Assembly: GCF_003572205.1 (NCBI RefSeq) | Contig: NZ_QXNY01000004.1 | Location: 620,548-684,547, forward strand | Source of the DNA: Algihabitans albus | GTDB taxonomy: Bacteria; Pseudomonadota; Alphaproteobacteria; Kiloniellales; DSM-21159 | Direction: 5' to 3' | DNA length: 64,000 bases | Shown: positions 1-64,000 of the stretch, in pieces | Layout of the letters: each line of letters opens with the position of its first letter | How positions within the stretch are numbered: the stretch's first letter is position 1 | Translations under genes and position numbers: made by a program | The notes under the pieces: model-generated | What the model was told of the DNA's origin: nothing | What the model saw: the letters and a program-made list of their open reading frames with translations, nothing else | Databases searched by the model: none

Positions 1-453
1 CACGTCGAAGCCGGCGGCCTCGCAGGCCAGCATGCCTTCCCGGGTGCGTCGCGCAACACCGCCCAGCGAGCCGCCGGTCGGCGAGGGCCTGATGAAGGCA
101 GAGGGGTTGCGTGCCAGCTCCTCCATGCGGGTCTTGTCGCCCAGAATGGAGCCGCCGGTGCGCCGGCTGGAGGGGTCGATCGCGAGTACCGCCACTTTAT
201 GCCCCGCTTCGATCAACTTCCCGCCAAGCACTTCTATGAAGCTCGATTTGCCGACGCCCGGCACGCCTGAGATTCCGAGTCGCATGGACCGGCCGGTCTG
301 CGGGAGCACCTCGGCGAGCATGGCTTCGGCCACGGCGCGATGGTCAGGTCGCGTCGATTCGATCAAGGTGATGGCGCGCGCCAGGGCCCGGCGCTTGCCG
401 GCAAGGAGATCCTGCGCGAGGGAGAGGGAAACCGTGGCGTTCGACTCGGGCAT
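1..453 (-). CDS. meaB: MeaB/ArgK-type GTPase, G-protein chaperone of methylmalonyl-CoA mutase (partial, C-terminus outside window)
   Basis: The reverse strand encodes about 151 N-terminal residues of a MeaB-type P-loop GTPase. The Walker A reads GVPGVGKSS, followed by [10 protein letters not shown] (Walker B-like, typical of the SIMIBI family) and then the family signature around ILGDKTRM and [13 protein letters not shown]. The family loads adenosylcobalamin into methylmalonyl-CoA mutase and protects it from inactivation. The start at 453 gives [10 protein letters not shown] and the usual short N-terminal arm before the GTPase core. The gene runs off the left edge, so the G4/G5 motifs and dimerisation arm are not visible. 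The mutase lies on the same strand at 6130-8283, separated by three unrelated genes. Assignment is strong because the motifs are diagnostic. Confidence 0.9.
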
Positions 454-618
454 GACGCCCAGCAAGCTAGCGGAGGCAGGTTGGAGGCGAAAGGCCCGGC
501 TGTGCCTCTCCAATCCACAGCCACTAAATCGGCCTGGCGGTCCGAGCGGTCGATCGGTATGACCGCCAACCTCTGGAACGTCTCAGTTCATAAGAAGTCA
601 GTTCATCAGAAGACAGTC

Positions 619-1665
619 ATGGTCAACTCGATCGAGGATCCCTTTCGCACGAGTTTCGCCCTGCTTGCCGCAGAGCAAACGCGCTTTGCGGTCGGCGCGG
701 CGGTCGCCCGAGGCGGCGGCGAACCTGTGACGCTGGTGTCCGGACTGCGGCACAAGCGCAGCCAAGATCCCATTGGTCCCGGGGCGCCTTGGCATATCGG
801 CTCGATCACCAAGTCCTTCACAGCTTCCCTGATACTGAAGCTGGTCGAGCGAGACCGCCTCGCGCTGGACAAGCCGATTGGGGGCTTGCTGCCGCAATAC
901 GCGGGGGAGATGCAGGCGGACTGGCGTGCGATCACTCTGCGGCAGGCCTTGAGCCATACAGCCGGCCTTGCCGCGAACGTCTCGACCGTCGAACTGCTGC
1001 GCGCCGTCGGGGACGACCTCATCGCGGAGCGGTTGACGCGGCTTCGGAGGCTCTGGGTCAGCGCACCTGGCGGAGAGCCGGGGCGGTTCGTGTACTCCAA
1101 CCTGGGGTATGTGCTTGCCGGTGCCGTTGCCGAAGTCGTCGCCGGACGGTCTTGGGAAGACCTGATTGTCAGCGAGATCGCGAGGCCGCTGGGCCTCCCC
1201 TCCCTAGGGTTCGGCGCCCCGACCGACGCTGCGGCACCCTGGGGGCACCAGAGCTATTTTGGCCTGTTGCACGCGAAGGACCCCCGGAGGGAAGGCGCGG
1301 ACAATCCGGCCTGGATGGGTCCTGCCGGCGGTCTGCATCTGAATCTTGCGGACCTGGTGGCCTGGGGACAGGCGCATCTGGCGGCCTGCAACGATGCGTT
1401 CCCCGCGTTCCTGTCGCGCGAAAGCTGCACCGAAATGCGCAGGCCCGTGGTCGAGGACTATGGCCTAGGCTGGTCGCTCCAGTCCTTGCCGAACCATCAG
1501 GCGACGCTGGTTTGGGCCAACGGCTCCAACACCCTCTGGTATGCGGTTTTGGGCATGGTGCCGGAGAGGGATCTGGTGATGGCGGTGGCTCTGAACGGTT
1601 TCGACCGCGCGTTCGGCGACCGGGCGCTCCGAACTCTGCTGCAGGCCGTGCTCGACAGGGTCTAG
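619..1665 (+). CDS. Serine hydrolase of the beta-lactamase/class C PBP superfamily
   Basis: A 348-residue protein with the class C beta-lactamase/DD-peptidase fold signature: the SxxK motif is SITK (Ser62, Lys65) and the YxN motif is YSN (Tyr159, Asn161). A WANGSN stretch sits where the third (KTG/HxG-like) motif is expected. Family members act as DD-peptidases, esterases or peptidases; the substrate cannot be read from sequence. No signal peptide is evident, which suggests a cytoplasmic esterase-like role. The frame is open upstream to 340, but that region overlaps meaB on the other strand. ATG 619 leaves the usual short lead before the domain; ATG 559 is an alternative. It is divergent from meaB. 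Confidence 0.75.
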   Translation: MVNSIEDPFRTSFALLAAEQTRFAVGAAVARGGGEPVTLVSGLRHKRSQDPIGPGAPWHIGSITKSFTASLILKLVERDRLALDKPIGGLLPQYAGEMQADWRAITLRQALSHTAGLAANVSTVELLRAVGDDLIAERLTRLRRLWVSAPGGEPGRFVYSNLGYVLAGAVAEVVAGRSWEDLIVSEIARPLGLPSLGFGAPTDAAAPWGHQSYFGLLHAKDPRREGADNPAWMGPAGGLHLNLADLVAWGQAHLAACNDAFPAFLSRESCTEMRRPVVEDYGLGWSLQSLPNHQATLVWANGSNTLWYAVLGMVPERDLVMAVALNGFDRAFGDRALRTLLQAVLDRV

Positions 1666-1726
1666 ACAGGATCGCGTCATCCGATTGTGCCGCCCCGCTT
1701 TGTGACGTCTTGCCGCCGCGGCCCGG

Positions 1727-3574
1727 TTAAACCGGGCTGTGAACCGAGTCCTCGGCCGGCCCCTTCTCGGCCTCCTGCTGGCGCTGCCACATGGCCGCAT
1801 AAACGCCGCCAGCGGCCAGGAGGTCGGCGTGGCGCCCTCGCTCGACGATCTGGCCGGCCTCCAAAACCAGAATCTCGTCGGCCTCCACCACGGTCGACAG
1901 GCGATGAGCGATCACCAAGGTGGTGCGGCCGCGGCTGACCTCGCGCAGGTTGGCCTGGATCTCCCGCTCGGTCTGGGTATCGAGAGCGGAGGTGGCCTCG
2001 TCGAACAGCAGGATCGCAGGCGCTTTCAGGATGGTGCGTGCGATGGCCACGCGCTGTTTCTCGCCGCCCGACAGCTTCAGGCCGCGCTCGCCGACCAGGG
2101 ACTCGAGACCCTTGGGCAGACCGCGGACGAAGCTCCCGATATGCGCCAGATCGGCGGCACGCTCGACCTCCGCCGGACCGACCGTCGGATTGCCGTAGGC
2201 GATGTTGTAGCCAATGGTGTCGTTGAACAGCACCGTATCCTGAGGCACGATTCCGATCGCCCGGCGCAGAGAGGCCTGCGTAATCTCGCGCAGATCCTGT
2301 CCGTCGATCTCTATCCGGCCCTCCGTGACGTCGTAGAAGCGAAAGAGCAGCCGCGACAGCGTCGACTTGCCCGCGCCCGAAGGGCCGACGACCGCGACGC
2401 TGTGACCCGGCGGAACGGCGAAGTCGATTCCCCGCAGGATCTGGCGCTCCGAATCGTAGGCGAAGTGCACGTTCTTGAACTCGATCCGTCCGCCCTGAAG
2501 GTGCAGGTCGGGCGCGCTGGGGCTGTCCTTCACCTGGGTGTCGACCTTCAGCAACTGGAACATGGTCTCCATGTCGACCAGCGACTGTTTCACTTCGCGG
2601 TAGACAAAGCCGAAGAAGTTGAGCGGCTGGGCAAGCTGCATCATGTAGGCGTTGACCGCGACGAAGTCGCCGGCGGTCATGGTGCCTTCCGCGACCCGCA
2701 TGGCGGATAGCAGCATCAGCGCGGTGACGCCGGCGGCGATGATCGCGGCCTGGCCGATGTTCAGGATCGAAAGCGAGGTCTTGGAGGCGGTGGCCGCGGT
2801 CTCGTAGGCGCGCAGCCCGACATCGTAGCGCGCCGCTTCGTGGGCCTCGTTGGCGAAGTACTTCACCGTCTCGTAGTTGATCAGAGAGTCGATCGCGCGC
2901 GTGTTGGCCTGCTGGTCGCTCTCGTTCATCTCACGGCGCAGCTGCAGGCGCCATTCGGTGACGCGGTAGGTGTAGACGATATAGCTGCTGACCGTGACCA
3001 GGGTGATGGCGGCCACCTCGATCCCGTAGAGCGCCCAGAGGATGGCCACGGAGAATCCGAGCTCGACGAAGGTCGGAAGAATCGAGAAGAGCGCGAAGCT
3101 GAGCAACGTGTCGATCGCCTTGGTGCCGCGTTCGATGACGCGGCTGAGCCCGCCGGTCTGGCGATCGAGATGGAACTGCAGCGACAGCCCGTGCAGGTGC
3201 TTGAAGGTGCCCAGTGCGACCTGCCTGATCGCCCGCTGACCGACTTTCGCGAAGAAGAAGTCCCGCAACTCCTGGAACGACAGGCTGAAAACCCGCGCCG
3301 CGCCGTAGGCCAGGATGATGAAGACCGGGACAACGATCTCGGGCGGCGGGCCGCCTGCGGCGCCGGTCAAGGTCAGGGCGTCGACCGCCTGCTTGTACAG
3401 CAGAGGAACCACGACGATCGCGCCCTTGGCCGCGAAGAGGCAAACCATGGCAAGAACGACGCGGCGCCGCAGGTCCGGCCGGTCGGCAGGCCAGAGATGG
3501 GGCAGCAGATCCTTGAGGGTCTGCCACTGACTGCGCGCGCCCGGGACCTTCGCCGGGACGGGATCGGACGGCAT
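1727..3574 (-). CDS. Atm1-type ABC exporter (fused membrane and ATPase domains)
   Basis: A 615-residue half-size ABC exporter. Residues roughly 35-320 form the six-helix type I exporter domain; the rest is the nucleotide-binding domain with Walker A GPSGAGKST, signature LSGGEKQR and Walker B ILLFDEATSALD, then the switch His in AHRLST. The N-terminal segment and the LSRVIERGTKAID stretch are characteristic of bacterial Atm1/ABCB7 homologues, which export glutathione-linked sulfur or heavy-metal conjugates across the inner membrane. It works as a homodimer. It is followed on the same strand by nothing closely linked (47 bp separates its start from the TipN-like gene end). Subfamily assignment to Atm1 rather than MsbA is by sequence feel. 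Confidence 0.85.
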   Translation of the reverse strand: MPSDPVPAKVPGARSQWQTLKDLLPHLWPADRPDLRRRVVLAMVCLFAAKGAIVVVPLLYKQAVDALTLTGAAGGPPPEIVVPVFIILAYGAARVFSLSFQELRDFFFAKVGQRAIRQVALGTFKHLHGLSLQFHLDRQTGGLSRVIERGTKAIDTLLSFALFSILPTFVELGFSVAILWALYGIEVAAITLVTVSSYIVYTYRVTEWRLQLRREMNESDQQANTRAIDSLINYETVKYFANEAHEAARYDVGLRAYETAATASKTSLSILNIGQAAIIAAGVTALMLLSAMRVAEGTMTAGDFVAVNAYMMQLAQPLNFFGFVYREVKQSLVDMETMFQLLKVDTQVKDSPSAPDLHLQGGRIEFKNVHFAYDSERQILRGIDFAVPPGHSVAVVGPSGAGKSTLSRLLFRFYDVTEGRIEIDGQDLREITQASLRRAIGIVPQDTVLFNDTIGYNIAYGNPTVGPAEVERAADLAHIGSFVRGLPKGLESLVGERGLKLSGGEKQRVAIARTILKAPAILLFDEATSALDTQTEREIQANLREVSRGRTTLVIAHRLSTVVEADEILVLEAGQIVERGRHADLLAAGGVYAAMWQRQQEAEKGPAEDSVHSPV

Positions 3575-3621
3575 CGAGAGGTGCTCCGCTTGGTATCTAG
3601 AGCCGAACGCCGCAGCCTGGT

Positions 3622-5997
3622 TTACTGGGTGCGTCCGAGTGAGCGCGACAGCAGCAGATAGAGCTTGCCGACGTCGGCGGTCAGGAAGGTGGCGCTCAAG
3701 ACGTGCTCGGGATCGCAGGCTGAAGCCTGGCTCATGAGGCTTTCGAACTGGTTGATATAGCGCGTCGCCTGCTCGCGGAAACGCTCGTCTTCCTTGAAAT
3801 GCTCGGCGATCTTGGGTGCGATGTAGCTCTCGTCCTTCTGGCGGGCAAGCCTGCGCGCGAAGATCGAGCGGTCGCCTCTGCGATGGCGCTTCCAGAGATC
3901 CTCCGGCACCTCGCCTTCGAACAGCCGTGTCAGATCGATGGCCTGGGAATTCAGATCCTCGATCATCACGGTCGCGCTGCGCAGGAAGAGATCCCGGCGG
4001 GTTTCCAAGTCCGATTGCTTCAGGCTCAAGGCCTGCTGTCCGGCCTCGTCGGCAGCCTGGCGCAGTTCGCCGCTGCGCTGCTGGAACTGACCGCTGATCT
4101 CCTCCAGCCGCTCGGCCAGTTTCTTGACCGAGGTATCGAACTGGCTGCTCTGGCGATCGAGCAGCTGTCCCAGTTCGCCGGCTTTGATCAGGGCCACTTC
4201 GGCGGAACTGCCCAGGGCCTGGCTGCGTTCGGCCACCAGATCGCCCAGCCTGGTGAGCGACTGCAAAGAGCTCTCCGAGACGTCCCGCAGGTCCGCCAGT
4301 TGCGCATGGGCTTCCTCGCGCAAGTCGGCGCCGGCGGCCTTGGCGCCAGCCGTCGCATCGTTGAGGGCGCGGGTCTGCCCGGTCAGCTCGTCCTGCAGCG
4401 AGAGGGTCAGGCGATTCAGCTCGCCGCTGAGCACCTGCAGGCGGGCGAGTTCCTCTTCGACCGCGCTGCGTAGGGCGCCGGCGGCCTTTTGAGCGCCGGC
4501 GGCCGACGCGGCCAGCACCTCGTTCTGGGCGCGCAACTCGGCCGCGGCCTGCAGTTCCCGCCGTTCTGCCAGGCCTGCCGCTTCGCGCAGTTCGGCCGAG
4601 AGGCCCCGCAAGCCGCTGCCCACTTCGCCGACCCGCCGCCCGGTCTCCTCCGCTGCGGCCCGCAGTTCCGATGCACGCGTCTGGAAGGCCTGACCGGCTC
4701 GTTCGGCTTTCTCGACCGCGCGGTCGGAGGCTGCGTTCAGCGATTCGACATGGGGCCGAACCAGTTCGCCGGCCTGCTGCAGTTTGCGTCCGGCATAGGC
4801 GGCCAGTTCCGTGAAACTCTCGGAATTGGCCTCGGCCAAGGCGGTCAACTCCGCCGTCGACTGCTCGACCTGTTCGCGCAGACGCTGGCCGGAGCGCTCT
4901 GCGATCCCGGCGAGCTCCGTGCCCTGCGCCCGGAAGAGGACGGTCATCTCCTTGGCGCCGCTTGCCGCCGCCGCAAAAGTCTCGCGCGCCGCTTCGCCGC
5001 CCTCGGTCAGCCTCTCGGTCACTCCCGATGCCTTATCCTCGATTTCGCTCGAGAGGCCCCGCATGGCCTCGGCTTCCTGGTCGAGCGTCGCCTTGAGATA
5101 GTCGGCCTGTGCCGTGGTCCGCTCGAACGCCCCCGTCAGGCGGGCGAGGGAGTCCTGCACTTCGTCCGAGAAGGCCTTGGCCTCGCGGGCCAAGCGCCCT
5201 GCCGCGGAGATCACGGCCTTGCTGTCGCCCTCCAGATCGGCGCGCAGCGAGACGGCCGCGCCCTTCACTTCCTCGGTGGCCGCCGCCATGGCACGGGCAT
5301 GGTCGGCCATCTGCTCGGCGGCGCGCCCGCTGTCGCCCAGGGCCCGCTCTATGGCGCCTTCGAAGGCCTCGGCGGGATGACGCAGGGTGGCGGCGATTTC
5401 CCCGGCGGTCTTGCGCGCCCGCTCGAGCACTTCGTCGTAGGCGGCGATCTCGGTCTCGCTGGCCGAGCGGCTCTCCGCCACCAAGGCGGCGAGATGCCCG
5501 CGCGCCTCCGTCAGTTCCATCTGTTGTGCGGAAAGCGCTTCGCGGAGCTGCTCGGCCTGCGACGAGGCGCGCACACCGGCACCGGTCAGCTCCTGACTCT
5601 GCTTTGCGAAGGCCACGCGCACGGTTTCCAGCTTCTCGGCCACTTCAGCGCCCGTCTGGCGAAGGACCTCTCCCTGCTCGGCCAACTGCCGGGTGATGTC
5701 GCGAACCTGGACCGCCGCCGTATCCGGCGGGTAGGCCAGCGCGTCGAGCTTCTTCAGCAGATCGCGGCTTTCGGCGCGGAGGCTGGTCGCGCTGACCAGC
5801 GTGAAAGCAATCAGCCAGATCAGGGCGAGCGGCAGCAGGACTCCGCCGAGACCGGCCGCCAGATCGGTCGGCAGCAGCTGGCCCAGGTTGGCCCACCCCA
5901 GCGTGCGTTCGAGGTACCAGGCGACGAACCCGGCCCAGGTCAGCGAGGCCAGTGCCGCGACGGTGAAGATCGGAAGGGTGCGGCGCCAGTGCTCCAT
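3622..5997 (-). CDS. TipN-like large coiled-coil membrane protein
   Basis: A 791-residue protein with two predicted membrane helices near the N-terminus (about residues 8-28 and 45-67), then more than 550 residues of Ala/Glu/Arg/Gln-rich heptad repeats and a compact C-terminal domain (about residues 665-791, containing QAIDLTRLFEGEVPEDLW and DVGKLYLLLSRSL). This layout and the C-terminal segment resemble TipN, the Caulobacter new-pole marker that positions division and flagellar machinery. That is my inference from remembered family features, not a search result. The start at 5997 places the first membrane helix immediately after MEHWRR. A chemoreceptor-like or generic coiled-coil protein is the alternative, but no HAMP or signalling tip is visible. 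Confidence 0.6.
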   Translation of the reverse strand: MEHWRRTLPIFTVAALASLTWAGFVAWYLERTLGWANLGQLLPTDLAAGLGGVLLPLALIWLIAFTLVSATSLRAESRDLLKKLDALAYPPDTAAVQVRDITRQLAEQGEVLRQTGAEVAEKLETVRVAFAKQSQELTGAGVRASSQAEQLREALSAQQMELTEARGHLAALVAESRSASETEIAAYDEVLERARKTAGEIAATLRHPAEAFEGAIERALGDSGRAAEQMADHARAMAAATEEVKGAAVSLRADLEGDSKAVISAAGRLAREAKAFSDEVQDSLARLTGAFERTTAQADYLKATLDQEAEAMRGLSSEIEDKASGVTERLTEGGEAARETFAAAASGAKEMTVLFRAQGTELAGIAERSGQRLREQVEQSTAELTALAEANSESFTELAAYAGRKLQQAGELVRPHVESLNAASDRAVEKAERAGQAFQTRASELRAAAEETGRRVGEVGSGLRGLSAELREAAGLAERRELQAAAELRAQNEVLAASAAGAQKAAGALRSAVEEELARLQVLSGELNRLTLSLQDELTGQTRALNDATAGAKAAGADLREEAHAQLADLRDVSESSLQSLTRLGDLVAERSQALGSSAEVALIKAGELGQLLDRQSSQFDTSVKKLAERLEEISGQFQQRSGELRQAADEAGQQALSLKQSDLETRRDLFLRSATVMIEDLNSQAIDLTRLFEGEVPEDLWKRHRRGDRSIFARRLARQKDESYIAPKIAEHFKEDERFREQATRYINQFESLMSQASACDPEHVLSATFLTADVGKLYLLLSRSLGRTQ

Positions 5998-6129
5998 GTC
6001 ACAGGCATCCTTTCGCGGTCTGCGGCCACCCTGGGCAGGGTGCCGCCGAGCGGGATTTCCCTGGGTCGCTTATGGTTGAGCCGCGTATTTTTGGGCCGCG
6101 TGTCCCGGTCCGGGTCTTCATCGTGGCGG

Positions 6130-8283
6130 TCAAGCTGCCTTGCGGGCACGGCGCAGCAGGCCGAGGATTTCGCTCGCCGCTTGGGGAATGTTGGTGCCGG
6201 GGCCATAGATAGCCGAAACGCCGGCGTCCATCAGGAACTGATAGTCCTGAGGCGGGATTACACCGCCGCAGACCACCAGAATGTCTTCGCCGCCCTCTTG
6301 TTTGAGGGCGTCGATCAAGCTCGGAACCAGCGTGCGGTGGCCGGCGGCCTGGCTCGAGATGCCCACCACGTGTACGTCGTTCTCGATCGCCTGGCGCGCG
6401 CCCTCGTCCGGTGTTTGGAACAGCGGGCCGACATCGACGTCGAAGCCGATATCGGCGAAAGCGGTGGCGATGACCTTGGCGCCGCGGTCGTGACCGTCCT
6501 GCCCCAGCTTGACCACCAGCAGGCGCGGGCGGCGGCCTTCCTCCTTGCCGAAGTCCTCGACCTCGCCGCAGATGCGCCGGAAGCCTTCGTCGCCCTCGTA
6601 GGCCGAGCCGTAGACGCCGGAGATAGAGCGGACGACGGCGCGGTGGCGGGTGAAGACTCGCTCCAGAGCATCGGAGATCTCGCCGACCGTGGCGCGGGCC
6701 CGCGTCGCATTCACCGAAAGTTCCAGAAGATTTCCGGTCTTGGTTTCCGCCGCCGTCGAGAGCGCGTCGAGTGTCGCCCTGACCTGCGCCTCGTCCCGGT
6801 TCTTGCGCACCCGTTTCAGCCGCTCGACCTGCTTGGTCAGAACTTCGGCATTGTCGATGGAGAGAATGTCGATCTCCTCGGCCGTTTCGGCGGCATATTT
6901 GTTGACGCCGACGATGGTCTCCTCGCCGCGGTCGATCCGGGCCTGGCGCAGGGCGGCCGATTCCTCGATGCGCATCTTGGGCATGCCGGTGTCGACCGCC
7001 TTGGTCATGCCGCCGAGCGCTTCGACCTCGTCGATCAACGCCTGGGCATGGGCGGCCAGACTGTGGGTCAGGCTCTCCACGTAGTAGCTGCCGCCCAAGG
7101 GGTCGACGACGTTGGTGATGCCGGTCTCCTCCTGCAGGATCAACTGGGTGTTGCGCGCGATGCGCGCGGAGAAAGGAGTCGGCAGCGCGACGGCTTCGTC
7201 CAACGCGTTGGTGTGCAGCGACTGGGTTCCGCCCAAGGCGGCAGCGAGGGCCTCGACCGTCGTGCGCACGACGTTGTTGTAGGGGTCCTGCTCGGTCAGC
7301 GACACGCCGGAGGTCTGACAGTGGGTGCGCAGCATCAGCGAACGGGCGTCCCGCGGTCCGAAGTGCTTGGCCATCAATTGCGCCCAGAGCATGCGTGCGG
7401 CCCGCAGCTTGGCCACCTCCATGAAAAAATTCATGCCGATGGCGAAGAAGAAGGACAGGCGCGGGGCGAAGGCATCGACCTGCAGCCCTTTCGAAAGAGC
7501 CGCACGGACATACTCCAGGCCGTCGGCCAGGGTGAAGGCCAACTCCTGCACCGCCGTCGCGCCAGCCTCCTGCATGTGGTAGCCGGAGATGGAAATGGAG
7601 TTGAAGCGTGGCATCTGCTTCGCGGTGTACTCGATGATGTCGGCGACGATCCGCATCGAGGGTTCGGGCGGATAGATGTAGGTGTTGCGGACCATGAACT
7701 CCTTGAGGATGTCGTTCTGGATCGTGCCGCTCAGCTTGTCCGGTCCCACCCCCTGCTCCTCGGCGGCGACGATATAGCCGGCCATCACCGGCAGCACCGC
7801 GCCGTTCATGGTCATGGAGACCGACATCTGATCCAGCGGGATGCCGTCGAACAAGATCTTCATGTCTTCCACGGAATCGATCGCTACGCCGGCTTTCCCG
7901 ACGTCGCCGACCACGCGCGGGTGGTCGCTGTCGTAACCGCGATGGGTCGCCAGGTCGAAAGCGACCGACAGGCCCTTCTGCCCACCCTTCAGATTGGCCC
8001 GATAGAAGGCGTTGGACTGTTCGGCGGTGGAAAAGCCGGCATACTGCCGCACGGTCCAGGGCCGCCCGACGTACATCGTCGCGCGCGGACCGCGCGTGAA
8101 AGGCGCGAAGCCCGGCAAGGCCTCGGCGCCGGCGATCTGCTCCAGGTCCGCGGCCGTGTAGAGCGGCTTGATCTCGATGCCCTCGGGTGTGGTCCAGGTC
8201 AGGCCCTCGACCGAGTCCCGCTTCAGATCCTTGGCCGCTTGCGCCTGCCAGTCTTCAAGGCTCTTCTTCGGAAAATCCGCCAT
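6130..8283 (-). CDS. scpA: Methylmalonyl-CoA mutase, large subunit with cobalamin-binding domain
   Basis: A 717-residue adenosylcobalamin-dependent mutase converting methylmalonyl-CoA to succinyl-CoA at the end of propionate, valine, isoleucine and odd-chain catabolism. The catalytic TIM barrel is at the N-terminus ([36 protein letters not shown]). The C-terminal B12 domain carries the DxHxxG motif (DGHDRG, near residue 595) whose His replaces the lower axial base, followed by GGVIPPQDY. The length is typical of a complete large subunit. An in-frame ATG at 8304 adds seven residues (MTAGTKA); I prefer [12 protein letters not shown]. The MeaB chaperone is in the same window on the same strand, and methylmalonate-semialdehyde dehydrogenase is at 54096-55592. 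No small subunit gene is next to it. Confidence 0.96.
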
Positions 8284-8531
8284 TGCTTTGGTACCCGCCG
8301 TCACGCCGCGCCGGTCTTGTCGTCAGACCTCTGTTCGTTCCGTCGGATATAACCACGCAGGCGCGTGGGCTGTCCACGCGGCGGCTCCGGTCGGCAAGGT
8401 GAGGTTGGCGAGATTGCGGATCTTCTGTGATCGCTTCACGGTGGCGATGAGGCGAAAAGGTCTCTTCCGTGGCGAGCAGAGCCTTGACACCCTTACCGCT
8501 TAGTCGAAACCACAGAAGGAGCGACGACAGC

Positions 8532-9767
8532 ATGTCCGATGGTGCCTCCGGAGAAGTTCAAGTCGACGTTTTGCTGGACCGGCAGCGACCGGTGCCGACC
8601 GGAGGTCTGGTGGTGATCTTCAAGGAGGGGGCCGAGACGGTCGCCCAGATCGGGGCGCTGGAGGCCGGGGGTCTGCGGGCCTCGTCCCTGTCGGCCATCG
8701 CCGACCTCACCGACTTCATGGCGACGGAGCGCGAGGTCTGTGCGGTTCTGACCGAGCTGGGCGTGGCCTTCGTGCCGGAGTGCGCCCCGGACCGGGCCAG
8801 AGACCTGATAGGCCTGCTCGCGAACCAGGCGGCCGTCGCGGACACGCGCCCGGAATTCTATCTCTTCGCCACCGCGCCCTTTCAGGACACCGAGGAGCGC
8901 ACCTGGGGTGTCGCGGCGACCGGCGCCTTCGACAGCCGTTTTACCGGCGAGGGGATCAAGGTCGCGGTCCTGGATACCGGCCTGGATCTGCAGCATCCAG
9001 ACTACAGCGGGCGCAGCGTCGTCAACCGCAGCTTCGTGCCGGGCGAGGAGGCGGACGACCTGCAAGGCCACGGCACCCATTGCGCGGGCACGGCGGCCGG
9101 GCGCCCGGCGGACCCACAGGCCCTGCGCTATGGTGTTGCGCCGCAGGCCGAGCTTTACATCGGCAAGGTGCTCGACAATAGGGGGGCCGGTCGGGAGCGG
9201 GACATTCTTGCGGGCATGGCCTGGGCGGTGGGCGAGGGCTGTGAGGTCGTCTCCATGTCCCTCGGGGCCGCGGTCCGGCGCGGAGAGACCTACAACATGC
9301 TCTACGAGCGCGAAGCCCAGGCAGCGCTGCGTTCCGGGAGTCTGATCGTGGCGGCGGCCGGGAACGAGAGCGCGCGGGGGGCCGGCTACATTGCCCCCGT
9401 CGGCATGCCGGCGAACTCGCCCTCGATCCTGGCGGTCGCCGCTCTGGATCAGGCGCTGGATGTGGCTGAGTTCTCGAGCGGCGGCATCAACGGCGACGGC
9501 GGGGAGATCGACCTCGCGGCGCCGGGCGTCGGCGTCTTCTCCTCCCTGCCCTTGCCTCAGACCTATGGATCGTTGCGCGGAACCAGCATGGCCTGCCCGC
9601 ATGTGGCCGGTTGTGCCGCGCTCTGGGCGCAGAGCGACCCTGCTTTGCGGGGCCGCGCGCTGTGGGATAGGCTGTTGTCTAGTGCCGCGGCGCTTTCGGC
9701 AGCGGAACGCGATGTCGGCCGAGGGCTCGTGCAGGCCCCGATTGAAGCACAGCCGGCGCTGTCTTAA
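8532..9767 (+). CDS. Subtilisin-like serine peptidase (S8 family), no signal peptide
   Basis: A 411-residue subtilase. The catalytic triad is clear: Asp148 in VAVLDTGLD, His180 in GHGTHCAG and Ser352 in GTSMACPHVAG, with the oxyanion Asn278 in AAAGNES. About 140 residues precede the catalytic domain; the segment from GGLVVIFKEGA to PEFYLFA has the size and position of a propeptide. There is no recognisable signal peptide, so it may act inside the cell or be exported without Sec. Start ATG 8532 follows AAGGA at 8516-8520; the frame is open further upstream to 8469. A small protein gene follows 90 bp downstream on the same strand and looks like a functional partner. Confidence 0.92.
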   Translation: MSDGASGEVQVDVLLDRQRPVPTGGLVVIFKEGAETVAQIGALEAGGLRASSLSAIADLTDFMATEREVCAVLTELGVAFVPECAPDRARDLIGLLANQAAVADTRPEFYLFATAPFQDTEERTWGVAATGAFDSRFTGEGIKVAVLDTGLDLQHPDYSGRSVVNRSFVPGEEADDLQGHGTHCAGTAAGRPADPQALRYGVAPQAELYIGKVLDNRGAGRERDILAGMAWAVGEGCEVVSMSLGAAVRRGETYNMLYEREAQAALRSGSLIVAAAGNESARGAGYIAPVGMPANSPSILAVAALDQALDVAEFSSGGINGDGGEIDLAAPGVGVFSSLPLPQTYGSLRGTSMACPHVAGCAALWAQSDPALRGRALWDRLLSSAAALSAAERDVGRGLVQAPIEAQPALS

Positions 9768-9857
9768 ATCGACGCCTGTTGTAAGTTCGGAAACGGCCTG
9801 GCCCGCCGCCCGGAGCCGAAAGCGGCGGCAGAAAGCTGGATCGGAAGGCGAGATCGA

Positions 9858-10100
9858 ATGGCTTGGTGCGCGATTGCGGTGACGGTGGATGCGAAGCACC
9901 TGCGCCAGACGGCGGCCATCGGCGCGGAGCTCGAGAAGCTGGGTTTCAAGGTCGAGGACGTCCGGCCGGAGATTGGCGCAATTTTCGGCGCCGGCGACAG
10001 CGACCTCTTCCCTCAGGCCGCCCGGATCGCCGGCGTCCAGGACGTGCGTGAGGAAGGGACGGTCCAACTTCCTCCGTCCGACGGCGACGGCCCGCAGTAA
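9858..10100 (+). CDS. Small I9/propeptide-like partner of the upstream subtilase (hypothetical)
   Basis: An 80-residue protein starting MAWCAIAVTVD. It shows an alternating beta-alpha-beta-beta-alpha-beta pattern (AIAVTVD, HLRQTAAIGAELEKLG, KVEDV, IGAIFGAGD, FPQAARIAGV, DVREEGTVQLPP) that fits the ferredoxin-like fold of subtilisin propeptides and I9 inhibitors. Small proteins of this kind beside S8 peptidases are often mislabelled ketohydroxyglutarate aldolase. I infer that it is a stand-alone inhibitor or folding chaperone for the upstream enzyme. A purine-rich stretch (GGAAGGCGAG, about 8 bases before the ATG) supports the start. A single Cys near the N-terminus is the only other notable feature. 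The function is inference. Confidence 0.65.
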   Translation: MAWCAIAVTVDAKHLRQTAAIGAELEKLGFKVEDVRPEIGAIFGAGDSDLFPQAARIAGVQDVREEGTVQLPPSDGDGPQ

Positions 10101-10122
10101 AGAGCGGCCACTCGCCCCTCCG

Positions 10123-10995
10123 TCACCAGCGCAGGACCGGCAGACAGGCCGTGGGCGCTAAACCGGCGTCCGCGCAAAGGCGGTCGACGGCCGCGTGTGT
10201 CGGCATCTCGCCTTCCCTGATCTCTAGCGCCGTTGCGTGGATTCCGCCCGCGACGAGAAGCGAAGCCATGCCGGCTGCCTTCGCTCCTGCGATATCGGTG
10301 CGCAGGGAGTCGCCGAGTGCGGCGATGCGGCTGCGGTCCGACAGTCCCAGCCCCGTGAGGCAGATCTCGTAGGCTTCGGCATAGGGTTTGCCGTGATAGC
10401 GGACCTCGCCGCCCAGGCTCTCGTAGTGCTGGGCCAGCAGGCCGGCGCAGATCTCCCGCTGGCCGCCGCGGATCACCTCCAGGTCGGGGTTGGCGCAGAC
10501 CATCGGCAGGTACCGCTCAGCGCCGGCCCGCAGCTCGTCCGCGTAGTCCTCGAGCGTCGAATCGGTCCTGTGCGTTCCGGTATTGAGCAGAAAGTCCGCG
10601 GCCGACACCTCCGCCACGAACTCGTAATCGAGTCCCGTGCGGATGCCACGGTCCCGCTCCGGGCCGATGTGATAACAGCGCCGCCCGAGTTGGGCGTGCC
10701 AGGGCTCGCGACGCTCCGCCAGATGCCGCCAGGTCATCTCGCCCGAGGAGAGCACCAGGTCGTAAAGGCCGGGCGTAACTCCCAGCTCGTTCATCCTGGC
10801 CTCCACCTCGGCGGCGCGGCGCGGTGCGTTCGACAAGACAGCGATCTTGGCGCCTCGTTCGCGCAGGCGCTCCAGGCAGTCGATGGCCTCGGGGAAGGCC
10901 CGCACGCCGTCGTGCAGGACGCCCCAAAGGTCGCAGATGTAGGCGTCGTAGGCCGTGGCCAAGGGCGCCAGGCCGGCGTGCAGAGGGATCGTCAT
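10123..10995 (-). CDS. HAD-superfamily class IIA hydrolase (TIGR01459-like sugar/nucleotide phosphatase)
   Basis: A 290-residue HAD phosphatase. Motif I is the variant YICDLWGVLHDG seen in this subfamily (nucleophile Asp retained), motif II is in VLSNAPRR, and motif IV is IAALGDSLRTDIAGAKAAGM near residue 230, with a class IIA cap between. The likely activity is removal of phosphate from a small sugar phosphate or nucleotide; the substrate is unknown. It converges with the subtilase partner gene (22 bp apart). Immediately before its ATG on the coding strand is CCTCCCC rather than a Shine-Dalgarno sequence, and the leader contains a 9-bp inverted repeat (10999-11032). The start may therefore be poorly translated or mis-chosen. 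Confidence 0.85.
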   Translation of the reverse strand: MTIPLHAGLAPLATAYDAYICDLWGVLHDGVRAFPEAIDCLERLRERGAKIAVLSNAPRRAAEVEARMNELGVTPGLYDLVLSSGEMTWRHLAERREPWHAQLGRRCYHIGPERDRGIRTGLDYEFVAEVSAADFLLNTGTHRTDSTLEDYADELRAGAERYLPMVCANPDLEVIRGGQREICAGLLAQHYESLGGEVRYHGKPYAEAYEICLTGLGLSDRSRIAALGDSLRTDIAGAKAAGMASLLVAGGIHATALEIREGEMPTHAAVDRLCADAGLAPTACLPVLRW

Positions 10996-10998
10996 GGG

Positions 10999-11056
10999 GA
11001 GGCCGCTCGTGAGCTTGAAGGAAAGCGGCCTCCTTGTGCCACAGCCGACGCTGTGG
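10999..11056 (-). repeat. Two consecutive hairpins in the leader of the HAD gene
   Basis: GAGGCCGCT (10999-11007) pairs perfectly with AGCGGCCTC (11024-11032), loop 16 nt. Next to it CCACAGC (11039-11045) pairs with GCTGTGG (11050-11056), loop CGAC. Neither is followed by a T-run, so they are not intrinsic terminators. They lie between the EAL-like gene and the HAD gene on the minus strand and would be part of the HAD mRNA leader. Confidence 0.5.
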
Positions 11057-11106
11057 AGGGAAGCGGCCCCTCCCGCTCAACCGAGGCCGTCTCTCGGCAG
11101 GAGCCC

Positions 11107-12351
11107 TCAGGCCGCCTCGCGGGCTGGGCGAGGTTCGCCGAAGAGGTAACCCTGGCCGTAGTCGATGCCGAGTTCCAGCAGTTCGACCAGTTGCGCGTCG
11201 CTCTCGATGCGCTCGACGATCAAGTCGATGTCCGCTTCGGCCAGGCCCTGGCGCAGTTTCGCCACGGCCTTCGGCGAGGTGCCGAGCAGAGCGTCCGCCG
11301 AGATCTTGATCAGACCGACATGTCGTGCCCCGAGCTTGGCCGGATCGAAGGAGAGATCCTGCACGCCGTCGATCGAAAGGCCTGCACCCAGGTGCCAGAG
11401 GCGCAGCAGGTAGTCCTCCGCCTCCGGGGCCAGCTCGTTGAAGTCCGTCTGGTTCATTTCGAAGATCAGGCTGGGTGCCAGTTCCACGTTGGCATCCAGG
11501 TAGTCGACGAAGTCGCCGAAGAATTCGGCGTCCTTCAGCGTGTTGGGCGAAAGGTTGCAGATGAAGCCCGCCCGCTCCCCCTTCCTCTGAATACGTCGGA
11601 CGAGCTGAATGCAGCGAAGCAGCAGCATATTGTCGATCGCCGCGATCAGACCGGCGCGCTCCGCGACCGTGATATAGGTCTTCGGCAGCAACGTGCGCCC
11701 CTCGGCATCGCGCAAGCGCGAGAAGCATTCGTAAAATCGGCGACGACGCTGCGGCAGGCTGACGATCGGCTGCAACACCAGTTCGATGCGGTCGTGCTTC
11801 AGGGCATCGCGGACGGCCGTCAGCGCACTCTTGGAATCGAGTCGATCGATCTCCCGATTGCTTGTGCTCCCGCCGGTCGATGCCCCGCCGGTTGACTTCC
11901 TTTCAGGCGTATCTGCGCGGCGGAGCGCGATCTCGGGAGTCTCGGGCGCGACAGCCGCCGGGGTTTGCGGCCCTTCGAGCTGGGTGACCACCGATTGCAG
12001 CAGCTTGACCTCGGCGCGTGCTTCGTTGAGCGCACGCTCGGGCTGGGCCACCTGGGTCGCCGAGCGTGCCCGCAGTGCCTCGATCAGGCTTTGAAGTTCA
12101 CGGCGAGCCCAGAGCATTTCCTGCTCGGCGCCGTGAAAGCTGTGCCGCAGGTCGTTGAGTTCGTGGCGAAGCGTTGTGACTTGGCGAGCCTGCCAGACCA
12201 TCGTCAGTCCGGCGCTCAGCAGAAGCGCCAGGCCGGCCGCCAGGCAGCCGCGCGGGCTCGGTTCGAGGTCCGGCAGCAGGCTCGGTAGCAGAAACCAGAG
12301 TCCGGCGGCGAGCGCCAGCGGGACCAGTAGGAAAAGACAGGCGCGCAGCAT
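11107..12351 (-). CDS. Membrane-anchored EAL-domain protein, probably catalytically impaired
   Basis: A 414-residue protein: two N-terminal membrane helices (residues about 4-26 and 38-57), a coiled-coil linker (about 60-130), a low-complexity Pro/Thr/Ser stretch, then a C-terminal EAL fold from about residue 165. Several c-di-GMP phosphodiesterase residues remain: Glu in FYECFSRL (EAL itself is ECF), Asn in NLSPNTL, Glu in IFEMNQ, Lys in LIKIS, Glu in IVERIES and Gln in YGQGY. The metal-binding DD pair, however, reads ID-G in LSIDGVQD. This suggests a binding or effector role rather than full hydrolysis. It is a separate transcription unit from the HAD gene, divergent from arsC. Confidence 0.75.
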   Translation of the reverse strand: MLRACLFLLVPLALAAGLWFLLPSLLPDLEPSPRGCLAAGLALLLSAGLTMVWQARQVTTLRHELNDLRHSFHGAEQEMLWARRELQSLIEALRARSATQVAQPERALNEARAEVKLLQSVVTQLEGPQTPAAVAPETPEIALRRADTPERKSTGGASTGGSTSNREIDRLDSKSALTAVRDALKHDRIELVLQPIVSLPQRRRRFYECFSRLRDAEGRTLLPKTYITVAERAGLIAAIDNMLLLRCIQLVRRIQRKGERAGFICNLSPNTLKDAEFFGDFVDYLDANVELAPSLIFEMNQTDFNELAPEAEDYLLRLWHLGAGLSIDGVQDLSFDPAKLGARHVGLIKISADALLGTSPKAVAKLRQGLAEADIDLIVERIESDAQLVELLELGIDYGQGYLFGEPRPAREAA

Positions 12352-12453
12352 GACTGCGAGACTGCGCCCCTAGGGCTTGCACAAGCGTTAACCACGAGCC
12401 GGCCAGAATATCTGTCTTGCGAGGGCTCCCAGTCTTATGAAAGATCCAAGGGC

Positions 12454-12801
12454 ATGAGCGTCACCATCTATCACAACCCGCGGTGCTCGAAATCACGCCA
12501 AACCTTGGCCTTGCTGAGGTAGCAGGGAGTGGAGCCGCAGGTTGTCGCGTATCTCGAGACACCGCCCGACGTCGCCACTTTGCGCGCTCTGCTCAAGAAG
12601 CTCGGTCTCCAACCGCGAGACCTGCTGCGCCCCAAGGAAGCAGCTTACAAGGAACTGCGGCTTGCCGATCCGGCCAAAAGCGACGCGGAGATTCTCGCGG
12701 CCATGGCGGCCCACCCCATCCTGATCGAGCGCCCGATCGTGGTCAGCGGCGGCAAGGCCGCTCTGGGCCGCCCGCCGGAGCAGGTGCTGGAAATCCTCTA
12801 G
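12454..12801 (+). pseudogene. arsC: ArsC/Spx-type arsenate reductase interrupted by an in-frame TAG
   Basis: From ATG 12454 the frame reads MSVTIYHNPRCSKSRQTLAL, the standard thioredoxin-fold N-terminus with active-site Cys in CSKSR. TAG then follows at 12520-12522 (codon 23). The frame continues without another lesion to 12801 with the rest of a normal ArsC (GVEPQVVAYLETPP, KEAAYKELRL, HPILIERPIVV, GRPPEQVLEIL), giving about 115 codons, the family's usual length. A single G-to-T change (GAG to TAG) would explain it. A GTG at 12529 could start a fragment lacking the active-site Cys. A recent nonsense mutation, an assembly error or amber readthrough are all possible. The last four bases overlap the end of pyrD on the other strand. 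Confidence 0.85.
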
Positions 12802-13850
12802 CCCTTGCCCGCATCCGCGCCGACGGCCTCGCCGACCTGGGCGAAGCCGTCTTGTTTCAGCAGATCGGCCAGTTCCCGCTTGATGCGGCGAACCAGGTCG
12901 GGACCCTGATAGATCAAGGCGGTATAGAGCTGAACCAGGCTGGCGCCGGCGCGGATCTTGGCGTAGGCGGTCGCACCGTCCTCGACGCCGCCGACGCCGA
13001 TCAGCGGAATGCGCTCCTCGGTCAGGCGGTACATCTCGGCAAGTAGTCTGGTCGAGGGGTCGAACAGCGGTCGGCCCGACAGTCCCCCGCTTTCCTGGCG
13101 TTGTTCGTCATCGAGGCTCTCGGGCCGGGCCAGGGTGGTGTTGGAGACGATCAAGCCGTCGAGGCTGGCCAGCGCAACCTCTGCAATGTCGCGCTTATCG
13201 GCTTCGGTCAGGTCCGGCGCGATCTTCAGCACCAGCGGCGGCGGCGGATCCGGCAGTTCCGCGCGTACGGCGGCGATCAGGCCTTCCAGCTCTGCGCGGC
13301 CCTGCAGGGCGCGCAGGCCCGGTGTGTTCGGCGAGGACACGTTGATCACCAGATAATCCGCATGGGGCGCCAGTGCGCGGGTTCCGGCGCCGTAGTCGGC
13401 GCGCGCCTCGCCCTGCTTGTTCTTCCCGAGATTGACGCCCAGGACGCCGGGCGTCGGGTCGGCACGAAAGGCTCTGAGCCGTGGTTCGGCTCCGGCGATG
13501 CCTTCGTTGTTGAAGCCCAGGCGATTGATCACGGCGTGAGACTGCGGCAGGCGGAACACGCGCGGACGCGGGTTGCCCGCCTGCGGCTTCGGGGTGATCG
13601 AGCCGACCTCGACGAACCCGAAGCCGAGGCGCAGGAGTGGGGCCATGACTTCGGCGTTCTTGTCGAAACCGGCCGAGATGCCGAGCGGGTTGGCGAAGCG
13701 CTTGCCCCAGACCTCGGTCTCCAGAACCGGGTCGCCGGCATTTCCGCCGACGCCCAGCAGCCCCGACTTCAGCGCCCAGAGGGTGAAGGCATGGGCGCGC
13801 TCCGGCGGTAGGCGAAACAGCAGCGGGCGAAAGGCTGTGTAGAGACTCAT
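12798..13850 (-). CDS. pyrD: Dihydroorotate dehydrogenase (quinone), class 2
   Basis: A 350-residue flavoprotein oxidising dihydroorotate to orotate with quinone in pyrimidine synthesis. Class 2 features are visible: an amphipathic N-terminal membrane-binding helix region (LYTAFRPLLFRLPPERAHAF), FMN/substrate motifs ANPLGISAGFDKN, VEVGSITPKPQAGNPRPRVFR and NRLGFNNEG, the catalytic Ser region VNVSSPNTPGLRALQ, KIAPDL, and ISNTT and IGVGGV near the C-terminus. The ATG at 13850 overlaps the TGA of the DUF952 gene as ATGA, so the two are translationally coupled. A longer in-frame start at 13979 would sit inside DUF952 and is rejected. It converges with arsC by 4 bp. Confidence 0.96.
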   Translation of the reverse strand: MSLYTAFRPLLFRLPPERAHAFTLWALKSGLLGVGGNAGDPVLETEVWGKRFANPLGISAGFDKNAEVMAPLLRLGFGFVEVGSITPKPQAGNPRPRVFRLPQSHAVINRLGFNNEGIAGAEPRLRAFRADPTPGVLGVNLGKNKQGEARADYGAGTRALAPHADYLVINVSSPNTPGLRALQGRAELEGLIAAVRAELPDPPPPLVLKIAPDLTEADKRDIAEVALASLDGLIVSNTTLARPESLDDEQRQESGGLSGRPLFDPSTRLLAEMYRLTEERIPLIGVGGVEDGATAYAKIRAGASLVQLYTALIYQGPDLVRRIKRELADLLKQDGFAQVGEAVGADAGKG

Positions 13851-14191
13851 GGATCGAGCGAAGGGAAAAGATGACGGCCGTCGGCGCCCAGTGGCAGGTC
13901 CCTCACGAAGACGACGGCCTCGACCGGTAAGGTGCCGTAGAGGTGCGGGAAGAGCTGGCCGCCGCGCGAGGGTTCCCACTTGAGAGCCTGTCCCAGCACG
14001 TCGGCGGCGACACCCAGGATGACAAGTCCGTCCTGACCGGCTCGATGCTTGGCGACGGAGTCCATCACCTGGTCGCCGATGGAGAAGTGAATGAAGCCGT
14101 CGCGCTCGTCGTCGGCGGAGCCCCTATAGCGGCCGTCCGTCTCGGCGGCGGTCCAGGCCTCGCGCGGGCAGACGTGAAAGATCAACGACAT
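13847..14191 (-). CDS. DUF952 family protein
   Basis: A 114-residue protein with the DUF952 pattern: IFHVCPREAWTAAE at the start, then a GFIHFS segment, and near the end KWEPSRGGQLFPHLYGTLPVEAV. The family is a small ADP-ribosyl-transferase-like fold of unknown activity, commonly upstream of pyrD in Alphaproteobacteria. Here it precedes pyrD with a 4-bp ATGA overlap, so the two genes are one operon. Its function in pyrimidine metabolism is not established. Confidence 0.85.
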   Translation of the reverse strand: MSLIFHVCPREAWTAAETDGRYRGSADDERDGFIHFSIGDQVMDSVAKHRAGQDGLVILGVAADVLGQALKWEPSRGGQLFPHLYGTLPVEAVVFVRDLPLGADGRHLFPSLDP

Positions 14192-14224
14192 GGCGGTCCA
14201 GTCCGGAGAAGGTTGAACGGCTTC

Positions 14225-14301
14225 TAGAGCAGATCGTGACGTAATGGAATCGCCGCATCGGCACTCTGCGCCATCCCTAGAGTCATGTGGATCCGATCTA
14301 G
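14225..14301 (+). repeat. Interspersed repeat, copy A (short form)
   Basis: Begins TAGAGCA, then 13 bases, then TGGAATCGC, exactly the head spacing seen in copies at 16299 (+) and 60188 (-). The tail differs from the 16299 copy and ends GGATCCGATCTAG, partly an inverted echo of the head. It lies between the DUF952 gene and a hypothetical gene, with no coding function apparent. Confidence 0.7.
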
Positions 14302-14470
14302 ACGAAGACCGCCGACCTGTTCAAGATCGAGTGGCAATGTATTCGTTTACATAAAGATTCATTAAGCTCGTAAGCGATTTTAATTTTCGGGCTAGAAACT
14401 GCGCCGATAGTGGTTCGGCGGTTGTCTGTGCCGCATTCGCGTCAGTTTTGTAGTTGGGAGTTGAAGGAAC

Positions 14471-14851
14471 ATGTCCCGTTCCACCTCAGGCAGGGCCGCT
14501 GGTTGGCCCGCTCTCCGCGTCATCGAGGGCGGTCTAAGCTCGGTTTCCACTGGCAGTGCGTTGCAGGCCTCGCCGTTCGGCGACGGTCCGATGCAGGCAC
14601 GCGATCTGGCCGTCGATCTCGATACCCTCGCCGGCCTCGCGGCAGACGAACTGGCGGTTCTCGGCCGGACCGTCGACAGCCCGGCCTTGTCGGCGGCTTT
14701 GGAGGCCCTCGCCGGACCGAAGAACGGCGACGTGGTCACGGTGCCGCGTGAGCCCGATGCCTTGATGATTGCGACCGGTGCCGCGGTGGCGGGAGTGGAT
14801 CGTGCCACGGCAGAGCGGATCTATCGTGCCATGGTCCGCTTAGCGGAATAG
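14471..14851 (+). CDS. Hypothetical protein, 126 residues
   Basis: I do not recognise this protein. It starts MSRSTSGRAAG behind a good ribosome site (GAAGGAAC directly upstream). Residues 1-40 look disordered (Ser/Gly/Ala). Residues 42-126 look helical and folded (ARDLAVDLDTLAGLAADELAVLG and ATAERIYRAMVRLAE), with a PREPDALMIATGAAVAGVD segment between. There is no signal peptide or membrane helix. Its upstream region (14310-14400) is markedly AT-rich for this genome, consistent with a promoter. It stands alone between a repeat copy and a palindrome. Confidence 0.6.
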   Translation: MSRSTSGRAAGWPALRVIEGGLSSVSTGSALQASPFGDGPMQARDLAVDLDTLAGLAADELAVLGRTVDSPALSAALEALAGPKNGDVVTVPREPDALMIATGAAVAGVDRATAERIYRAMVRLAE

Positions 14852-14962
14852 CACCTGCAGCTCGGCCGCGACCGACGGACCAGCTCGAATCACTCGCCCG
14901 AAAATCGATCAATGCAAATCTGATCCGCGCAAACTGCAAGCGCGTCGCAACGCTATTCACTT

Positions 14963-15003
14963 GAAATTGGTATGACCACTTTCCAAATGGTCATATCAAT
15001 TTC
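14963..15003. promoter_or_regulatory. 41-bp palindrome, probable GntR-type operator
   Basis: Left arm GAAATTGGTATGACCA (14963-14978) and right arm TGGTCATATCAATTTC (14988-15003) are inverted repeats with one mismatch in 16, around a 9-base centre. The left arm contains TGGTATGACCA, matching the TGGTNNNACCA pattern of FadR-subfamily GntR operators; the right arm contains the related TGGTCATATCA. It sits about 50 bp upstream of the start of a 40-residue membrane peptide and in a locally AT-rich stretch. An mRNA hairpin role is the alternative. An open frame with ATG at 14972 starts inside the left arm and is therefore unlikely to be the true start. Confidence 0.55.
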
Positions 15004-15049
15004 GACTCATGAGCGTCGCTCGACCGGTAAAAACGGGACCTCTACCGCA

Positions 15050-15172
15050 ATGCTCGAAGATCTCAGCATCCTGCAAATCGCCAGTCTGATTACCGCCGTG
15101 GCTGTCGTGTTCACCTTCGCCGCGGGTATCGTAACTGAGAGCCTGACCGAGCGTTTTCTCAATCGCCACTAG
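15050..15172 (+). CDS. 40-residue single-pass membrane protein (hypothetical)
   Basis: Starts MLEDLSILQIAS and has one strong membrane helix (about residues 9-31: ASLITAVAVVFTFAAGIV) followed by a short tail TESLTERFLNRH. Too small for family assignment. The frame is open back to 14972, but that start lies within the palindrome, so I chose ATG 15050; only GGGAC, about 12 bases upstream, resembles a ribosome site. The palindromic operator-like element just upstream suggests regulated expression. Small inner-membrane peptides of this type often bind a larger membrane protein; no partner is adjacent. Real but unproven. Confidence 0.45.
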   Translation: MLEDLSILQIASLITAVAVVFTFAAGIVTESLTERFLNRH

Positions 15173-15455
15173 GCGGATCGTGAGCGGGGCCGCGCGCCGT
15201 TTCGTCCTGCGTCCGCCAGACGGCGGTCTTGGGTGCGGACGACGGCGGCTTGGGGTCGCAGCCTTCCCGCTTCCGATACGACGGAGCCTCGGGCTTCAGT
15301 GCCTGCGGGGGGCATGATGCCGCGATCCGCGCCGGCTGGTGTCGCGCGGCATTGCGCGTGCCGCATCGCCCGCTATGCTGCCCTTTGACCGCGTGCCGGG
15401 TCGGGGACAAGTCGTTTCCTCGCACGGATCGCAATGCATTGGAACGAGGACGGCA

Positions 15456-16301
15456 ATGACCGCTTGGCATTTCTTCGACGGGCAGTGGCATGAGGGCAAC
15501 CCGGCAATCATGGGGCCGATGTCCCATGGCTTTTGGATGGCCTCCACGGTGTTCGATGGCGCGCGCGCCTTCGAAGGGGTCATTCCCGATATGGATCTGC
15601 ATTGCGGCCGGTTGAATGCCTCCGCGTCCGCCTTCGGCCTCAAGCCGTTGCATCAGGAGGGAGAGCTTCTGGAGCTGGTCGCCGAGGGCTTGAAGAAGTT
15701 CTCGAAGGAGGCCGAACTCTACGTCCGCCCCATGTACTGGGCCGAGGCCGGCTTCGTCGCCGCCGATCCCGAGACGACGCGCTTCTGCCTTTCGATTCAC
15801 GAGTCGCCCTTGCCCGAGCCGAACGGCTTTTCGATCACACTCAGCCCCTTCCGCCGTCCGACCTTGGAGATGGCGCCGACCAATGCGAAGGCCGCCTGCC
15901 TCTATCCCAACAGCGGCCGGGCGATGCTCGAGGCGAAAAGCCGGGGCTTCGACAACGCCGTGCTCTGCGACGCGCTCGGCAACGTGGCTGAGCTGGCCAC
16001 GGCCAATATCTGGTTGGGCCTCGACGGCGCGGCTCACACGCCGATGCCCAACGGGACCTTCCTCAACGGCATCACCAAGCAGCGCAGCCACAAGTTGATG
16101 CAGGAGGCCGGCATCGAGGTCCATGAGCGGCCTCTGACCTGGAAGGACTTTCTCAAGGCCGACGAGATCTTTTCGACCGGCAATTACGGCAAGGTCATGC
16201 CCATCACCCGGATCGAGGAGCGCGAACTGCAGCCAGGCCCGATCTACCGCCGTGCCCGTGAACTCTACTGGCAGTGGGCGCACGATACTTCGCCGGTTTA
16301 G
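15456..16301 (+). CDS. Branched-chain aminotransferase-like class IV PLP aminotransferase
   Basis: A 281-residue fold-type IV aminotransferase. The PLP lysine is Lys145 in TNAKAACLYPNS, and the cofactor/substrate motif is VLCDALGNVAELATANIW, followed by the phosphate-binding NGITKQRS. The FFDGQWHEGNP beginning and the STVFDGARAFEG segment fit branched-chain aminotransferases that amidate or deaminate Leu/Ile/Val with 2-oxoglutarate. D-amino-acid or aminodeoxychorismate-lyase-type specificity cannot be excluded from sequence. The start ATG 15456 follows GAACGAGGA; longer frames upstream lack support. Its stop codon TAG is the first three bases of an interspersed repeat. It is a single-gene unit. 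Confidence 0.88.
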   Translation: MTAWHFFDGQWHEGNPAIMGPMSHGFWMASTVFDGARAFEGVIPDMDLHCGRLNASASAFGLKPLHQEGELLELVAEGLKKFSKEAELYVRPMYWAEAGFVAADPETTRFCLSIHESPLPEPNGFSITLSPFRRPTLEMAPTNAKAACLYPNSGRAMLEAKSRGFDNAVLCDALGNVAELATANIWLGLDGAAHTPMPNGTFLNGITKQRSHKLMQEAGIEVHERPLTWKDFLKADEIFSTGNYGKVMPITRIEERELQPGPIYRRARELYWQWAHDTSPV

Positions 16302-16435
16302 AGCATGTTGCGATCGTATGGAATCGCTTCGCGGTTCTGCCGATCACAGGAGACAGACTCTAACACTTTGAATCTGGATTGGATTTAACGTAATCGCCGG
16401 ATCCAATACGTGGTCCGACTGATCACTGTCCGGTC
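16299..16435 (+). repeat. Interspersed repeat, copy B (long form, ~137 nt)
   Basis: Begins with the aminotransferase stop codon (TAGAGCATGTTGCGATCG) and carries TGGAATCGCTTCGCGGTTC, then ACACTTTGAATC and TCCGACTGATCACT near the end. Nearly the same sequence occurs inverted at 30257-30394 over the full length, with only a few indels. Together with the shorter copies at 14225 and 60188 it defines a family of non-coding dispersed elements. No transposase is near. Confidence 0.85.
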
Positions 16436-16551
16436 GAGAGGGCCGCTTTCCAGTGAGAGCGCGGCGGGCTGACTCGATATTAACCAAGCGGAAATGTGGA
16501 TCGGGTTTACTGCACTCTGATTTGAGACTTCTCTGTCAGGGAGCGCCTGGT

Positions 16552-16950
16552 TTGGCCAAGCTCGATATGGACGGCCCTTTCGACCTCGACCGGCGAGTCG
16601 TGGAGGCCTCCGTCACGCAACCCCTTCCGGGGACCTTCGCGATCGGCCACAAGGACAAGTCCGGCCGTTTCCAGGTTCAGTATGTCGGCCGTGACGACCA
16701 GAACGTGGCGAACGCTCTGCTGACCGCAGTCAGTCGCGGCGTCGGCAAACCTGGATTGTTCAACCGCATGCTCGGCGGCAAGCCGGTGGCGAACGCCTTC
16801 AAGTTCTCCTACGCCAGCAACGCACAGGCGGCCTACGAGAAGCAGTGCCGGAACTACCATGCCTTCGGCGAGGACCGCAGCCTGGAGAACACCAGCCATC
16901 CGGCGGCGCCCCAGGGTAGTGGCTTCACCTGTCCGATGTGCGGCGGCTAG
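16552..16950 (+). CDS. Small Cys/His protein, possibly GIY-YIG-related (hypothetical)
   Basis: About 132 residues from a TTG start (MAKLDMDGPFDLDRRVVE) with GGGAG 7-12 bases upstream; ATG 16567 is the alternative. The core reads GTFAIGHKDKSGRFQVQYVGRDD and later FKFSYASNAQAAYEKQCRNYHAF, ending TSHPAAPQGSGFTCPMCGG. The QVQYVGR segment, the conserved KF.YA....A.EKQC..YH stretch and the terminal CPxC resemble a family of small GIY-YIG-like proteins with a metal-binding tail, but this is from memory. The terminal CPMC could pair with the internal Cys/His to bind zinc. It is alone on its strand, convergent with the NIPSNAP gene. Confidence 0.55.
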   Translation: MAKLDMDGPFDLDRRVVEASVTQPLPGTFAIGHKDKSGRFQVQYVGRDDQNVANALLTAVSRGVGKPGLFNRMLGGKPVANAFKFSYASNAQAAYEKQCRNYHAFGEDRSLENTSHPAAPQGSGFTCPMCGG

Positions 16951-17016
16951 GGGCCCGGATCTGCTCGTCCTATCGCGGTTCGAACGACAGCGCTCCGCTC
17001 GTCGCAGTCGGTGCGG

Positions 17017-17370
17017 TCAGGAGGCCGATGCCGCCCAAGGGCGCGCCAAGACTGCCGAGTAGCTTGTGGCGTAGAGGATCCGGTCTTCGATGTCGCCCAC
17101 GAGATTACCGTGCCGGGCGGCTGTTTCCTGTTTGATGTCCTTCCATTCCTGATTCGCCATGAAGGCGTTCCAAGCCGCATCCTTCGCGGCCTCGTCGGGC
17201 CATTCCAACAGGTAGACGAACTCCGTCCGATCCTCTTTTCGCGTTTCCCACATGGCGAGGATGGAAAACCCGTAGGTCTGCATGATCCGCTGCGCATGAT
17301 CGCGGAACCGCTCATGGAAAGCCGTCTTGTTCTCCTCGAAAATCTCGTAGATGCGAAGCTGATTGATCAT
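17017..17370 (-). CDS. NIPSNAP family protein
   Basis: A 117-residue single-domain protein opening MINQLRIYEIFEENKTAFHE, with MWETRKEDRTEFVYLLEWPDEAAKDAAWNAFM in the middle, the dimeric alpha-beta barrel pattern of NIPSNAP proteins. Bacterial members are of unknown function and often neighbour hydrolases or oxidoreductases. Start ATG 17370 has a good ribosome site on the coding strand (GGAGAACGAAATG). It follows the phosphatase-fold gene on the same strand after 53 bp, so the two may be cotranscribed. Confidence 0.82.
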   Translation of the reverse strand: MINQLRIYEIFEENKTAFHERFRDHAQRIMQTYGFSILAMWETRKEDRTEFVYLLEWPDEAAKDAAWNAFMANQEWKDIKQETAARHGNLVGDIEDRILYATSYSAVLARPWAASAS

Positions 17371-17423
17371 TTCGTTCTCCAACTGCTGCCTCTTCGCTTC
17401 CAGGGCCCTTGGCTGAAACTGCC

Positions 17424-18629
17424 CTAGAATTCGCCGAAGCGGTAGATACTCTCGTTCAAGGCCAGGCGCAGCGTCTCCAGGACCCAGTCGTTCGCCTCGA
17501 TCATCCGATCCAGGTCTTCCGCCTCGTGCCATTCCATGATGCGTTCGGGCGTGAAGAACTGATACTCCGAAAGAAGCGCGTGGGTCAGCTCCATCAGCAG
17601 CAAGTTCATTCTCGGCTCCGTCGAGGCTGCGAGGACGGCCTGAGCATGGAGCTGCCGGTAGGTTCTGATCTGCCGGTTGATTGTTGCGAGCTGACGCGGA
17701 TGATCGCCTGCCTCGCCTAGCGCCAAGACACCGGAAAGCACGCGCCCGGCTCCCCCGTCGCTGGTTGGAGGAGACAGTCCCATCAAGGCGGTGATCGTCG
17801 GTGCCACGTCGATGCTTTCCGCGTAGTCGAGCACCCGACCCTCAGCCACGCCCGGTCCGGCGAAGATGAGGGGGGTAAGCGCGGCCTCCTCATCCAATGT
17901 GAGGTGCCAGCCGTGAGGCGACTGGCCGTCGCCCATGACGACGAAGAGCGTGTCGTGAAGCTGCCCGCGAGACTCCAGGAATGCGATCAGCCGGCCAACT
18001 TGGCGGTCGGCGTTTTCGGCGGCCGCACGGTAGGGTGACTCGGGATGAAAGATACTCTGCGCCCAGGGCTCGTCGGACAGGTTCTTGCCGGAGCGAACGC
18101 GACCGGCCGCGCCTGTCTCCTGCAGCATGATACGCATGAAGACGATGTCTCCTTCGGCCTCTAAGGCAGACATCGTGAAATCCATGACCTCCGCGTCCGT
18201 CACGCCCGATGCGGTCAGCGCATAGTCGAACCCCTCGTTGAGCGATCGGTAGGCTGCGCTTCCGGCGGCGTGCAGTGTTCTTCCGCGGCTGCGGAAAACC
18301 TGCTGAAGAAAAACCGGTTCCTCCCTCAGAAACGCGGTCCCGGCCAGGGTCGAGACGTTGGGGAAGGACGTGCTGTGCCAATCTCCGTAGTCTCCGACCG
18401 TTGGATGCGCCGGGAACAGCAGAACAGCCGTCTCCACCGAGGTTCCGCGCGTCCGCAGGGCCTGAATGTTGGAAAGGCCGAAGCGATCGATGGAAGCAGG
18501 GTGCAGCCCATCGATTTTCAAGAGAATCGCGCGGCCTGGTTCTGCCGCATCCGATTGAGCGAGCGCGGGACTGACCGAAAAGATAGATGCCGCAGCGGTC
18601 AGTAGAACAAGGAGGAAGCCCCGGGTCAT
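17424..18629 (-). CDS. Secreted alkaline-phosphatase/sulfatase-superfamily enzyme
   Basis: A 401-residue protein. The signal peptide MTRGFLLVLLTAAASIFS ends at ALAQ, so the enzyme is periplasmic. The metal-binding core of the superfamily is visible: Asp in ILLKIDGLHP, the nucleophile region LLFPAHPTVGDYGDWHS, then FVVMGDGQSPHGWH with the paired Asp/His metal ligands, and a C-terminal YAESIDVAPTITALMGL typical of sulfatases and phosphodiesterases. The C-terminal 100 residues are helical and specific to this protein. Start ATG 18629 is preceded by GGAGAA, which lies inside a 9-bp inverted repeat (18632-18665). The substrate (phosphate, sulfate or phosphonate ester) is not predictable. Confidence 0.78.
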   Translation of the reverse strand: MTRGFLLVLLTAAASIFSVSPALAQSDAAEPGRAILLKIDGLHPASIDRFGLSNIQALRTRGTSVETAVLLFPAHPTVGDYGDWHSTSFPNVSTLAGTAFLREEPVFLQQVFRSRGRTLHAAGSAAYRSLNEGFDYALTASGVTDAEVMDFTMSALEAEGDIVFMRIMLQETGAAGRVRSGKNLSDEPWAQSIFHPESPYRAAAENADRQVGRLIAFLESRGQLHDTLFVVMGDGQSPHGWHLTLDEEAALTPLIFAGPGVAEGRVLDYAESIDVAPTITALMGLSPPTSDGGAGRVLSGVLALGEAGDHPRQLATINRQIRTYRQLHAQAVLAASTEPRMNLLLMELTHALLSEYQFFTPERIMEWHEAEDLDRMIEANDWVLETLRLALNESIYRFGEF

Positions 18630-18631
18630 AG

Positions 18632-18665
18632 CATTTCTCCGTCGAAATGTGTTGAAGGAGAAATG
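18632..18665 (-). promoter_or_regulatory. Inverted repeat containing the phosphatase gene ribosome-binding site
   Basis: CATTTCTCC (18632-18640) and GGAGAAATG (18657-18665) are perfect 9-bp inverted repeats with a 16-base loop. In the minus-strand mRNA the GGAG of the proximal arm is the Shine-Dalgarno sequence for ATG 18629, so folding would hide it. It could equally be a protein operator. Confidence 0.45.
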
Positions 18666-18732
18666 GGCGCTGCGTGGAAAAGAGAGAAATTCAATTTGCG
18701 GATCGGGCGATTTCAATCGGATATCGGCCCTT

Positions 18733-19635
18733 CTAGAGTTTTGATCGCCTCCGATGGAGATGATGGCAAACCATCTCGAGCAACTCCGGCGTCCGCCCGC
18801 TATCCGCCGTCAACCATAGTTCCGTGAAAAGCCGGTCCTGGGTATCCTTCAGCGGAATCGCTTTGACGCCCTGGATCGTCAGGTTCGCTGCCGTCAGTCG
18901 TGTGATCAAACCGACGCCCAGCCCGCCGGCGACCAGTGCCATTTGGCTGTGGAGACGCTCCGTCTCGGCAGCGATCTGAAAGTCCCGTCCCGTGCCGTGC
19001 ACGAGCGTACGGATTTTGTCGTAGAGGACGGGGCCTTGAGACTCCGGAAAGAGAATGAAGGGCTCCCGTGTAATCTCGGCGAAGCGCAACGACCTACGGC
19101 GGGCCAGGCGATGGTCGGCCGGAAGTGCGGCCCAGAAGGGATCACGTCCAAGCGACCGGCTGTCGAAGTCCGAAAGTGCCGGGATCGGCGGATGCAGTAA
19201 CCCGACATCGATCTTGCCGTGCTTCAGCGCATCGAGTTGCTGTGGCGTCGTCATCTCATGAAGTTTGGGCGCTGGTCGGCTCTGAGCTTTGAGACTACGC
19301 AGGAGTGCGGGCAGCGCTCCGTTCAAGGCGGCCGAGACGAAACCGATGCGGAGAGGCTTCGGGCGCCCAGCGACTTCCAGCAGGAGCGCCTCCGTGCGCT
19401 CCAACCGCCCGAGAATGGCGGCGGCTTCGTCCGCAAGAGCCTGCCCGGCATCCGTCAGAGTCATTCCGGCGACGCTGCGCGCGAAGAGCTGCAGGCCCAA
19501 TCGCTCTTCCAGCTGCCGGATGGCGGCCGTCAAGGGCGGTTGGCTCATGTTAAGGGCGCGGGCGGCGGCCCTCACGGTTCCCTGTTCGGCAACGGCGAGA
19601 AATTGCCGCAGCACCCGATGATCGAGAGCCGACAT
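18733..19635 (-). CDS. LysR-family transcriptional regulator
   Basis: A 300-residue LTTR. The N-terminal winged helix reads LDHRVLRQFLAVAEQGTVRAAARALNMSQPPLTAAIRQLEERLGLQLFAR (residues about 4-55), followed by a linker helix and a periplasmic-binding-protein-type effector domain from about residue 90. It is divergent from the alpha/beta hydrolase gene across a 104-bp intergenic region holding direct repeats ATCATAT and a T-N11-A-like site, so it probably controls that gene and itself. The phosphatase-fold gene downstream on the same strand (103 bp) may also be a target. The co-inducer is unknown. Confidence 0.92.
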   Translation of the reverse strand: MSALDHRVLRQFLAVAEQGTVRAAARALNMSQPPLTAAIRQLEERLGLQLFARSVAGMTLTDAGQALADEAAAILGRLERTEALLLEVAGRPKPLRIGFVSAALNGALPALLRSLKAQSRPAPKLHEMTTPQQLDALKHGKIDVGLLHPPIPALSDFDSRSLGRDPFWAALPADHRLARRRSLRFAEITREPFILFPESQGPVLYDKIRTLVHGTGRDFQIAAETERLHSQMALVAGGLGVGLITRLTAANLTIQGVKAIPLKDTQDRLFTELWLTADSGRTPELLEMVCHHLHRRRSKL

Positions 19636-19650
19636 GCGATAGCCTTACCG

Positions 19651-19690
19651 TATCATATGAGCCAGAGATAGTATTTTCAGCAGATCATAT
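19651..19690. promoter_or_regulatory. Probable LysR-type operator region
   Basis: TATCATATGAGCCAGAGATA (19651-19670) contains TATC/GATA inverted ends in the T-N11-A style of LTTR boxes. ATCATAT at 19652-19658 recurs at 19684-19690, 32 bp (three helical turns) away. The element lies between the divergent LysR and hydrolase genes, the standard place for an LTTR regulatory and activation site. Confidence 0.5.
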
Positions 19691-19739
19691 AGTGCGTCAC
19701 AGCTGCCTTTGAAGATGCACGATTTCGGGAACTGCCGAT

Positions 19740-20813
19740 ATGAAACCTGCCGATGTGAAACCTACGGTCCTATTCGCCGCTGCTCTTCTGTTCGCATCTT
19801 GCACGGCGCTCGCCAGCACGGAACGCGCGTCCTTTACGGTAACCTCGGACCCTGGCGTCGAAATCGCCGTTCGCGAAGTCGTCGATCCTACCGTTCCGCC
19901 CGTCGGCCATCCGGTTATTCTTCTGCATGGTGCCCGTGTCCCGGGTGTGCCGTCCTTCGATCTCGAGGTGACGGGCGGCAGTCTGGCCGCCGATCTCGCC
20001 GCGTCGGGCTTGGCCGTCTACATCGTCGATCTTCGCGGCTACGGAGCCTCGACGCGGCCGGCGGCCATGAATGCGCCGCGGCATCCCGCCGAGCCCCTGG
20101 TGCGGACGGGTGCGGCGGTGCGGGACCTCGCAGCCGCCGTCGACGCCGTTCTGACGCGCAGCGGTGCCGAACAGGTCGCGATCCTAGGTTGGGCAACGGG
20201 CGGACACTGGGCCGGAGCCTATGCGGCTCTCGTCCCGGAGAGAGTCTCGAAACTCGTTCTCTACAACGCACTCTACGGCTACACATCGGATCATCCCACC
20301 ATCGGGCGCGGTTCGCGGGTCGCGGATCCCAACGATCCGGAACGCTTCAACATCGAGCGCTTCCAGAACTACCGGCTGAACGCCGCCGACAGCCTTCTGC
20401 CTGGCTGGGACCGGTCCATCCCGATCGATGACAAGGCGGCCTGGCGTGCACCCGCGGTTGCCGAAGCCTACGTAGAGGCGGCGCTGGACAGCGATCCCAC
20501 GAGCGAGCAGCGCGATCCGCCGAGCTTTCGGGCGCCCTCCGGCGCCATGGCCGACAGCTTCCTGCTCGCCACCGGCGCCGCTCTGTGGGATGCGCGCCTG
20601 ATCGCCGCCGACGTCCTGGTCGTCCGGTCGGAGATCGATTTCTGGTCGCGTCCCGAGGATGTGACGCTGCTGTCAGCACACCTCGGCGCGCGTGACCGCG
20701 GCCAGCTGCGCGTCGTCGAGATTCCGCAGGCGACCCATTTCGTGCATCTCGATCGCGCTGAACGCGGCCGGGATGCCTTCTTGCAGGCGGTGACGACTTT
20801 TCTCGTTGAATGA
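19740..20813 (+). CDS. Exported alpha/beta-hydrolase-fold protein with nucleophile Ser replaced by Ala
   Basis: A 357-residue protein with an N-terminal signal sequence (hydrophobic LFAAALLFASCTALA; signal peptidase I site after ALA, or a weak lipobox at Cys). The alpha/beta hydrolase core shows the oxyanion-side motif VILLHGARVPG and DLRGYGAST. The nucleophile elbow reads ILGWATGGHWAG: the GxSxG serine is Ala152 (codon GCA). The acid (VVRSEIDFWSRPED) and His (ATHFVHLD) positions appear intact. It is therefore a pseudoenzyme, or uses another residue. The start lies in a 15-bp tandem duplication, so GTG 19755 is an alternative. Divergent from and probably controlled by the LysR gene. Confidence 0.8.
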   Translation: MKPADVKPTVLFAAALLFASCTALASTERASFTVTSDPGVEIAVREVVDPTVPPVGHPVILLHGARVPGVPSFDLEVTGGSLAADLAASGLAVYIVDLRGYGASTRPAAMNAPRHPAEPLVRTGAAVRDLAAAVDAVLTRSGAEQVAILGWATGGHWAGAYAALVPERVSKLVLYNALYGYTSDHPTIGRGSRVADPNDPERFNIERFQNYRLNAADSLLPGWDRSIPIDDKAAWRAPAVAEAYVEAALDSDPTSEQRDPPSFRAPSGAMADSFLLATGAALWDARLIAADVLVVRSEIDFWSRPEDVTLLSAHLGARDRGQLRVVEIPQATHFVHLDRAERGRDAFLQAVTTFLVE

Positions 20814-20822
20814 GGCTGCCGG

Positions 20823-22412
20823 TTAGGTCCGTGCCAGGTCCTCGCCGGCCAGGGCGCGGGCGACCAGGGCCCGACTCTCCGGCAGGCCGTAGAGTGCGAA
20901 AAAGCTACCGAGCCGCGGCCCTTGCTCCTGACCCAGAAGTACTTCGTAACAGGCCCTGAACCAATCGCGTAGGGAGGGGAAGGTCTCGCGTTTGCCGATC
21001 TCGTAGACCCGGTTCTGGATGGTCTCGCCATCGGCGCCGTCGGGTAGTGCTTCCAGTTCCGTCAACAGATCCTGGAAAGCCGGGCGTTCCTCCGGCGTGG
21101 GCGCCCGGTAGCGCTTGGCGGGCTTGACGAAATCCCGGTAGTAGACGATCGCGTAGTCGACCAGCTTCGCCAGAGTCGGATCGCTCGCCGGGCTTGCGCT
21201 CGGCGCGTAGCGGCTGATGAAGCCCCAGAGCACCTCCGGCGCGTCCGCGTTGCAGGCGCCCACCAGGTTCAGCAACAGGCTGAAGGAGAGGTGGGCGGGT
21301 TCACGCGGCGGTTCGCCGCCGTGGATGTGCCAGACCGGGTTTTCGACTTGCTTGCCCGCCGGTTCCTCCTCGAATTTGGCGAGGAAGCTCAGGTAGTCGT
21401 CCACCGTGCGGGGAATGGCATCGAAGTAAAGCCGCTTTGCGGCCCGCGGCTTCTGGTACATGAAGAGCGACAGGCTCTCCGGCGGCGCGTAGGTCAGCCA
21501 CTCCTCGACCGACAGGCCGTTGCCCTTGGATTTCGAGATCTTCTCGCCCTGCTCGTCCAGGAAGAGCTCGTAGGTAAAGCCTTCGGGCGGTTGGCCGCCG
21601 AGGATCTTGCAGATGCGCGCGCCCAGGCGTACCGACTCGATCAGATCCTTGCCGGACATCTCGTAGTCGACGCCCAGGGCCGCCCAGCGCATGCCCCAAT
21701 CGGGCTTCCATTGCAGCTTGCAGTGACCGCCGGTGACCGGCAGCTCGGCCTTGCCGCCGTCCTCGTCCTCGAAGACGATCGTTCCAGCCTCGACCTTGCG
21801 CTCCAGGATCGGGACCTGCAACACCCGCCCCGTTTTCGGCGAGATCGGCAGAAAGGGGCTGTAGGTTTGCCGCCGCTCCTCCCCGAGCGTCGGGAGCATG
21901 ACCTGCATGATCTCCTCGTAGCGCTCCAGCACTGTCAGCAGTGCGGCGTCGAATCGGCCCGAGCGATAGAAGTCGGTCGAGGATTTAAACTCGTAGTCGA
22001 AGCCGAAGGCGTCCAGGAAGGCGCGCAGGCGTGCATTGTTGTGCGCACCGAAGCTCTCGTGTTCGTCACCGAAGGGATCGGGGATCGAGGTCAGCGGCTT
22101 GCCCAGGTGCTGGGTCAGCATCTCTTTGTTCGGAACGTTGTCCGGGACCTTGCGCAGGCCGTCCATATCGTCCGAGAAGCAGAAGAGGCGCGTGGGGATG
22201 TCGCACAGACTCTGGAAGGCGTGACGGACCATGGTGGTGCGCACCACCTCGCCGAAGGTGCCGATATGCGGCAGGCCCGAGGGGCCGTAACCCGTCTCGA
22301 ACAGGGCATATCCCTTATCGGGTGTCTTGCCGTCCAGACGCTTGAGTAGCTTGCGGGCCTCGTCGAAAGGCCAAGCTTTCGCCGTCTCCGCCAGCGCGCG
22401 TTCGCTCGTCAT
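20823..22412 (-). CDS. lysK: Class I lysyl-tRNA synthetase
   Basis: A 529-residue class I LysRS, the archaeal-type enzyme found in most Alphaproteobacteria in place of class II LysS. The HIGH motif is [13 protein letters not shown] (about residue 47) and the KMSKS motif is [10 protein letters not shown] (about residue 290). [16 protein letters not shown] and [18 protein letters not shown] are class-specific. It charges tRNA-Lys in the cytoplasm. The start [16 protein letters not shown] is standard. It converges with the hydrolase gene, the stops being 9 bp apart. No other LysRS is in the window. Confidence 0.96.
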
Positions 22413-22575
22413 CGTTCTGCTATTCCCACACCAAGAACCTCCACAGGAGGGGTGCGCAAGCTAGGGGGGCGATGGATAGCCGTCAACGCGCCCTCGATGC
22501 GATTGCAACGGGGGTGTCATGCAGGCCTGTTACGGCTGGATCGATATGGCCTTAGTTTTCTTGGGGAGAACGCGA

Positions 22576-22686
22576 ATGACGACCTACGGCGAGCACAAGA
22601 CGGTGACCGCCATGGGCCACCTGATTCTCAAGCACCCGCCCGCCATTCCCTTCATGATGATGATCGCGCCGGAGCAGGGCGCCTAA
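22576..22686 (+). CDS. 36-residue small protein (hypothetical)
   Basis: An open frame from ATG 22576 to TAA 22686 with a good ribosome site (TTGGGGAGAA, about 6-8 bases upstream). The peptide begins MTTYGEHKTVTAMGHL and contains HPPAIPFMMMIAPEQGA. It has no clear membrane helix, though the central ILKHPPAIPFMMMI is hydrophobic. No family is recognised. It lies convergent to the Spy-like gene, in the 286-bp gap between that gene and lysK. The ribosome site and amino-acid composition make it plausible, but only conservation could confirm it. Confidence 0.4.
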   Translation: MTTYGEHKTVTAMGHLILKHPPAIPFMMMIAPEQGA

Positions 22687-22698
22687 GTGCAATCCGGT

Positions 22699-23160
22699 TT
22701 AATCCGTGCGCGCGAAGAGGTGGCGGAAGAAGTCCCGCTCCTTCGCCATCTCGACGAACTGGACCCGCTGATCGGGGCTCAGATCGGCGGCCCAGCCGTG
22801 CAGGTCGGTGCCGACCCCTGCCCAGAAGGCGTTTCGGTCCCCATCGCGCGTGTTGAGAATCTGTTCCACGCGTGCCGTATCGTAGACCTCGTCGTTCAGC
22901 ATATCGACCAGCTCGTCGCGGGTCGATGTGCCCTCCGAGTATTGGCTAGCGAGTCCGTCGAGCGTGCGTTGGCGGAAATTCCGCAGACCCTCGGTTTCTT
23001 GAGGCGTGAGTGCAAGCCGTTCGGCGACACTGTCGATATGCGCTTGCGGATCGGGTCTTTCGTCACTTGCGGCAAAGTGGCCGAAGACGGCGCCGCCGAG
23101 CAAACCCAGATTGAGCAACAGGGAGAGGACGAGGGCCGTCGTTAAGAGCGGAGCGCGCAT
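22699..23160 (-). CDS. Spy/CpxP-like periplasmic protein (heavy-metal resistance domain)
   Basis: A 153-residue protein with a single N-terminal membrane helix (LLTTALVLSLLLNLGLLGGAVFG) that anchors it, then an all-helical domain with the LTPQETEGLRNFR and LSPDQRVQFVEMAKERD repeats typical of Metal_resist/Spy/CpxP proteins (the LTxxQ motif, twice). Such proteins act as periplasmic chaperones or metal sensors for envelope stress. It is the third gene of the operon sigma factor, anti-sigma factor, Spy-like (10 bp after the anti-sigma gene), consistent with an output or sensor of the sigma factor. Confidence 0.78.
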   Translation of the reverse strand: MRAPLLTTALVLSLLLNLGLLGGAVFGHFAASDERPDPQAHIDSVAERLALTPQETEGLRNFRQRTLDGLASQYSEGTSTRDELVDMLNDEVYDTARVEQILNTRDGDRNAFWAGVGTDLHGWAADLSPDQRVQFVEMAKERDFFRHLFARTD

Positions 23161-23170
23161 CGCGGGCCGC

Positions 23171-23674
23171 CTAGAGGAAGGGGGCAGGTTGAGCGCCGAA
23201 ATCGGCCACCGTCACCTGCGACGTCTGAAGGGGGGCGAGCGAGGGTGCCAGTCCCTGATTGCCGATCTCGAATCCTCCGACGCCTACGACCAGCGCCAGC
23301 GCCGCCATTGCACCCCAGCGCAGAAGCGGTTGGCCCAGTAGGCCTTCTATCCAGGCACCGGCTTCGGGGCGTGCCTTGAGCGGTGCCCGGACGATGGCCT
23401 GCGCGCGGCTGACCAGCGGCGCAGGCGCGGCCAGCGGATCTCGCGCGTCCGGCTTGAGCGCTTCACGCAACAAGGCGACGTCCTCGGCCGCCTCCGGCGC
23501 ATAGGCGATCCAGGCTTCGACCTCCGCGGCTTCGGTCTCGCTCAGGTGCCCTTCCAGCCAAGCGGCCAGGACGACCGGCCCCGGTCGCTCGACCGCGCCC
23601 CTGCCACGATCCGAGCGTGCCAAGAGCTGCCGCGCTGCGGCGCCTCCGATCTCGAACTCCTGCTCCCCAGTCAT
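23171..23674 (-). CDS. Membrane anti-sigma factor
   Basis: A 167-residue protein with a cytoplasmic N-terminal part including LAAWLEGHLSETEAAEVEAWIAYAPEAAED, the zinc-free anti-sigma helix pattern, and one membrane helix near residues 118-138 (WGAMAALALVVGVGGFEIG), leaving a short periplasmic tail. It lies 49 bp after the ECF sigma gene and 10 bp before the Spy-like gene on the same strand. It should bind and hold the sigma factor until an envelope signal releases it. Identified mainly by context and topology rather than by a sharp motif. Confidence 0.72.
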   Translation of the reverse strand: MTGEQEFEIGGAAARQLLARSDRGRGAVERPGPVVLAAWLEGHLSETEAAEVEAWIAYAPEAAEDVALLREALKPDARDPLAAPAPLVSRAQAIVRAPLKARPEAGAWIEGLLGQPLLRWGAMAALALVVGVGGFEIGNQGLAPSLAPLQTSQVTVADFGAQPAPFL

Positions 23675-23723
23675 CTCGCAACACCCCTATCTCACGAAAA
23701 CTTGTACGTCCCGTCCACGGCGG

Positions 23724-24278
23724 TCATCCCTTATCTACCTCAGCGAAATGCTGACGCAGCTTGGTCAGTGCCTTGTGGTGCATCGACCGCACCGTTTGTG
23801 CCTCGACGCCCAGCAGCGTTGCCGCTTCGGCGACGTCCTTTTCCTCGTCGTACAGCATGCGCAATACCGCGGCCTGGCGCTCCGACAGCAAACCCTCGGG
23901 AATGCGGACCGGTTGCACGGGCTCGACCGGATCGACCGCCAGCCGATACTCCGGGACGTCGTCGATCGCCTCGGCATGCACGCCGGTGGGGCGGCCGCGG
24001 CGCAGAGTGTCGATGGCCGTCGTCGTCGCGATCACGGTCAGAAAGGTGGTGATTTTCGCCTTGCCCGGATCGTAGCCGCGCAGCAGCTTGTAGTCGTTCC
24101 GGCAGAGCTTGAGGTAGACCTCCTGCACGACGTCGTCGGCCTCGTCGCCGCGACCGGCGGGCACCAGGCGCTTCTGCACGGCGGCATAGACCACCGCTGC
24201 CGTGTCGGCGACGAATCCGTCCCATGCCGGCTTGTCGCCGCGCACGAGCTGTTTGATCTGATGCGGATCTCCGGACAT
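23724..24278 (-). CDS. ECF-family RNA polymerase sigma factor
   Basis: A 184-residue ECF sigma factor: region 2 contains GDEADDVVQEVYLKLCRNDYKLLRGYDPGKAKITTFL (about residues 45-81) and region 4 contains LLSERQAAVLRMLYDEEKDVAEAATLLGVEAQTVRSMHHKALTKLR (about 130-175). The C-terminus ends HFAEVDKG. The start MSGDPHQIKQLVRGD is chosen because it aligns with other ECF starts; a longer frame to 24419 overlaps the promoter region. It heads the sigma/anti-sigma/Spy-like operon and is divergent from the DinG-like helicase. A probable self-recognised promoter lies at 24334-24360. Confidence 0.9.
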   Translation of the reverse strand: MSGDPHQIKQLVRGDKPAWDGFVADTAAVVYAAVQKRLVPAGRGDEADDVVQEVYLKLCRNDYKLLRGYDPGKAKITTFLTVIATTTAIDTLRRGRPTGVHAEAIDDVPEYRLAVDPVEPVQPVRIPEGLLSERQAAVLRMLYDEEKDVAEAATLLGVEAQTVRSMHHKALTKLRQHFAEVDKG

Positions 24279-24333
24279 GTCACGGCTAGGCAATAAAGCC
24301 TGCGAGGGCGCGAGGCCAGCCTGCAAAGCCCTG

Positions 24334-24360
24334 TACGGCAGTTTTCGCCGGGTGTTTTCC
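24334..24360 (-). promoter_or_regulatory. Probable ECF-type promoter of the sigma/anti-sigma operon
   Basis: On the minus strand GGAAAAC (24360-24354) is followed 16 bases later by CGTA (24337-24334), close to the GGAAC / CGTA pattern of many ECF promoters. This would start transcription near 24327, about 50 bases before the sigma gene ATG, and would allow autoregulation. Confidence 0.45.
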
Positions 24361-24450
24361 GCAGGAGTCCCAGCCTGGAAGCAGCAGCTATGAAACCCGC
24401 CAGTCCGAATCGGTGCCATGCCGGGCGGGGCCGCCTATACTCCGCGCGCC

Positions 24451-27201
24451 ATGCGCGAATCGCCTCCTTCTCTTGTTGCCGCCGTTACCGCCGCCGTCTG
24501 GTTGACCCCCGACGGAGAGGTGGACTCGCTGAGTCCAGCCGAAGCCGCCCAGCGGGCCAGCCGGCAGCCCCCGCTGGTCTGTCATCGGCGGGCAACGGCG
24601 ACGCGGCTGGGCATCGATCCCTTTCCGGCCTTCGACCTGTTGGAACTCTTCGCCTTCGTGCGGCCCGCCCGCTTCTGCGCGCCGACGCCGCGCGGGCTGG
24701 CGCAGGCGCTCGATCTCGGCGACCCGCGCAGCCTGGAGGCGCAGGCGGTCGCACTGGGCCAGGTGGCCGACCGCCTCTTGGCGGAGTTGGCCGCGCGCGA
24801 GGGGCTGAACGGTCAGGCTCTGTCCATCGCCTGGACCATGACGCAGGCCGGTTGGCCCTGGGGCCAGGCCGTCCTGGGGGCCCTCGACTTCGGCAAGGCT
24901 GAGACCGCGCCGCGCCGGTCCAGCGGATACCAAGTTTGGGAGCGCTTGTCCGAGTGGTCCGAGCATGCGCCGGAACCGCCGGCCGGCAATGAGCCGGTCG
25001 ATCCGGAGGAGGCGCGCCGACGCCTGGCCGATCTGCTCGATTCGGACTCCGAAGCGCGGCCGCAACAGGCGGACTATGCCAGCGCCGTCGCGGCCGCGTT
25101 CGCGCCGCGCGACCGGGAGGAAGACCCGCACCTGGTTCTGGCGGAGGCCGGGACTGGGGTCGGTAAGACGCTCGGCTATATCGCGCCAGCCAGCCTCTGG
25201 GCGGAAAAGAACGGCGGCGCCGTCTGGCTCTCCACCTACACCCGCAATCTGCAACAGCAGATCGACAGCGAACTGGACCGGCTCTTTCCTCACCGCGCCG
25301 AGAAGATCCGGCAGGTCGTCGTGCGCAAGGGGCGGGAGAACTACCTCTGCCTGCTCAATTACGAGGAGGCGGTGCGCGGTCTGGCGGCGCGGCCCGCCAG
25401 CGCCGTGCCGCTCGGCCTGCTGGCGCGTTGGGCGCTGGCGACGCGCGACGGCGACATGGTCGGCGGTGATCTGCCCGGCTGGCTCGCGGATCTGACCGGT
25501 CGCGGGCGCACCTTCGGGCTGGCCGACCGGCGCGGCGAATGCATCTACGCCGCCTGCCCGCACTACAGGAAGTGTTACATCGAGCGTTCGGTACGCCGGG
25601 CCCGCCGGGCCCGGCTGGTGGTGGCCAACCATGCGCTGGTCATGGTCCAGGCGGCGCTTGGCGGCAGCGAAGACGGTCAGTTGCCGCAGCGCTACGTTTT
25701 CGACGAGGGGCATCACCTCTTCGATGCGGCGGATAGCGCCTTTGCCGCTCACCTCTCGGGCCAGGAAACCATGGAGTTGCGCCGCTGGCTGCTGGGTGCC
25801 GAGGCGACGCGCCGAGGCGGCTCGAGCCGGCAGAGGGGACTGCAACGCCGCATCGAGGATCTGGTAACCGGGCAGGATCATCTCGAAACCCTGCTTCAAC
25901 GGGCTCTGCGAAGCGCCCGTGTGCTCGCGGCGGAAGGCTGGCATCAGCGGGTGGCCGATCCCGATGGCGGCGAAGGACCGACCGAGCGCTTTCTGGCGCG
26001 CGTTCGCCAGCAGGTCTACGCCCGGGCGCCGCAGCGCGGCGAAGGCTACAGCCTGGAAACCGAGGTACGCCCGGTGGCCGAAGGTTTGGTCGCGGCGGCC
26101 AAGGACCTGGAGACCGCGCTGGAGAAGTTGGAGCAGCCGCTGGTGGAGCTGCGCGACGGCCTCGCGGCACGGCTCGATAGAGACGCCGACACATTGGACG
26201 GCGATACGCGCCGCCGGATCGAAGCGACGATGCGATCGCTGGAACGCCGCGCGGTGCGGCCGCTGCGCGCCTGGCGTCAAATGCTGCGCGTGTTGGACTC
26301 CGACGCCTCGCCGCCGGAGTTCGTCGACTGGTTGGCGGTGGAACGGATCGAAGGACGCGACATCGACGTCGGCTTCTTCCGCCACTGGGTGGATCCGACC
26401 GAACCTTTTGCTCAAGCTGTCCTTGCGCCGTCTCACGGAGCCGTCGTCACCTCCGCGACCTTGACCGACAAATCGGGCGATTCCGAGCTGGACTGGTTGG
26501 TCGCGGCGCAGCGCAGCGGCAGCGTCCACCTGCCGCGCCCGGCGATTCGCGCTCAGGTGCCCTCGCCTTACGACTATGCGGCTCAGACGCGGATCTTCGT
26601 GGTCACCGACGTGCGTAAGGACGACCTCGATCAGGTGGCGTCCGCAGTGCGCGAGCTCTTCCTGGCGGCCGGGGGCGGCGCGCTGGGTCTCTTCACTGCG
26701 ATCAGCCGGCTACGCGCCGTGCATGCGCGGCTCGGTCGTCCACTGGAACAGGCGGGGCTGGAGCTCTATGCCCAGCATCTCGACGGTCTGGACGTGGCCA
26801 CATTGGTCGAGATCTTCCGGGCCGAGCCCGACTCCTGTCTGCTCGGTACTGATGCGGTACGCGACGGCGTGGACGTTCCGGGCAGGGCCTTGCGTCTGAT
26901 TGTCTTCGACCGCGTGCCCTGGCCACGGCCGGACTTGCGCCACAAGGCGCGGCGCGCGGCCTTCGGCGGCAAACGCTACGACGACATGATCACACGCTTG
27001 AAGCTGCGCCAGGCCTACGGCCGGCTGGTGCGGCGCGCCGACGATCACGGCGTCTTCGTCCTGCTGGATCCCATGGTGCCCTCGCGTTTCGCCAGCGCCT
27101 TTCCCGAGAGCGTCGACTTCGTCCGCGTCGGTCTCGCGGAGGCCGTCGCGGAGACGCAGGCATTCCTGCAAGGCGAGACTAACCGACTCCGAAGTAGATG
27201 A
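24451..27201 (+). CDS. DinG/XPD-like ATP-dependent DNA helicase with Fe-S cluster
   Basis: A 916-residue superfamily 2 helicase. Walker A is AGTGVGKT (about residues 233-240) and motif II is DEGH (Asp418-His421). Four cysteines that can hold a 4Fe-4S cluster are Cys300, Cys364, Cys369 and Cys375 (ECIYAACPHYRKCYIE). Motif VI lies in LKLRQAYGRLVRRADDHG. The extra N-terminal ~200 residues are longer than E. coli DinG and are typical of alphaproteobacterial DinG-like helicases. These unwind 5'-to-3' and resolve R-loops or forks. It is divergent from the ECF gene. The frame overlaps the AEC gene end by 23 bp. The start MRESPPSLVAAVTAAVWL follows a short leader. Confidence 0.88.
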   Translation: MRESPPSLVAAVTAAVWLTPDGEVDSLSPAEAAQRASRQPPLVCHRRATATRLGIDPFPAFDLLELFAFVRPARFCAPTPRGLAQALDLGDPRSLEAQAVALGQVADRLLAELAAREGLNGQALSIAWTMTQAGWPWGQAVLGALDFGKAETAPRRSSGYQVWERLSEWSEHAPEPPAGNEPVDPEEARRRLADLLDSDSEARPQQADYASAVAAAFAPRDREEDPHLVLAEAGTGVGKTLGYIAPASLWAEKNGGAVWLSTYTRNLQQQIDSELDRLFPHRAEKIRQVVVRKGRENYLCLLNYEEAVRGLAARPASAVPLGLLARWALATRDGDMVGGDLPGWLADLTGRGRTFGLADRRGECIYAACPHYRKCYIERSVRRARRARLVVANHALVMVQAALGGSEDGQLPQRYVFDEGHHLFDAADSAFAAHLSGQETMELRRWLLGAEATRRGGSSRQRGLQRRIEDLVTGQDHLETLLQRALRSARVLAAEGWHQRVADPDGGEGPTERFLARVRQQVYARAPQRGEGYSLETEVRPVAEGLVAAAKDLETALEKLEQPLVELRDGLAARLDRDADTLDGDTRRRIEATMRSLERRAVRPLRAWRQMLRVLDSDASPPEFVDWLAVERIEGRDIDVGFFRHWVDPTEPFAQAVLAPSHGAVVTSATLTDKSGDSELDWLVAAQRSGSVHLPRPAIRAQVPSPYDYAAQTRIFVVTDVRKDDLDQVASAVRELFLAAGGGALGLFTAISRLRAVHARLGRPLEQAGLELYAQHLDGLDVATLVEIFRAEPDSCLLGTDAVRDGVDVPGRALRLIVFDRVPWPRPDLRHKARRAAFGGKRYDDMITRLKLRQAYGRLVRRADDHGVFVLLDPMVPSRFASAFPESVDFVRVGLAEAVAETQAFLQGETNRLRSR

Positions 27202-28117
27202 AGATCGCCGAGATCGTGCCGATCGACAGCAGCGTCGAGATCACGATGGCGGCGGTGGCGCGCTGGATGTAAAGGCCGTAACGGTGCGCCAGGACGAAAA
27301 CCAGGGCGCCGGTCGGCAGAGCGGCCTGAATCACGGCCGCCTGGGCCCAGATCGGTTCCATCGTCATAACATGGAAGGCGAGCCAGTAGGTCACCGCCGG
27401 CATGACCAGGAGCTTGAGCATGGACAGCCATCCCACTTCTCCGATTCCGGCGGTCAGGGATTTGCCCACCATGAAAAGCCCCATCGCGAACAGCGCGCAG
27501 GGACCCGCGGTCGAGCCCATGAGGTCGCAGAAGCGCGCGACCGGTGTTGGCAGATCCAGACCCGACCAAGCCCAGAGGATGCCGGCGGCGGCGGAGAGCA
27601 GCAGCGGCGACTTGACGACGGCCGCCAAGGCGTTCCTGGCCAGTTGCAGGGCCGCTTCGTCGCCGTTGCCGTCCAGCTCGATCAGCATCGTGGCGACCGC
27701 CATCACCACCACCCCGGTCATCACCGTGGCGATGATGCCGGCCGGCAGCCCGGCCTCGCCATAGGCGATCAGCAGCAGCGGTATGCCCATGTAGCCGGTG
27801 TTGGAGAAAATCGCCGCCGCGCCATGCAGTGTCAGAATCGCCAGGCGGCCGGGGAAGACGAAGGCGGCAACCAGGACCGCCAGTCCGAAGGTTCCGATCA
27901 ATCCGCCGCCGAACGCCACGATGAAGGGCCAGTGAAGAATCTGGGAGAGTTCGAGCTGGGCCATGGTGCCGAAGAACAGCGCCGGCAGAGCCACATAGAA
28001 AACGAAGGCGTTGAGGGCTCCGGATGCCTGCTCGCCGAGCAGGCCGGCCCGGCCGACGGCATAGCCGCAGCCCATGATCGCGAAGACCGGCAGGACGATG
28101 TTGAGGATAGCCTCCAT
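27179..28117 (-). CDS. AEC-family (auxin efflux carrier) transporter
   Basis: A 312-residue membrane protein with about ten hydrophobic helices and the AEC family beginning MEAILNIVLPVFAIMGCGY, a middle break around residues 150-170 and the second half VLPTGALVFVLAHRYG. Family members export or exchange organic acids such as malate or malonate; the substrate here is unknown. It ends convergent with the helicase gene. Topology and the ILPVF..MGCGY start support the family. Confidence 0.85.
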   Translation of the reverse strand: MEAILNIVLPVFAIMGCGYAVGRAGLLGEQASGALNAFVFYVALPALFFGTMAQLELSQILHWPFIVAFGGGLIGTFGLAVLVAAFVFPGRLAILTLHGAAAIFSNTGYMGIPLLLIAYGEAGLPAGIIATVMTGVVVMAVATMLIELDGNGDEAALQLARNALAAVVKSPLLLSAAAGILWAWSGLDLPTPVARFCDLMGSTAGPCALFAMGLFMVGKSLTAGIGEVGWLSMLKLLVMPAVTYWLAFHVMTMEPIWAQAAVIQAALPTGALVFVLAHRYGLYIQRATAAIVISTLLSIGTISAIFIYFGVG

Positions 28118-28246
28118 GGCGGCCGCAAGTAGCCCGGCCGGACGGGGTCAGTCCAGACCGCCGAGGGCAATGCTCCTATGCTCCTGCAGACCGGATAGGC
28201 AACCGAACCGCGAACCGGGCGGAACCGTTCGGTCCGGAAGCGTTCC

Positions 28247-29113
28247 TCAGTGCCGAACGACCTTGCGATAGAGATGCCAGGTGGCATGTCCGAGGATGGG
28301 CATCACGAAGATCAGGCCGAGCAACAGCGGGACGGATCCGATCACCAGCCCGCCCGCGACGATCAGTCCCCAGACTGCCATGGGTCCGGGGTTCCGACGT
28401 ACCGCGCGGATCGAGGTCGAGATGGCCGTCAGCAGGCTCACGTTGCGATCGAGCAGCAGCGGGAAGGAAACGACGCTGATTGTGAGAACCACGACAGCGA
28501 AGACGGCACCGGCACCGACCCCGGCCAGGATCAGGGTCCAGCCGGCACCCGTCGTCAAAACGTCCCGCAGGAATCCGCTCAGCGAGGCCGGCGGCTCGGG
28601 GCCGAGAGTCGCGCCGTAGATCCACTGTGCCGACGCCAGCCAGACGAAAAAGATCGCGAAGAGCAGAAGGGCCAGCAGCGCGATCGCGCCGAAGGCCGGC
28701 GCGCGCAGTGTCGCGAAGGCATCGGCCCAGGTCGTCTTGAGACCTTGCTCCCGTCGGCGGCTGATCTCGTAGAGACCGATGGCCGCCGCCGGTCCGACCA
28801 GGGCGAAGCCGGAGGCGAGCGGAAAGAGGAGGGGCAGAAGGTCGTACCCGAAGGCGACCCGCGCCAGAACGAAGCCGACAATGGGATAGAGAAGGCACAG
28901 CAGAATGATGTCACTGCGATAGGCGGCAAAATCTTCGACACCTTTGGTCAGAGCGTCTCGCAGGTCGGCAACCCGGATGGTTCGAACCTCCGGAGCGAAG
29001 ACCTGCGCGGGGCGATCCTCTCGACTAGCAGAGCGGCTCATGGAGTCCGCGTGCTGTGCCGCCGATTTGAACTGTTCGACGCCCCATTCGATGGGATTGC
29101 GTATGGTAGCCAT
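28247..29113 (-). CDS. DUF2189 integral membrane protein
   Basis: A 288-residue protein with a soluble N-terminal 60 residues containing VRTIRVADLRDALTKGVEDFAAYRSD, then six hydrophobic segments, ending VMPILGHATWHLYRKVVRH. This start of the membrane domain and the ending GHATWHLYR are characteristic of DUF2189 proteins, common in Alphaproteobacteria near cytochrome oxidase genes. Function unknown; heme A synthase is 1.3 kb away. It is divergent from the TerB-like gene across a 333-bp gap. Confidence 0.85.
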   Translation of the reverse strand: MATIRNPIEWGVEQFKSAAQHADSMSRSASREDRPAQVFAPEVRTIRVADLRDALTKGVEDFAAYRSDIILLCLLYPIVGFVLARVAFGYDLLPLLFPLASGFALVGPAAAIGLYEISRRREQGLKTTWADAFATLRAPAFGAIALLALLLFAIFFVWLASAQWIYGATLGPEPPASLSGFLRDVLTTGAGWTLILAGVGAGAVFAVVVLTISVVSFPLLLDRNVSLLTAISTSIRAVRRNPGPMAVWGLIVAGGLVIGSVPLLLGLIFVMPILGHATWHLYRKVVRH

Positions 29114-29446
29114 AGTCGGTCCTCACGTTTCGAGTGGTCCGCACTGCTTCCATCGTTCGCGCCGCTTCGCTGCTCCGCGAAGCGTAGGGGTCGACGCGAC
29201 TGGGACCGGTCCAAAATCAAGACGCGGTGCTTGGGTTCCAGCTGCTTCGCCCGATAAGGTTAAGGATCAATTTACCATATTATCTCCTGGCCGTTTGGAT
29301 ATTCACAGTTTTTTGCGGTGCTGTGACTCCCTTGCGGCGATGCCGTTGCGGAACGGCGGGTTTTGCGCCCGCTCCGCCGCTCCGCTTGACGCGGACTTGC
29401 CTGCTAGGCATCACTTGGCGCACTCACTAAACCTGGAGGCTCACCG
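29114..29446. other. 333-bp divergent intergenic region with an AT-rich patch
   Basis: No gene is seen. The stretch 29260-29330 is AT-rich against the genome background. It contains a short inverted repeat TCACAG (29303-29308) and CTGTGA (29321-29326) with a 12-base centre, in the region serving the DUF2189 and TerB-like genes. No clear -10/-35 pair was assigned. Confidence 0.35.
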
Positions 29447-29854
29447 GTGCAGATCGATCCCCATTCCGCCTTGGTCTACGTCATGGTTCTGGTTTCCGCC
29501 GCCGACGACGATATGACCGATGCGGAACTCGAAACCATGGGCGAGATCGTGCGCTACCTGCCGGTTTTTCGCGGTTTCGACTCTCAGCGCCTGACCGCGA
29601 TCGCGGATTCCTGCGCCGATCTGCTCAGCGACGAAGACGGGTTGGACAAGGCGATGGATGCCATCGAGACGGCTCTGCCCGACCATTTGCGCGAGACGGC
29701 CTATGCGCTTGCCTGCGACGTTGCCGCCGCCGATGGTCAGGTGGCGCAGGAGGAAATGCGTCTGCTCGAACTGATCCGCTACCGCCTGCGGGTCGGCCGC
29801 CTGCCTGCCGCGGCAATAGAGCGCGCGGCGCGGGCGCGCCACCAGACGCTGTAG
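29447..29854 (+). CDS. TerB-like tellurite-resistance-domain protein
   Basis: A 135-residue all-helical protein with the TerB pattern: VLVSAADDDMTDAELETMGEIVR, and later CDVAAADGQVAQEEMRLLELI, the two metal-binding acidic helices typical of the family. It starts with GTG 29447 behind CTGGAGG, seven bases away, which decides the start over later codons. TerB-domain proteins are often linked with membrane or stress functions; a role in tellurite resistance is not implied. It precedes usg by 142 bp on the same strand and may share its transcript. Confidence 0.8.
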   Translation: MQIDPHSALVYVMVLVSAADDDMTDAELETMGEIVRYLPVFRGFDSQRLTAIADSCADLLSDEDGLDKAMDAIETALPDHLRETAYALACDVAAADGQVAQEEMRLLELIRYRLRVGRLPAAAIERAARARHQTL

Positions 29855-29996
29855 CACCCACCCAAGTTTAGGCAGCAGTCTCGAGAGGCTGCTGCTAATA
29901 TGCTGGTTTCATTGCATTTTTACATTGCGCTGGCGATGGAGCGCGCGGCAGGATTCCGGTTCCGACTACGGTCACTGGGACAGGAGGTTTGGTGCC

Positions 29997-30257
29997 GTGA
30001 GCCTGGAATTGCTGTTGAACGACTACCGTCTGACCACGGCGGAGATCCTCTATCACATGCCTGACCATCCGGGTCTGCTTCAGACGTACGTCTGGCAGGA
30101 CTATGATCGGGCTCCGCGGTATCCCGTGCTCTGCCAGTTCCTCGACTTTTGGATCCGCGAGCTGGATGGGCCGTTGCATTCGGTCAAGGTGGCCGGCCAG
30201 AAGCTGATCGTCCCGCCGGAAACACGCGTCGCCGATGCCTTGCTGACGCTTCACTAG
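29997..30257 (+). CDS. usg: Usg family protein
   Basis: An 86-residue protein with the family core YRLTTAEILYHMPDHP, VWQDYDRAPRYP and FLDFWIRELDGPLHSV. Members of the Usg family (named in tryptophan-operon contexts) have unknown function and are confined mostly to Alphaproteobacteria. The start is GTG 29997 with CAGGAGG nine bases upstream; the frame is open further upstream but that start has no ribosome site. It lies between the TerB-like and ctaA genes. The 30257-30394 repeat begins on its stop codon. Confidence 0.9.
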   Translation: MSLELLLNDYRLTTAEILYHMPDHPGLLQTYVWQDYDRAPRYPVLCQFLDFWIRELDGPLHSVKVAGQKLIVPPETRVADALLTLH

Positions 30258-30394
30258 ACCAGGTAGTGATCAGTCGGACCCACGTATCGGGTCCGGCGAT
30301 TCTGTTGAATCCAGTCTCGATTCAAAGTGTGAGGGTCTGTTTCCTAGGATCGGCGGAACCGCGAAGCGAGTCCATACGATCACAACAGGCTCTG
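30257..30394 (-). repeat. Interspersed repeat, copy D (long form, inverted)
   Basis: Read on the minus strand it matches copy B at 16299-16435 over the full length: AGAGCCTGTTGTGATCG, then TCGCTTCGCGGTTC, ACACTTTGAATC, GGATTCAAC, AATCGCCGGA and TCCGACTGATCACT, all in the same order. Several substitutions and short indels separate them. It fills most of the gap between usg and ctaA. Confidence 0.85.
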
Positions 30395-30533
30395 GAGCCG
30401 TCTTTGCCCGATAAGGCCGCCGGGTGATCCAAGAGGGCGTGCGTTGGGAGTGACGCTTCGCCGCTTGGACCGAAGCGCTGCGGCACATAGGTTGTGGATT
30501 AATCCTAATCGCAACAGTCGACCTCCGGAAACC

Positions 30534-31613
30534 GTGACCTTTTCCCTTCTGTCTTCCCCCAGGTCAGCCGCCCCTTCCGAGGCGCTGGCGACGCCGCGTG
30601 CCGTTGCCCTCTGGCTTCTGGGCGTGGCGGCGCTGATCTTTGCGATGGCGGTGATCGGCGCCATCACCCGGCTGACCGAATCCGGCCTCTCGATCATGGA
30701 GTGGGCGCCGGTTTCGGGATTCCTACCGCCGCTGAGCGCGGCGGAATGGGAGCGGTTGCTTGAGTTGTACCGACGGACTGCCGAGTACCAGCAGATCAAT
30801 CGCGGCATGACGCTGTCGGAGTTTCAGGAGATCTTCTGGTGGGAGTGGATTCACCGCCAGTGGGGCCGTCTGATCGGTCTGGCCTATGCCCTGCCGCTGG
30901 CCTGGTTCTGGCTGCGCGGAAGGCTGCCGGGCTGGATCAAACCGCACCTGCTGTTCGCGCTCGGCCTCGGCGCGCTGCAGGGCTTCATGGGATGGTTCAT
31001 GGTGGCCAGCGGCTTCTTCGGCGAGCGCACAGACGTCAGCCAGTACCGCCTGGTTCTCCACCTCTCCCTCGCGCTGATCATCTATGCCTATCTGCTGTGG
31101 CTCGCGCTCAGCCTCTTGAGAGGTTCAGCGACGGCGCCGGAGGCCGTGCCTCTGCGCCTAGCGGCGAAAGCCTTCGCGGGGCTTCTGGCCGTCACGGTCG
31201 TCTCGGGCGGATTCGTCGCCGGGACCAACGCCGGGATGACCTACAACACCTTTCCTTTGATGGACGGACAACTGATCCCGGCCGGATACGCGGCCCTGCA
31301 GCCTTGGTGGATGAACTGGTTCGAGACCATCGCGGCGATTCAGTTCAATCACCGTCTTCTGGCCGTCACGACGGCGGGCGCGGCGTTGCTGCTGTGGCTG
31401 GGGTCTCGCCGCCGGGACCTGGCACCGGCGATGCGGCAAGGTTTCGTTGCCGTTGCCGGCGTAGCTCTCGTACAGACCGGGCTTGGGATCGTCACGCTGT
31501 TGCTGGCCGTGCCGGTCTGGCTCGGGGCGTTGCACCAGGCCGGGGCGCTCTGTCTGATCGCAGCAACGGTCTTCCTGCTGCACAGCCTGCGGCGCGCCTC
31601 GACGGCGCTCTGA
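30534..31613 (+). CDS. ctaA: Heme A synthase (CtaA/COX15)
   Basis: A 359-residue membrane protein that converts heme O to heme A for cytochrome aa3. It has eight hydrophobic helices and the expected motifs: GAITRLTESGLSIMEW in the first loop, WWEWIHRQWGRLIG, VSGGFVAGTNAGMTYNTFPLMDGQ, NHRLLAV and GIVTLLLAVPVWLGALHQAGALCL, which carry the heme-ligating histidines. The start is probably GTG 30534; ATG 30444 would add 30 unrelated residues that overlap the repeat neighbourhood. It converges with the MFS gene (9 bp apart). Confidence 0.92.
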   Translation: MTFSLLSSPRSAAPSEALATPRAVALWLLGVAALIFAMAVIGAITRLTESGLSIMEWAPVSGFLPPLSAAEWERLLELYRRTAEYQQINRGMTLSEFQEIFWWEWIHRQWGRLIGLAYALPLAWFWLRGRLPGWIKPHLLFALGLGALQGFMGWFMVASGFFGERTDVSQYRLVLHLSLALIIYAYLLWLALSLLRGSATAPEAVPLRLAAKAFAGLLAVTVVSGGFVAGTNAGMTYNTFPLMDGQLIPAGYAALQPWWMNWFETIAAIQFNHRLLAVTTAGAALLLWLGSRRRDLAPAMRQGFVAVAGVALVQTGLGIVTLLLAVPVWLGALHQAGALCLIAATVFLLHSLRRASTAL

Positions 31614-31622
31614 AGAGCGACT

Positions 31623-32876
31623 CTAGCTGTCTTGTTGGGACTGGCTCTCCGCGTACTCGTCGGCGGCCATCGCCGCAGCGATCGAGGCCGAACTTTGCGA
31701 CACGGCGACCCAGCCGCCCTGCTCCTCCAGTGGCAACGCCGGGCGCCTGGCCATGCGGTAGAGTGCGAAGCCGCCGAGCAGCAGATGCAGCAGGGCGACC
31801 GTGGCGAAGAAACCGCTCGGCCCCATGACGCCCATGGCCGCCCCGGCAGCCGGCGGTCCGAGGATGCCGCCCACCGCATAGACCAGATAAAGCGTCGAAG
31901 AGGCCGCCACCATCTGTTCGCGTTCCAGATGATCGTTGGCGTGGCTCAAAACCAGCGCGTACATGGAGAGGCAGAACCCTCCGAAGACCGCCGCGAGCCC
32001 GTAGAGGGGCCAGCGATCGAGGTCGCCGACCCACCAGGCCAGCCCTGCGACACCGCTTGCGATCAGGGTGACGACGGTCATGACAAGCCGCCGGTCGAAG
32101 CGGTCGGAGAGCTGCCCGATCGGAAACTGCAGCAGCACGCCCCCGATCATGAAGGCGGAGACGAAGATCGAGATCTCGGCCCCGGTCAGACCGGCCGAGG
32201 TGGCGTAGACGGCGCTCATGCCCATCAGCGCCCCTTGCGCGACGCCGAGCAGGGCCGCTCCGACCACGGCCAAGGGCGAGGTGGTATAGAGCACCGTCAG
32301 GGAGACCGGTTGAGGGGCGTCGAAGTAGGGCGCCGGGCTGGCCGAAAGCAGCATCGGGACAAGAGAAACGGACAGCAGGACCGACACCAGGATGAACAGC
32401 ACGAAGCCGCTCGGGTCGGACAGGACCAGAAGATACTGGCCGGCGGCCATGCCGAGCATGACGACGATCATGTAGATCGCCAGAACCTGGCCGCGGGTTT
32501 CGTTGGTCGCCCTGTCGTTCAACCAGGACTCGGCGACGATGTAGAGGGCTGCCACGCAGAAGCCGGTGACGATGCGCATGGCCGTCCAACTGATCGGCTC
32601 GATCATCACCGAGTGCGCGAGAACGGCGACCGAAGCCACTGATGCCACCGCTGCGAAGACCCGGATGTGGCCAACCCGCCTGACCATCAGAGGCGTCACC
32701 AGGGACCCGATCAGAAAGCCCACATAATAGCCGGCCATGATCACGCCGGTGATCGTTTCGTTGAAGCCTTCCAACCCCGCGCGCACGCCCAACAATGTCG
32801 ATTGAAGGCCGTGTGCGGCCATGATGAGCCACAGGCCGATGAACAGGCTCCAGGTGGCGGCAAGCGCAGTAATCAT
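31623..32876 (-). CDS. Major facilitator superfamily transporter
   Basis: A 417-residue protein with about twelve membrane helices, opening MITALAATWSLFIGLWLIM. The first-loop RRVGHIRVFA motif (GX3D/RXGRR type) and a second RFDRRLVM repeat the MFS loop signature. The long cytoplasmic C-terminal tail is Gln/Ser/Ala-rich. It resembles YcaD-like drug/metabolite exporters, but the substrate is not predictable. The 608 bp upstream contains no gene on this strand. Confidence 0.85.
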   Translation of the reverse strand: MITALAATWSLFIGLWLIMAAHGLQSTLLGVRAGLEGFNETITGVIMAGYYVGFLIGSLVTPLMVRRVGHIRVFAAVASVASVAVLAHSVMIEPISWTAMRIVTGFCVAALYIVAESWLNDRATNETRGQVLAIYMIVVMLGMAAGQYLLVLSDPSGFVLFILVSVLLSVSLVPMLLSASPAPYFDAPQPVSLTVLYTTSPLAVVGAALLGVAQGALMGMSAVYATSAGLTGAEISIFVSAFMIGGVLLQFPIGQLSDRFDRRLVMTVVTLIASGVAGLAWWVGDLDRWPLYGLAAVFGGFCLSMYALVLSHANDHLEREQMVAASSTLYLVYAVGGILGPPAAGAAMGVMGPSGFFATVALLHLLLGGFALYRMARRPALPLEEQGGWVAVSQSSASIAAAMAADEYAESQSQQDS

Positions 32877-33150
32877 CGCCGGGAACCTTTAGCGCAGGCC
32901 TTGCGGGAAAACAGGCGGTCCAGTTCGGAATCGGGCGCCTGTCGAGCAGGCCACGACGCATTGCGAGCGTCGGCGTGAAACCCCGTGGAATCAAGCGTCC
33001 CGACAGGCGTGGACTTTTTTTCGCCATCCCTCTTGCAACCGCGCAACAGATACACACATTTCCGCATAGACAATGCGCAAATTGGTAAATCCACCGAGAC
33101 GCGCAAGGAATTTCGGCAGGCGGACGTGCGCCCTCTCTGCAGGGTCGGTC
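32877..33150. other. Intergenic region upstream of the MFS gene, no gene seen
   Basis: This part of the 608-bp gap between the MFS and bcp genes has no credible coding frame. It contains a T-run at 33009-33015 and a region of lower GC near 33040-33100 that could be a promoter for the + strand transcript whose terminator is at 33298-33326. No -35/-10 pair is convincing. Confidence 0.35.
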
Positions 33151-33326
33151 TCGTCCGAAGGTCGAGGTTGAATTGGTTGGGCCGTCGATCACCGGTCTCG
33201 GCACGACCAATATGTCGGTTCGTCGTCCGCAGTCCTGCGGATCTCCCCGTCAGACGGATCGGCACCCTAGCTGAGAGGTTGCTTCGCGGTAACTCTTGCG
33301 GCGTCCTTCGGGGCGCCGCCTTTTTT
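33151..33326 (+). ncRNA. Candidate structured small RNA ending at an orphan terminator
   Basis: No coding frame is present, but several hairpins can form in order: ATTGGT with ACCAAT around GCCG/CGGC (about 33173-33212); CCGCAG/CTGCGG (about 33228-33241); CCGTC/GACGG around a one-base gap (33247-33257); and GTTGC/GTAAC (33279-33294). They end in an ideal intrinsic terminator with a UUCG tetraloop. The nearest + strand coding gene upstream ends at 31613, with an opposite-strand gene between, so the terminator is unexplained by any CDS. Boundaries and family are unknown; it does not match tRNA, tmRNA, SRP RNA or RNase P features I know. Confidence 0.4.
33298..33326 (+). terminator. Strong rho-independent terminator (UUCG tetraloop)
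   Basis: GCGGCGTCC (33298-33306), loop TTCG (33307-33310), then GGGCGCCGC (33311-33319) and C followed by six Ts. Nine pairs including one G-U. It is oriented for + strand transcription, although no + strand gene lies directly upstream. Confidence 0.8.
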
Positions 33327-33484
33327 CATGACGCAAGTCTTCCCGACGGCGCGAGGACATTCCGCGAGGGGCTAAGCAAAACCGGGTCCGCGCAGAGACC
33401 GGAGCCGATTGGAGCGTGTCCGTTCATTGGCCTCCGCAGCCAACTCCTCCGCGGCAGATGCCCGCTTTCCGAAAAGGCCCGGTG

Positions 33485-33949
33485 TCAGAGCTCCTTCGCT
33501 TTCGCCAGGACCTCCTCGACGTGGCCCGGCACCTTCACCTTGCGCCATTCGGCCCGCAGCACGCCCTTTTCGTCGATCAGGAAGGTGGAGCGGTCGATTC
33601 CCATGTATTTCTTGCCGTACATCGCCTTCTCGACCCAGGACCCGTAGGCCTCGACCGTCTTGCCGTCCTCGTCCGATGCAAGGGTGAAGGGCAGGTCGTA
33701 CTTCGCCTTGAACTTATCGTGCTTGGCGACAGTGTCCTTGGACACGCCGATGATCTCCGCGTCGAGCCCGTTGAAGTCCGGCAGGTTGTCCCGGAAGCCG
33801 CAAGCCTCCTTGGTGCAGCCGGGGGTGTCGTCCTTCGGGTAGAAGTAGAGGACGATCTTCTTGCCGCGCAATCCCTTGAGGGAAACCGAGCCGCCGCCAT
33901 CCGTGGGCAGGGTGAAGTCCGGGGCAGGCTTGCCAACTTCAACGCTCAT
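33485..33949 (-). CDS. bcp: Thioredoxin-dependent peroxiredoxin, Bcp/PrxQ type
   Basis: A 154-residue peroxiredoxin that reduces peroxides using thioredoxin. The active site is YFYPKDDTPGCTKEACGF with peroxidatic Cys45 and resolving Cys50, the alpha-Bcp spacing. IGVSKDTVAKHDKF and GIDRSTFLID are family-conserved. The start MSVEVGKPAPDFTL has AAGG seven bases upstream; an upstream in-frame ATG (33964) adds MEKAP and is less likely. It is a single gene upstream of nothing on its strand but the glnE start region. Confidence 0.93.
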   Translation of the reverse strand: MSVEVGKPAPDFTLPTDGGGSVSLKGLRGKKIVLYFYPKDDTPGCTKEACGFRDNLPDFNGLDAEIIGVSKDTVAKHDKFKAKYDLPFTLASDEDGKTVEAYGSWVEKAMYGKKYMGIDRSTFLIDEKGVLRAEWRKVKVPGHVEEVLAKAKEL

Positions 33950-34038
33950 AGGGGCCTTCTCCATCTCGCTGTGGTCGCGGCAAAGGTGACCTCGGGGCGC
34001 CGAAAGTCAAGCTGGTGGGACACCGCTGCGCGGTCCGC

Positions 34039-37000
34039 TCAAGGCTTCTGGCCCTCAGAGCCTTTGAATCCCTTGGCGTCTACCACTGCGTCGCGCTGGG
34101 CGATCAAGACACGGGCTGGTTCCTCGATCAGTTCGGCATAGCTCTCGCAGACCCGCTCGACGGCGGCCATCAGGTCGTCGCGCAGCAGGCCGAAATCGGC
34201 CTTGCCGGCGAAGCGCGCGAGCGCGCGCTTCTGGCCCTCCGGCGCCTGCTGCTCGTCGAAGGTTTCCCCGGCCGTGAGGCGGAGCACCTGTTGGAGCGCG
34301 CTCAGCAGTCGTTCCGCCTCGATCAGTCCCGTCGAGCGGTGCGGGCCGATGACTTCGGCCAGGCCCAGCGCCTCCAGGGCTTCGACCGTCGAGGTCTTCA
34401 GCACGGCGGGACTGTCCTGTCCCGAGAGCAGCTGCAGACCCTGAGCGAGGAAGTCGAGGTCGTACAGTCCGCCGCGCAGATATTTCAGGTCCCAGAGACC
34501 TCTGGCCGGATGCTCCTTATCGATCCGGCGGCGCATCTCGGCCACGTCGATCAAGGTTTTCTCGCGGTCGCGCGGACGCGTCAGAACGGACTGGATCGTC
34601 CGCTTCAGATCTGCGGCCAGGCCCGGATCGCCGGCGATCGGCCGAGCCCGGGTCAGTGCCATCTCTTCCCAGGTCCAAGCGTCCTCGTCCAGATAGCGGC
34701 GATAGCCGGCGAGAGAGACGGCAATGGGACCCGTCGCGCCGGAGGGGCGCAGGCGCGGATCGACCTCGTAGAGGCTGCCCTCGGCCGTCTGTACCGTCAG
34801 CGCGGTGATCAGGCGTTGGCTCAGCCGGCCGAAGTAGATCGACGGGTCGAGGGGTTTGGGCCCGCTGGACTCGCGCGTTCCCGTCGCGACCTCGTAGACG
34901 AAGACCAGATCGAGGTCGCTGGTCGCCGTCATCTCCCTCGCGCCGAGTTTGCCCAGCGCCAGGACGGCCAGGCCGCGACCCGACATCTCACCGTGTTGAC
35001 GGGCCAGTTCCGCCTGGACGCGCGGAAGCAGAGCCCGCAGCGTCGCCTCGGCAATGGCGGTGTAGGACCGGCCCGCACCCGTGACATCGCAGTCGCCGCG
35101 CAGGATACGCAAACCGACCTGGAAGCGGCGATCGCCCGCCCAGCGGCGAACCAGATCGAGCGTTTCCTGAAAGTCGCGAGCCTGGCCCAACGCCTCTTCC
35201 AGTTCCGCGGCGAGACCCGCTGCGTCCGGCAGCGCGTCGCCGAATCCAGGCTCAACCACCGATTCCAGAAGGCTCGGCCGGCGTCCCAGGTGCTGTGCCA
35301 GGGCCGGCGCGTCGCCCATGATTTCGGCGAGCAGATCGAGCAGTTTGGGGTTCTCGTGGAGCATCGAGAAGAGCTGAACGCCTGCCGGCAGTCCGGCCAG
35401 AAAGGTGTCCAGGCGCAGCAGGGCATCGTCGGGCTGTGCGGTGCGGCCGAGGGCTTGAAGCAGACTTGGCATCAACTCCGTCAGGTATTCCCGCGCGCGG
35501 GTTGTGCGGGTGGCGCGATAGCGGCCGTGATGCCAGGCCCGCACGAGGTTGAAGACCCGCGTTCCATCGGCGAAGCCGAGCTTGGCCAGAGTCTCGAGAG
35601 TTCCCGGTTCCGGTTCACCGCCGGTAAAGACGAGGTTGCCAGGCCCGGACAGGCTCGGAGCCTCCTCGAACAGTTCGGCGTAGTGCTGCTCGACGCGCTC
35701 GAGATGGTTCACCAACTCCTGTCGGAAGGCGGTCGAATCGCTCGTGCCGAGGAAGGCGGCGACGCGCTCCACGCCCTCGGCGTCGCCTGGAATGAGATGC
35801 GTCTGCTGGTCGCCGATCATCTGAAGACGGTGCTCGAGCCGGCGCAGGTAGCGGTACGCCTTGTTCAGGTCCTCTGCGGTCTCCGGCTTGACCCGGCCGA
35901 ACTGGACCAATCCGTCGAGTGCGACGAGCGTCTGCGGCTTGCGCAGTTCGGGATTGCGGCCGCCGAAGATCAACTGCTGTGTCTGAGCGAAGAACTCGAT
36001 CTCGCGAATGCCGCCCCGACCCAGTTTCACGTTGTGTCCCTCGACCGCGATGTGGTTGCCGCCCTTGTGCGCGGCGATCTGGCGCTTGATCGAATGGATG
36101 TCGCGAATGGCCCAGAAATCCAGGTGCTTGCGCCAGACGAAGGGCCGGATCTCGCGCAGGAAGAGGTCGCCCAGGTCTCGGTCGCCGGCGACGGGCCGCG
36201 CCTTGATCATGGCCGCCCGTTCCCAGTTCTGGCCGAGCGACTCGTAGTAAGTCATGGCGGCGCCGAAGGACATCGCGACCGGCATGGCGCCGGGGTCGGG
36301 GCGCAGGCGCAGATCGGTGCGGCAGACGTAGCCCTCGGCCGTGCGTTCCTCCAGCAACTGGACCAGATCGCGGGTGAGACGCGTCATCGTCTCCGCCGTG
36401 CCGCGCTTGCTGCGGCAATCGATCCGGTCGGGATCGTAGAAGACGATCAAGTCGACGTCGGACGAATAGTTGAGCTCTCCGGCTCCCAGCTTGCCCATGC
36501 CCAGCACCAGATAGCCGCAGCCCTCGGTCGGCCGTTCCGGGTCGGGCAGCGCCAGCTCCTGGCGCTGGTGGAGGCGGCGCAGCAGCAGACCGAGCCCGGC
36601 ATCGATCGCCGCTGACGCAAAGCCCGACAGCGCGCCGGTGACCTGTTCCAGCGGCCAGGTCCCGGCGATGTCGGCCAGCGCGACCGTCAGCGCGCAGTGC
36701 CGACGGGCCTGCCGGAGCGCAATGCCCGCTGTCCGGGCGTCCTCGGCGAAAGCGGCCGCCCGGGTCTGCTCGAGAAGCGCCGCGATCCGCCGATCCGGTC
36801 CCTCGATCAGCAGCGTCAGAAAGCCGGCGGGATCGGCAAGGATGCAGTTGCCGAGAAAAGGACTGTTGCCGAAGACCGTTTCCAGGAGTCTTCGGCCGGC
36901 CGGCTCGTCGATCAGATGCGCAATCGCCTCGATCGTCTCGGGTCCGGCACGCCTGGCCCGTTCGGCCAGATCTTCCAGGCCGTTGGCAGCCTGGACGGAA

Positions 37001-37050
37001 TCGAAAACGCGCGGCAGGGATTCGGCGGCAGGCAGGAAGGCGTAACGCAT
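34039..37050 (-). CDS. glnE: Bifunctional glutamine synthetase adenylyltransferase/adenylyl-removing enzyme
   Basis: A 1003-residue enzyme that adenylylates and deadenylylates glutamine synthetase in response to PII. Two nucleotidyltransferase domains are visible: the N-terminal (adenylyl-removing) one has GYLVLGMGKLGAGELNYSS and DVDLIVFYD, and the C-terminal (adenylylating) one has ALGKLGAREMTATSDLDLVFVYE. Between them lies the GlnE helical linker. The family's usual length is 950-1000. I chose the second ATG (MRYAFLPAAES, 37050); ATG 37101 adds 17 basic residues. It joins the glnK and amtB genes at 61.8-63.6 kb in the nitrogen-control set of this window. Confidence 0.95.
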   Translation of the reverse strand: MRYAFLPAAESLPRVFDSVQAANGLEDLAERARRAGPETIEAIAHLIDEPAGRRLLETVFGNSPFLGNCILADPAGFLTLLIEGPDRRIAALLEQTRAAAFAEDARTAGIALRQARRHCALTVALADIAGTWPLEQVTGALSGFASAAIDAGLGLLLRRLHQRQELALPDPERPTEGCGYLVLGMGKLGAGELNYSSDVDLIVFYDPDRIDCRSKRGTAETMTRLTRDLVQLLEERTAEGYVCRTDLRLRPDPGAMPVAMSFGAAMTYYESLGQNWERAAMIKARPVAGDRDLGDLFLREIRPFVWRKHLDFWAIRDIHSIKRQIAAHKGGNHIAVEGHNVKLGRGGIREIEFFAQTQQLIFGGRNPELRKPQTLVALDGLVQFGRVKPETAEDLNKAYRYLRRLEHRLQMIGDQQTHLIPGDAEGVERVAAFLGTSDSTAFRQELVNHLERVEQHYAELFEEAPSLSGPGNLVFTGGEPEPGTLETLAKLGFADGTRVFNLVRAWHHGRYRATRTTRAREYLTELMPSLLQALGRTAQPDDALLRLDTFLAGLPAGVQLFSMLHENPKLLDLLAEIMGDAPALAQHLGRRPSLLESVVEPGFGDALPDAAGLAAELEEALGQARDFQETLDLVRRWAGDRRFQVGLRILRGDCDVTGAGRSYTAIAEATLRALLPRVQAELARQHGEMSGRGLAVLALGKLGAREMTATSDLDLVFVYEVATGTRESSGPKPLDPSIYFGRLSQRLITALTVQTAEGSLYEVDPRLRPSGATGPIAVSLAGYRRYLDEDAWTWEEMALTRARPIAGDPGLAADLKRTIQSVLTRPRDREKTLIDVAEMRRRIDKEHPARGLWDLKYLRGGLYDLDFLAQGLQLLSGQDSPAVLKTSTVEALEALGLAEVIGPHRSTGLIEAERLLSALQQVLRLTAGETFDEQQAPEGQKRALARFAGKADFGLLRDDLMAAVERVCESYAELIEEPARVLIAQRDAVVDAKGFKGSEGQKP

Positions 37051-37181
37051 GGGTATGATCGGAGCCTGATTGGCGGACCAGACTGCGCCGCGCCGCCGCA
37101 TAGCGTCAAGCAGGGCACGAATGTCAGACTCACTCGGAGTTCACTGGTTTCGCCGCCATCGGCTCCGGTAATGTCGCACTC

Positions 37182-40100
37182 ATGATTCGCCGTTCCACCC
37201 GTATTGCGCTCGAGGTGCTGGTCGGGCTGCTGCTCGCTGCCGTCCTGATCGCGGCGGCCCTGCTGTGGCGCCTATCGGATGGCCCGGTCTCGGTCGATTT
37301 CCTGACTCCGGAACTGGAGCGGGCCTTCGCCGCGGCCGATAGCCCCTTGACCGTGGATGTCGGTTCGACCGAGCTGATTTGGGGCGGCTGGGACCGCACG
37401 GTGGGTTTGCGCGCCCGCGATTGGCGCGTCAACGGTCCGGATGGCCAAAGGGTGGCGCAGCTTCCCGAGGTCGACATCGCGTTAAGCCTGCGTGCCTTGG
37501 CTCAAGGCGTGATCGCGCCCACCTCCGTCGAGGTCAGTGGGGCCAGTCTCACGCTGGAGCGCGATCGCGAAGGACGCTTCGGCGTGGCGGAGACAGCGGT
37601 TCCGGACAGGCTGCCCATGACGCAAGAGGTCCGGTCCGACCGGGACACGTCCCAGAACCGCGCAGGGTTCGACGCGGAGGAAACGCCGGCCGAGATCGCG
37701 GCCTTGCTGCCGGAGCTGGCAGCAAGGCTGCTCGCGCCGGCCGATCCGTCCGACCCCTTGTCTTTCTTGAACTCGCTGCGCGGTCGGGATCTCACCGTAA
37801 CGCTGATCGATCGGGCCGTCGGAACGACTCTTACCGCACGCAACGGATCGATCGAGCTGTTCCGCCAAGACGATGGCATCGCGGGGACGGCGGGTCTGTC
37901 GCTCGACATCGCCGACCGGCCGATGATGCTTGAAGCGACCCTGGACTATGGAGCTGCCGACGGCCGATTGCGGATCGCGGCCGCTTTCCAGGACCTCGAT
38001 CTGTCACGGCTGGGACGGCTGGCGCCGGATCTGGAGCCGCTGTCGCAGGCCGACCTGTCGTTGGACGGTTTGGTCGATTTGGTTTTGGACGCGGACGGGC
38101 GCATCGACCGGCTCGCTTTCGATTTCGCCGCCGGTGCCGGCCGCCTGTCTTTGCCTGCGTTCTATTCGAGCCCCCTCGAGCTGGCGGCCGTTGCCGCGGT
38201 CGGCACCTACGAGGCCGCGACTCGGCGGATCGCGGTGGAGGATTTCTCCCTTCAGTTCGGAAATCAGACCGCCGTCGGGCCGAACTTGCGCGCCCGGCTC
38301 AATCTCGATCTCGGCGAGGGCTTTCACGACCTCGGTATCGGTGCCCGGGTCGACCGGGTGGACGTTGCGGACTTGGAGCGTTACTGGCCGGCCGGCGCGT
38401 CGGAGAACGGCCGCACCTGGGTGCTGGGCAACATCGCGGCCGGTGCGGCCGAGAACCTGGAGGTCGTCGCTTCGTTGCGCTTTCCAGACTCTCAGGCACA
38501 AGATCCGCCGGAAGATCTCTCTCAAGAGCCGATTTTGAACAGCTTTCAGGGCGGTTTCGACTTCTCCGGGCTGGAGATCCACTACAACCGACCCATGCCG
38601 CCGGTGACCGAGGCGTCTGGGCGGGCCGTCTTCGATAGCGATGGCTTGAGCTTCGATGTCGAGCAGGGCCGCTTGCAGGAGCTCCAGTTCGACTCCGGTT
38701 CGGTCGAGATCTTCGGGCTGTCCGGTGAGGATCATCGGCTCGCCATCGACGCCGATGTCCGCGGCGGTGTGAAGCCGGCCTTGGAGGTGCTCAATCACCC
38801 GAGGCTGCTGTTGATCGATAAGCTGGGCGTGCCGCTGGAGGGCAGCGGCGGTGCCTTCGCGGCCCGTGTCGGCTTCGCCTTCCCGCTGATCGACGCCCTG
38901 ACGGACGAGGAAATCGATATCACGGCTACCGCCGAGCTCTCCGACGTGATGCTTATGGATGCCGTCTCGGGGCTCGATGTCACCGAGGGTCAGCTGGCGC
39001 TCGATCTCGACGTCCGCTCGATGACCCTGTCCGGGCCGCTCCGCCTCGGCGGCCTTCCTCTGGATCTCGATTGGACCGAGTATTTCGAGGCGCGCGATGG
39101 GGTTCGGCGGGAGGTGACCGCCAGCACTGACGCGCTGGACGCGGCGGCCCGCGCGCAACTCGGCGTTCCTTTGGCGGAGCAGATTCGCGGGCCCGTCGCA
39201 GCCGACCTGCGACTCGTGGGTTTGGTCGACGAGACGTCGGATGTCGAGATCGCCTTGCAGCTCGTCGAGGCCGAGATGGACATTCCCAGGCTTGCATGGC
39301 GCAAACCGGCGGGTGTCGCCGGCACGGCGAGGCTCGTCGCACAGCTCTGGGGACAGCGTTTGGTCGCTCTGCGCAACGTCGAGGTTTTCGCGGGCGATCT
39401 CGCGGTCACGGGTGCGGCCACCTTCTCGCCTGACGACGGCGGCCTGATTCTCGCCAACCTCAACAACGTCACGCTCGGTGGAAGCAGTTTGGACGATATC
39501 AGCGTCCGTCCCTGGCCGACTCCCGCTGGCGAAGGCTGGGAGGTGCAGGTCGGCGGCGGACGTTTGGACGCTGCCCCCTGGTTGGACGACGAAGAGTCGT
39601 CCGACCAGCCGGACGAGGCCGAGCCGGACACTCCGCAAACGCCTCTGAAACTTCAGGTCGCGCAGCTTCAGTTTCTGCACTTGGGCAAAGACCGCGGTCT
39701 GGAGGCCGTCGCTCTGGAGGGAGAGCGTGGACCGCGCGGTTGGGAGCGCTTGAGCGCCTCCGCCGAGGTGCCACGGCTCTGGTGGCGGCGGAACGGCCAA
39801 CTGCGCGACGGAGACGCCGAAATCCCACAAAAGCTGATCCGGTTCGATTGGGGACCGGTGACCGAGGGCAGCGGTTACGCTTTGGAGTTGGGCGCCGACG
39901 ATCTGGGCGCTGTCCTGCGTGTCTTCGGCTGGGTGGACGAAATGGAGGGCGGTCAGACGAGAATTGTCGGTACCAGCCCTGGCCCGCTCTTGTCTGCGCC
40001 GATCGAGGCGGAGCTGGAGTTGCGCCAATACACTCTGGTCGATGCGCCGCTGCTCGGCCGGATCGTTGCCGGGGCTTCGCTCGGCGGTCTCGGCGGCATG

Positions 40101-40517
40101 CTGGCCGAGGACAATGGCATCACCTTCGAGCGCGGCGTCGGGGAACTGGTCCTGGAGCAGGGCGTGCTCTCCACCGACCTGCTGCGGGCCTACGGCCCGG
40201 CCCTCGGCATCACCGCACGGGGCACGCTGGACACGGAGGCCGACGCCATCGATCTGCAGGGCACGCTGGTGCCGGCCTATGCCATCAATCAGGTGCTGGG
40301 CGCGATCCCGATCCTCGGGCCGCTCCTGACCGGTGGCGAAGGCGAGGGCGTCCTGGGCGTGACCTACTCCGTGTCCGGCTCCCTGGACGATCCGGATGTG
40401 GATGTGAATCCCCTCTCGGCCTTGGCGCCCGGTTTCCTGCGCGGAATCTTCAGCGGCAAGATCGACGGAAGCGAGGAAGCGCTGGAGGCCTTGCCGCCTT
40501 CCGGCGCGCAACGCTGA
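37182..40517 (+). CDS. YhdP/AsmA-like envelope protein (DUF3971)
   Basis: A 1111-residue protein with one N-terminal membrane helix (LEVLVGLLLAAVLIAAALLW, residues about 8-28) and a very long periplasmic part of repeated beta-strand segments with alternating Asp/Gly/Leu pattern, ending AsmA-like (GEGVLGVTYSVSGSLDDPDVDVNPLSALAPGFLRGIF). This fits the YhdP/TamB/AsmA superfamily of bridge proteins moving phospholipids between membranes. A middle DUF3971-type region (VRGGVKPALEVLNHPRLLLIDKLGV) supports YhdP over TamB. It is divergent from glnE across 131 bp. The lipid-transport role is from family knowledge. Confidence 0.85.
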   Translation: MIRRSTRIALEVLVGLLLAAVLIAAALLWRLSDGPVSVDFLTPELERAFAAADSPLTVDVGSTELIWGGWDRTVGLRARDWRVNGPDGQRVAQLPEVDIALSLRALAQGVIAPTSVEVSGASLTLERDREGRFGVAETAVPDRLPMTQEVRSDRDTSQNRAGFDAEETPAEIAALLPELAARLLAPADPSDPLSFLNSLRGRDLTVTLIDRAVGTTLTARNGSIELFRQDDGIAGTAGLSLDIADRPMMLEATLDYGAADGRLRIAAAFQDLDLSRLGRLAPDLEPLSQADLSLDGLVDLVLDADGRIDRLAFDFAAGAGRLSLPAFYSSPLELAAVAAVGTYEAATRRIAVEDFSLQFGNQTAVGPNLRARLNLDLGEGFHDLGIGARVDRVDVADLERYWPAGASENGRTWVLGNIAAGAAENLEVVASLRFPDSQAQDPPEDLSQEPILNSFQGGFDFSGLEIHYNRPMPPVTEASGRAVFDSDGLSFDVEQGRLQELQFDSGSVEIFGLSGEDHRLAIDADVRGGVKPALEVLNHPRLLLIDKLGVPLEGSGGAFAARVGFAFPLIDALTDEEIDITATAELSDVMLMDAVSGLDVTEGQLALDLDVRSMTLSGPLRLGGLPLDLDWTEYFEARDGVRREVTASTDALDAAARAQLGVPLAEQIRGPVAADLRLVGLVDETSDVEIALQLVEAEMDIPRLAWRKPAGVAGTARLVAQLWGQRLVALRNVEVFAGDLAVTGAATFSPDDGGLILANLNNVTLGGSSLDDISVRPWPTPAGEGWEVQVGGGRLDAAPWLDDEESSDQPDEAEPDTPQTPLKLQVAQLQFLHLGKDRGLEAVALEGERGPRGWERLSASAEVPRLWWRRNGQLRDGDAEIPQKLIRFDWGPVTEGSGYALELGADDLGAVLRVFGWVDEMEGGQTRIVGTSPGPLLSAPIEAELELRQYTLVDAPLLGRIVAGASLGGLGGMLAEDNGITFERGVGELVLEQGVLSTDLLRAYGPALGITARGTLDTEADAIDLQGTLVPAYAINQVLGAIPILGPLLTGGEGEGVLGVTYSVSGSLDDPDVDVNPLSALAPGFLRGIFSGKIDGSEEALEALPPSGAQR

Positions 40518-40586
40518 CCTTCTCCGCCTCTGGACTCGATAATTCTGTTCTTGCTTTAGTCCCTGCAAAAGCGTTCTCTCCGAGTC

Positions 40587-41402
40587 ATGACGACGCCGAC
40601 CCTCACCGACGCCTCCCGCAACGTCCTGGCCACGGCTGATGCCGCCGCCAAGGCCGCTTCGGCCCGGCGTCTGGTGGCCGACTGGCGAAACGCCGTCTTT
40701 GCGGGCCTCGGCTCCAGCGGTGCGCCGGACCGGCCTGCGCGCCCTGAGAAGCCGGAGCTGTTGTCGCCGACCAAGGTCCCGCGCCGCCGGATCAATACAG
40801 CCGTGGCCGGACGGGTCGCTTTACTGCACGCGCTGGCGCACATCGAATTGAACGCGGTGGATCTCGCCGTCGATCTGGTGGCGCGTTTCGCCTGTCCGGA
40901 TCTGCCGCAGGCTTTCTTCGACGACTGGCTTCAGGTCGCCGACGAGGAAGGTAAGCACTTCCTGCTGCTGGCCGATCGTCTGGCGGAGTTGGGGGCTGCT
41001 TATGGCGATCTGCCCGCCCATGACGGCCTCTGGCAGGCGGCGGAGGAGACGGCCCACGATCTGCTGGCGCGGCTGGCGGTGGTGCCGCAAGTTCTCGAGG
41101 CACGGGGCCTCGACGTCACACCTGGAATGATCGCCAAATTGGAGCGGGTCGGCGATCCGGCCTCTGCCGCTATCCTACGGACGATCTATGAAGAAGAGAT
41201 CGGCCACGTCGCCGTCGGCCGCCGCTGGTATCTCTGGCTCTGCGACCGGCGTGGGCTGGAGCCGCAGGCGACCTGGCACGATCTGGTGCGCCGCCATTTC
41301 CGCGGCGTCCTGAAACCGCCCTTCAACGAAGCGGCCCGCCGGAGCGCTGGATTGGAGCCGGACGACTACCTCCCCTTGGCCCTTCATGAGACATCCCGAT
41401 GA
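40587..41402 (+). CDS. DUF455 ferritin-like family protein
   Basis: A 271-residue all-helical protein. The DUF455 signature RVALLHALAHIELNAVDLA and the later EEGKHF and YEEEIGHVAVGRRW segments provide the Glu/His ligands expected of a ferritin-like di-metal site. Function is unknown in the family, though a metal-dependent oxidation or tRNA-related role has been suggested by the fold. The gene directly follows the YhdP-like gene (69 bp) and overlaps the tag gene by 4 bp (ATGA), so it is cotranscribed with tag. Confidence 0.88.
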   Translation: MTTPTLTDASRNVLATADAAAKAASARRLVADWRNAVFAGLGSSGAPDRPARPEKPELLSPTKVPRRRINTAVAGRVALLHALAHIELNAVDLAVDLVARFACPDLPQAFFDDWLQVADEEGKHFLLLADRLAELGAAYGDLPAHDGLWQAAEETAHDLLARLAVVPQVLEARGLDVTPGMIAKLERVGDPASAAILRTIYEEEIGHVAVGRRWYLWLCDRRGLEPQATWHDLVRRHFRGVLKPPFNEAARRSAGLEPDDYLPLALHETSR

Positions 41403-41992
41403 CCGCACAGTCCCATGAAGATGGGCGACGGCGCTGCGGCTGGCTGCCGCCCGGCGATCCGCTCTACCGCAGCTATCACGACGAAGAGTGGGGCGTGCCG
41501 CTGCGCGATGCCGGCGCACTCTTCGAGCTGTTGAACCTGGAGGGGTTTCAGGCGGGGCTGTCCTGGCGGACCATTCTGCACAAGCGCGAGAACTTCCGCC
41601 GGGCCTTCGCCGGCTTCGATCCGACGCTGTTGGCCGGATGGGGCGAGGCCGAGCAGGCACGGCTGCTCGCCGACGCCGGCATCGTGCGTAACCGTCTCAA
41701 GGTTGCCGCCACGCTCGACAATGCCCGGGCTTTCCTCGACCTGGAGGAGTCTCATCCCGGCGGCTTCGCGGCGTTCGTCTGGGAAGCGGTGGAGGGCAGG
41801 CCGCAGATCAATCGTTTCGCGAGTCTCGCCGAGGTACCGGCTGAAACTCCGGCTGCCCGCGGCCTGTCTAAGCGCCTGAAGGCGGTCGGCTTTCGCTTCG
41901 TCGGTCCGACCATTGTCTACAGTTTCATGCAGGCGGCGGGGTTGGTCATGGACCACACCACGCAGTGCTTCCGCTACAGCGAGCTTGCCTGA
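41399..41992 (+). CDS. tag: DNA-3-methyladenine glycosylase I
   Basis: A 197-residue repair glycosylase that removes 3-methyladenine from alkylated DNA. The family opening RRCGWLPPGDPLYRSYHDEEWG contains the zinc Cys and a conserved Asp/Glu pair; FELLNLEGFQAGLSWRTIL and the ending VMDHTTQCFRY complete the zinc site (His and Cys). The start ATG overlaps the DUF455 stop as ATGA, so translation is coupled. Short alternatives are unnecessary. Divergent from the phytase-like gene by 24 bp. Confidence 0.94.
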   Translation: MTAQSHEDGRRRCGWLPPGDPLYRSYHDEEWGVPLRDAGALFELLNLEGFQAGLSWRTILHKRENFRRAFAGFDPTLLAGWGEAEQARLLADAGIVRNRLKVAATLDNARAFLDLEESHPGGFAAFVWEAVEGRPQINRFASLAEVPAETPAARGLSKRLKAVGFRFVGPTIVYSFMQAAGLVMDHTTQCFRYSELA

Positions 41993-42016
41993 CGGGTCTG
42001 GCGTAACCGGAGCTGA

Positions 42017-43027
42017 CTATTCGATCAGTTCGAACTGGAGCAAAAGGGTACGCTGCAGGCGACTGAAATTGTCGTCGGACAGCAGCGTGATCAGCGTCTC
42101 GCCGTCGGGGCCTTCGCGCAGCCAAAGCCCCTCGATGTTGTCCACGGTCAGCGGTGCCTTGAAGAAGGCGAGTTCCTCGGGCTGCAACAGCGTGCCGGCG
42201 GAGATCGTGGCCAGCGGCGCGCGTTTCAGTTTGACGCGGACACCGCCGACGATCGAGAAGCCGCGTTCCAGCCAATAGAGATAACGCATCCCGGGATCGA
42301 TCTGAGCATCGACGGGCGCCAGGTCGGCGTCTTTCGGAATGTGAAAACTCTGCCATTCCGGTTGGATGTCGTCGTTGGTGACGAAGCCCAGCCAGGTTTC
42401 CGTTTCTCGGAAGCTTGCCGTCAGACCTTCGCTGATGGCCAGCAAGCCGCCCCCGGGCAGCACGGCGAGAGACTCCACGCCAGCGTTGGCGCCTGGAGCG
42501 TGGTTCCCCGGCACCGGAGCTTGCGTGGGCCGACCGGTCGGAGGCAGAGCGTCGTAGCGATTGAGCCGATGGTGCCGCTCGAAGGCGACCAGCACCTCGC
42601 CGCTCGGCAGAACGGCAATACCCTCCGCGTCGCCCCAGTCCTTCAGTCCGGCGAGGGAGCGGCCGTCCGGCTCCCGCAGCGGCCCGAGTCGGGCGTTGCT
42701 TGCGGTCGCGAGCGTGCCTTCGCCATCGTACCCGATGGCGAAGGTGACCCAGTGGCCCTCGTCCGAGACGGCGACCGCTCGCTCCGCATCGGGTGAGAGC
42801 CAGAGCGCCGAAAGTCCGCCCAGCCGGTCGTCTTCGCTGATCAGTTCCAGACCGCCGCGCCACAGCAAGCGTCCGACCTCGGTTTGAGCCGGACGTTCGA
42901 CATTGAGTTTCAGGGCCGTGACGCGCAGGGGAATCGGCTCGCCTGCTTCGGCGGCCGCGCCGGCGCTGGCCGTCGCCGGAGCAGAGAGAAGCAGGGCCGA
43001 AAGACCGATCGAAAGAAGGCGTTTCAT
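42017..43027 (-). CDS. Secreted phytase-like beta-propeller protein (esterase-like activity of phytase family)
   Basis: A 336-residue periplasmic protein: signal peptide MKRLLSIGLSALLLSAPATASA, then a beta-propeller-like sequence with repeated short strands (GGLSALWLSPD, DWGDAEGIAVLPSGEVLVAFE, NAGVESLAVLPGGGLLAISE, YLYWLERGFS) and VDNIEGLWLREGPDG. It matches the Pfam phytase-like family by pattern; true phytase activity is uncertain. It follows cobT on the same strand after an 84-bp gap, a placement common in Rhodospirillales. The longer frame to 43069 is rejected because the signal peptide begins at 43027. Confidence 0.8.
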   Translation of the reverse strand: MKRLLSIGLSALLLSAPATASAGAAAEAGEPIPLRVTALKLNVERPAQTEVGRLLWRGGLELISEDDRLGGLSALWLSPDAERAVAVSDEGHWVTFAIGYDGEGTLATASNARLGPLREPDGRSLAGLKDWGDAEGIAVLPSGEVLVAFERHHRLNRYDALPPTGRPTQAPVPGNHAPGANAGVESLAVLPGGGLLAISEGLTASFRETETWLGFVTNDDIQPEWQSFHIPKDADLAPVDAQIDPGMRYLYWLERGFSIVGGVRVKLKRAPLATISAGTLLQPEELAFFKAPLTVDNIEGLWLREGPDGETLITLLSDDNFSRLQRTLLLQFELIE

Positions 43028-43111
43028 GCCGCCCTCGCCAATGCCGCTATCTGCAAGCTGGCCGAACACGATTTCTGGTTCGTGATGGAACGGGGCCCCT
43101 TTGCCGCTCTG

Positions 43112-45004
43112 CTAGCCGGCGAGCCGTCGTGTCGGGCGCCGCCCGACCTGCGGGCCTTCCTCGTCGAACAGCTCTGCCAGCTTTTCCAGCATCGTTCCGC
43201 CGAGTTGTTCCGCATCGACGATGGTGACCGCGCGGCGGTAGTAACGGGTGACATCGTGGCCGATGCCGATGGCGATCAGCTCGACCGGGCTGCGCCCCTC
43301 GATGTAGGTGATCACCTCGCGCAGGTGTTTCTCCAGGTAGTTGCCGGGATTGACCGAGAGGGTGGAGTCGTCGACCGGCGCGCCGTCGGAGATGACCATC
43401 AGGATCCGCCGCTGCTCCGGCCGAGCGAGCAAGCGGTTGTGGGCCCAGAGCAACGCTTCGCCATCGATGTTTTCCTTCAGGATGCCCTCGCGCAGCATGA
43501 GGCCGAGATTGCGCCGTGCCCGCCGCCAGGGGGTGTCCGCGGATTTGTAGACGATGTGGCGCAGGTCGTTGAGCCGGCCGGGCAGCGACGGCTTGCCGGC
43601 GGCGATCCAGGATTCGCGTGACTGGCCGCCCTTCCACATGCGGGTGGTGAAACCCAGAATCTCGACCTTGACGCCACAGCGCTCCAGCGTGCGGGCCAGG
43701 ATGTCGGCGGACATGGCGGCGACCGAGATCGGCCGGCCCCGCATCGAACCGGAATTGTCGATCAGCAGGGTCACCACCGTATCGCGGAAGTTGGTCTGCT
43801 TTTCCATCTTGTAGGAAAGCGAGTGCGTCGGGTTGGCGACGATGCGGGCCAGCCGGGCCGTGTCGAGCAGGCCTTCCTCCAGGTCGAAATCCCAGGCGCG
43901 GGTCTGCTTGGCCATCAGGCGGCGCTGCAAGCGGTTTGCCAGCCGTGCGATGACGCCCTGCATATGGTTGAGCTGTTGATCCAGCATCTGGCGCAGGCGC
44001 GCCAGCTCGTCGGCGTCGCAAAGGTCGGGTGCCTCGATCACCTCGTCGTGCTTGGTCGAGAAGGCGTGGTAGAGTTCATCTTCAGGCGTATTGTGGCGGT
44101 CGTGTTCGGGGCGGCGGCCCGGTTGGCCCGGTTGTTCGTCGGCGCCGCCATCCATCATGTCGCCGTCGGCTTCCGCCACCTCCTGCTCCGCCGCCTCAGC
44201 GTCGGACAGGTCGGCTTGGTCGCCGTCGCTGGCGGCCGCACTCTCGCCGCTGTCCTGCTCGCCGCCCTCGCCGCGCATCTGATCCGGCGCGTCTTCGGAC
44301 TGATCCTCGCCGCCGTCGTCTTCCTGATCGTCGTCCTCCAGCTCTTCGTCGCTGGTCGCCTCCAGATCCAGATCGGCGATCATCTGGCGCACGGCCTTGG
44401 CATAGGCGCCTTGGTCGCCGATCACCGTCTTCAGGTCGTGCAGCTCCTGCAGGATGCGCGGGTCCAGCGCCTCACGCCAGACGTCGACCAGAGCCCGTGC
44501 GGCGGCCGGCGGAGGTTGGCCGGTCATGGCTTCGCGGGCCAGCAGCCGAAGGGCCTCCGACAGCGGGGCCTCCTCGCGCGAGCGGATGCGGTCATAACCG
44601 CGGGCCCGATAGCGGTCGTCCAGCACCGCGTCCAAATTCAGGGCGCAGCCCGTCATCCGACGGGCGCCCAAGGCCTCGCAGCGGGCCTGTTCGACGGCGT
44701 CGTAGATCTCGCGCGCAACCTGTTCGTTGGGGCGGCTGCGCCCGTGGACCTTCTCGCTGTGATAGCGATGTCGAAGCGCTGCGGCGTCGCATTCGCCGCG
44801 GGCCAGCAGCACCTCCTCCAAGGGCAGGTCCCTACTGGGCAGCGGCAGCCGCACCTCGGCCTTGTCGTCGGGCTGAACCGGCGGCTGGCTCGGCTGGTTG
44901 CCGCTGAAACCGACCGTCAGTTCGGCGTCGCGCGAAATCGACCGCAGCGTCGCGGCGGTGGCGCGTTTGAAGCGTTCGATCGGCGTGTCGGCGGACTGGG
45001 TCAT
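43112..45004 (-). CDS. cobT: Cobaltochelatase subunit CobT
   Basis: A 630-residue protein, the VWA partner of CobS in aerobic cobalamin biosynthesis. The N-terminal half is the CobT-specific helical part; residues about 210-290 are an acidic linker (Asp/Glu-rich); the C-terminal VWA domain has the MIDAS start [16 protein letters not shown]. CobS-CobT together drive ATP-dependent cobalt insertion by CobN, which is not in the window. The start [15 protein letters not shown] (45004) is 20 bp from the end of the cobS gene; a longer frame to 45121 would enter it. Confidence 0.93.
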
Positions 45005-45024
45005 TCGAAAAGGGCGAGAGTCCT

Positions 45025-46038
45025 CTAGACCAGCGTCGCCTTGACGCCGCTGTCGGGCAGCTCGCTGCCGAAGCAGCGCTGGTAGTACTCGGCGACGATC
45101 GGACGTTCGATCTCGTCGCACTTATTCAAGAAGGTGATGCGGAAAGCGAAGCCGACGTCGTCGAAGATCTCCGCGTTTTCGGCCCAGGTGATCACGGTGC
45201 GCGGGCTCATCACGGTGGAGATGTCGCCGTTGATGAAACCGCTGCGGGTCAGGTCGGCCAAGGCGACCATCGCCGCGATGGTCTTGCGGCCTTCGGCGCT
45301 ATCGTAACTGGTGGCTTTCGCCAGGACGATGTCGACCTCCTCGTCGTACTCCAGATAGTTGAGCGTGGCGACGATGTTCCAGCGGTCCATTTGCCCTTGG
45401 TTGATCTGCTGGGTGCCGTGGTAGAGCCCGGTGGTGTCGCCGAGGCCGACGGTGTTCGCCGTCGCGAAGAGTCGGAAGGCCGAATGGGGCCGGATCACCT
45501 TGTTCTGGTCGAGCAGCGTCAGCTTGCCCTCGACCTCCAGGACGCGCTGGATCACGAACATGACGTCGGCCCGGCCCGCATCGTATTCGTCGAAGACGAG
45601 AGCGCAGGGATTCTGCAGCGCCCAGGGCAGCAGGCCTTCGCGAAACTCGGTCACCTGCTGGCCGTCGCGCAGCACGATGGCGTCCTTGCCGATCAGGTCG
45701 ATGCGGCTGACGTGGCTGTCCAGGTTGATGCGGATGCAGGGCCAATTGAGTCGGGCGGCGACCTGCTCGATGTGGGTCGACTTGCCGGTTCCGTGGTAGC
45801 CCTGGATCATGACGCGGCGGTTGTAGGCGAAGCCGGCGAGGATCGCGAGCGTGGTGTCCCGGTCGAAGCGGTAGGCCTCGTCAAGGTCGGGCACATAGTC
45901 GCTGGCCTGACTGAAGGCCGGGACCTGCAGTTCGCTGTCGATCCCGAAGGTCTGACGCACCGAGATGGTGATGTCTGGGCCGCCGCTCGGCATCTGATGG
46001 CCGGCTTCGGGACCGTGGCTGTGCGTATCGGCGCTCAT
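45025..46038 (-). CDS. cobS: Cobaltochelatase subunit CobS (AAA+ ATPase)
   Basis: A 337-residue AAA+ ATPase. Walker A is [15 protein letters not shown] (near residue 80), Walker [10 protein letters not shown], and the MoxR-type features [11 protein letters not shown] and [18 protein letters not shown] follow. It forms a hexamer that powers the CobN chelatase through CobT. Its gene directly precedes cobT (20 bp) and follows the J-domain gene (55 bp), an arrangement common in Alphaproteobacteria. The start [17 protein letters not shown] is the family's usual one. Confidence 0.96.
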
Positions 46039-46093
46039 CTATAGTCCTTGCTGTCGCGGGTTCGCTTTGAGGTCTGATCCTTTGAGCCCGGGC

Positions 46094-46675
46094 CTAGCCC
46101 CTGACCTTGGGCGCGTAAAGAGTCTTTAAGGTCGCGTAGGCCCGATTGACGCTCTTCAGGCGGTCTTCCGCCGCCGGATCCCCTCCATTGGCATCGGGAT
46201 GCAAGCGCTTGGCTAGAAACTTGTAGCGTATTTTGACTTCGGCCAGGGTCGCCGGAGCGCTCAAATCCAACTCGGCCAAGGCCAACTCTTCCTCGCTGCG
46301 CGCGCGACGCCGGCGTTCGGCACGGCGGCGGCGGCTCGCTTCCCGTTCCTCGGCGAAGAGGTCGAAGGGATCCTGGCAGTCCTCCACCTGGTCGCTTCCG
46401 GCGAAAGACCAGGTCGGCCGGTCCCAGATCTGATCGCGGCGGCGCTGTGCCTCGATCTCCATTTCGCTCATGCCGGCGAACCAGTCCCAGGAGAGATTGT
46501 ACGCGCGCACATGCTCCAGGCAGAACCAATAGAAGGCCCCCGGCTGATTGCGGTCGCGCGGTGCGCGGTGCAGGCCGGTCTCCGCGCAGGCCGGATGGTC
46601 GCAGATGCGCCCGGTCGCACTGGCGCCTGTCGCGTCTTCGGAGGTGCGTGGCTGTGTGGGCGTGGAAGGCTCCAT
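46094..46675 (-). CDS. J-domain protein with N-terminal zinc-binding region
   Basis: A 193-residue protein. The N-terminal part has Cys/His pairs (CDHPACAETG and FCLEHVRAYN) that can bind zinc, a charged helical linker follows, and the C-terminal J-domain (about residues 130-190) has the HPD tripeptide in RLHPDANGGD. J-domain proteins stimulate Hsp70 (DnaK). This type sits next to cobS and near bolA in many Alphaproteobacteria. The start MEPSTPTQPRTSED was preferred over the frame to 46804. Confidence 0.88.
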   Translation of the reverse strand: MEPSTPTQPRTSEDATGASATGRICDHPACAETGLHRAPRDRNQPGAFYWFCLEHVRAYNLSWDWFAGMSEMEIEAQRRRDQIWDRPTWSFAGSDQVEDCQDPFDLFAEEREASRRRRAERRRRARSEEELALAELDLSAPATLAEVKIRYKFLAKRLHPDANGGDPAAEDRLKSVNRAYATLKTLYAPKVRG

Positions 46676-46760
46676 GGCGAGGCTGAGTATGGGAACTGGG
46701 CGGAAGCGAAGCAAGCCGAAGGCGCCGCGCCTTGCATGCCTAAGTAACTGACCGGCAGCG

Positions 46761-47678
46761 TTATCTACGCCGCTCCGACAGGTTGACCACCGCCAGACCG
46801 GCAAGGATCATCAGCAGCCCCATGGCCAGCGTTGTCGTGATCGGTTCGCTCAGCCACAGGGTCGCGGCGGCAACTCCGACCATGGGAACGCCGAGGAAGC
46901 CGAGCGATGTGGTGATCGCCGGCAGACTGCGTGTCACGGTCACCGCCGCCCAGAAGCAGAAGGCCGTGGCGATCGGACCGTTGTAGAACAGTACGGTCGC
47001 CAGTTCCCAGCTCGGCTCGACGGCCTGAAGCGGTTCGGTGAACAGAGCGACGCTCAGCAGCAGCGGCAGGGCGAGCAGCATCTGCCAGGGCGCCAGTTGC
47101 AGGGGCGATAGCCGCCAGTGGTGGCCGCGGATATGCAGCATCGCGACCGCCCAGGCCAGGGCACCGAGCAGCAACAGGCCGTTGCCGAGCAAGACGTCGG
47201 AGTCCCGCCAGTCGAAGCCGAAGGGGTTGAAGAGGACGGCCAGTCCGCCAACGCCGAGCAGCCAGCCCAGCGTCTTGAGCGCGCCCATTCGCTCGCCGAA
47301 CAACAGCATGGCCGCCGGTGTGACCCAAAGCGGTGTGGTGTAGACCAGCAAGGCCGAACGACCGGCCTCGACCACCTGCAGGCCGGTGTTGATGCAGGCG
47401 AGAAACAACGCCATCTGTAGCAGGCCGACACTCGCGATCACTGGCAGGTCGCCGCGGCCCGGCAGCCTCAGGTCTCCACGCCAGAGCAGCACCGCGAAGA
47501 GTGTCGCCGCACCCAGGGCCATGCGGGCCGCTCCGAACCAGAAAGGCGGAATCGAGTCGAGCCCCACCTTCATGACCGGCCAGTTGACGCCCCAAAGGAC
47601 GATGACCGCGATCAACAGTAGAGCGGCTCTGCCGGAGTCGACAGCGGCGGCACCGCCGGGAAGGGGAGTTCGTGCCAT
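46761..47678 (-). CDS. EamA-type (DMT superfamily) transporter
   Basis: A 305-residue membrane protein with about ten helices in two EamA repeats: the first opens AALLLIAVIVLWGVNWPVMKVGLDSIPPFWFGAARMALGA, the second LLLLGALAWAVAMLHIRG. Members export amino acids or metabolites. Its closing NLSERRR is a typical positive-inside tail. The start MARTPLPGGAAAVDSG is chosen over a long frame to 47891 because that part is not hydrophobic. It lies between the J-domain and bolA genes, breaking their usual adjacency. Confidence 0.85.
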   Translation of the reverse strand: MARTPLPGGAAAVDSGRAALLLIAVIVLWGVNWPVMKVGLDSIPPFWFGAARMALGAATLFAVLLWRGDLRLPGRGDLPVIASVGLLQMALFLACINTGLQVVEAGRSALLVYTTPLWVTPAAMLLFGERMGALKTLGWLLGVGGLAVLFNPFGFDWRDSDVLLGNGLLLLGALAWAVAMLHIRGHHWRLSPLQLAPWQMLLALPLLLSVALFTEPLQAVEPSWELATVLFYNGPIATAFCFWAAVTVTRSLPAITTSLGFLGVPMVGVAAATLWLSEPITTTLAMGLLMILAGLAVVNLSERRR

Positions 47679-47787
47679 ATGTCGGAGCCGGAAGTGAGAC
47701 AGGGACCACGAAGGCGAGGAGCGGTTTTTTCGGAGACCGCAGTTTCTGTAGGATCGGACTCTAACGACGAGCGAGGCGGACAAGGCA

Positions 47788-48129
47788 ATGAAAGATGATG
47801 GCGGGCAGACCACGATCGCGGCGCGGATCGAGCATAAGCTGAAGGGGGAATTCGATCCCCAGCGTCTGCGGATCGTGGACGAGTCGCACAAACATGCCGG
47901 TCACAGCGGCTGGCAGCCCGGCGGCGAAACCCACTTCCGTGTCGATATCGTGGCGGCGGCTTTCATCGGCCAGTCCCGGGTCGCGCGGCAACGCCTCGTG
48001 TATCAGGCGCTGTCCGAGGAACTGGAAGAGCGTGTGCATGCCCTTACGCTGCGCACCTTCGCGCCCGAGGAAGATCCCCGGAGAGATCAGGAAGCGACAC
48101 CGGACCGCGACCCCTCGGAACCGATCTAG
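47788..48129 (+). CDS. bolA: BolA family protein
   Basis: A 113-residue BolA-fold protein. The core is ARIEHKLKGEFDPQRLRIVDESHKHAGH with the conserved His of the S-H-K-H-A-G-H cluster, then THFRVDIVAAAFIGQSRVARQRLVYQAL and HALTLRTFAPEE. BolA proteins pair with monothiol glutaredoxins in Fe-S trafficking and iron sensing. A charged C-terminal extension is unremarkable. It is divergent from the DMT transporter; the cob and J-domain genes lie beyond. Confidence 0.94.
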   Translation: MKDDGGQTTIAARIEHKLKGEFDPQRLRIVDESHKHAGHSGWQPGGETHFRVDIVAAAFIGQSRVARQRLVYQALSEELEERVHALTLRTFAPEEDPRRDQEATPDRDPSEPI

Positions 48130-48371
48130 CTGCCGGTCGTTAGACTAGGGTCGGGCGCCTCCGTCCTCGGAGGGCTTGACATCGGACTCTGCACGCTGAA
48201 GCTGAAGAACGCGCGCCGACAGTCTTTCGGGGTTGCGCTACCTCATGGCTTTCGTCAATTTCGGCGCGTGAAACCTGAGACCCCGTTTGCCCCGATTGCT
48301 GGACTGCTGGCCAGGGCGGCGGCAGCTCAGTATCCGAGGAAACGGGAACACCCGATCCGAGGCTGAACGAG
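48130..48371. other. 242-bp gap before the RHH gene
   Basis: Contains a small hairpin CCTCCG/CGGAGG with loop TCCT (48158-48173) shortly after bolA, then TTGACA (48177-48182), which could be a -35 for the downstream RHH gene, though no clear -10 is seen. Nothing coding. Confidence 0.35.
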
Positions 48372-48686
48372 ATGTCCAGAGGTGTTCAGGCGGCAGCGGA
48401 GAAAGCAGCGGAGTCGACGCTGCTGTCGCGCAACGTCACAGTCAACGGCCGGCGTACCTCCCTGCGGCTGGAGCGTCTGATGTGGGAGGCACTAGGCGAG
48501 ATCGTGCGGCGTGAAGACACCTCGGCCAACGAACTGGTCACCCGCATCTCGGACCGCCGTGCCGCCTCCAGTCTGACGGCTGCGGTGCGTGTCTTCATCA
48601 TCAGCTACTTCCGCGCGGCGGCCACCGACAAGGGACACGCGGATGCCGGGCATGGCGAGGTTCGCCAGCGCCGCATCTCGGCCTAG
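48372..48686 (+). CDS. Ribbon-helix-helix domain protein
   Basis: A 104-residue protein with the RHH_4-type core: RNVTVNGRRTSLRLERLMWEALGEIVRREDTSANELVTRI followed by SLTAAVRVFIISYFRAA. This family of small alphaproteobacterial RHH proteins is presumed DNA-binding; no partner toxin is adjacent. The C-terminus is polar and disordered. It lies alone upstream of hslV (189 bp). Confidence 0.85.
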   Translation: MSRGVQAAAEKAAESTLLSRNVTVNGRRTSLRLERLMWEALGEIVRREDTSANELVTRISDRRAASSLTAAVRVFIISYFRAAATDKGHADAGHGEVRQRRISA

Positions 48687-48839
48687 CGCCTCTGGTCGCG
48701 GCCGAGGGACCGCCGGCGGGACGGCGAACTCGCGGAGATTCGAGATCGGTACTGGAAACGGACGGTGAGACTCTTCGGTTGCGAGTCAGCGTAGCAGGCC
48801 GAGAGGCCCGCCGTTGTCCAGGCGCCCCTCCAAGCCCTC

Positions 48840-48868
48840 CTTGACCCCACCAACGACCGCTGCCATTT
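48840..48868 (+). promoter_or_regulatory. Possible heat-shock (RpoH) promoter of hslVU
   Basis: CTTGACC (48840-48846) and CCATTT (48863-48868) with a 16-base spacer resemble the RpoH pattern CTTGAA N CCATNT. Transcription would start at about 48875, right at the hslV ATG. Confidence 0.4.
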
Positions 48869-48875
48869 GTGCGGG

Positions 48876-49466
48876 ATGTCAGACACCTCCCCGCATGTTT
48901 CGGGTGCCGGCCCCTGGCACGGCACCACCATCCTGTCTGTGCGCAAGGCGGACCATGTCGTCCTCGTCGGCGACGGTCAGGTTTCCTTCGGCAGTACCGT
49001 CATGAAGTCCAACGCCCGCAAGGTGCGCCGCCTGCCGGGCAAGGGCGCGCCGAAGGGCGGCGTCGCAGGCGATGTCGTCGCCGGCTTCGCGGGGGCCACC
49101 GCAGACGCCTTTACGCTGTTCGAACGTCTGGAAGCCAAGCTCGAGGCGCATCCCGGACAGTTGACCCGCGCTTGCGTCGAGCTGGCCAAGGACTGGCGCA
49201 TGGACCGCTATCTGCGCCGTCTGGAGGCCATGATGGCCGTTGCCGATACCGAAACGACCCTGATCCTGACCGGGACCGGCGATGTTCTGGAGCCCGAGGA
49301 CGGCATTGTCGGCATCGGTTCCGGCGGATCCTATGCCCTCGCCGCCGCACGCGCCTTGATCGACCGAGACGATATGGACGCCGAATCCATCGCCCGGCGT
49401 GCCATGCACATCGCTGCAGAGATCTGTATTTATACCAATGACAGCATCACTCTCGAAAGCCTCTGA
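48876..49466 (+). CDS. hslV: ATP-dependent protease peptidase subunit HslV
   Basis: A 196-residue Ntn-hydrolase forming a double hexameric ring. Catalytic Thr17 is in [12 protein letters not shown]: the first 16 residues are a propeptide removed to expose it, an extension common in Alphaproteobacteria. [38 protein letters not shown] and [14 protein letters not shown] are family-conserved. Together with HslU it degrades unfolded proteins. The start ATG 48876 has no good ribosome site but lies directly at a possible promoter. Its 3' end overlaps hslU by 29 bp. Confidence 0.95.
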
Positions 49467-50805
49467 GGCCGCCCCCGAGTCCGGTGGGACGGCCGCCGCC
49501 TTCAGCCCGCGTGAGATCGTCAGCGAGCTGGACCGCTATATCATCGGGCAAGCCGACGCCAAACGGGCCGTCGCCATCGCCTTGCGCAACCGTTGGCGCC
49601 GGCAGCAGTTGCCCGAAGACCTCCGCGAGGAGGTTCTGCCCAAGAACATCCTGATGATCGGGCCGACGGGCGTCGGCAAGACCGAGATCGCCCGGCGTCT
49701 CGCGAAGCTGGCCCAGGCGCCCTTCATCAAGATCGAGGCGACCAAATTTACGGAGGTCGGCTACGTCGGCCGGGATGTCGAGTCCATCGTTCGCGATCTG
49801 GTCGAGATCTCGTTGCACATGACCCGCACGCGCCTGCGTCGGGAAGTCACGGCCCGCGCGGAACTCGGCGCGGAAAACCGGATCATCGACGCCCTGGCCG
49901 GTCCGAACGCGCGGTCCGAGACCCGGGAAACCTTCCGCCGGCGCCTGCGCAACGGCGAACTGAGCGACGCCGAGGTCGAGCTGCAGATCCAGGATGCCGG
50001 CGGAATGCAGCTGCCGACCATGGATATCCCGGGAATGCCGGGTGCCCAGATGGGGATGGTCAACCTCAACGACATCTTCGGCAAAGCCTTCGGCGGGCGC
50101 ACCAAGGCCAAGACCTTGAAGGTTTCGGAGGCTTACGAGCCGCTGATGGCGGAGGAGTCCGATAAGCTGATCGACCAGGAGAGGGTCACGGCCGAGGCGA
50201 TTCGGGCCGTCGAGAACAACGGCATCGTCTTCCTCGACGAGATCGATAAGATCACGGCACGCAGCGAGGTTCGCGGCGGCGGCGACGTCAGCCGAGAGGG
50301 GGTCCAACGCGATCTGCTGCCGCTGATCGAGGGCACCACGGTCGCCACCAAGCACGGTCAGGTCCAGACCGACCATATCCTCTTCGTCGCCTCCGGTGCC
50401 TTCCATATCGCGAAGCCGAGCGACATGCTGCCGGAACTCCAGGGCCGCCTGCCGATCCGGGTCGAATTGCAGGCGCTGACCCGTGACGACTTCAAGCGCA
50501 TCCTGACCGAGCCGGAGAACTCCCTGATCCGCCAGTATCAGGCCCTGATGCAGACCGAAGGTGTGACCCTCGAGTTTCAAGACGATGCGATCGATGCCTT
50601 GGCCGACCTGGCGGCGGAGATCAACGGCTCCGTCGAGAACATCGGCGCGCGCCGGCTGCAGACGGTCATGGAGAAGTTGTTGGAGGAGCTGTCCTTCACC
50701 GCGACCGACCGCGCCGGCGACAGCGTCACGGTGACCGCCGAGGAAGTGCGCAAGCGGGTCGGCGAGTTGGCGAAGAATGCGGATCTCAGCAAGTTCATTC
50801 TGTAA
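49438..50805 (+). CDS. hslU: ATP-dependent protease ATPase subunit HslU
   Basis: A 455-residue AAA+ unfoldase. Walker A is [20 protein letters not shown], the Walker B region is [13 protein letters not shown], the pore motif is VGYVGRD, and the I-domain is the middle helical insertion. The C-terminal NADLSKFIL is the conserved tail that inserts into HslV. The start [16 protein letters not shown] overlaps hslV by 29 bp; a longer frame to 49399 lies wholly within hslV. It is coupled to hslV as one operon. Confidence 0.96.
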
Positions 50806-50828
50806 CGGGCCTTCGCTAAGTTGCCTCG

Positions 50829-51257
50829 ATGCCCTACGCGACTCATACGGAAGAGGTCGCGGCTTCCGTCGCGACGATCTGGCGCTTGCTGGTCGATAAG
50901 ATCGAGAATCCCGGGCCCTACGTGCCGGGGGTCCGCTCGGTCGATATCCTAAAGCGCGCGGCCGATCACGTAGTTCGGCATATGGTCACCGAGCAGCTCG
51001 ATCTGACCGAGCGGATCACGCGCGATGCCCGTCGGCTCGAGGTCGTCTTCACGCTGGTCGATCACCCCAGCTATGTCGGTTCGGTGACCAACCGCATCGA
51101 ACCCGGCCGTGCCGGCGAAGCCAATCGCCTGACCTTTACCATCGACTGGCGCGAGTTCGGCGGCGCCAACAGCGGCGGCGAGCATCTGCAGGGGGTTCTG
51201 CGCGACGCCGTGCGCCATACAAAGGCCCTGGCCGAGGCGGAGGAGCCGGAGCTCTAG
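50829..51257 (+). CDS. SRPBCC-fold protein (DUF1857/AtaL-like)
   Basis: A 142-residue single-domain protein that fits a START/SRPBCC ligand-binding fold: MPYATHTEEVAASVATIWRLLVDKIENPGPYVPGV, then VRSVDILKRAADHVVRHMV and the beta-rich YVGSVTNRIEP. The pattern resembles DUF1857/AtaL-like proteins. Function unknown; the ligand is probably a hydrophobic small molecule. It is 23 bp after hslU on the same strand and may be in the hslVU transcript. Confidence 0.6.
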   Translation: MPYATHTEEVAASVATIWRLLVDKIENPGPYVPGVRSVDILKRAADHVVRHMVTEQLDLTERITRDARRLEVVFTLVDHPSYVGSVTNRIEPGRAGEANRLTFTIDWREFGGANSGGEHLQGVLRDAVRHTKALAEAEEPEL

Positions 51258-51388
51258 GTTCGCCGTCCGGGAAATTGCGGCAAAACGCGCGCCGGTAAGG
51301 TTGATTTGTCGCAAGGCGCGCTCTCGTGCAGGGCGTCTAGTATCCCGCCATGCATGATAAAATCGATGTCACGGTCTGAGCGCCCGCG

Positions 51389-53119
51389 ATGGAAGAAGTC
51401 ATCACGGGTTATCTATTCTACGAGATCGCCGCGATTCTGGTGCTGGCGGCGGCAATCGGCTTTCTCGGTCTGCTGGCCCGCCAGCCGCTGATCGTCAGCT
51501 TTATCGCGGTCGGCATCCTGGTCGGACCGAGCGTTCTCGATATCGCGCGCTCGGACCAGCACATCGATCTGCTGGCCGAACTGGGGATCGCCGTTCTGCT
51601 CTTCCTGGTCGGGCTCAAGCTCGACCTCAAGCTGGTCCGCACGCTGGGTCCGGTGGCGCTGACGACGGGCCTCGGTCAGGTGCTCTTCACCTCGGTGATC
51701 GGTTTTCTGCTCGGTCTTGCCTTGGGGCTGGATGCGACCACCAGCTTCTACGTCGCCGTTGCCCTGACTTTCTCCTCGACGATCATCATCGTGAAGCTGC
51801 TCTCCGACAAGAAGGAGATCGACGCGCTGCACGGTCGAATCGCGCTGGGCTTCCTGATCGTGCAGGACCTGGTCGTGGTGATCGCCATGATCGCGCTCTC
51901 GGCCGCCGGAGTCGGGGCGGGTCAGGAGACCGGCCTGGCCGATATCGCTCTGGTCTTCCTCTCCGGCGCGGCGCTCTTGGGCAGCGTCGCGCTCTTCGTG
52001 CTTTATGCCGCCAATCCCTTGGTCGAACGCCTGGCCCGCGCCCCGGAGCTACTGGTCTGCTTCGCGATCGGCTGGGCTGCGCTCCTGGCCGCCGTCAGTC
52101 ACTACCTCGGTTTCGGCAAGGAGCTGGGCGGCCTTCTCGCCGGTGTCAGCCTCGCTTCGACGCCGTTTCGCGAGGCTATCGCGGCGCGGCTGGCTAGCCT
52201 GCGGGACTTCCTGCTGCTGTTCTTCTTCGTCGCGCTGGGGGCCGGCCTCGACCTGGGGCTGCTCGGCGACAACCTGATCCCGGCTCTGGTCCTCGCCTTC
52301 TTCGTTCTGATCGGCAATCCGCTGATCGTTCTCGTCATCATGGGGCTGATGGGCTACCGCAAGCGGACCGGCTTCCTGGCCGGACTGACGGTGGCGCAGA
52401 TCAGCGAGTTCTCCCTCATCTTCATCGCGGTCGGTGTCCAACTCGGGCATGTGGTGCCGGAGGCGCTGGGTCTGGTCACTTTGGTCGGCTTGATCACGAT
52501 TTCGCTCTCGACCTACATGATCACCTATTCGCATCGGCTCTACGCTATCTGCGAGCCGTTTCTCGGCCTCTTCGAGCGGCGCCGGCCCTATCGCGAGGCC
52601 GAGGCGGAAGCGCAGAGCGGCGCCGGCGGTCAGGCCGATGTCTTGATCTTCGGCCTCGGACGCTTCGGCGGCGCAATCGCCCAGAACTTGACCGAGGCCG
52701 GTCACCGGGTGCTTGGCGTCGACTTCAACCCAGCCTCCGTGCGCTATTGGCGCGAGACAGGTCTGCCGGCCCGCTACGGCGATGTCACCGACCCGGAACT
52801 GGTCGGTCACCTGCCGCTTTCCGGCGTAAAGTGGGTGGTTTCCGCCGTGCCCGATCACGACACCGGACTGACGCATATGGATCCGCGTCTGGCCATGATG
52901 GCGGCCCTCCGCGACGCCGGCTACCAAGGCCGTGTCGCCTTGACGGCGCATCGCGAGGAGGACGCCAAACGGCTGGAGGCCGAGGGGGCGGATCTGGTGC
53001 TGCTGCCCTTCCGCGACGCGGCCGATCAGGCCGTCGATCTTCTGCTCGGCGAAACCGCCGTGCGGGTCCCCGACCGACCGTTGCCGGAACCCGAAGGTCA
53101 GCGGGAGTTTGCCGAGTGA
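51389..53119 (+). CDS. CPA2 cation:proton antiporter with RCK/TrkA-N domain (KefB/RosB-like)
   Basis: A 576-residue protein: about twelve membrane helices in the first 400 residues (Na/H exchanger family; ILVGPSVLDIARSDQHIDLLAELGIAVLLFLVGLKLDLKL is the characteristic early motif), then a cytoplasmic TrkA-N/RCK domain with the nucleotide fold ADVLIFGLGRFGGAIAQNL (about residue 420). It exchanges K+ or Na+ for protons. The last bases overlap the start of the Usp gene as GTGA. Coupling to a universal stress protein suggests stress-gated control. Confidence 0.9.
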   Translation: MEEVITGYLFYEIAAILVLAAAIGFLGLLARQPLIVSFIAVGILVGPSVLDIARSDQHIDLLAELGIAVLLFLVGLKLDLKLVRTLGPVALTTGLGQVLFTSVIGFLLGLALGLDATTSFYVAVALTFSSTIIIVKLLSDKKEIDALHGRIALGFLIVQDLVVVIAMIALSAAGVGAGQETGLADIALVFLSGAALLGSVALFVLYAANPLVERLARAPELLVCFAIGWAALLAAVSHYLGFGKELGGLLAGVSLASTPFREAIAARLASLRDFLLLFFFVALGAGLDLGLLGDNLIPALVLAFFVLIGNPLIVLVIMGLMGYRKRTGFLAGLTVAQISEFSLIFIAVGVQLGHVVPEALGLVTLVGLITISLSTYMITYSHRLYAICEPFLGLFERRRPYREAEAEAQSGAGGQADVLIFGLGRFGGAIAQNLTEAGHRVLGVDFNPASVRYWRETGLPARYGDVTDPELVGHLPLSGVKWVVSAVPDHDTGLTHMDPRLAMMAALRDAGYQGRVALTAHREEDAKRLEAEGADLVLLPFRDAADQAVDLLLGETAVRVPDRPLPEPEGQREFAE

Positions 53120-54066
53120 CTCTCTTCCGGCATGTCCTGGTCATCTGCCGCGGCGGCGCGCAGGATCGTTCCCTTGCCGAACTGGCGTGTTCTCTGGTCG
53201 GCCAAGAAGGAACGCTCAGCTTGCTGGGTCTGCTGGAACCGCCGGAGGGCCTCAGTGTCGGAGATGTCGAGGCCGAGACCGCCGCCGAGCGCGAACGTCT
53301 GGAGGCGAACCTGGCGGCGCTGGCCGCCGATCTGCCGGCTGCGCGCCTGCCGCAGGTCACGGTCGTCGTCGGGCGGCGCTATCTGGAGATCGTGCGGGCC
53401 GCTCATCGCCTTGGCGCCGATCTGGTCATGAAGACGACCGACCCCTCGCCCCGACCGCCGATCCCGCTATTCGCGAGCATCGACCAGCATCTGCTGCGCA
53501 AATGCCCCTGTCCGGTCTGGTTGTTGCGCGACGCCGCGGCGGCGCCGGTGGCCGTTGTCGCCGCGGTCGATCTTCCGGACGACGGCGGCGACAACGGAGC
53601 GCTGGACGGCCTGAACCGGGAGATCCTGCGCACTGCCGCGGGCATTGCGGCTCTGGGCGGACGGCCGCTGCGCTTGCTGCATGCCTGGAGCGACCCCTTG
53701 GCCGCTGTCGTCCGCCAGTGGGCCGGCGGCGAGGTGGAGGCGAGGGTTGCCGACTCGACCCGGACGGCCGAGGCTCAGGCTCAAGCCAAGCTCCAGGCCC
53801 TCATCGCTGCGGCGGAAGACTGGCTGGCCGGGGAGGGTTTGTCCGGCGTGCGACTGTTGCCGCATCTGGTCGCCGGCTCGGCGCGCGAGGCGCTGCCGCG
53901 CGCGGTCGAGGAACTGGGTGCCGAACTGCTCGTCATCGGTACGCTTGCGCGCAGCGGTGTGGCCGGCGTCATCATCGGCAATACCGCCGAAGACGTCTTG
54001 AACGCGGTCGACTGCGCGGTCGTTGCGGTCAAGCCGCCAGGCTACGTCAGCCCACTGCTGCGATAA
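53116..54066 (+). CDS. Tandem universal stress protein (two UspA domains)
   Basis: A 316-residue protein of two UspA-like domains. The first opens TLFRHVLVICRGGAQDRSLAELACSLVGQ and includes LGADLVMKTTDPSPRPPIPLFASIDQHLLRKCPCPVWLL; the second opens VAVVAAVDLPDDG and ends in LGAELLVIGTLARSGVAGVIIGNTAEDVLNAVDCAVVAVKP, the GxxGN ATP-binding type signature. Starts with GTG 53116 overlapping the antiporter stop, so it is translated with it. Role: ATP-binding stress regulator, probably of the antiporter. The division into two domains is clear. Confidence 0.88.
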   Translation: MTLFRHVLVICRGGAQDRSLAELACSLVGQEGTLSLLGLLEPPEGLSVGDVEAETAAERERLEANLAALAADLPAARLPQVTVVVGRRYLEIVRAAHRLGADLVMKTTDPSPRPPIPLFASIDQHLLRKCPCPVWLLRDAAAAPVAVVAAVDLPDDGGDNGALDGLNREILRTAAGIAALGGRPLRLLHAWSDPLAAVVRQWAGGEVEARVADSTRTAEAQAQAKLQALIAAAEDWLAGEGLSGVRLLPHLVAGSAREALPRAVEELGAELLVIGTLARSGVAGVIIGNTAEDVLNAVDCAVVAVKPPGYVSPLLR

Positions 54067-54095
54067 GGACGGCGCACAGCGCACCCGTCCCCGCG

Positions 54096-55592
<1,497 letters not shown>

Positions 55593-55762
55593 GCCGTCCA
55601 TCTCCTCCCCAAGTCACGCCCTTCGGGCGTCGTGTTTGCCGGTGCCGATGTCCCCGCCGCAGACCGGACGGGATCGCAGACTAGACCGGATCGCGACGGT
55701 TCGGAACCAGAGCGATCCCGGATAATCCGACGACTTCGGTTGGGCATCAGATATTTAGGGTG

Positions 55763-55776
55763 GAGTCATGTGACTC
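55763..55776. promoter_or_regulatory. Small palindrome upstream of the hypothetical gene
   Basis: GAGTCATGTGACTC: six-base arms around TG. Next to it, AGGGTGGAG resembles a ribosome site for GTG 55770. It lies between the divergent mmsA and hypothetical gene and could be an operator. Confidence 0.3.
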
Positions 55777-55826
55777 TCGTTCGATCTCGCAACAGTTTGA
55801 CATGGCAGCAGTCCGAAAGCCCCTCG

Positions 55827-56189
55827 ATGACCGATCTGGCCCGCCTGACCCTGAAGCTGGAGCTGCGCCGCCTCCTGACCGAGGTTGCGCGCCGGCGTGA
55901 GACGCTGCGTTACGCCGATCTGGCCCGCGCGGCCCAGGTGCCGGCGCCTCATACGATCCATAAGACGGTGGACTTGCTGGAGGACCTGATGCGGGAAGAC
56001 CATGCGGCCGGTCGGCCTTTGCTCTCGGCGCTCGCGGTTTCCCGCCGTGACGACGCAACGCCCGCGCCGGGGTTCTTCCAGCTTCTGACGGAACTCGGGC
56101 GCTATGCCGGTGCCGAACGCGGCCCACAGGCCGTCGCCGCCCATCGTGCGGAATTGGAGGCGGCCTGGACCTGGTGGGGGCGTGCGTGA
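55827..56189 (+). CDS. Hypothetical protein, 120 residues, helical
   Basis: Helical protein opening MTDLARLTLKLELRRLLTEVARR with RYADLARAAQVPAPHTIHKTVDLLEDLMRED and PAPGFFQLLTELGRYAG, ending AAWTWWGRA. The first 80 residues look like a winged-helix-type fold (helix-turn-helix around DLARAAQVPAPHTIHK), as in MGMT-like or Ada-type small DNA-binding proteins. I recall similar hypothetical proteins in Rhodobacterales/Rhodospirillales but no function. GTG 55770 is an alternative start with a better ribosome site. It lies 89 bp upstream of the lipid-transport operon and may be its first gene. Confidence 0.55.
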   Translation: MTDLARLTLKLELRRLLTEVARRRETLRYADLARAAQVPAPHTIHKTVDLLEDLMREDHAAGRPLLSALAVSRRDDATPAPGFFQLLTELGRYAGAERGPQAVAAHRAELEAAWTWWGRA

Positions 56190-56278
56190 CCGCGGCCGGG
56201 CGGCCTCCGGCACTGGCTCGGTCGCCGCGTGCATGTTTAACTCGAGCTTCTTCTTGCCGAGGGGGTCTGTGAAGCCGG

Positions 56279-57433
56279 ATGGCGGCTGTCGAAGAGGGTT
56301 CGAGCGAGCTGGAGGCGGCGCGGTTGGACGTGGCGCAGGAGGGCGCGGTCCTGGCCGTGCGTCTCTCGGGCGTCTGGGTGACGGCCACCGTCGGTCCGCA
56401 GGACGCTACCCTGGCGGCGATGGGTGCGGGCGGCGCGACGGAAGCGGTGCTGGACCTCTCGGCCGTCAAGCGACTCGACACGGCCGGTGCCTGGCTGGTC
56501 GACCGGACCCGGAAGCAGCTCGCGCAGCAGGGGCTTGCGGTGTCGCTGGCCGGCGTCGGGCCGGCACGCGAGGCCTTGCTGCAAAAGATCCAGCAACGCC
56601 AACCTTGCCCGGAACCGCCGAAACGTCCCGGCGCCTTGATCACGATTCTGACCGATCTGGGCAAAGCCACCGTGGAGACGGGGCATACCGTCAGGGAGGT
56701 GATCGGTTTTCTCGGCGCAACCGTCGTTGTGCTGCTGCGCAGCTTGGCGCGGCCGAAGCGGCTGCGCGGCACTTCGCTGGTCTATCATCTCGAGAAAACC
56801 GGCCTGGACGCCCTGCCGATCGTCGGCCTGCTGGCCTTTCTGATCGGCGTGGTGCTGGCTTACCAGGGCGCCGATCAGCTCGCGCGCTTCGGCGCGGAGA
56901 TCTTCACTGTCAATCTGGTCGGGGTCGCGGTCTTGCGCGAGATGGGTGTGTTGATTACGGCGATCATCGTCGCGGGCCGCTCGGGCTCGGCCTTCACCGC
57001 GCAGATCGGCACCATGAAGGTGAATCAGGAGGTGGATGCCATGAGCACCATCGGCCTGGATCCGTTGGAGGTTCTCGTTCTGCCGCGGGTTCTGGCGCTG
57101 GTGATCGCGCTGCCCTTGCTGACGTTCTATGCGAATGTCATGGGTCTGCTCGGCGGCGCCGTGATGGCGACAGTGGTTCTCGACATCGATCTTCTGGCCT
57201 TCGCCCGTCAGCTCCGCGATGCGGTGGAACTCAGCACCTTCTGGGTCGGCATGATCAAGGCGCCGATCTTCGCTTTCGTCATCGCCTTGATCGGCTGCTA
57301 CGAGGGTCTCAAGGTGTCCTCGAATGCGGAGTCGGTCGGTCTCCGCACCACCCGGGCCGTGGTTGAGGCGATCTTCCTGGTGATCCTGCTCGATGCTCTC
57401 TTCTCCGTCTTCTATTCGGTGATCGGGGTATGA
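56279..57433 (+). CDS. mlaE: MlaE-type lipid ABC permease fused to a STAS (MlaB-like) domain
   Basis: A 384-residue protein: residues about 15-105 are a STAS domain (AVLDLSAVKRLDTAGAWLVDRTRKQLAQQGLAVSLAGVG) like MlaB; residues about 120-384 are the MlaE permease (LPIVGLLAFLIGVVLAYQGADQLARFGAEIFTVNLVGVAVLREMGVLITAIIVAGRSGSAFTAQIGTMKVNQEVDAM). In many Alphaproteobacteria STAS and permease are fused like this. It is the first gene of permease-ATPase-MCE-lipoprotein and overlaps the ATPase gene by 4 bp (ATGA). Role: phospholipid transport between membranes. Confidence 0.93.
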   Translation: MAAVEEGSSELEAARLDVAQEGAVLAVRLSGVWVTATVGPQDATLAAMGAGGATEAVLDLSAVKRLDTAGAWLVDRTRKQLAQQGLAVSLAGVGPAREALLQKIQQRQPCPEPPKRPGALITILTDLGKATVETGHTVREVIGFLGATVVVLLRSLARPKRLRGTSLVYHLEKTGLDALPIVGLLAFLIGVVLAYQGADQLARFGAEIFTVNLVGVAVLREMGVLITAIIVAGRSGSAFTAQIGTMKVNQEVDAMSTIGLDPLEVLVLPRVLALVIALPLLTFYANVMGLLGGAVMATVVLDIDLLAFARQLRDAVELSTFWVGMIKAPIFAFVIALIGCYEGLKVSSNAESVGLRTTRAVVEAIFLVILLDALFSVFYSVIGV

Positions 57434-58245
57434 TGGAAGCTGCCGGCAGGGGGAACGGTGCGCAGGATCTGGTCATCCGGGCGACGGGAATCAGGACCCA
57501 ATTCGGATCTCATGTGGTGCACGACGACCTGGATTTCTCCGTACGGCGCGGTGAGGTTATGGGGCTGGTCGGCGGCTCAGGCACCGGAAAGTCGGTCCTG
57601 CTGCGCTGCCTTGTCGGCCTGATGCGTCCGGCGGCGGGCCGAATAGATATCCTGGGACACGGGATCGAAGGCGCCGGCGACCCCGATCTGCGCACCCTTC
57701 AGCGGCGGTCCGGCATGTTGTTTCAGGACGGCGCGCTCTTCTCATCGCTCACCGTGGCGCAGAACATCGAGGTTCCCCTGGCCGAACACAGTGCGCTTCC
57801 GTCCGGTTTGCGCCGGGAGGTCAGCGAACTGAAGGTGAATCTGGTCGGCCTGCCTGTCGAAGCCGCGCACAAGTATCCGAGCGAGCTGTCCGGCGGCATG
57901 CGCAAGCGCGCCGGCTTGGCCCGTGCCTTGGCTCTGGACCCGGAGATCCTGTTTCTCGACGAACCGACGGCTGGCCTGGATCCGATTGGCGCCAACCAGT
58001 TCGATCTCTTGATCGGCGATCTTCAGAAGGCGCTGGGGTTGACGGTGGTCATGGTCACGCACGATCTGGACAGCCTCTACGCCATCTGCGATCGGGTCTC
58101 CGTGCTGGTCGACAAGCGTGTTAAAGTCGGCACGATTGCGGAGCTGGAACGCGAGTCCGACCCCTGGATCCAAGATTACTTTCTCGGTCCGCGCGGCCGG
58201 GCCGCTGCGGGGGCAAGGCATCAAGCGGACCAGCAGGCGCGCTGA
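57430..58245 (+). CDS. mlaF: MlaF-type lipid-transport ATPase
   Basis: A 271-residue ABC ATPase with Walker A GLVGGSGTGKSVLLRCLVGL, signature LSGGMRKRAGLARALALDPEILFLDEPTAGLDPIGANQFD and Walker B within it. The signature SGGMRKR and AGLDPIGA are typical of MlaF. The start ATG overlaps the permease stop (ATGA). Works with the STAS-permease and MCE protein; powers lipid movement between the membranes. Confidence 0.94.
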   Translation: MMEAAGRGNGAQDLVIRATGIRTQFGSHVVHDDLDFSVRRGEVMGLVGGSGTGKSVLLRCLVGLMRPAAGRIDILGHGIEGAGDPDLRTLQRRSGMLFQDGALFSSLTVAQNIEVPLAEHSALPSGLRREVSELKVNLVGLPVEAAHKYPSELSGGMRKRAGLARALALDPEILFLDEPTAGLDPIGANQFDLLIGDLQKALGLTVVMVTHDLDSLYAICDRVSVLVDKRVKVGTIAELERESDPWIQDYFLGPRGRAAAGARHQADQQAR

Positions 58246-58378
58246 GATGGCAGGTCCGAAGATGAGCGGTAGGGACGATTCAAGCTTCACAACCATCTCG
58301 GCAGCCTCATATCTGAGGAGGCCTTGGGCTTCTCGTCCGGAGAGCAGCCTGTCCGAAACGAGCGAGCGTTAGAGGCAG

Positions 58379-59410
58379 ATGGAAACCCGAGCCAACTACG
58401 TCCTGGTCGGCAGCTTCGTTCTGGCGCTGTTCCTTAGCAGCTTCGCCTTCATCATCTGGCTGGCGAAGTTCCAGGTCGATACGACCTTCCAACGCTACGA
58501 TCTGCTCGTTTCGGATTCGGTCACCGGCCTGGCGGTCGGCAGTCCGGTCCGTTACTCGGGGGTTCGGGTCGGCGACGTCGTCGACATTCAGCTGGAGCCG
58601 GACGATCCCGGCACGGTCCGCGTCATGGTCGAGCTGGAGTCGGACGTGCCGGTCAAGGCCGACACGATCGCGAGTTTGGAACTCGAGGGTCTGACAGGCG
58701 GGCGCTACGTGCTGCTTCAGGGCGGTACGGCGGGGACGCCCGACCTGCGCGACACGGCCGAGGCGGATGTGCCGACCATCACGACCGAGGCCTCGTCGCT
58801 CGACCAGGTCCTGCAGGGCGTGCCCGATGCGGTCGCGGCGCTGCAGGGCACCATGGGGCGGGTCAATCTGCTCTTGAGCGACACCAATCTTCAGAGCATC
58901 GAGAACACGCTGAGCAGTGTGGAGATTCTGGCCACGACCCTGGCCGGTCGGCGCGAGGACGTCGCGCGGCTGATCGACGATGCGTCCGGAACGCTCGCCA
59001 ATCTCAACGAGGCGAGCGGAGTGGCAGCCGATCTGGCGCGGGATGCGCGCGATCAGTTCGGCACGCTGACCGCCCAGACCAACACGACCCTGGTGGCCGT
59101 TCAGCGACTGGCGGAACGCCTGGAAGGCGAGGTCGATACCTCGGCGGACAGTCTGGACCAGATGATCGGCGAGCTGCGGGGGGCGGCGCGTTCGCTCGAC
59201 GCGATGTCGCTGGAGGTGCAGGGGTTGGTTCAGGAGAATCGCGAGCCGATCCGCGACTTCACCTCTACCGGATTGTATGAACTGGCCAATCTCTTGACCG
59301 AGGCACGCAGCCTGGTCACCAACCTAAACCGGGTTTCGCTGGAGGTTCAGCGGGATCCCGCCCGCTTTATCTTTGGAGATCAGCAGGAGGGCTATGAAGC
59401 GCCGCGATGA
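58379..59410 (+). CDS. mlaD: MCE-family substrate-binding protein (MlaD type)
   Basis: A 343-residue protein with an N-terminal membrane anchor (YVLVGSFVLALFLSSFAFIIWL) and one MCE domain (DSVTGLAVGSPVRYSGVRVGDVVDIQLEPDDP) at about residues 35-120, then long heptad-rich helices. This is longer than E. coli MlaD (about 180), the MCE-plus-helix form of Alphaproteobacteria that forms an extended hexamer. It follows the ATPase gene after 133 bp, and the lipoprotein gene overlaps its end by 17 bp. Confidence 0.93.
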   Translation: METRANYVLVGSFVLALFLSSFAFIIWLAKFQVDTTFQRYDLLVSDSVTGLAVGSPVRYSGVRVGDVVDIQLEPDDPGTVRVMVELESDVPVKADTIASLELEGLTGGRYVLLQGGTAGTPDLRDTAEADVPTITTEASSLDQVLQGVPDAVAALQGTMGRVNLLLSDTNLQSIENTLSSVEILATTLAGRREDVARLIDDASGTLANLNEASGVAADLARDARDQFGTLTAQTNTTLVAVQRLAERLEGEVDTSADSLDQMIGELRGAARSLDAMSLEVQGLVQENREPIRDFTSTGLYELANLLTEARSLVTNLNRVSLEVQRDPARFIFGDQQEGYEAPR

Positions 59411-60074
59411 TGTCATGCCGCCCGTCCAGTCCGAGCGACGACGGCTGCTGCGCGCAGCCGGAGGTTTTGCCGCACTGGGCGCACTCGGCGGCTGTGCTCA
59501 GTTGGTACCGGGTCAGCGCCCGCCGCCGCAGTTCTTTCGCCTCTCGCCGAAGAGCACCTTCGACCCCGACCTGTCGCCCGTCGACTGGCAGCTGATTCTG
59601 GAACCGCCGATCGCCAATGCGGCACTCGATACCGTGCGCATCGCGCTGATGCGCGAGCCCATGGAGGTGGAGTACTACGCGCGCGCCAACTGGACCGATC
59701 AGGCGCCGCAGATGGTCCAGACGCTGATGATCGAGTCTTTCGAGAACTCGCGGCGGATCGTATCGGTAGGCCGTGAATCCCTCGGTTTGCGCGCCGACTT
59801 CGTGATCAAGAGCGAACTGCGCGAGTTTCAGGCCGAATACTTCGATGGACCGGTGCCGATGGCTCATGTCGGGCTGAACGTCAAGTTGGTGCGGATGCCG
59901 CGGCGGGAGATCGTGGCGAGTGAGAGCTTCGACGTCCGGTTCCCGGCCGAGAGCGATACCTTGCCGTCGATCGTCCGCGCCTTCGACGAAGCCTTGGGAA
60001 GCTCCCTCCGCGCCCTAGTGCACTGGACCTTGCAGACGGGCCAGTCTCTCTACGCGGAGACCGCCTCGAGCTGA
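59394..60074 (+). CDS. ABC-type transport auxiliary lipoprotein (PqiC-like) of the lipid system
   Basis: A 226-residue outer-membrane-type lipoprotein with lipobox LGALGGC at about residues 28-34 after an RRR-rich start. The rest matches the ABC-type transport auxiliary lipoprotein pattern (YYARANWTDQAPQMVQTLMIESFENSRRIVSVGRES). It starts at ATG 59394 with CAGGAGG at seven bases, overlapping the MCE gene by 17 bp. It probably takes the role of MlaC/PqiC in this operon, as no MlaC is present. Confidence 0.88.
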   Translation: MKRRDDVMPPVQSERRRLLRAAGGFAALGALGGCAQLVPGQRPPPQFFRLSPKSTFDPDLSPVDWQLILEPPIANAALDTVRIALMREPMEVEYYARANWTDQAPQMVQTLMIESFENSRRIVSVGRESLGLRADFVIKSELREFQAEYFDGPVPMAHVGLNVKLVRMPRREIVASESFDVRFPAESDTLPSIVRAFDEALGSSLRALVHWTLQTGQSLYAETASS

Positions 60075-60116
60075 GGGATTTGCGATCCCGGCTCCGAACT
60101 TATGCCCGCCTCCGAT

Positions 60117-60188
60117 CTCATGAGAGAGTGTGAATCACGCCTGAGGCGGTCTCGCCGGAGCGATTCCACCTCAGGCGATCCTGCTCTA
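60117..60188 (-). repeat. Interspersed repeat, copy C (short form, contains a 9-bp hairpin)
   Basis: On the minus strand it begins with the stop codon of the UbiH-type gene (TAGAGCAGGATCGCCTGAGG) and, 13 bases after TAGAGCA, has TGGAATCGC. CGCCTGAGG (60138-60146) and CCTCAGGCG (60169-60177) form a perfect 9-bp stem with a 22-base loop. Same head as copies A and B. Confidence 0.7.
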
Positions 60189-61493
60189 GAGGCGCTCGCC
60201 TTTCAGCAGGCGCGGCAGGTCGCCGACCAAGCCCATGGCATGCTGCATCAGAAGGCGCTTGAGCGGCCCCGCGCGGTCGACCGCGGCCATGCCAAGGTCG
60301 CGTAGCAAGCGCAGCGGCGGCAGGTCGTTCGAGAAGAGGCGGTTGAGCCCGTCGGTGACCGCGATCAGCATCAGCGTGTCGGGGCGGCGCCAACGCTCGT
60401 AGCGAATCAACGGTTCGGCCGCGCCGAGGTCCAGACCGAGCCGACGGGCATCGATCAGGCATTCCGCCAGAGCCGCCACGTCGCGCAGGCCGAGGTTCAG
60501 TCCCTGGCCGGCAATGGGATGGATTCCGTGGGCGGCATCGCCCACCAGCACCAGGCGGCCGGCGCGATAGCGCTGGGCATGATGCAGCGACAGGGGATAA
60601 GCCCAGCGGGGGCCCGTCAGGCTGATCCGGCCCAGGCTGTCGCCGAAGCGGCGCTGACACTCGGCGGCGAAGGCCGCGTCGTCCAGATCGACCATCGCCG
60701 AGGCCAGATCCTTGCGTTCGGTCCAGACCAGAGAGGAGCGATGCTGGCCCTCCGGCGAGTCGGTCATCGGCAGGACCGCGAAGGGTCCCGAGGGCAGAAA
60801 GTGCTCGTGCGCCACCCCATCGTGCGGCCGCTCGTGAGTCAGGGTCGCCACCAGGCCCATTTGGGGGTAGTCCCAGGTCACCGTGCGGATGCCGGCCGCC
60901 TTACGCAGGGGCGAGTTGCGTCCGTCGGCGGCGACCAGGAGCTGGGCGGAGATGCCGCGTCCGTCGGCCAACCGCGCCAGGATACTACCCGCGCCATAGC
61001 GGGCATCGGCGCGCTCGGCGGCGGCCACGCCGGCCGGCGCGATCAGCCGTAGCGGCTCCAGTTCTTTCGATCGAGCGAAGAGCGCCTGGCGCAGGCGGCG
61101 GTTTTCGACGATCCAACCGAAGGGACCGCGGCCCAGATCGTCGCTGTCGTAATGCAGGAACAGCGGCGCGGCGCGGCGCCCCACTTGTCCGTCCGACACA
61201 CGGATGTCCAGGATGGGTTGGGCATCTGGCTCGAGATGCGCCCAGACCCCAAGGCTGCGCAGCAGGTTGGCCGAGCCGGCGGCGATAGCCGAAGAACGAC
61301 CGTCGTAGGCCGCGTCGGTTAGCGCCTCGGGAGCCTGAGCGTCGATAACGGCCACCTCGACTCCGGCTTCGGCGAGCGCGATGCCGAGCGTCAACCCGAC
61401 GAGGCCACCGCCGGCGACCGCGACTTCGGCCCTGGCCGGCGCGTCGGCGCCGCCCACCTCTCCGTCGTCTCGACTCTGCAGGCCACCCTCCAT
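60186..61493 (-). CDS. UbiH-family FAD-dependent monooxygenase (ubiquinone hydroxylase)
   Basis: A 435-residue flavoprotein. The FAD motif is VAVAGGGLVGLTLG (residues about 24-37), the DG motif LLVAADGRNSPLR, and the GD motif LVLVGDAAHGIHPIAGQGLNLGLRD. These place it in the UbiH/UbiF/Coq6 group that hydroxylates the quinone ring during ubiquinone synthesis; which position cannot be said. The start ATG 61493 is preferred; TTG 61502 is nine bases earlier. Its stop codon is part of repeat copy C. Confidence 0.88.
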   Translation of the reverse strand: MEGGLQSRDDGEVGGADAPARAEVAVAGGGLVGLTLGIALAEAGVEVAVIDAQAPEALTDAAYDGRSSAIAAGSANLLRSLGVWAHLEPDAQPILDIRVSDGQVGRRAAPLFLHYDSDDLGRGPFGWIVENRRLRQALFARSKELEPLRLIAPAGVAAAERADARYGAGSILARLADGRGISAQLLVAADGRNSPLRKAAGIRTVTWDYPQMGLVATLTHERPHDGVAHEHFLPSGPFAVLPMTDSPEGQHRSSLVWTERKDLASAMVDLDDAAFAAECQRRFGDSLGRISLTGPRWAYPLSLHHAQRYRAGRLVLVGDAAHGIHPIAGQGLNLGLRDVAALAECLIDARRLGLDLGAAEPLIRYERWRRPDTLMLIAVTDGLNRLFSNDLPPLRLLRDLGMAAVDRAGPLKRLLMQHAMGLVGDLPRLLKGERL

Positions 61494-61502
61494 GAGCGCC
61501 AA

Positions 61503-62211
<709 letters not shown>

Positions 62212-62241
62212 AGCAGCAGATCTATGAAGGAGGGGCTAGAG

Positions 62242-63591
62242 ATGCAGCTCTGGCGTAAGTCTCTCGGTTTGATAGCCTTGGCCGGCGTGACCGGTCTGGT
62301 GATGACGGGCCCGGCGCATGCCGAGGTTTCGGCCGAGTCTCAGTATGTCTTCAACACGCTTTCGTTCATGTTCCACGGCGTTCTGGTCATGTGGATGGCC
62401 GCAGGTTTCGCCATGCTGGAATCGGGTCTGGTGCGGTCAAAGTCGACTGCCTCGATCTGCCTGAAGAACATCGCGCTCTATTCGATCGCCGGCATCATGT
62501 ACTACCTGGTCGGCTACAACCTCATGTACACCGATGTGAGTGGGTTCATCGGGTCGTTCAGCCTGCTCTACAATACGACGGGCGATGAGTTGGCTCTGCT
62601 GGAGGGCACGGGTGACGCGGCCGCGATCGTCGGCGAAGGCACCTACTCCATCATGTCCGACTGGTTCTTCCAGATGGTCTTCGTCGCGGCTACGGCCTCG
62701 ATCGTGTCGGGCACCCTGGCCGAGCGCATCAAGGTCTGGCCCTTCCTGATCTTCGTCGCGATCCTCACCGGCATCCTCTACCCGATTCAGGGCTCCTGGA
62801 CCTGGGGCGGCGGCTGGTTGAGCGAGATGGGCTTCAGCGACTTCGCCGGTTCGACCATCGTGCACTCCGTGGGCGGCTGGGCGGCGCTGACCGGCGCCAT
62901 CATCCTGGGCGCGCGCAAGGGCAAGTATGGTCCCGACGGGAAGGTCAATGCGATGCCGGGGGCGAACCTGCCGCTGGCCACGCTGGGCACCTTCATCCTC
63001 TGGATGGGCTGGTTCGGTTTCAACGGCGGCTCGCAATTGGCGCTGGGCTCGGCGTTGGATGCGGCCGCGATCGCGGTGGTCTATGCCAACACCAACATCG
63101 CCGCGGCCGGCGGTGTGGTGACGGCCATGATCCTGACCCAGGTGCTCTTCAAGAAGATCGACCTGACCATGGCGCTCAACGGTGCCTTGGCCGGCCTGGT
63201 CTCGATCACCGCCGGTCCGGATCAGACCAACCACCTCGTCTCCCTGATCATCGGTGCGATCGGTGGTGGGCTGGTGGTCTTCGCCGTGCCGCTTCTCGAC
63301 AAGCTCAAGGTCGACGATGTGGTCGGGGCGATCTCGGTCCACCTGGTTGCCGGCATCTGGGGCACTCTGGCCGTCGGCATCTTCGGCAGCGGCGGTCTCG
63401 GGACGCAAATCGTCGGCATCGTCGCCATCGGTGCCTTCGTGGTGGTCACCACGAGCACCGTGTGGCTGGCCCTCAAGTACACCGTTGGGATCCGGGTCTC
63501 CGACGAGGAAGAGGAAATGGGCCTCGACAAGTCGGAACTGGGCATGGAGGCCTACCCCGAATTCGGGCACGGCTCTCAGACCCTTTCGTAA
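62242..63591 (+). CDS. amtB: Ammonium transporter AmtB
   Basis: A 449-residue ammonium channel with a cleaved signal peptide (MQLWRKSLGLIALAGVTGLV ... AHA) and eleven helices. The Amt signature WIAAGFAMLESG appears here as WMAAGFAMLESGLVRSKS; DFAGSTIVHSVGGWAALTGA includes one of the twin pore His, and GTFILWMGWFGFNGGS is the second signature. The C-terminus ends in the PII-binding region. Start ATG 62242 has AAGGAGG at eight bases; the earlier ATG 62224 is itself inside the ribosome site context and rejected. Terminated at 63688-63724. Confidence 0.96.
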   Translation: MQLWRKSLGLIALAGVTGLVMTGPAHAEVSAESQYVFNTLSFMFHGVLVMWMAAGFAMLESGLVRSKSTASICLKNIALYSIAGIMYYLVGYNLMYTDVSGFIGSFSLLYNTTGDELALLEGTGDAAAIVGEGTYSIMSDWFFQMVFVAATASIVSGTLAERIKVWPFLIFVAILTGILYPIQGSWTWGGGWLSEMGFSDFAGSTIVHSVGGWAALTGAIILGARKGKYGPDGKVNAMPGANLPLATLGTFILWMGWFGFNGGSQLALGSALDAAAIAVVYANTNIAAAGGVVTAMILTQVLFKKIDLTMALNGALAGLVSITAGPDQTNHLVSLIIGAIGGGLVVFAVPLLDKLKVDDVVGAISVHLVAGIWGTLAVGIFGSGGLGTQIVGIVAIGAFVVVTTSTVWLALKYTVGIRVSDEEEEMGLDKSELGMEAYPEFGHGSQTLS

Positions 63592-63687
63592 AGCAGCACG
63601 AGAAATTTCCGGGGTGTCGCGCAGGACGCAGGGTGCCCCGGAGATTTCGGAGTTTTCTCGAGTTTAACGGCGATCCTCCGCCTGACT

Positions 63688-63724
63688 GGCCCGGCAGGGA
63701 CACCTGCCGGGCCTCTTTTTTTTT
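63688..63724 (+). terminator. Intrinsic terminator of glnK-amtB
   Basis: GGCCCGGCAGG (63688-63698), loop GACA, CCTGCCGGGCC (63703-63713), a perfect 11-bp stem, then a run of nine Ts. It lies about 100 bp after the amtB stop and before the opposing trpS end. Confidence 0.92.
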
Positions 63725-63750
63725 GAGACTCAGGCTGCCGGAAACGAAGC

Positions 63751-64000
63751 TCAGGGCCGCAGGAAGCCGACGATGTCCTGGGCCTCGCGCAGGATCGGCG
63801 CGGCGATCGCGTTGGCTTTCTCCGCACCCGCCTTGAGGATGCCGTCGACATAGGCCGGGTCGCCGGCCATGCGCTGCATTTCCTCGCCCATGGGCCCGAG
63901 GAGGGCCACGGCCAGGTCGGTCAGCACCTGTTTGAAGTGGCTGAACTGCTGGCCCTCGAACTCCGCCAGAACCTCGACCCAGGAGCGGTCCGACAAGGCC
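63751..64000 (-). CDS. trpS: Tryptophanyl-tRNA synthetase, C-terminal end (partial)
   Basis: The last 82 residues of a TrpRS: LSDRSWVEVLAEFEGQQFSHFK, then LTDLAVALLGPMGEEMQRM, and the ending KANAIAAPILREAQDIVGFLRP, the family's C-terminal helix pattern. The catalytic domain (HIGH and KMSKS) lies beyond the right edge. It converges with amtB. Identification rests on the C-terminal features alone. Confidence 0.82.
   Translation of the reverse strand, partial: ALSDRSWVEVLAEFEGQQFSHFKQVLTDLAVALLGPMGEEMQRMAGDPAYVDGILKAGAEKANAIAAPILREAQDIVGFLRP

Follow-up and report, generated by a model that had tools for sequence, protein, structure and literature searches.

An orphan terminator between two minus-strand genes

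Which RNA ends at a strong intrinsic terminator that follows no gene on its own strand? This question is raised by positions 33298-33326 of the window, which is the whole 64,000-nucleotide stretch of DNA that was analyzed. The initial annotation had placed here, on the + strand, a nine-pair stem capped by a UUCG loop, with six Ts behind it, and its position is exact. The GC-rich stem (GCGGCGTCC-TTCG-GGGCGCCGC, 33298-33319) has G-C pairs at eight of its nine positions, and is followed by a C and TTTTTT up to 33326. Four terminator-like sites of any quality are found within 1 kb, compared with 0.9 expected, and this one is by far the strongest.

The terminator lies in a 608-bp gap (32877-33484) that is flanked on both sides by minus-strand genes, as was originally described. 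These genes encode an MFS transporter (31623-32876) and a bcp-type peroxiredoxin (33485-33964). The closest + strand gene upstream is ctaA, which ends at 31613 and is thus 1.68 kb away, in agreement with the earlier observation that no + strand coding sequence precedes the terminator within 1.6 kb. Downstream, the next likely + strand gene begins at 37182. On the minus-strand side of the stem at 33298-33326, no T-run is present behind the stem, so this terminator is not that of bcp. Elsewhere in the gap, a weak minus-strand hairpin of five pairs followed by TTTT (33385-33400) is a possible bcp terminator.

Comparison with related genomes makes it highly likely that positions 33172-33326 are the conserved body of a real, structured, stand-alone + strand small RNA (sRNA) that ends at 33298-33326. 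The RNA would very probably be about 155 bases long or more. An unannotated small RNA had already been proposed for this gap, and the proposal is supported by hairpins that are kept with compensatory changes, by the absence of a conserved open reading frame (ORF) and by the absence of a downstream gene on the + strand.

Conserved structure

In a DNA-level search of 58 related genomes, matches to the region came, apart from the window's own genome, from two genomes, G001 and G002, which belong to the same genus. The homologues of 33172-33326 (~155 nt in the window) are at L003:1790-1947 and L004:1428-1600. A common chain is present in the three genomes, consisting of stem-loop H1, a long bulged stem-loop H2, stem-loop H3 and the terminator; the minimum-energy fold of G001 pairs the H3 region differently.

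In H1 (33172-33211, + strand), the outer eight pairs are conserved and the apical part is variable. Pair 6 is U-A, U-G or C-G across the genomes, and two one-sided changes also occur. H2 (33214-33263, + strand) comprises an 11-pair outer stem, an inner hairpin (CCGC/GCGG) and a one-sided bulge. Two of its pairs have changed on both sides, and in G001 the inner hairpin is longer on both arms. The C-rich bulge of H2 (AUCUCCCCGUCA, 33241-33252, + strand) is a candidate pairing region in which CNCCCCGUC is kept in all three genomes; it is largely unpaired in the folds of the window and G002, and mostly unpaired in that of G001. A second candidate pairing region is the C-rich linker that follows (ACCCUAGCU, or ACCCCUAGCU in the relatives; 33264-33272, + strand). 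The linker is invariant but for one C, and is mostly unpaired in the centroid fold of the window and in the minimum-energy fold of G002. The sequence of H3 (33273-33297, + strand) is nearly invariant, and its exact pairing is ambiguous between two alternative folds. Because this sequence hardly varies, H3 shows no covariation. The terminator stem of G001, in contrast, keeps its pairing through replacement of G-C by A-U and of C-G by G-C.

The row of hairpins that the initial annotation had described upstream of the terminator is real, but its conserved part begins at 33172 instead of 33151, which leaves out a small, unconserved hairpin at 33151-33165. Also, the second stem is a single extended hairpin, with a bulge and a smaller hairpin inside it.

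For the window copy (33151-33326), the folding energy is -76 kcal/mol (z = -2.6 relative to shuffled sequences). The homologues, which were folded separately, give z = -4.5 and -4.3 with the same series of stem-loops. In a structural alignment of the three sequences that was made by hand and fitted to the structure, the consensus energy (alifold) is -65.1 kcal/mol, compared with -36.2 kcal/mol (sd 3.9) for column shuffles (z about -7.4), and none of 300 shuffled alignments folds as well. The antisense strand is weaker, at -49.3 kcal/mol. This hand-fitted alignment contains five clean double compensatory pairs in unambiguous helices, namely one in H1, two in H2 and two in the terminator; two more double changes, in the variable tip of H1, were left out of this count. 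When an unfitted MAFFT alignment is used, RNAalifold recovers H1 and H2 and misaligns the G001 terminator. It then flags double changes at five pairs, of which a single one is in the outer H1 stem. Covariation thus provides support for a conserved structure that is strong but, coming from three sequences, not final. Loss of the hairpins in relatives had been named as a refuting result; instead, comparative folding, which had been suggested as a check, indicates that the two further members of the genus with sequenced genomes keep them, with compensatory changes in H1, H2 and the terminator stem.

Distribution and genomic context

Identity to the window copy is 91% in G002 and 81% in G001, and the third codon positions of the adjoining MFS gene are 57% identical. 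The most conserved part of the element is CGGCACCC(C)TAGCTGAGAGGTTGCTTCGCGGTAACT (33260-33294), which is identical in the three genomes except for one linker C and one extra A in G002. In about 85,000 GTDB species, exact matches to a degenerate core were found in only two metagenome-assembled genomes, Rhodovibrionaceae bacterium IP29b_bin.183 and Rhodospirillaceae bacterium ECT2AJA-110-B, and these two seem to correspond to G002 and G001, respectively. When up to three mismatches are allowed, the core is absent from 58 of 61 genomes of the order and from 383 of 385 genomes of the class, and the matches are confined to the genus. No copy was found in the viral contigs searched. A covariance model (R1) applied to the order recovered only scraps outside the genus, the best of which (E 0.005) is a 41-base fragment that was judged to be a chance match. 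In the family's other genera, nothing equivalent is present at the MFS or bcp locus. As far as these searches reach, the element appears to be restricted to the genus.

The element is divergent to the MFS gene in all three genomes. In G001, bcp is 2.3 Mb away and the element is intact, so the element is neither a terminator nor a leader of bcp. A transposase-like ORF, identified by eye, is located downstream of the element in G001.

Perhaps the terminator and hairpins form a transcription barrier that shields the neighboring genes from stray transcription and yields no functional RNA. Terminators can act as insulators, and the genes on both sides of the gap that holds the element are on the minus strand. 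However, the minus strand has no T-run behind the stem, the element persists in G001 even though bcp is not next to it, and a barrier would need neither the invariant unpaired sequence nor the covariation in H1 and H2. A barrier is consequently improbable.

Comparison with known RNAs

The Rfam search that had been proposed for this locus produced no match to any Rfam 15 family at the gathering score in the 64-kb window. A search for tRNA and tmRNA also found none. At a relaxed E-value, the only Rfam candidate is alphaR8-like, and it was rejected on its score and its missing 10-mer. The alphaR8 family is defined by a single-stranded 10-mer, UUUCCUCCCU (PMC12559287). Like alphaR8/MmgR/SisA-D (Rfam RF00519, suhB), the element is a predicted alphaproteobacterial sRNA in which a C-rich unpaired stretch adjoins a strong U-tailed terminator, and alphaR8 is the best Rfam match in the three genomes (25.5, 26.2 and 20.5 bits). 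Nonetheless, the element is very unlikely to belong to this family, whether as a divergent or as an additional member. The scores are under the gathering score of 41 bits and rest mainly on the generic terminator, the defining 10-mer is absent from 33172-33326, and the genome has a proper alphaR8 RNA with the 10-mer at C6:164632-164718 (58.7 bits). Moreover, the element is found at another locus, has two further 5' hairpins, and is predicted to be ~155 nt or more in length, whereas alphaR8 has 77. Two more sub-threshold alphaR8-like hairpin/terminator elements are present in the same genome (L024:1501-1583 and L025:1501-1579, with 31.3 and 30.3 bits). These elements lack the 10-mer, and are possibly other sRNAs or plain terminators.

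6S RNA (RF00013) is similar in length to the element, but the only covariance-model match to 6S RNA in the genome is on another contig (C6:246332-246491). AbcR1 and AbcR2 are intergenic alphaproteobacterial sRNAs with C-rich stretches that resemble anti-Shine-Dalgarno sequences. The element shares with them its intergenic location, its C-rich, anti-Shine-Dalgarno-like stretches and a possible transcription-factor dyad upstream. Unlike AbcR1/2, it has no Rfam match at the gathering score, and no lsrB/vtlR-type gene is among its immediate neighbors.

Flanking transcripts and coding potential

An origin as a cis-acting leader or as a 3' UTR-derived RNA of a + strand transcript, by read-through from ctaA, is most unlikely: ctaA is the nearest + strand gene upstream, but it is separated from the element by 1.68 kb and the entire antisense MFS gene, and a leader would have its next likely + strand gene only at 37182.

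The gap had been said to have no coding potential. A mechanical + strand ORF of 220 amino acids (32985-33647) does cross the gap, but the ORF is not kept in relatives, so the statement was right in substance. No conserved reading frame was found across the three genomes. Equally remote is the idea that the element encodes a small protein or is a dual-function RNA, using a frame that encodes LAERLLRG in the core. The window and G001 do have an open + strand frame across the element, but this reading was rejected on the lack of a conserved frame, an upstream stop in the LAERLLRG frame of G002, residues that differ among genomes on either side of the shared block and indels that are not multiples of three, and the third positions of the core are as invariant as the others.

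Candidate promoter and palindrome

The three genomes also share a conserved block upstream of the element, at about 33033-33082; positions 33083-33171 are poorly conserved. No strong promoter was seen upstream of the element. The block includes a weak candidate promoter, TTGCAA-N16-CACATT (33033-33060, + strand), which has 7 of 12 consensus matches and is aligned in all three genomes. It overlaps a 25-bp palindrome, ATTTCCGCAT-AGACA-ATGCGCAAAT (33058-33082), which is a candidate transcription-factor site and occurs at the same locus in both relatives. With up to three mismatches allowed, the three genomes have 3, 3 and 5 occurrences of the palindrome pattern and none of a reversed control pattern.

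The orthologous ybhL/BI-1 gene (Pfam Bax1-I) is preceded by a palindrome site in each of the three genomes. These sites (like 33058-33082, ATTTTCGCA-N7-TGCGAAAAT-like; L065:1501-1525, L063:1501-1525 and L067:1501-1525) are a few bases upstream of a conserved promoter-like pair, TTGATT...CAATAT, a placement in which an activator would be expected to sit. The arrangement at the sRNA/MFS locus differs, and the palindrome there may serve either the sRNA or the MFS gene. Other genera of the family have isolated sites, nearly all with three mismatches; the motif may therefore be confined to the genus. In G001, the ybhL upstream site is found twice in identical form, near both contig ends (G001:C1:17732 and G001:C1:4611068; L063 and L066), and the two copies may reflect the ends of a circular chromosome that overlap redundantly in the assembly.

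The palindrome was also considered as an LsrB/VtlR site. It does not fit the published LsrB consensus, GCAT-N3-TG-N3-T (PMC8844928), and was rejected as such a site; this misfit is a further difference from AbcR1/2.

Proposed function

As a stand-alone sRNA, the RNA would be transcribed from a start between about 33065 and 33170, with a promoter beside the conserved palindrome, and would end at the + strand terminator at 33298-33326. H1, H2 and the terminator would stabilize the RNA. Two features expected of trans-acting, terminator-ended bacterial sRNAs are present, a U-tailed Rho-independent terminator and a fold that is kept although no ORF is. It would most likely act in trans, helped by binding of Hfq, whose gene is present in all three genomes. 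The unpaired C-rich stretches, which are the H2 bulge (CUCCCCGUC) and the linker (CACCC(C)UAGCU), could pair with G-rich Shine-Dalgarno regions of mRNAs; we give this anti-Shine-Dalgarno mode an even chance. Predicted pairing with the leaders of five genes that are nearby or share the palindrome (MFS, bcp, ctaA, glnE and ybhL) is no better than with shuffles. This lack of a target among the few leaders examined counts against the proposed sRNA, as do the missing strong promoter, the poor conservation of 33083-33171 and the one-C difference between the linker of the window copy and that of its relatives.

The element would represent a new genus-specific sRNA family, predicted from sequence, of an ordinary and already known kind. 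It adds a comparatively supported candidate sRNA family in Rhodovibrionaceae, a family for which the literature searched contains no sRNA work. Genus-specific sRNAs are otherwise common, so its general interest is modest, but it illustrates how a single genus can come to fix a young sRNA. The shared palindrome offers a handle on regulation of the sRNA. Tentatively, and with some doubt, the sRNA family might belong to the regulon of a putative dyad-binding regulator (ATTTTCGCA-N7-TGCGAAAAT) in common with the membrane-protein gene ybhL/BI-1. If so, the sRNA would carry out the post-transcriptional part of a response related to the envelope.
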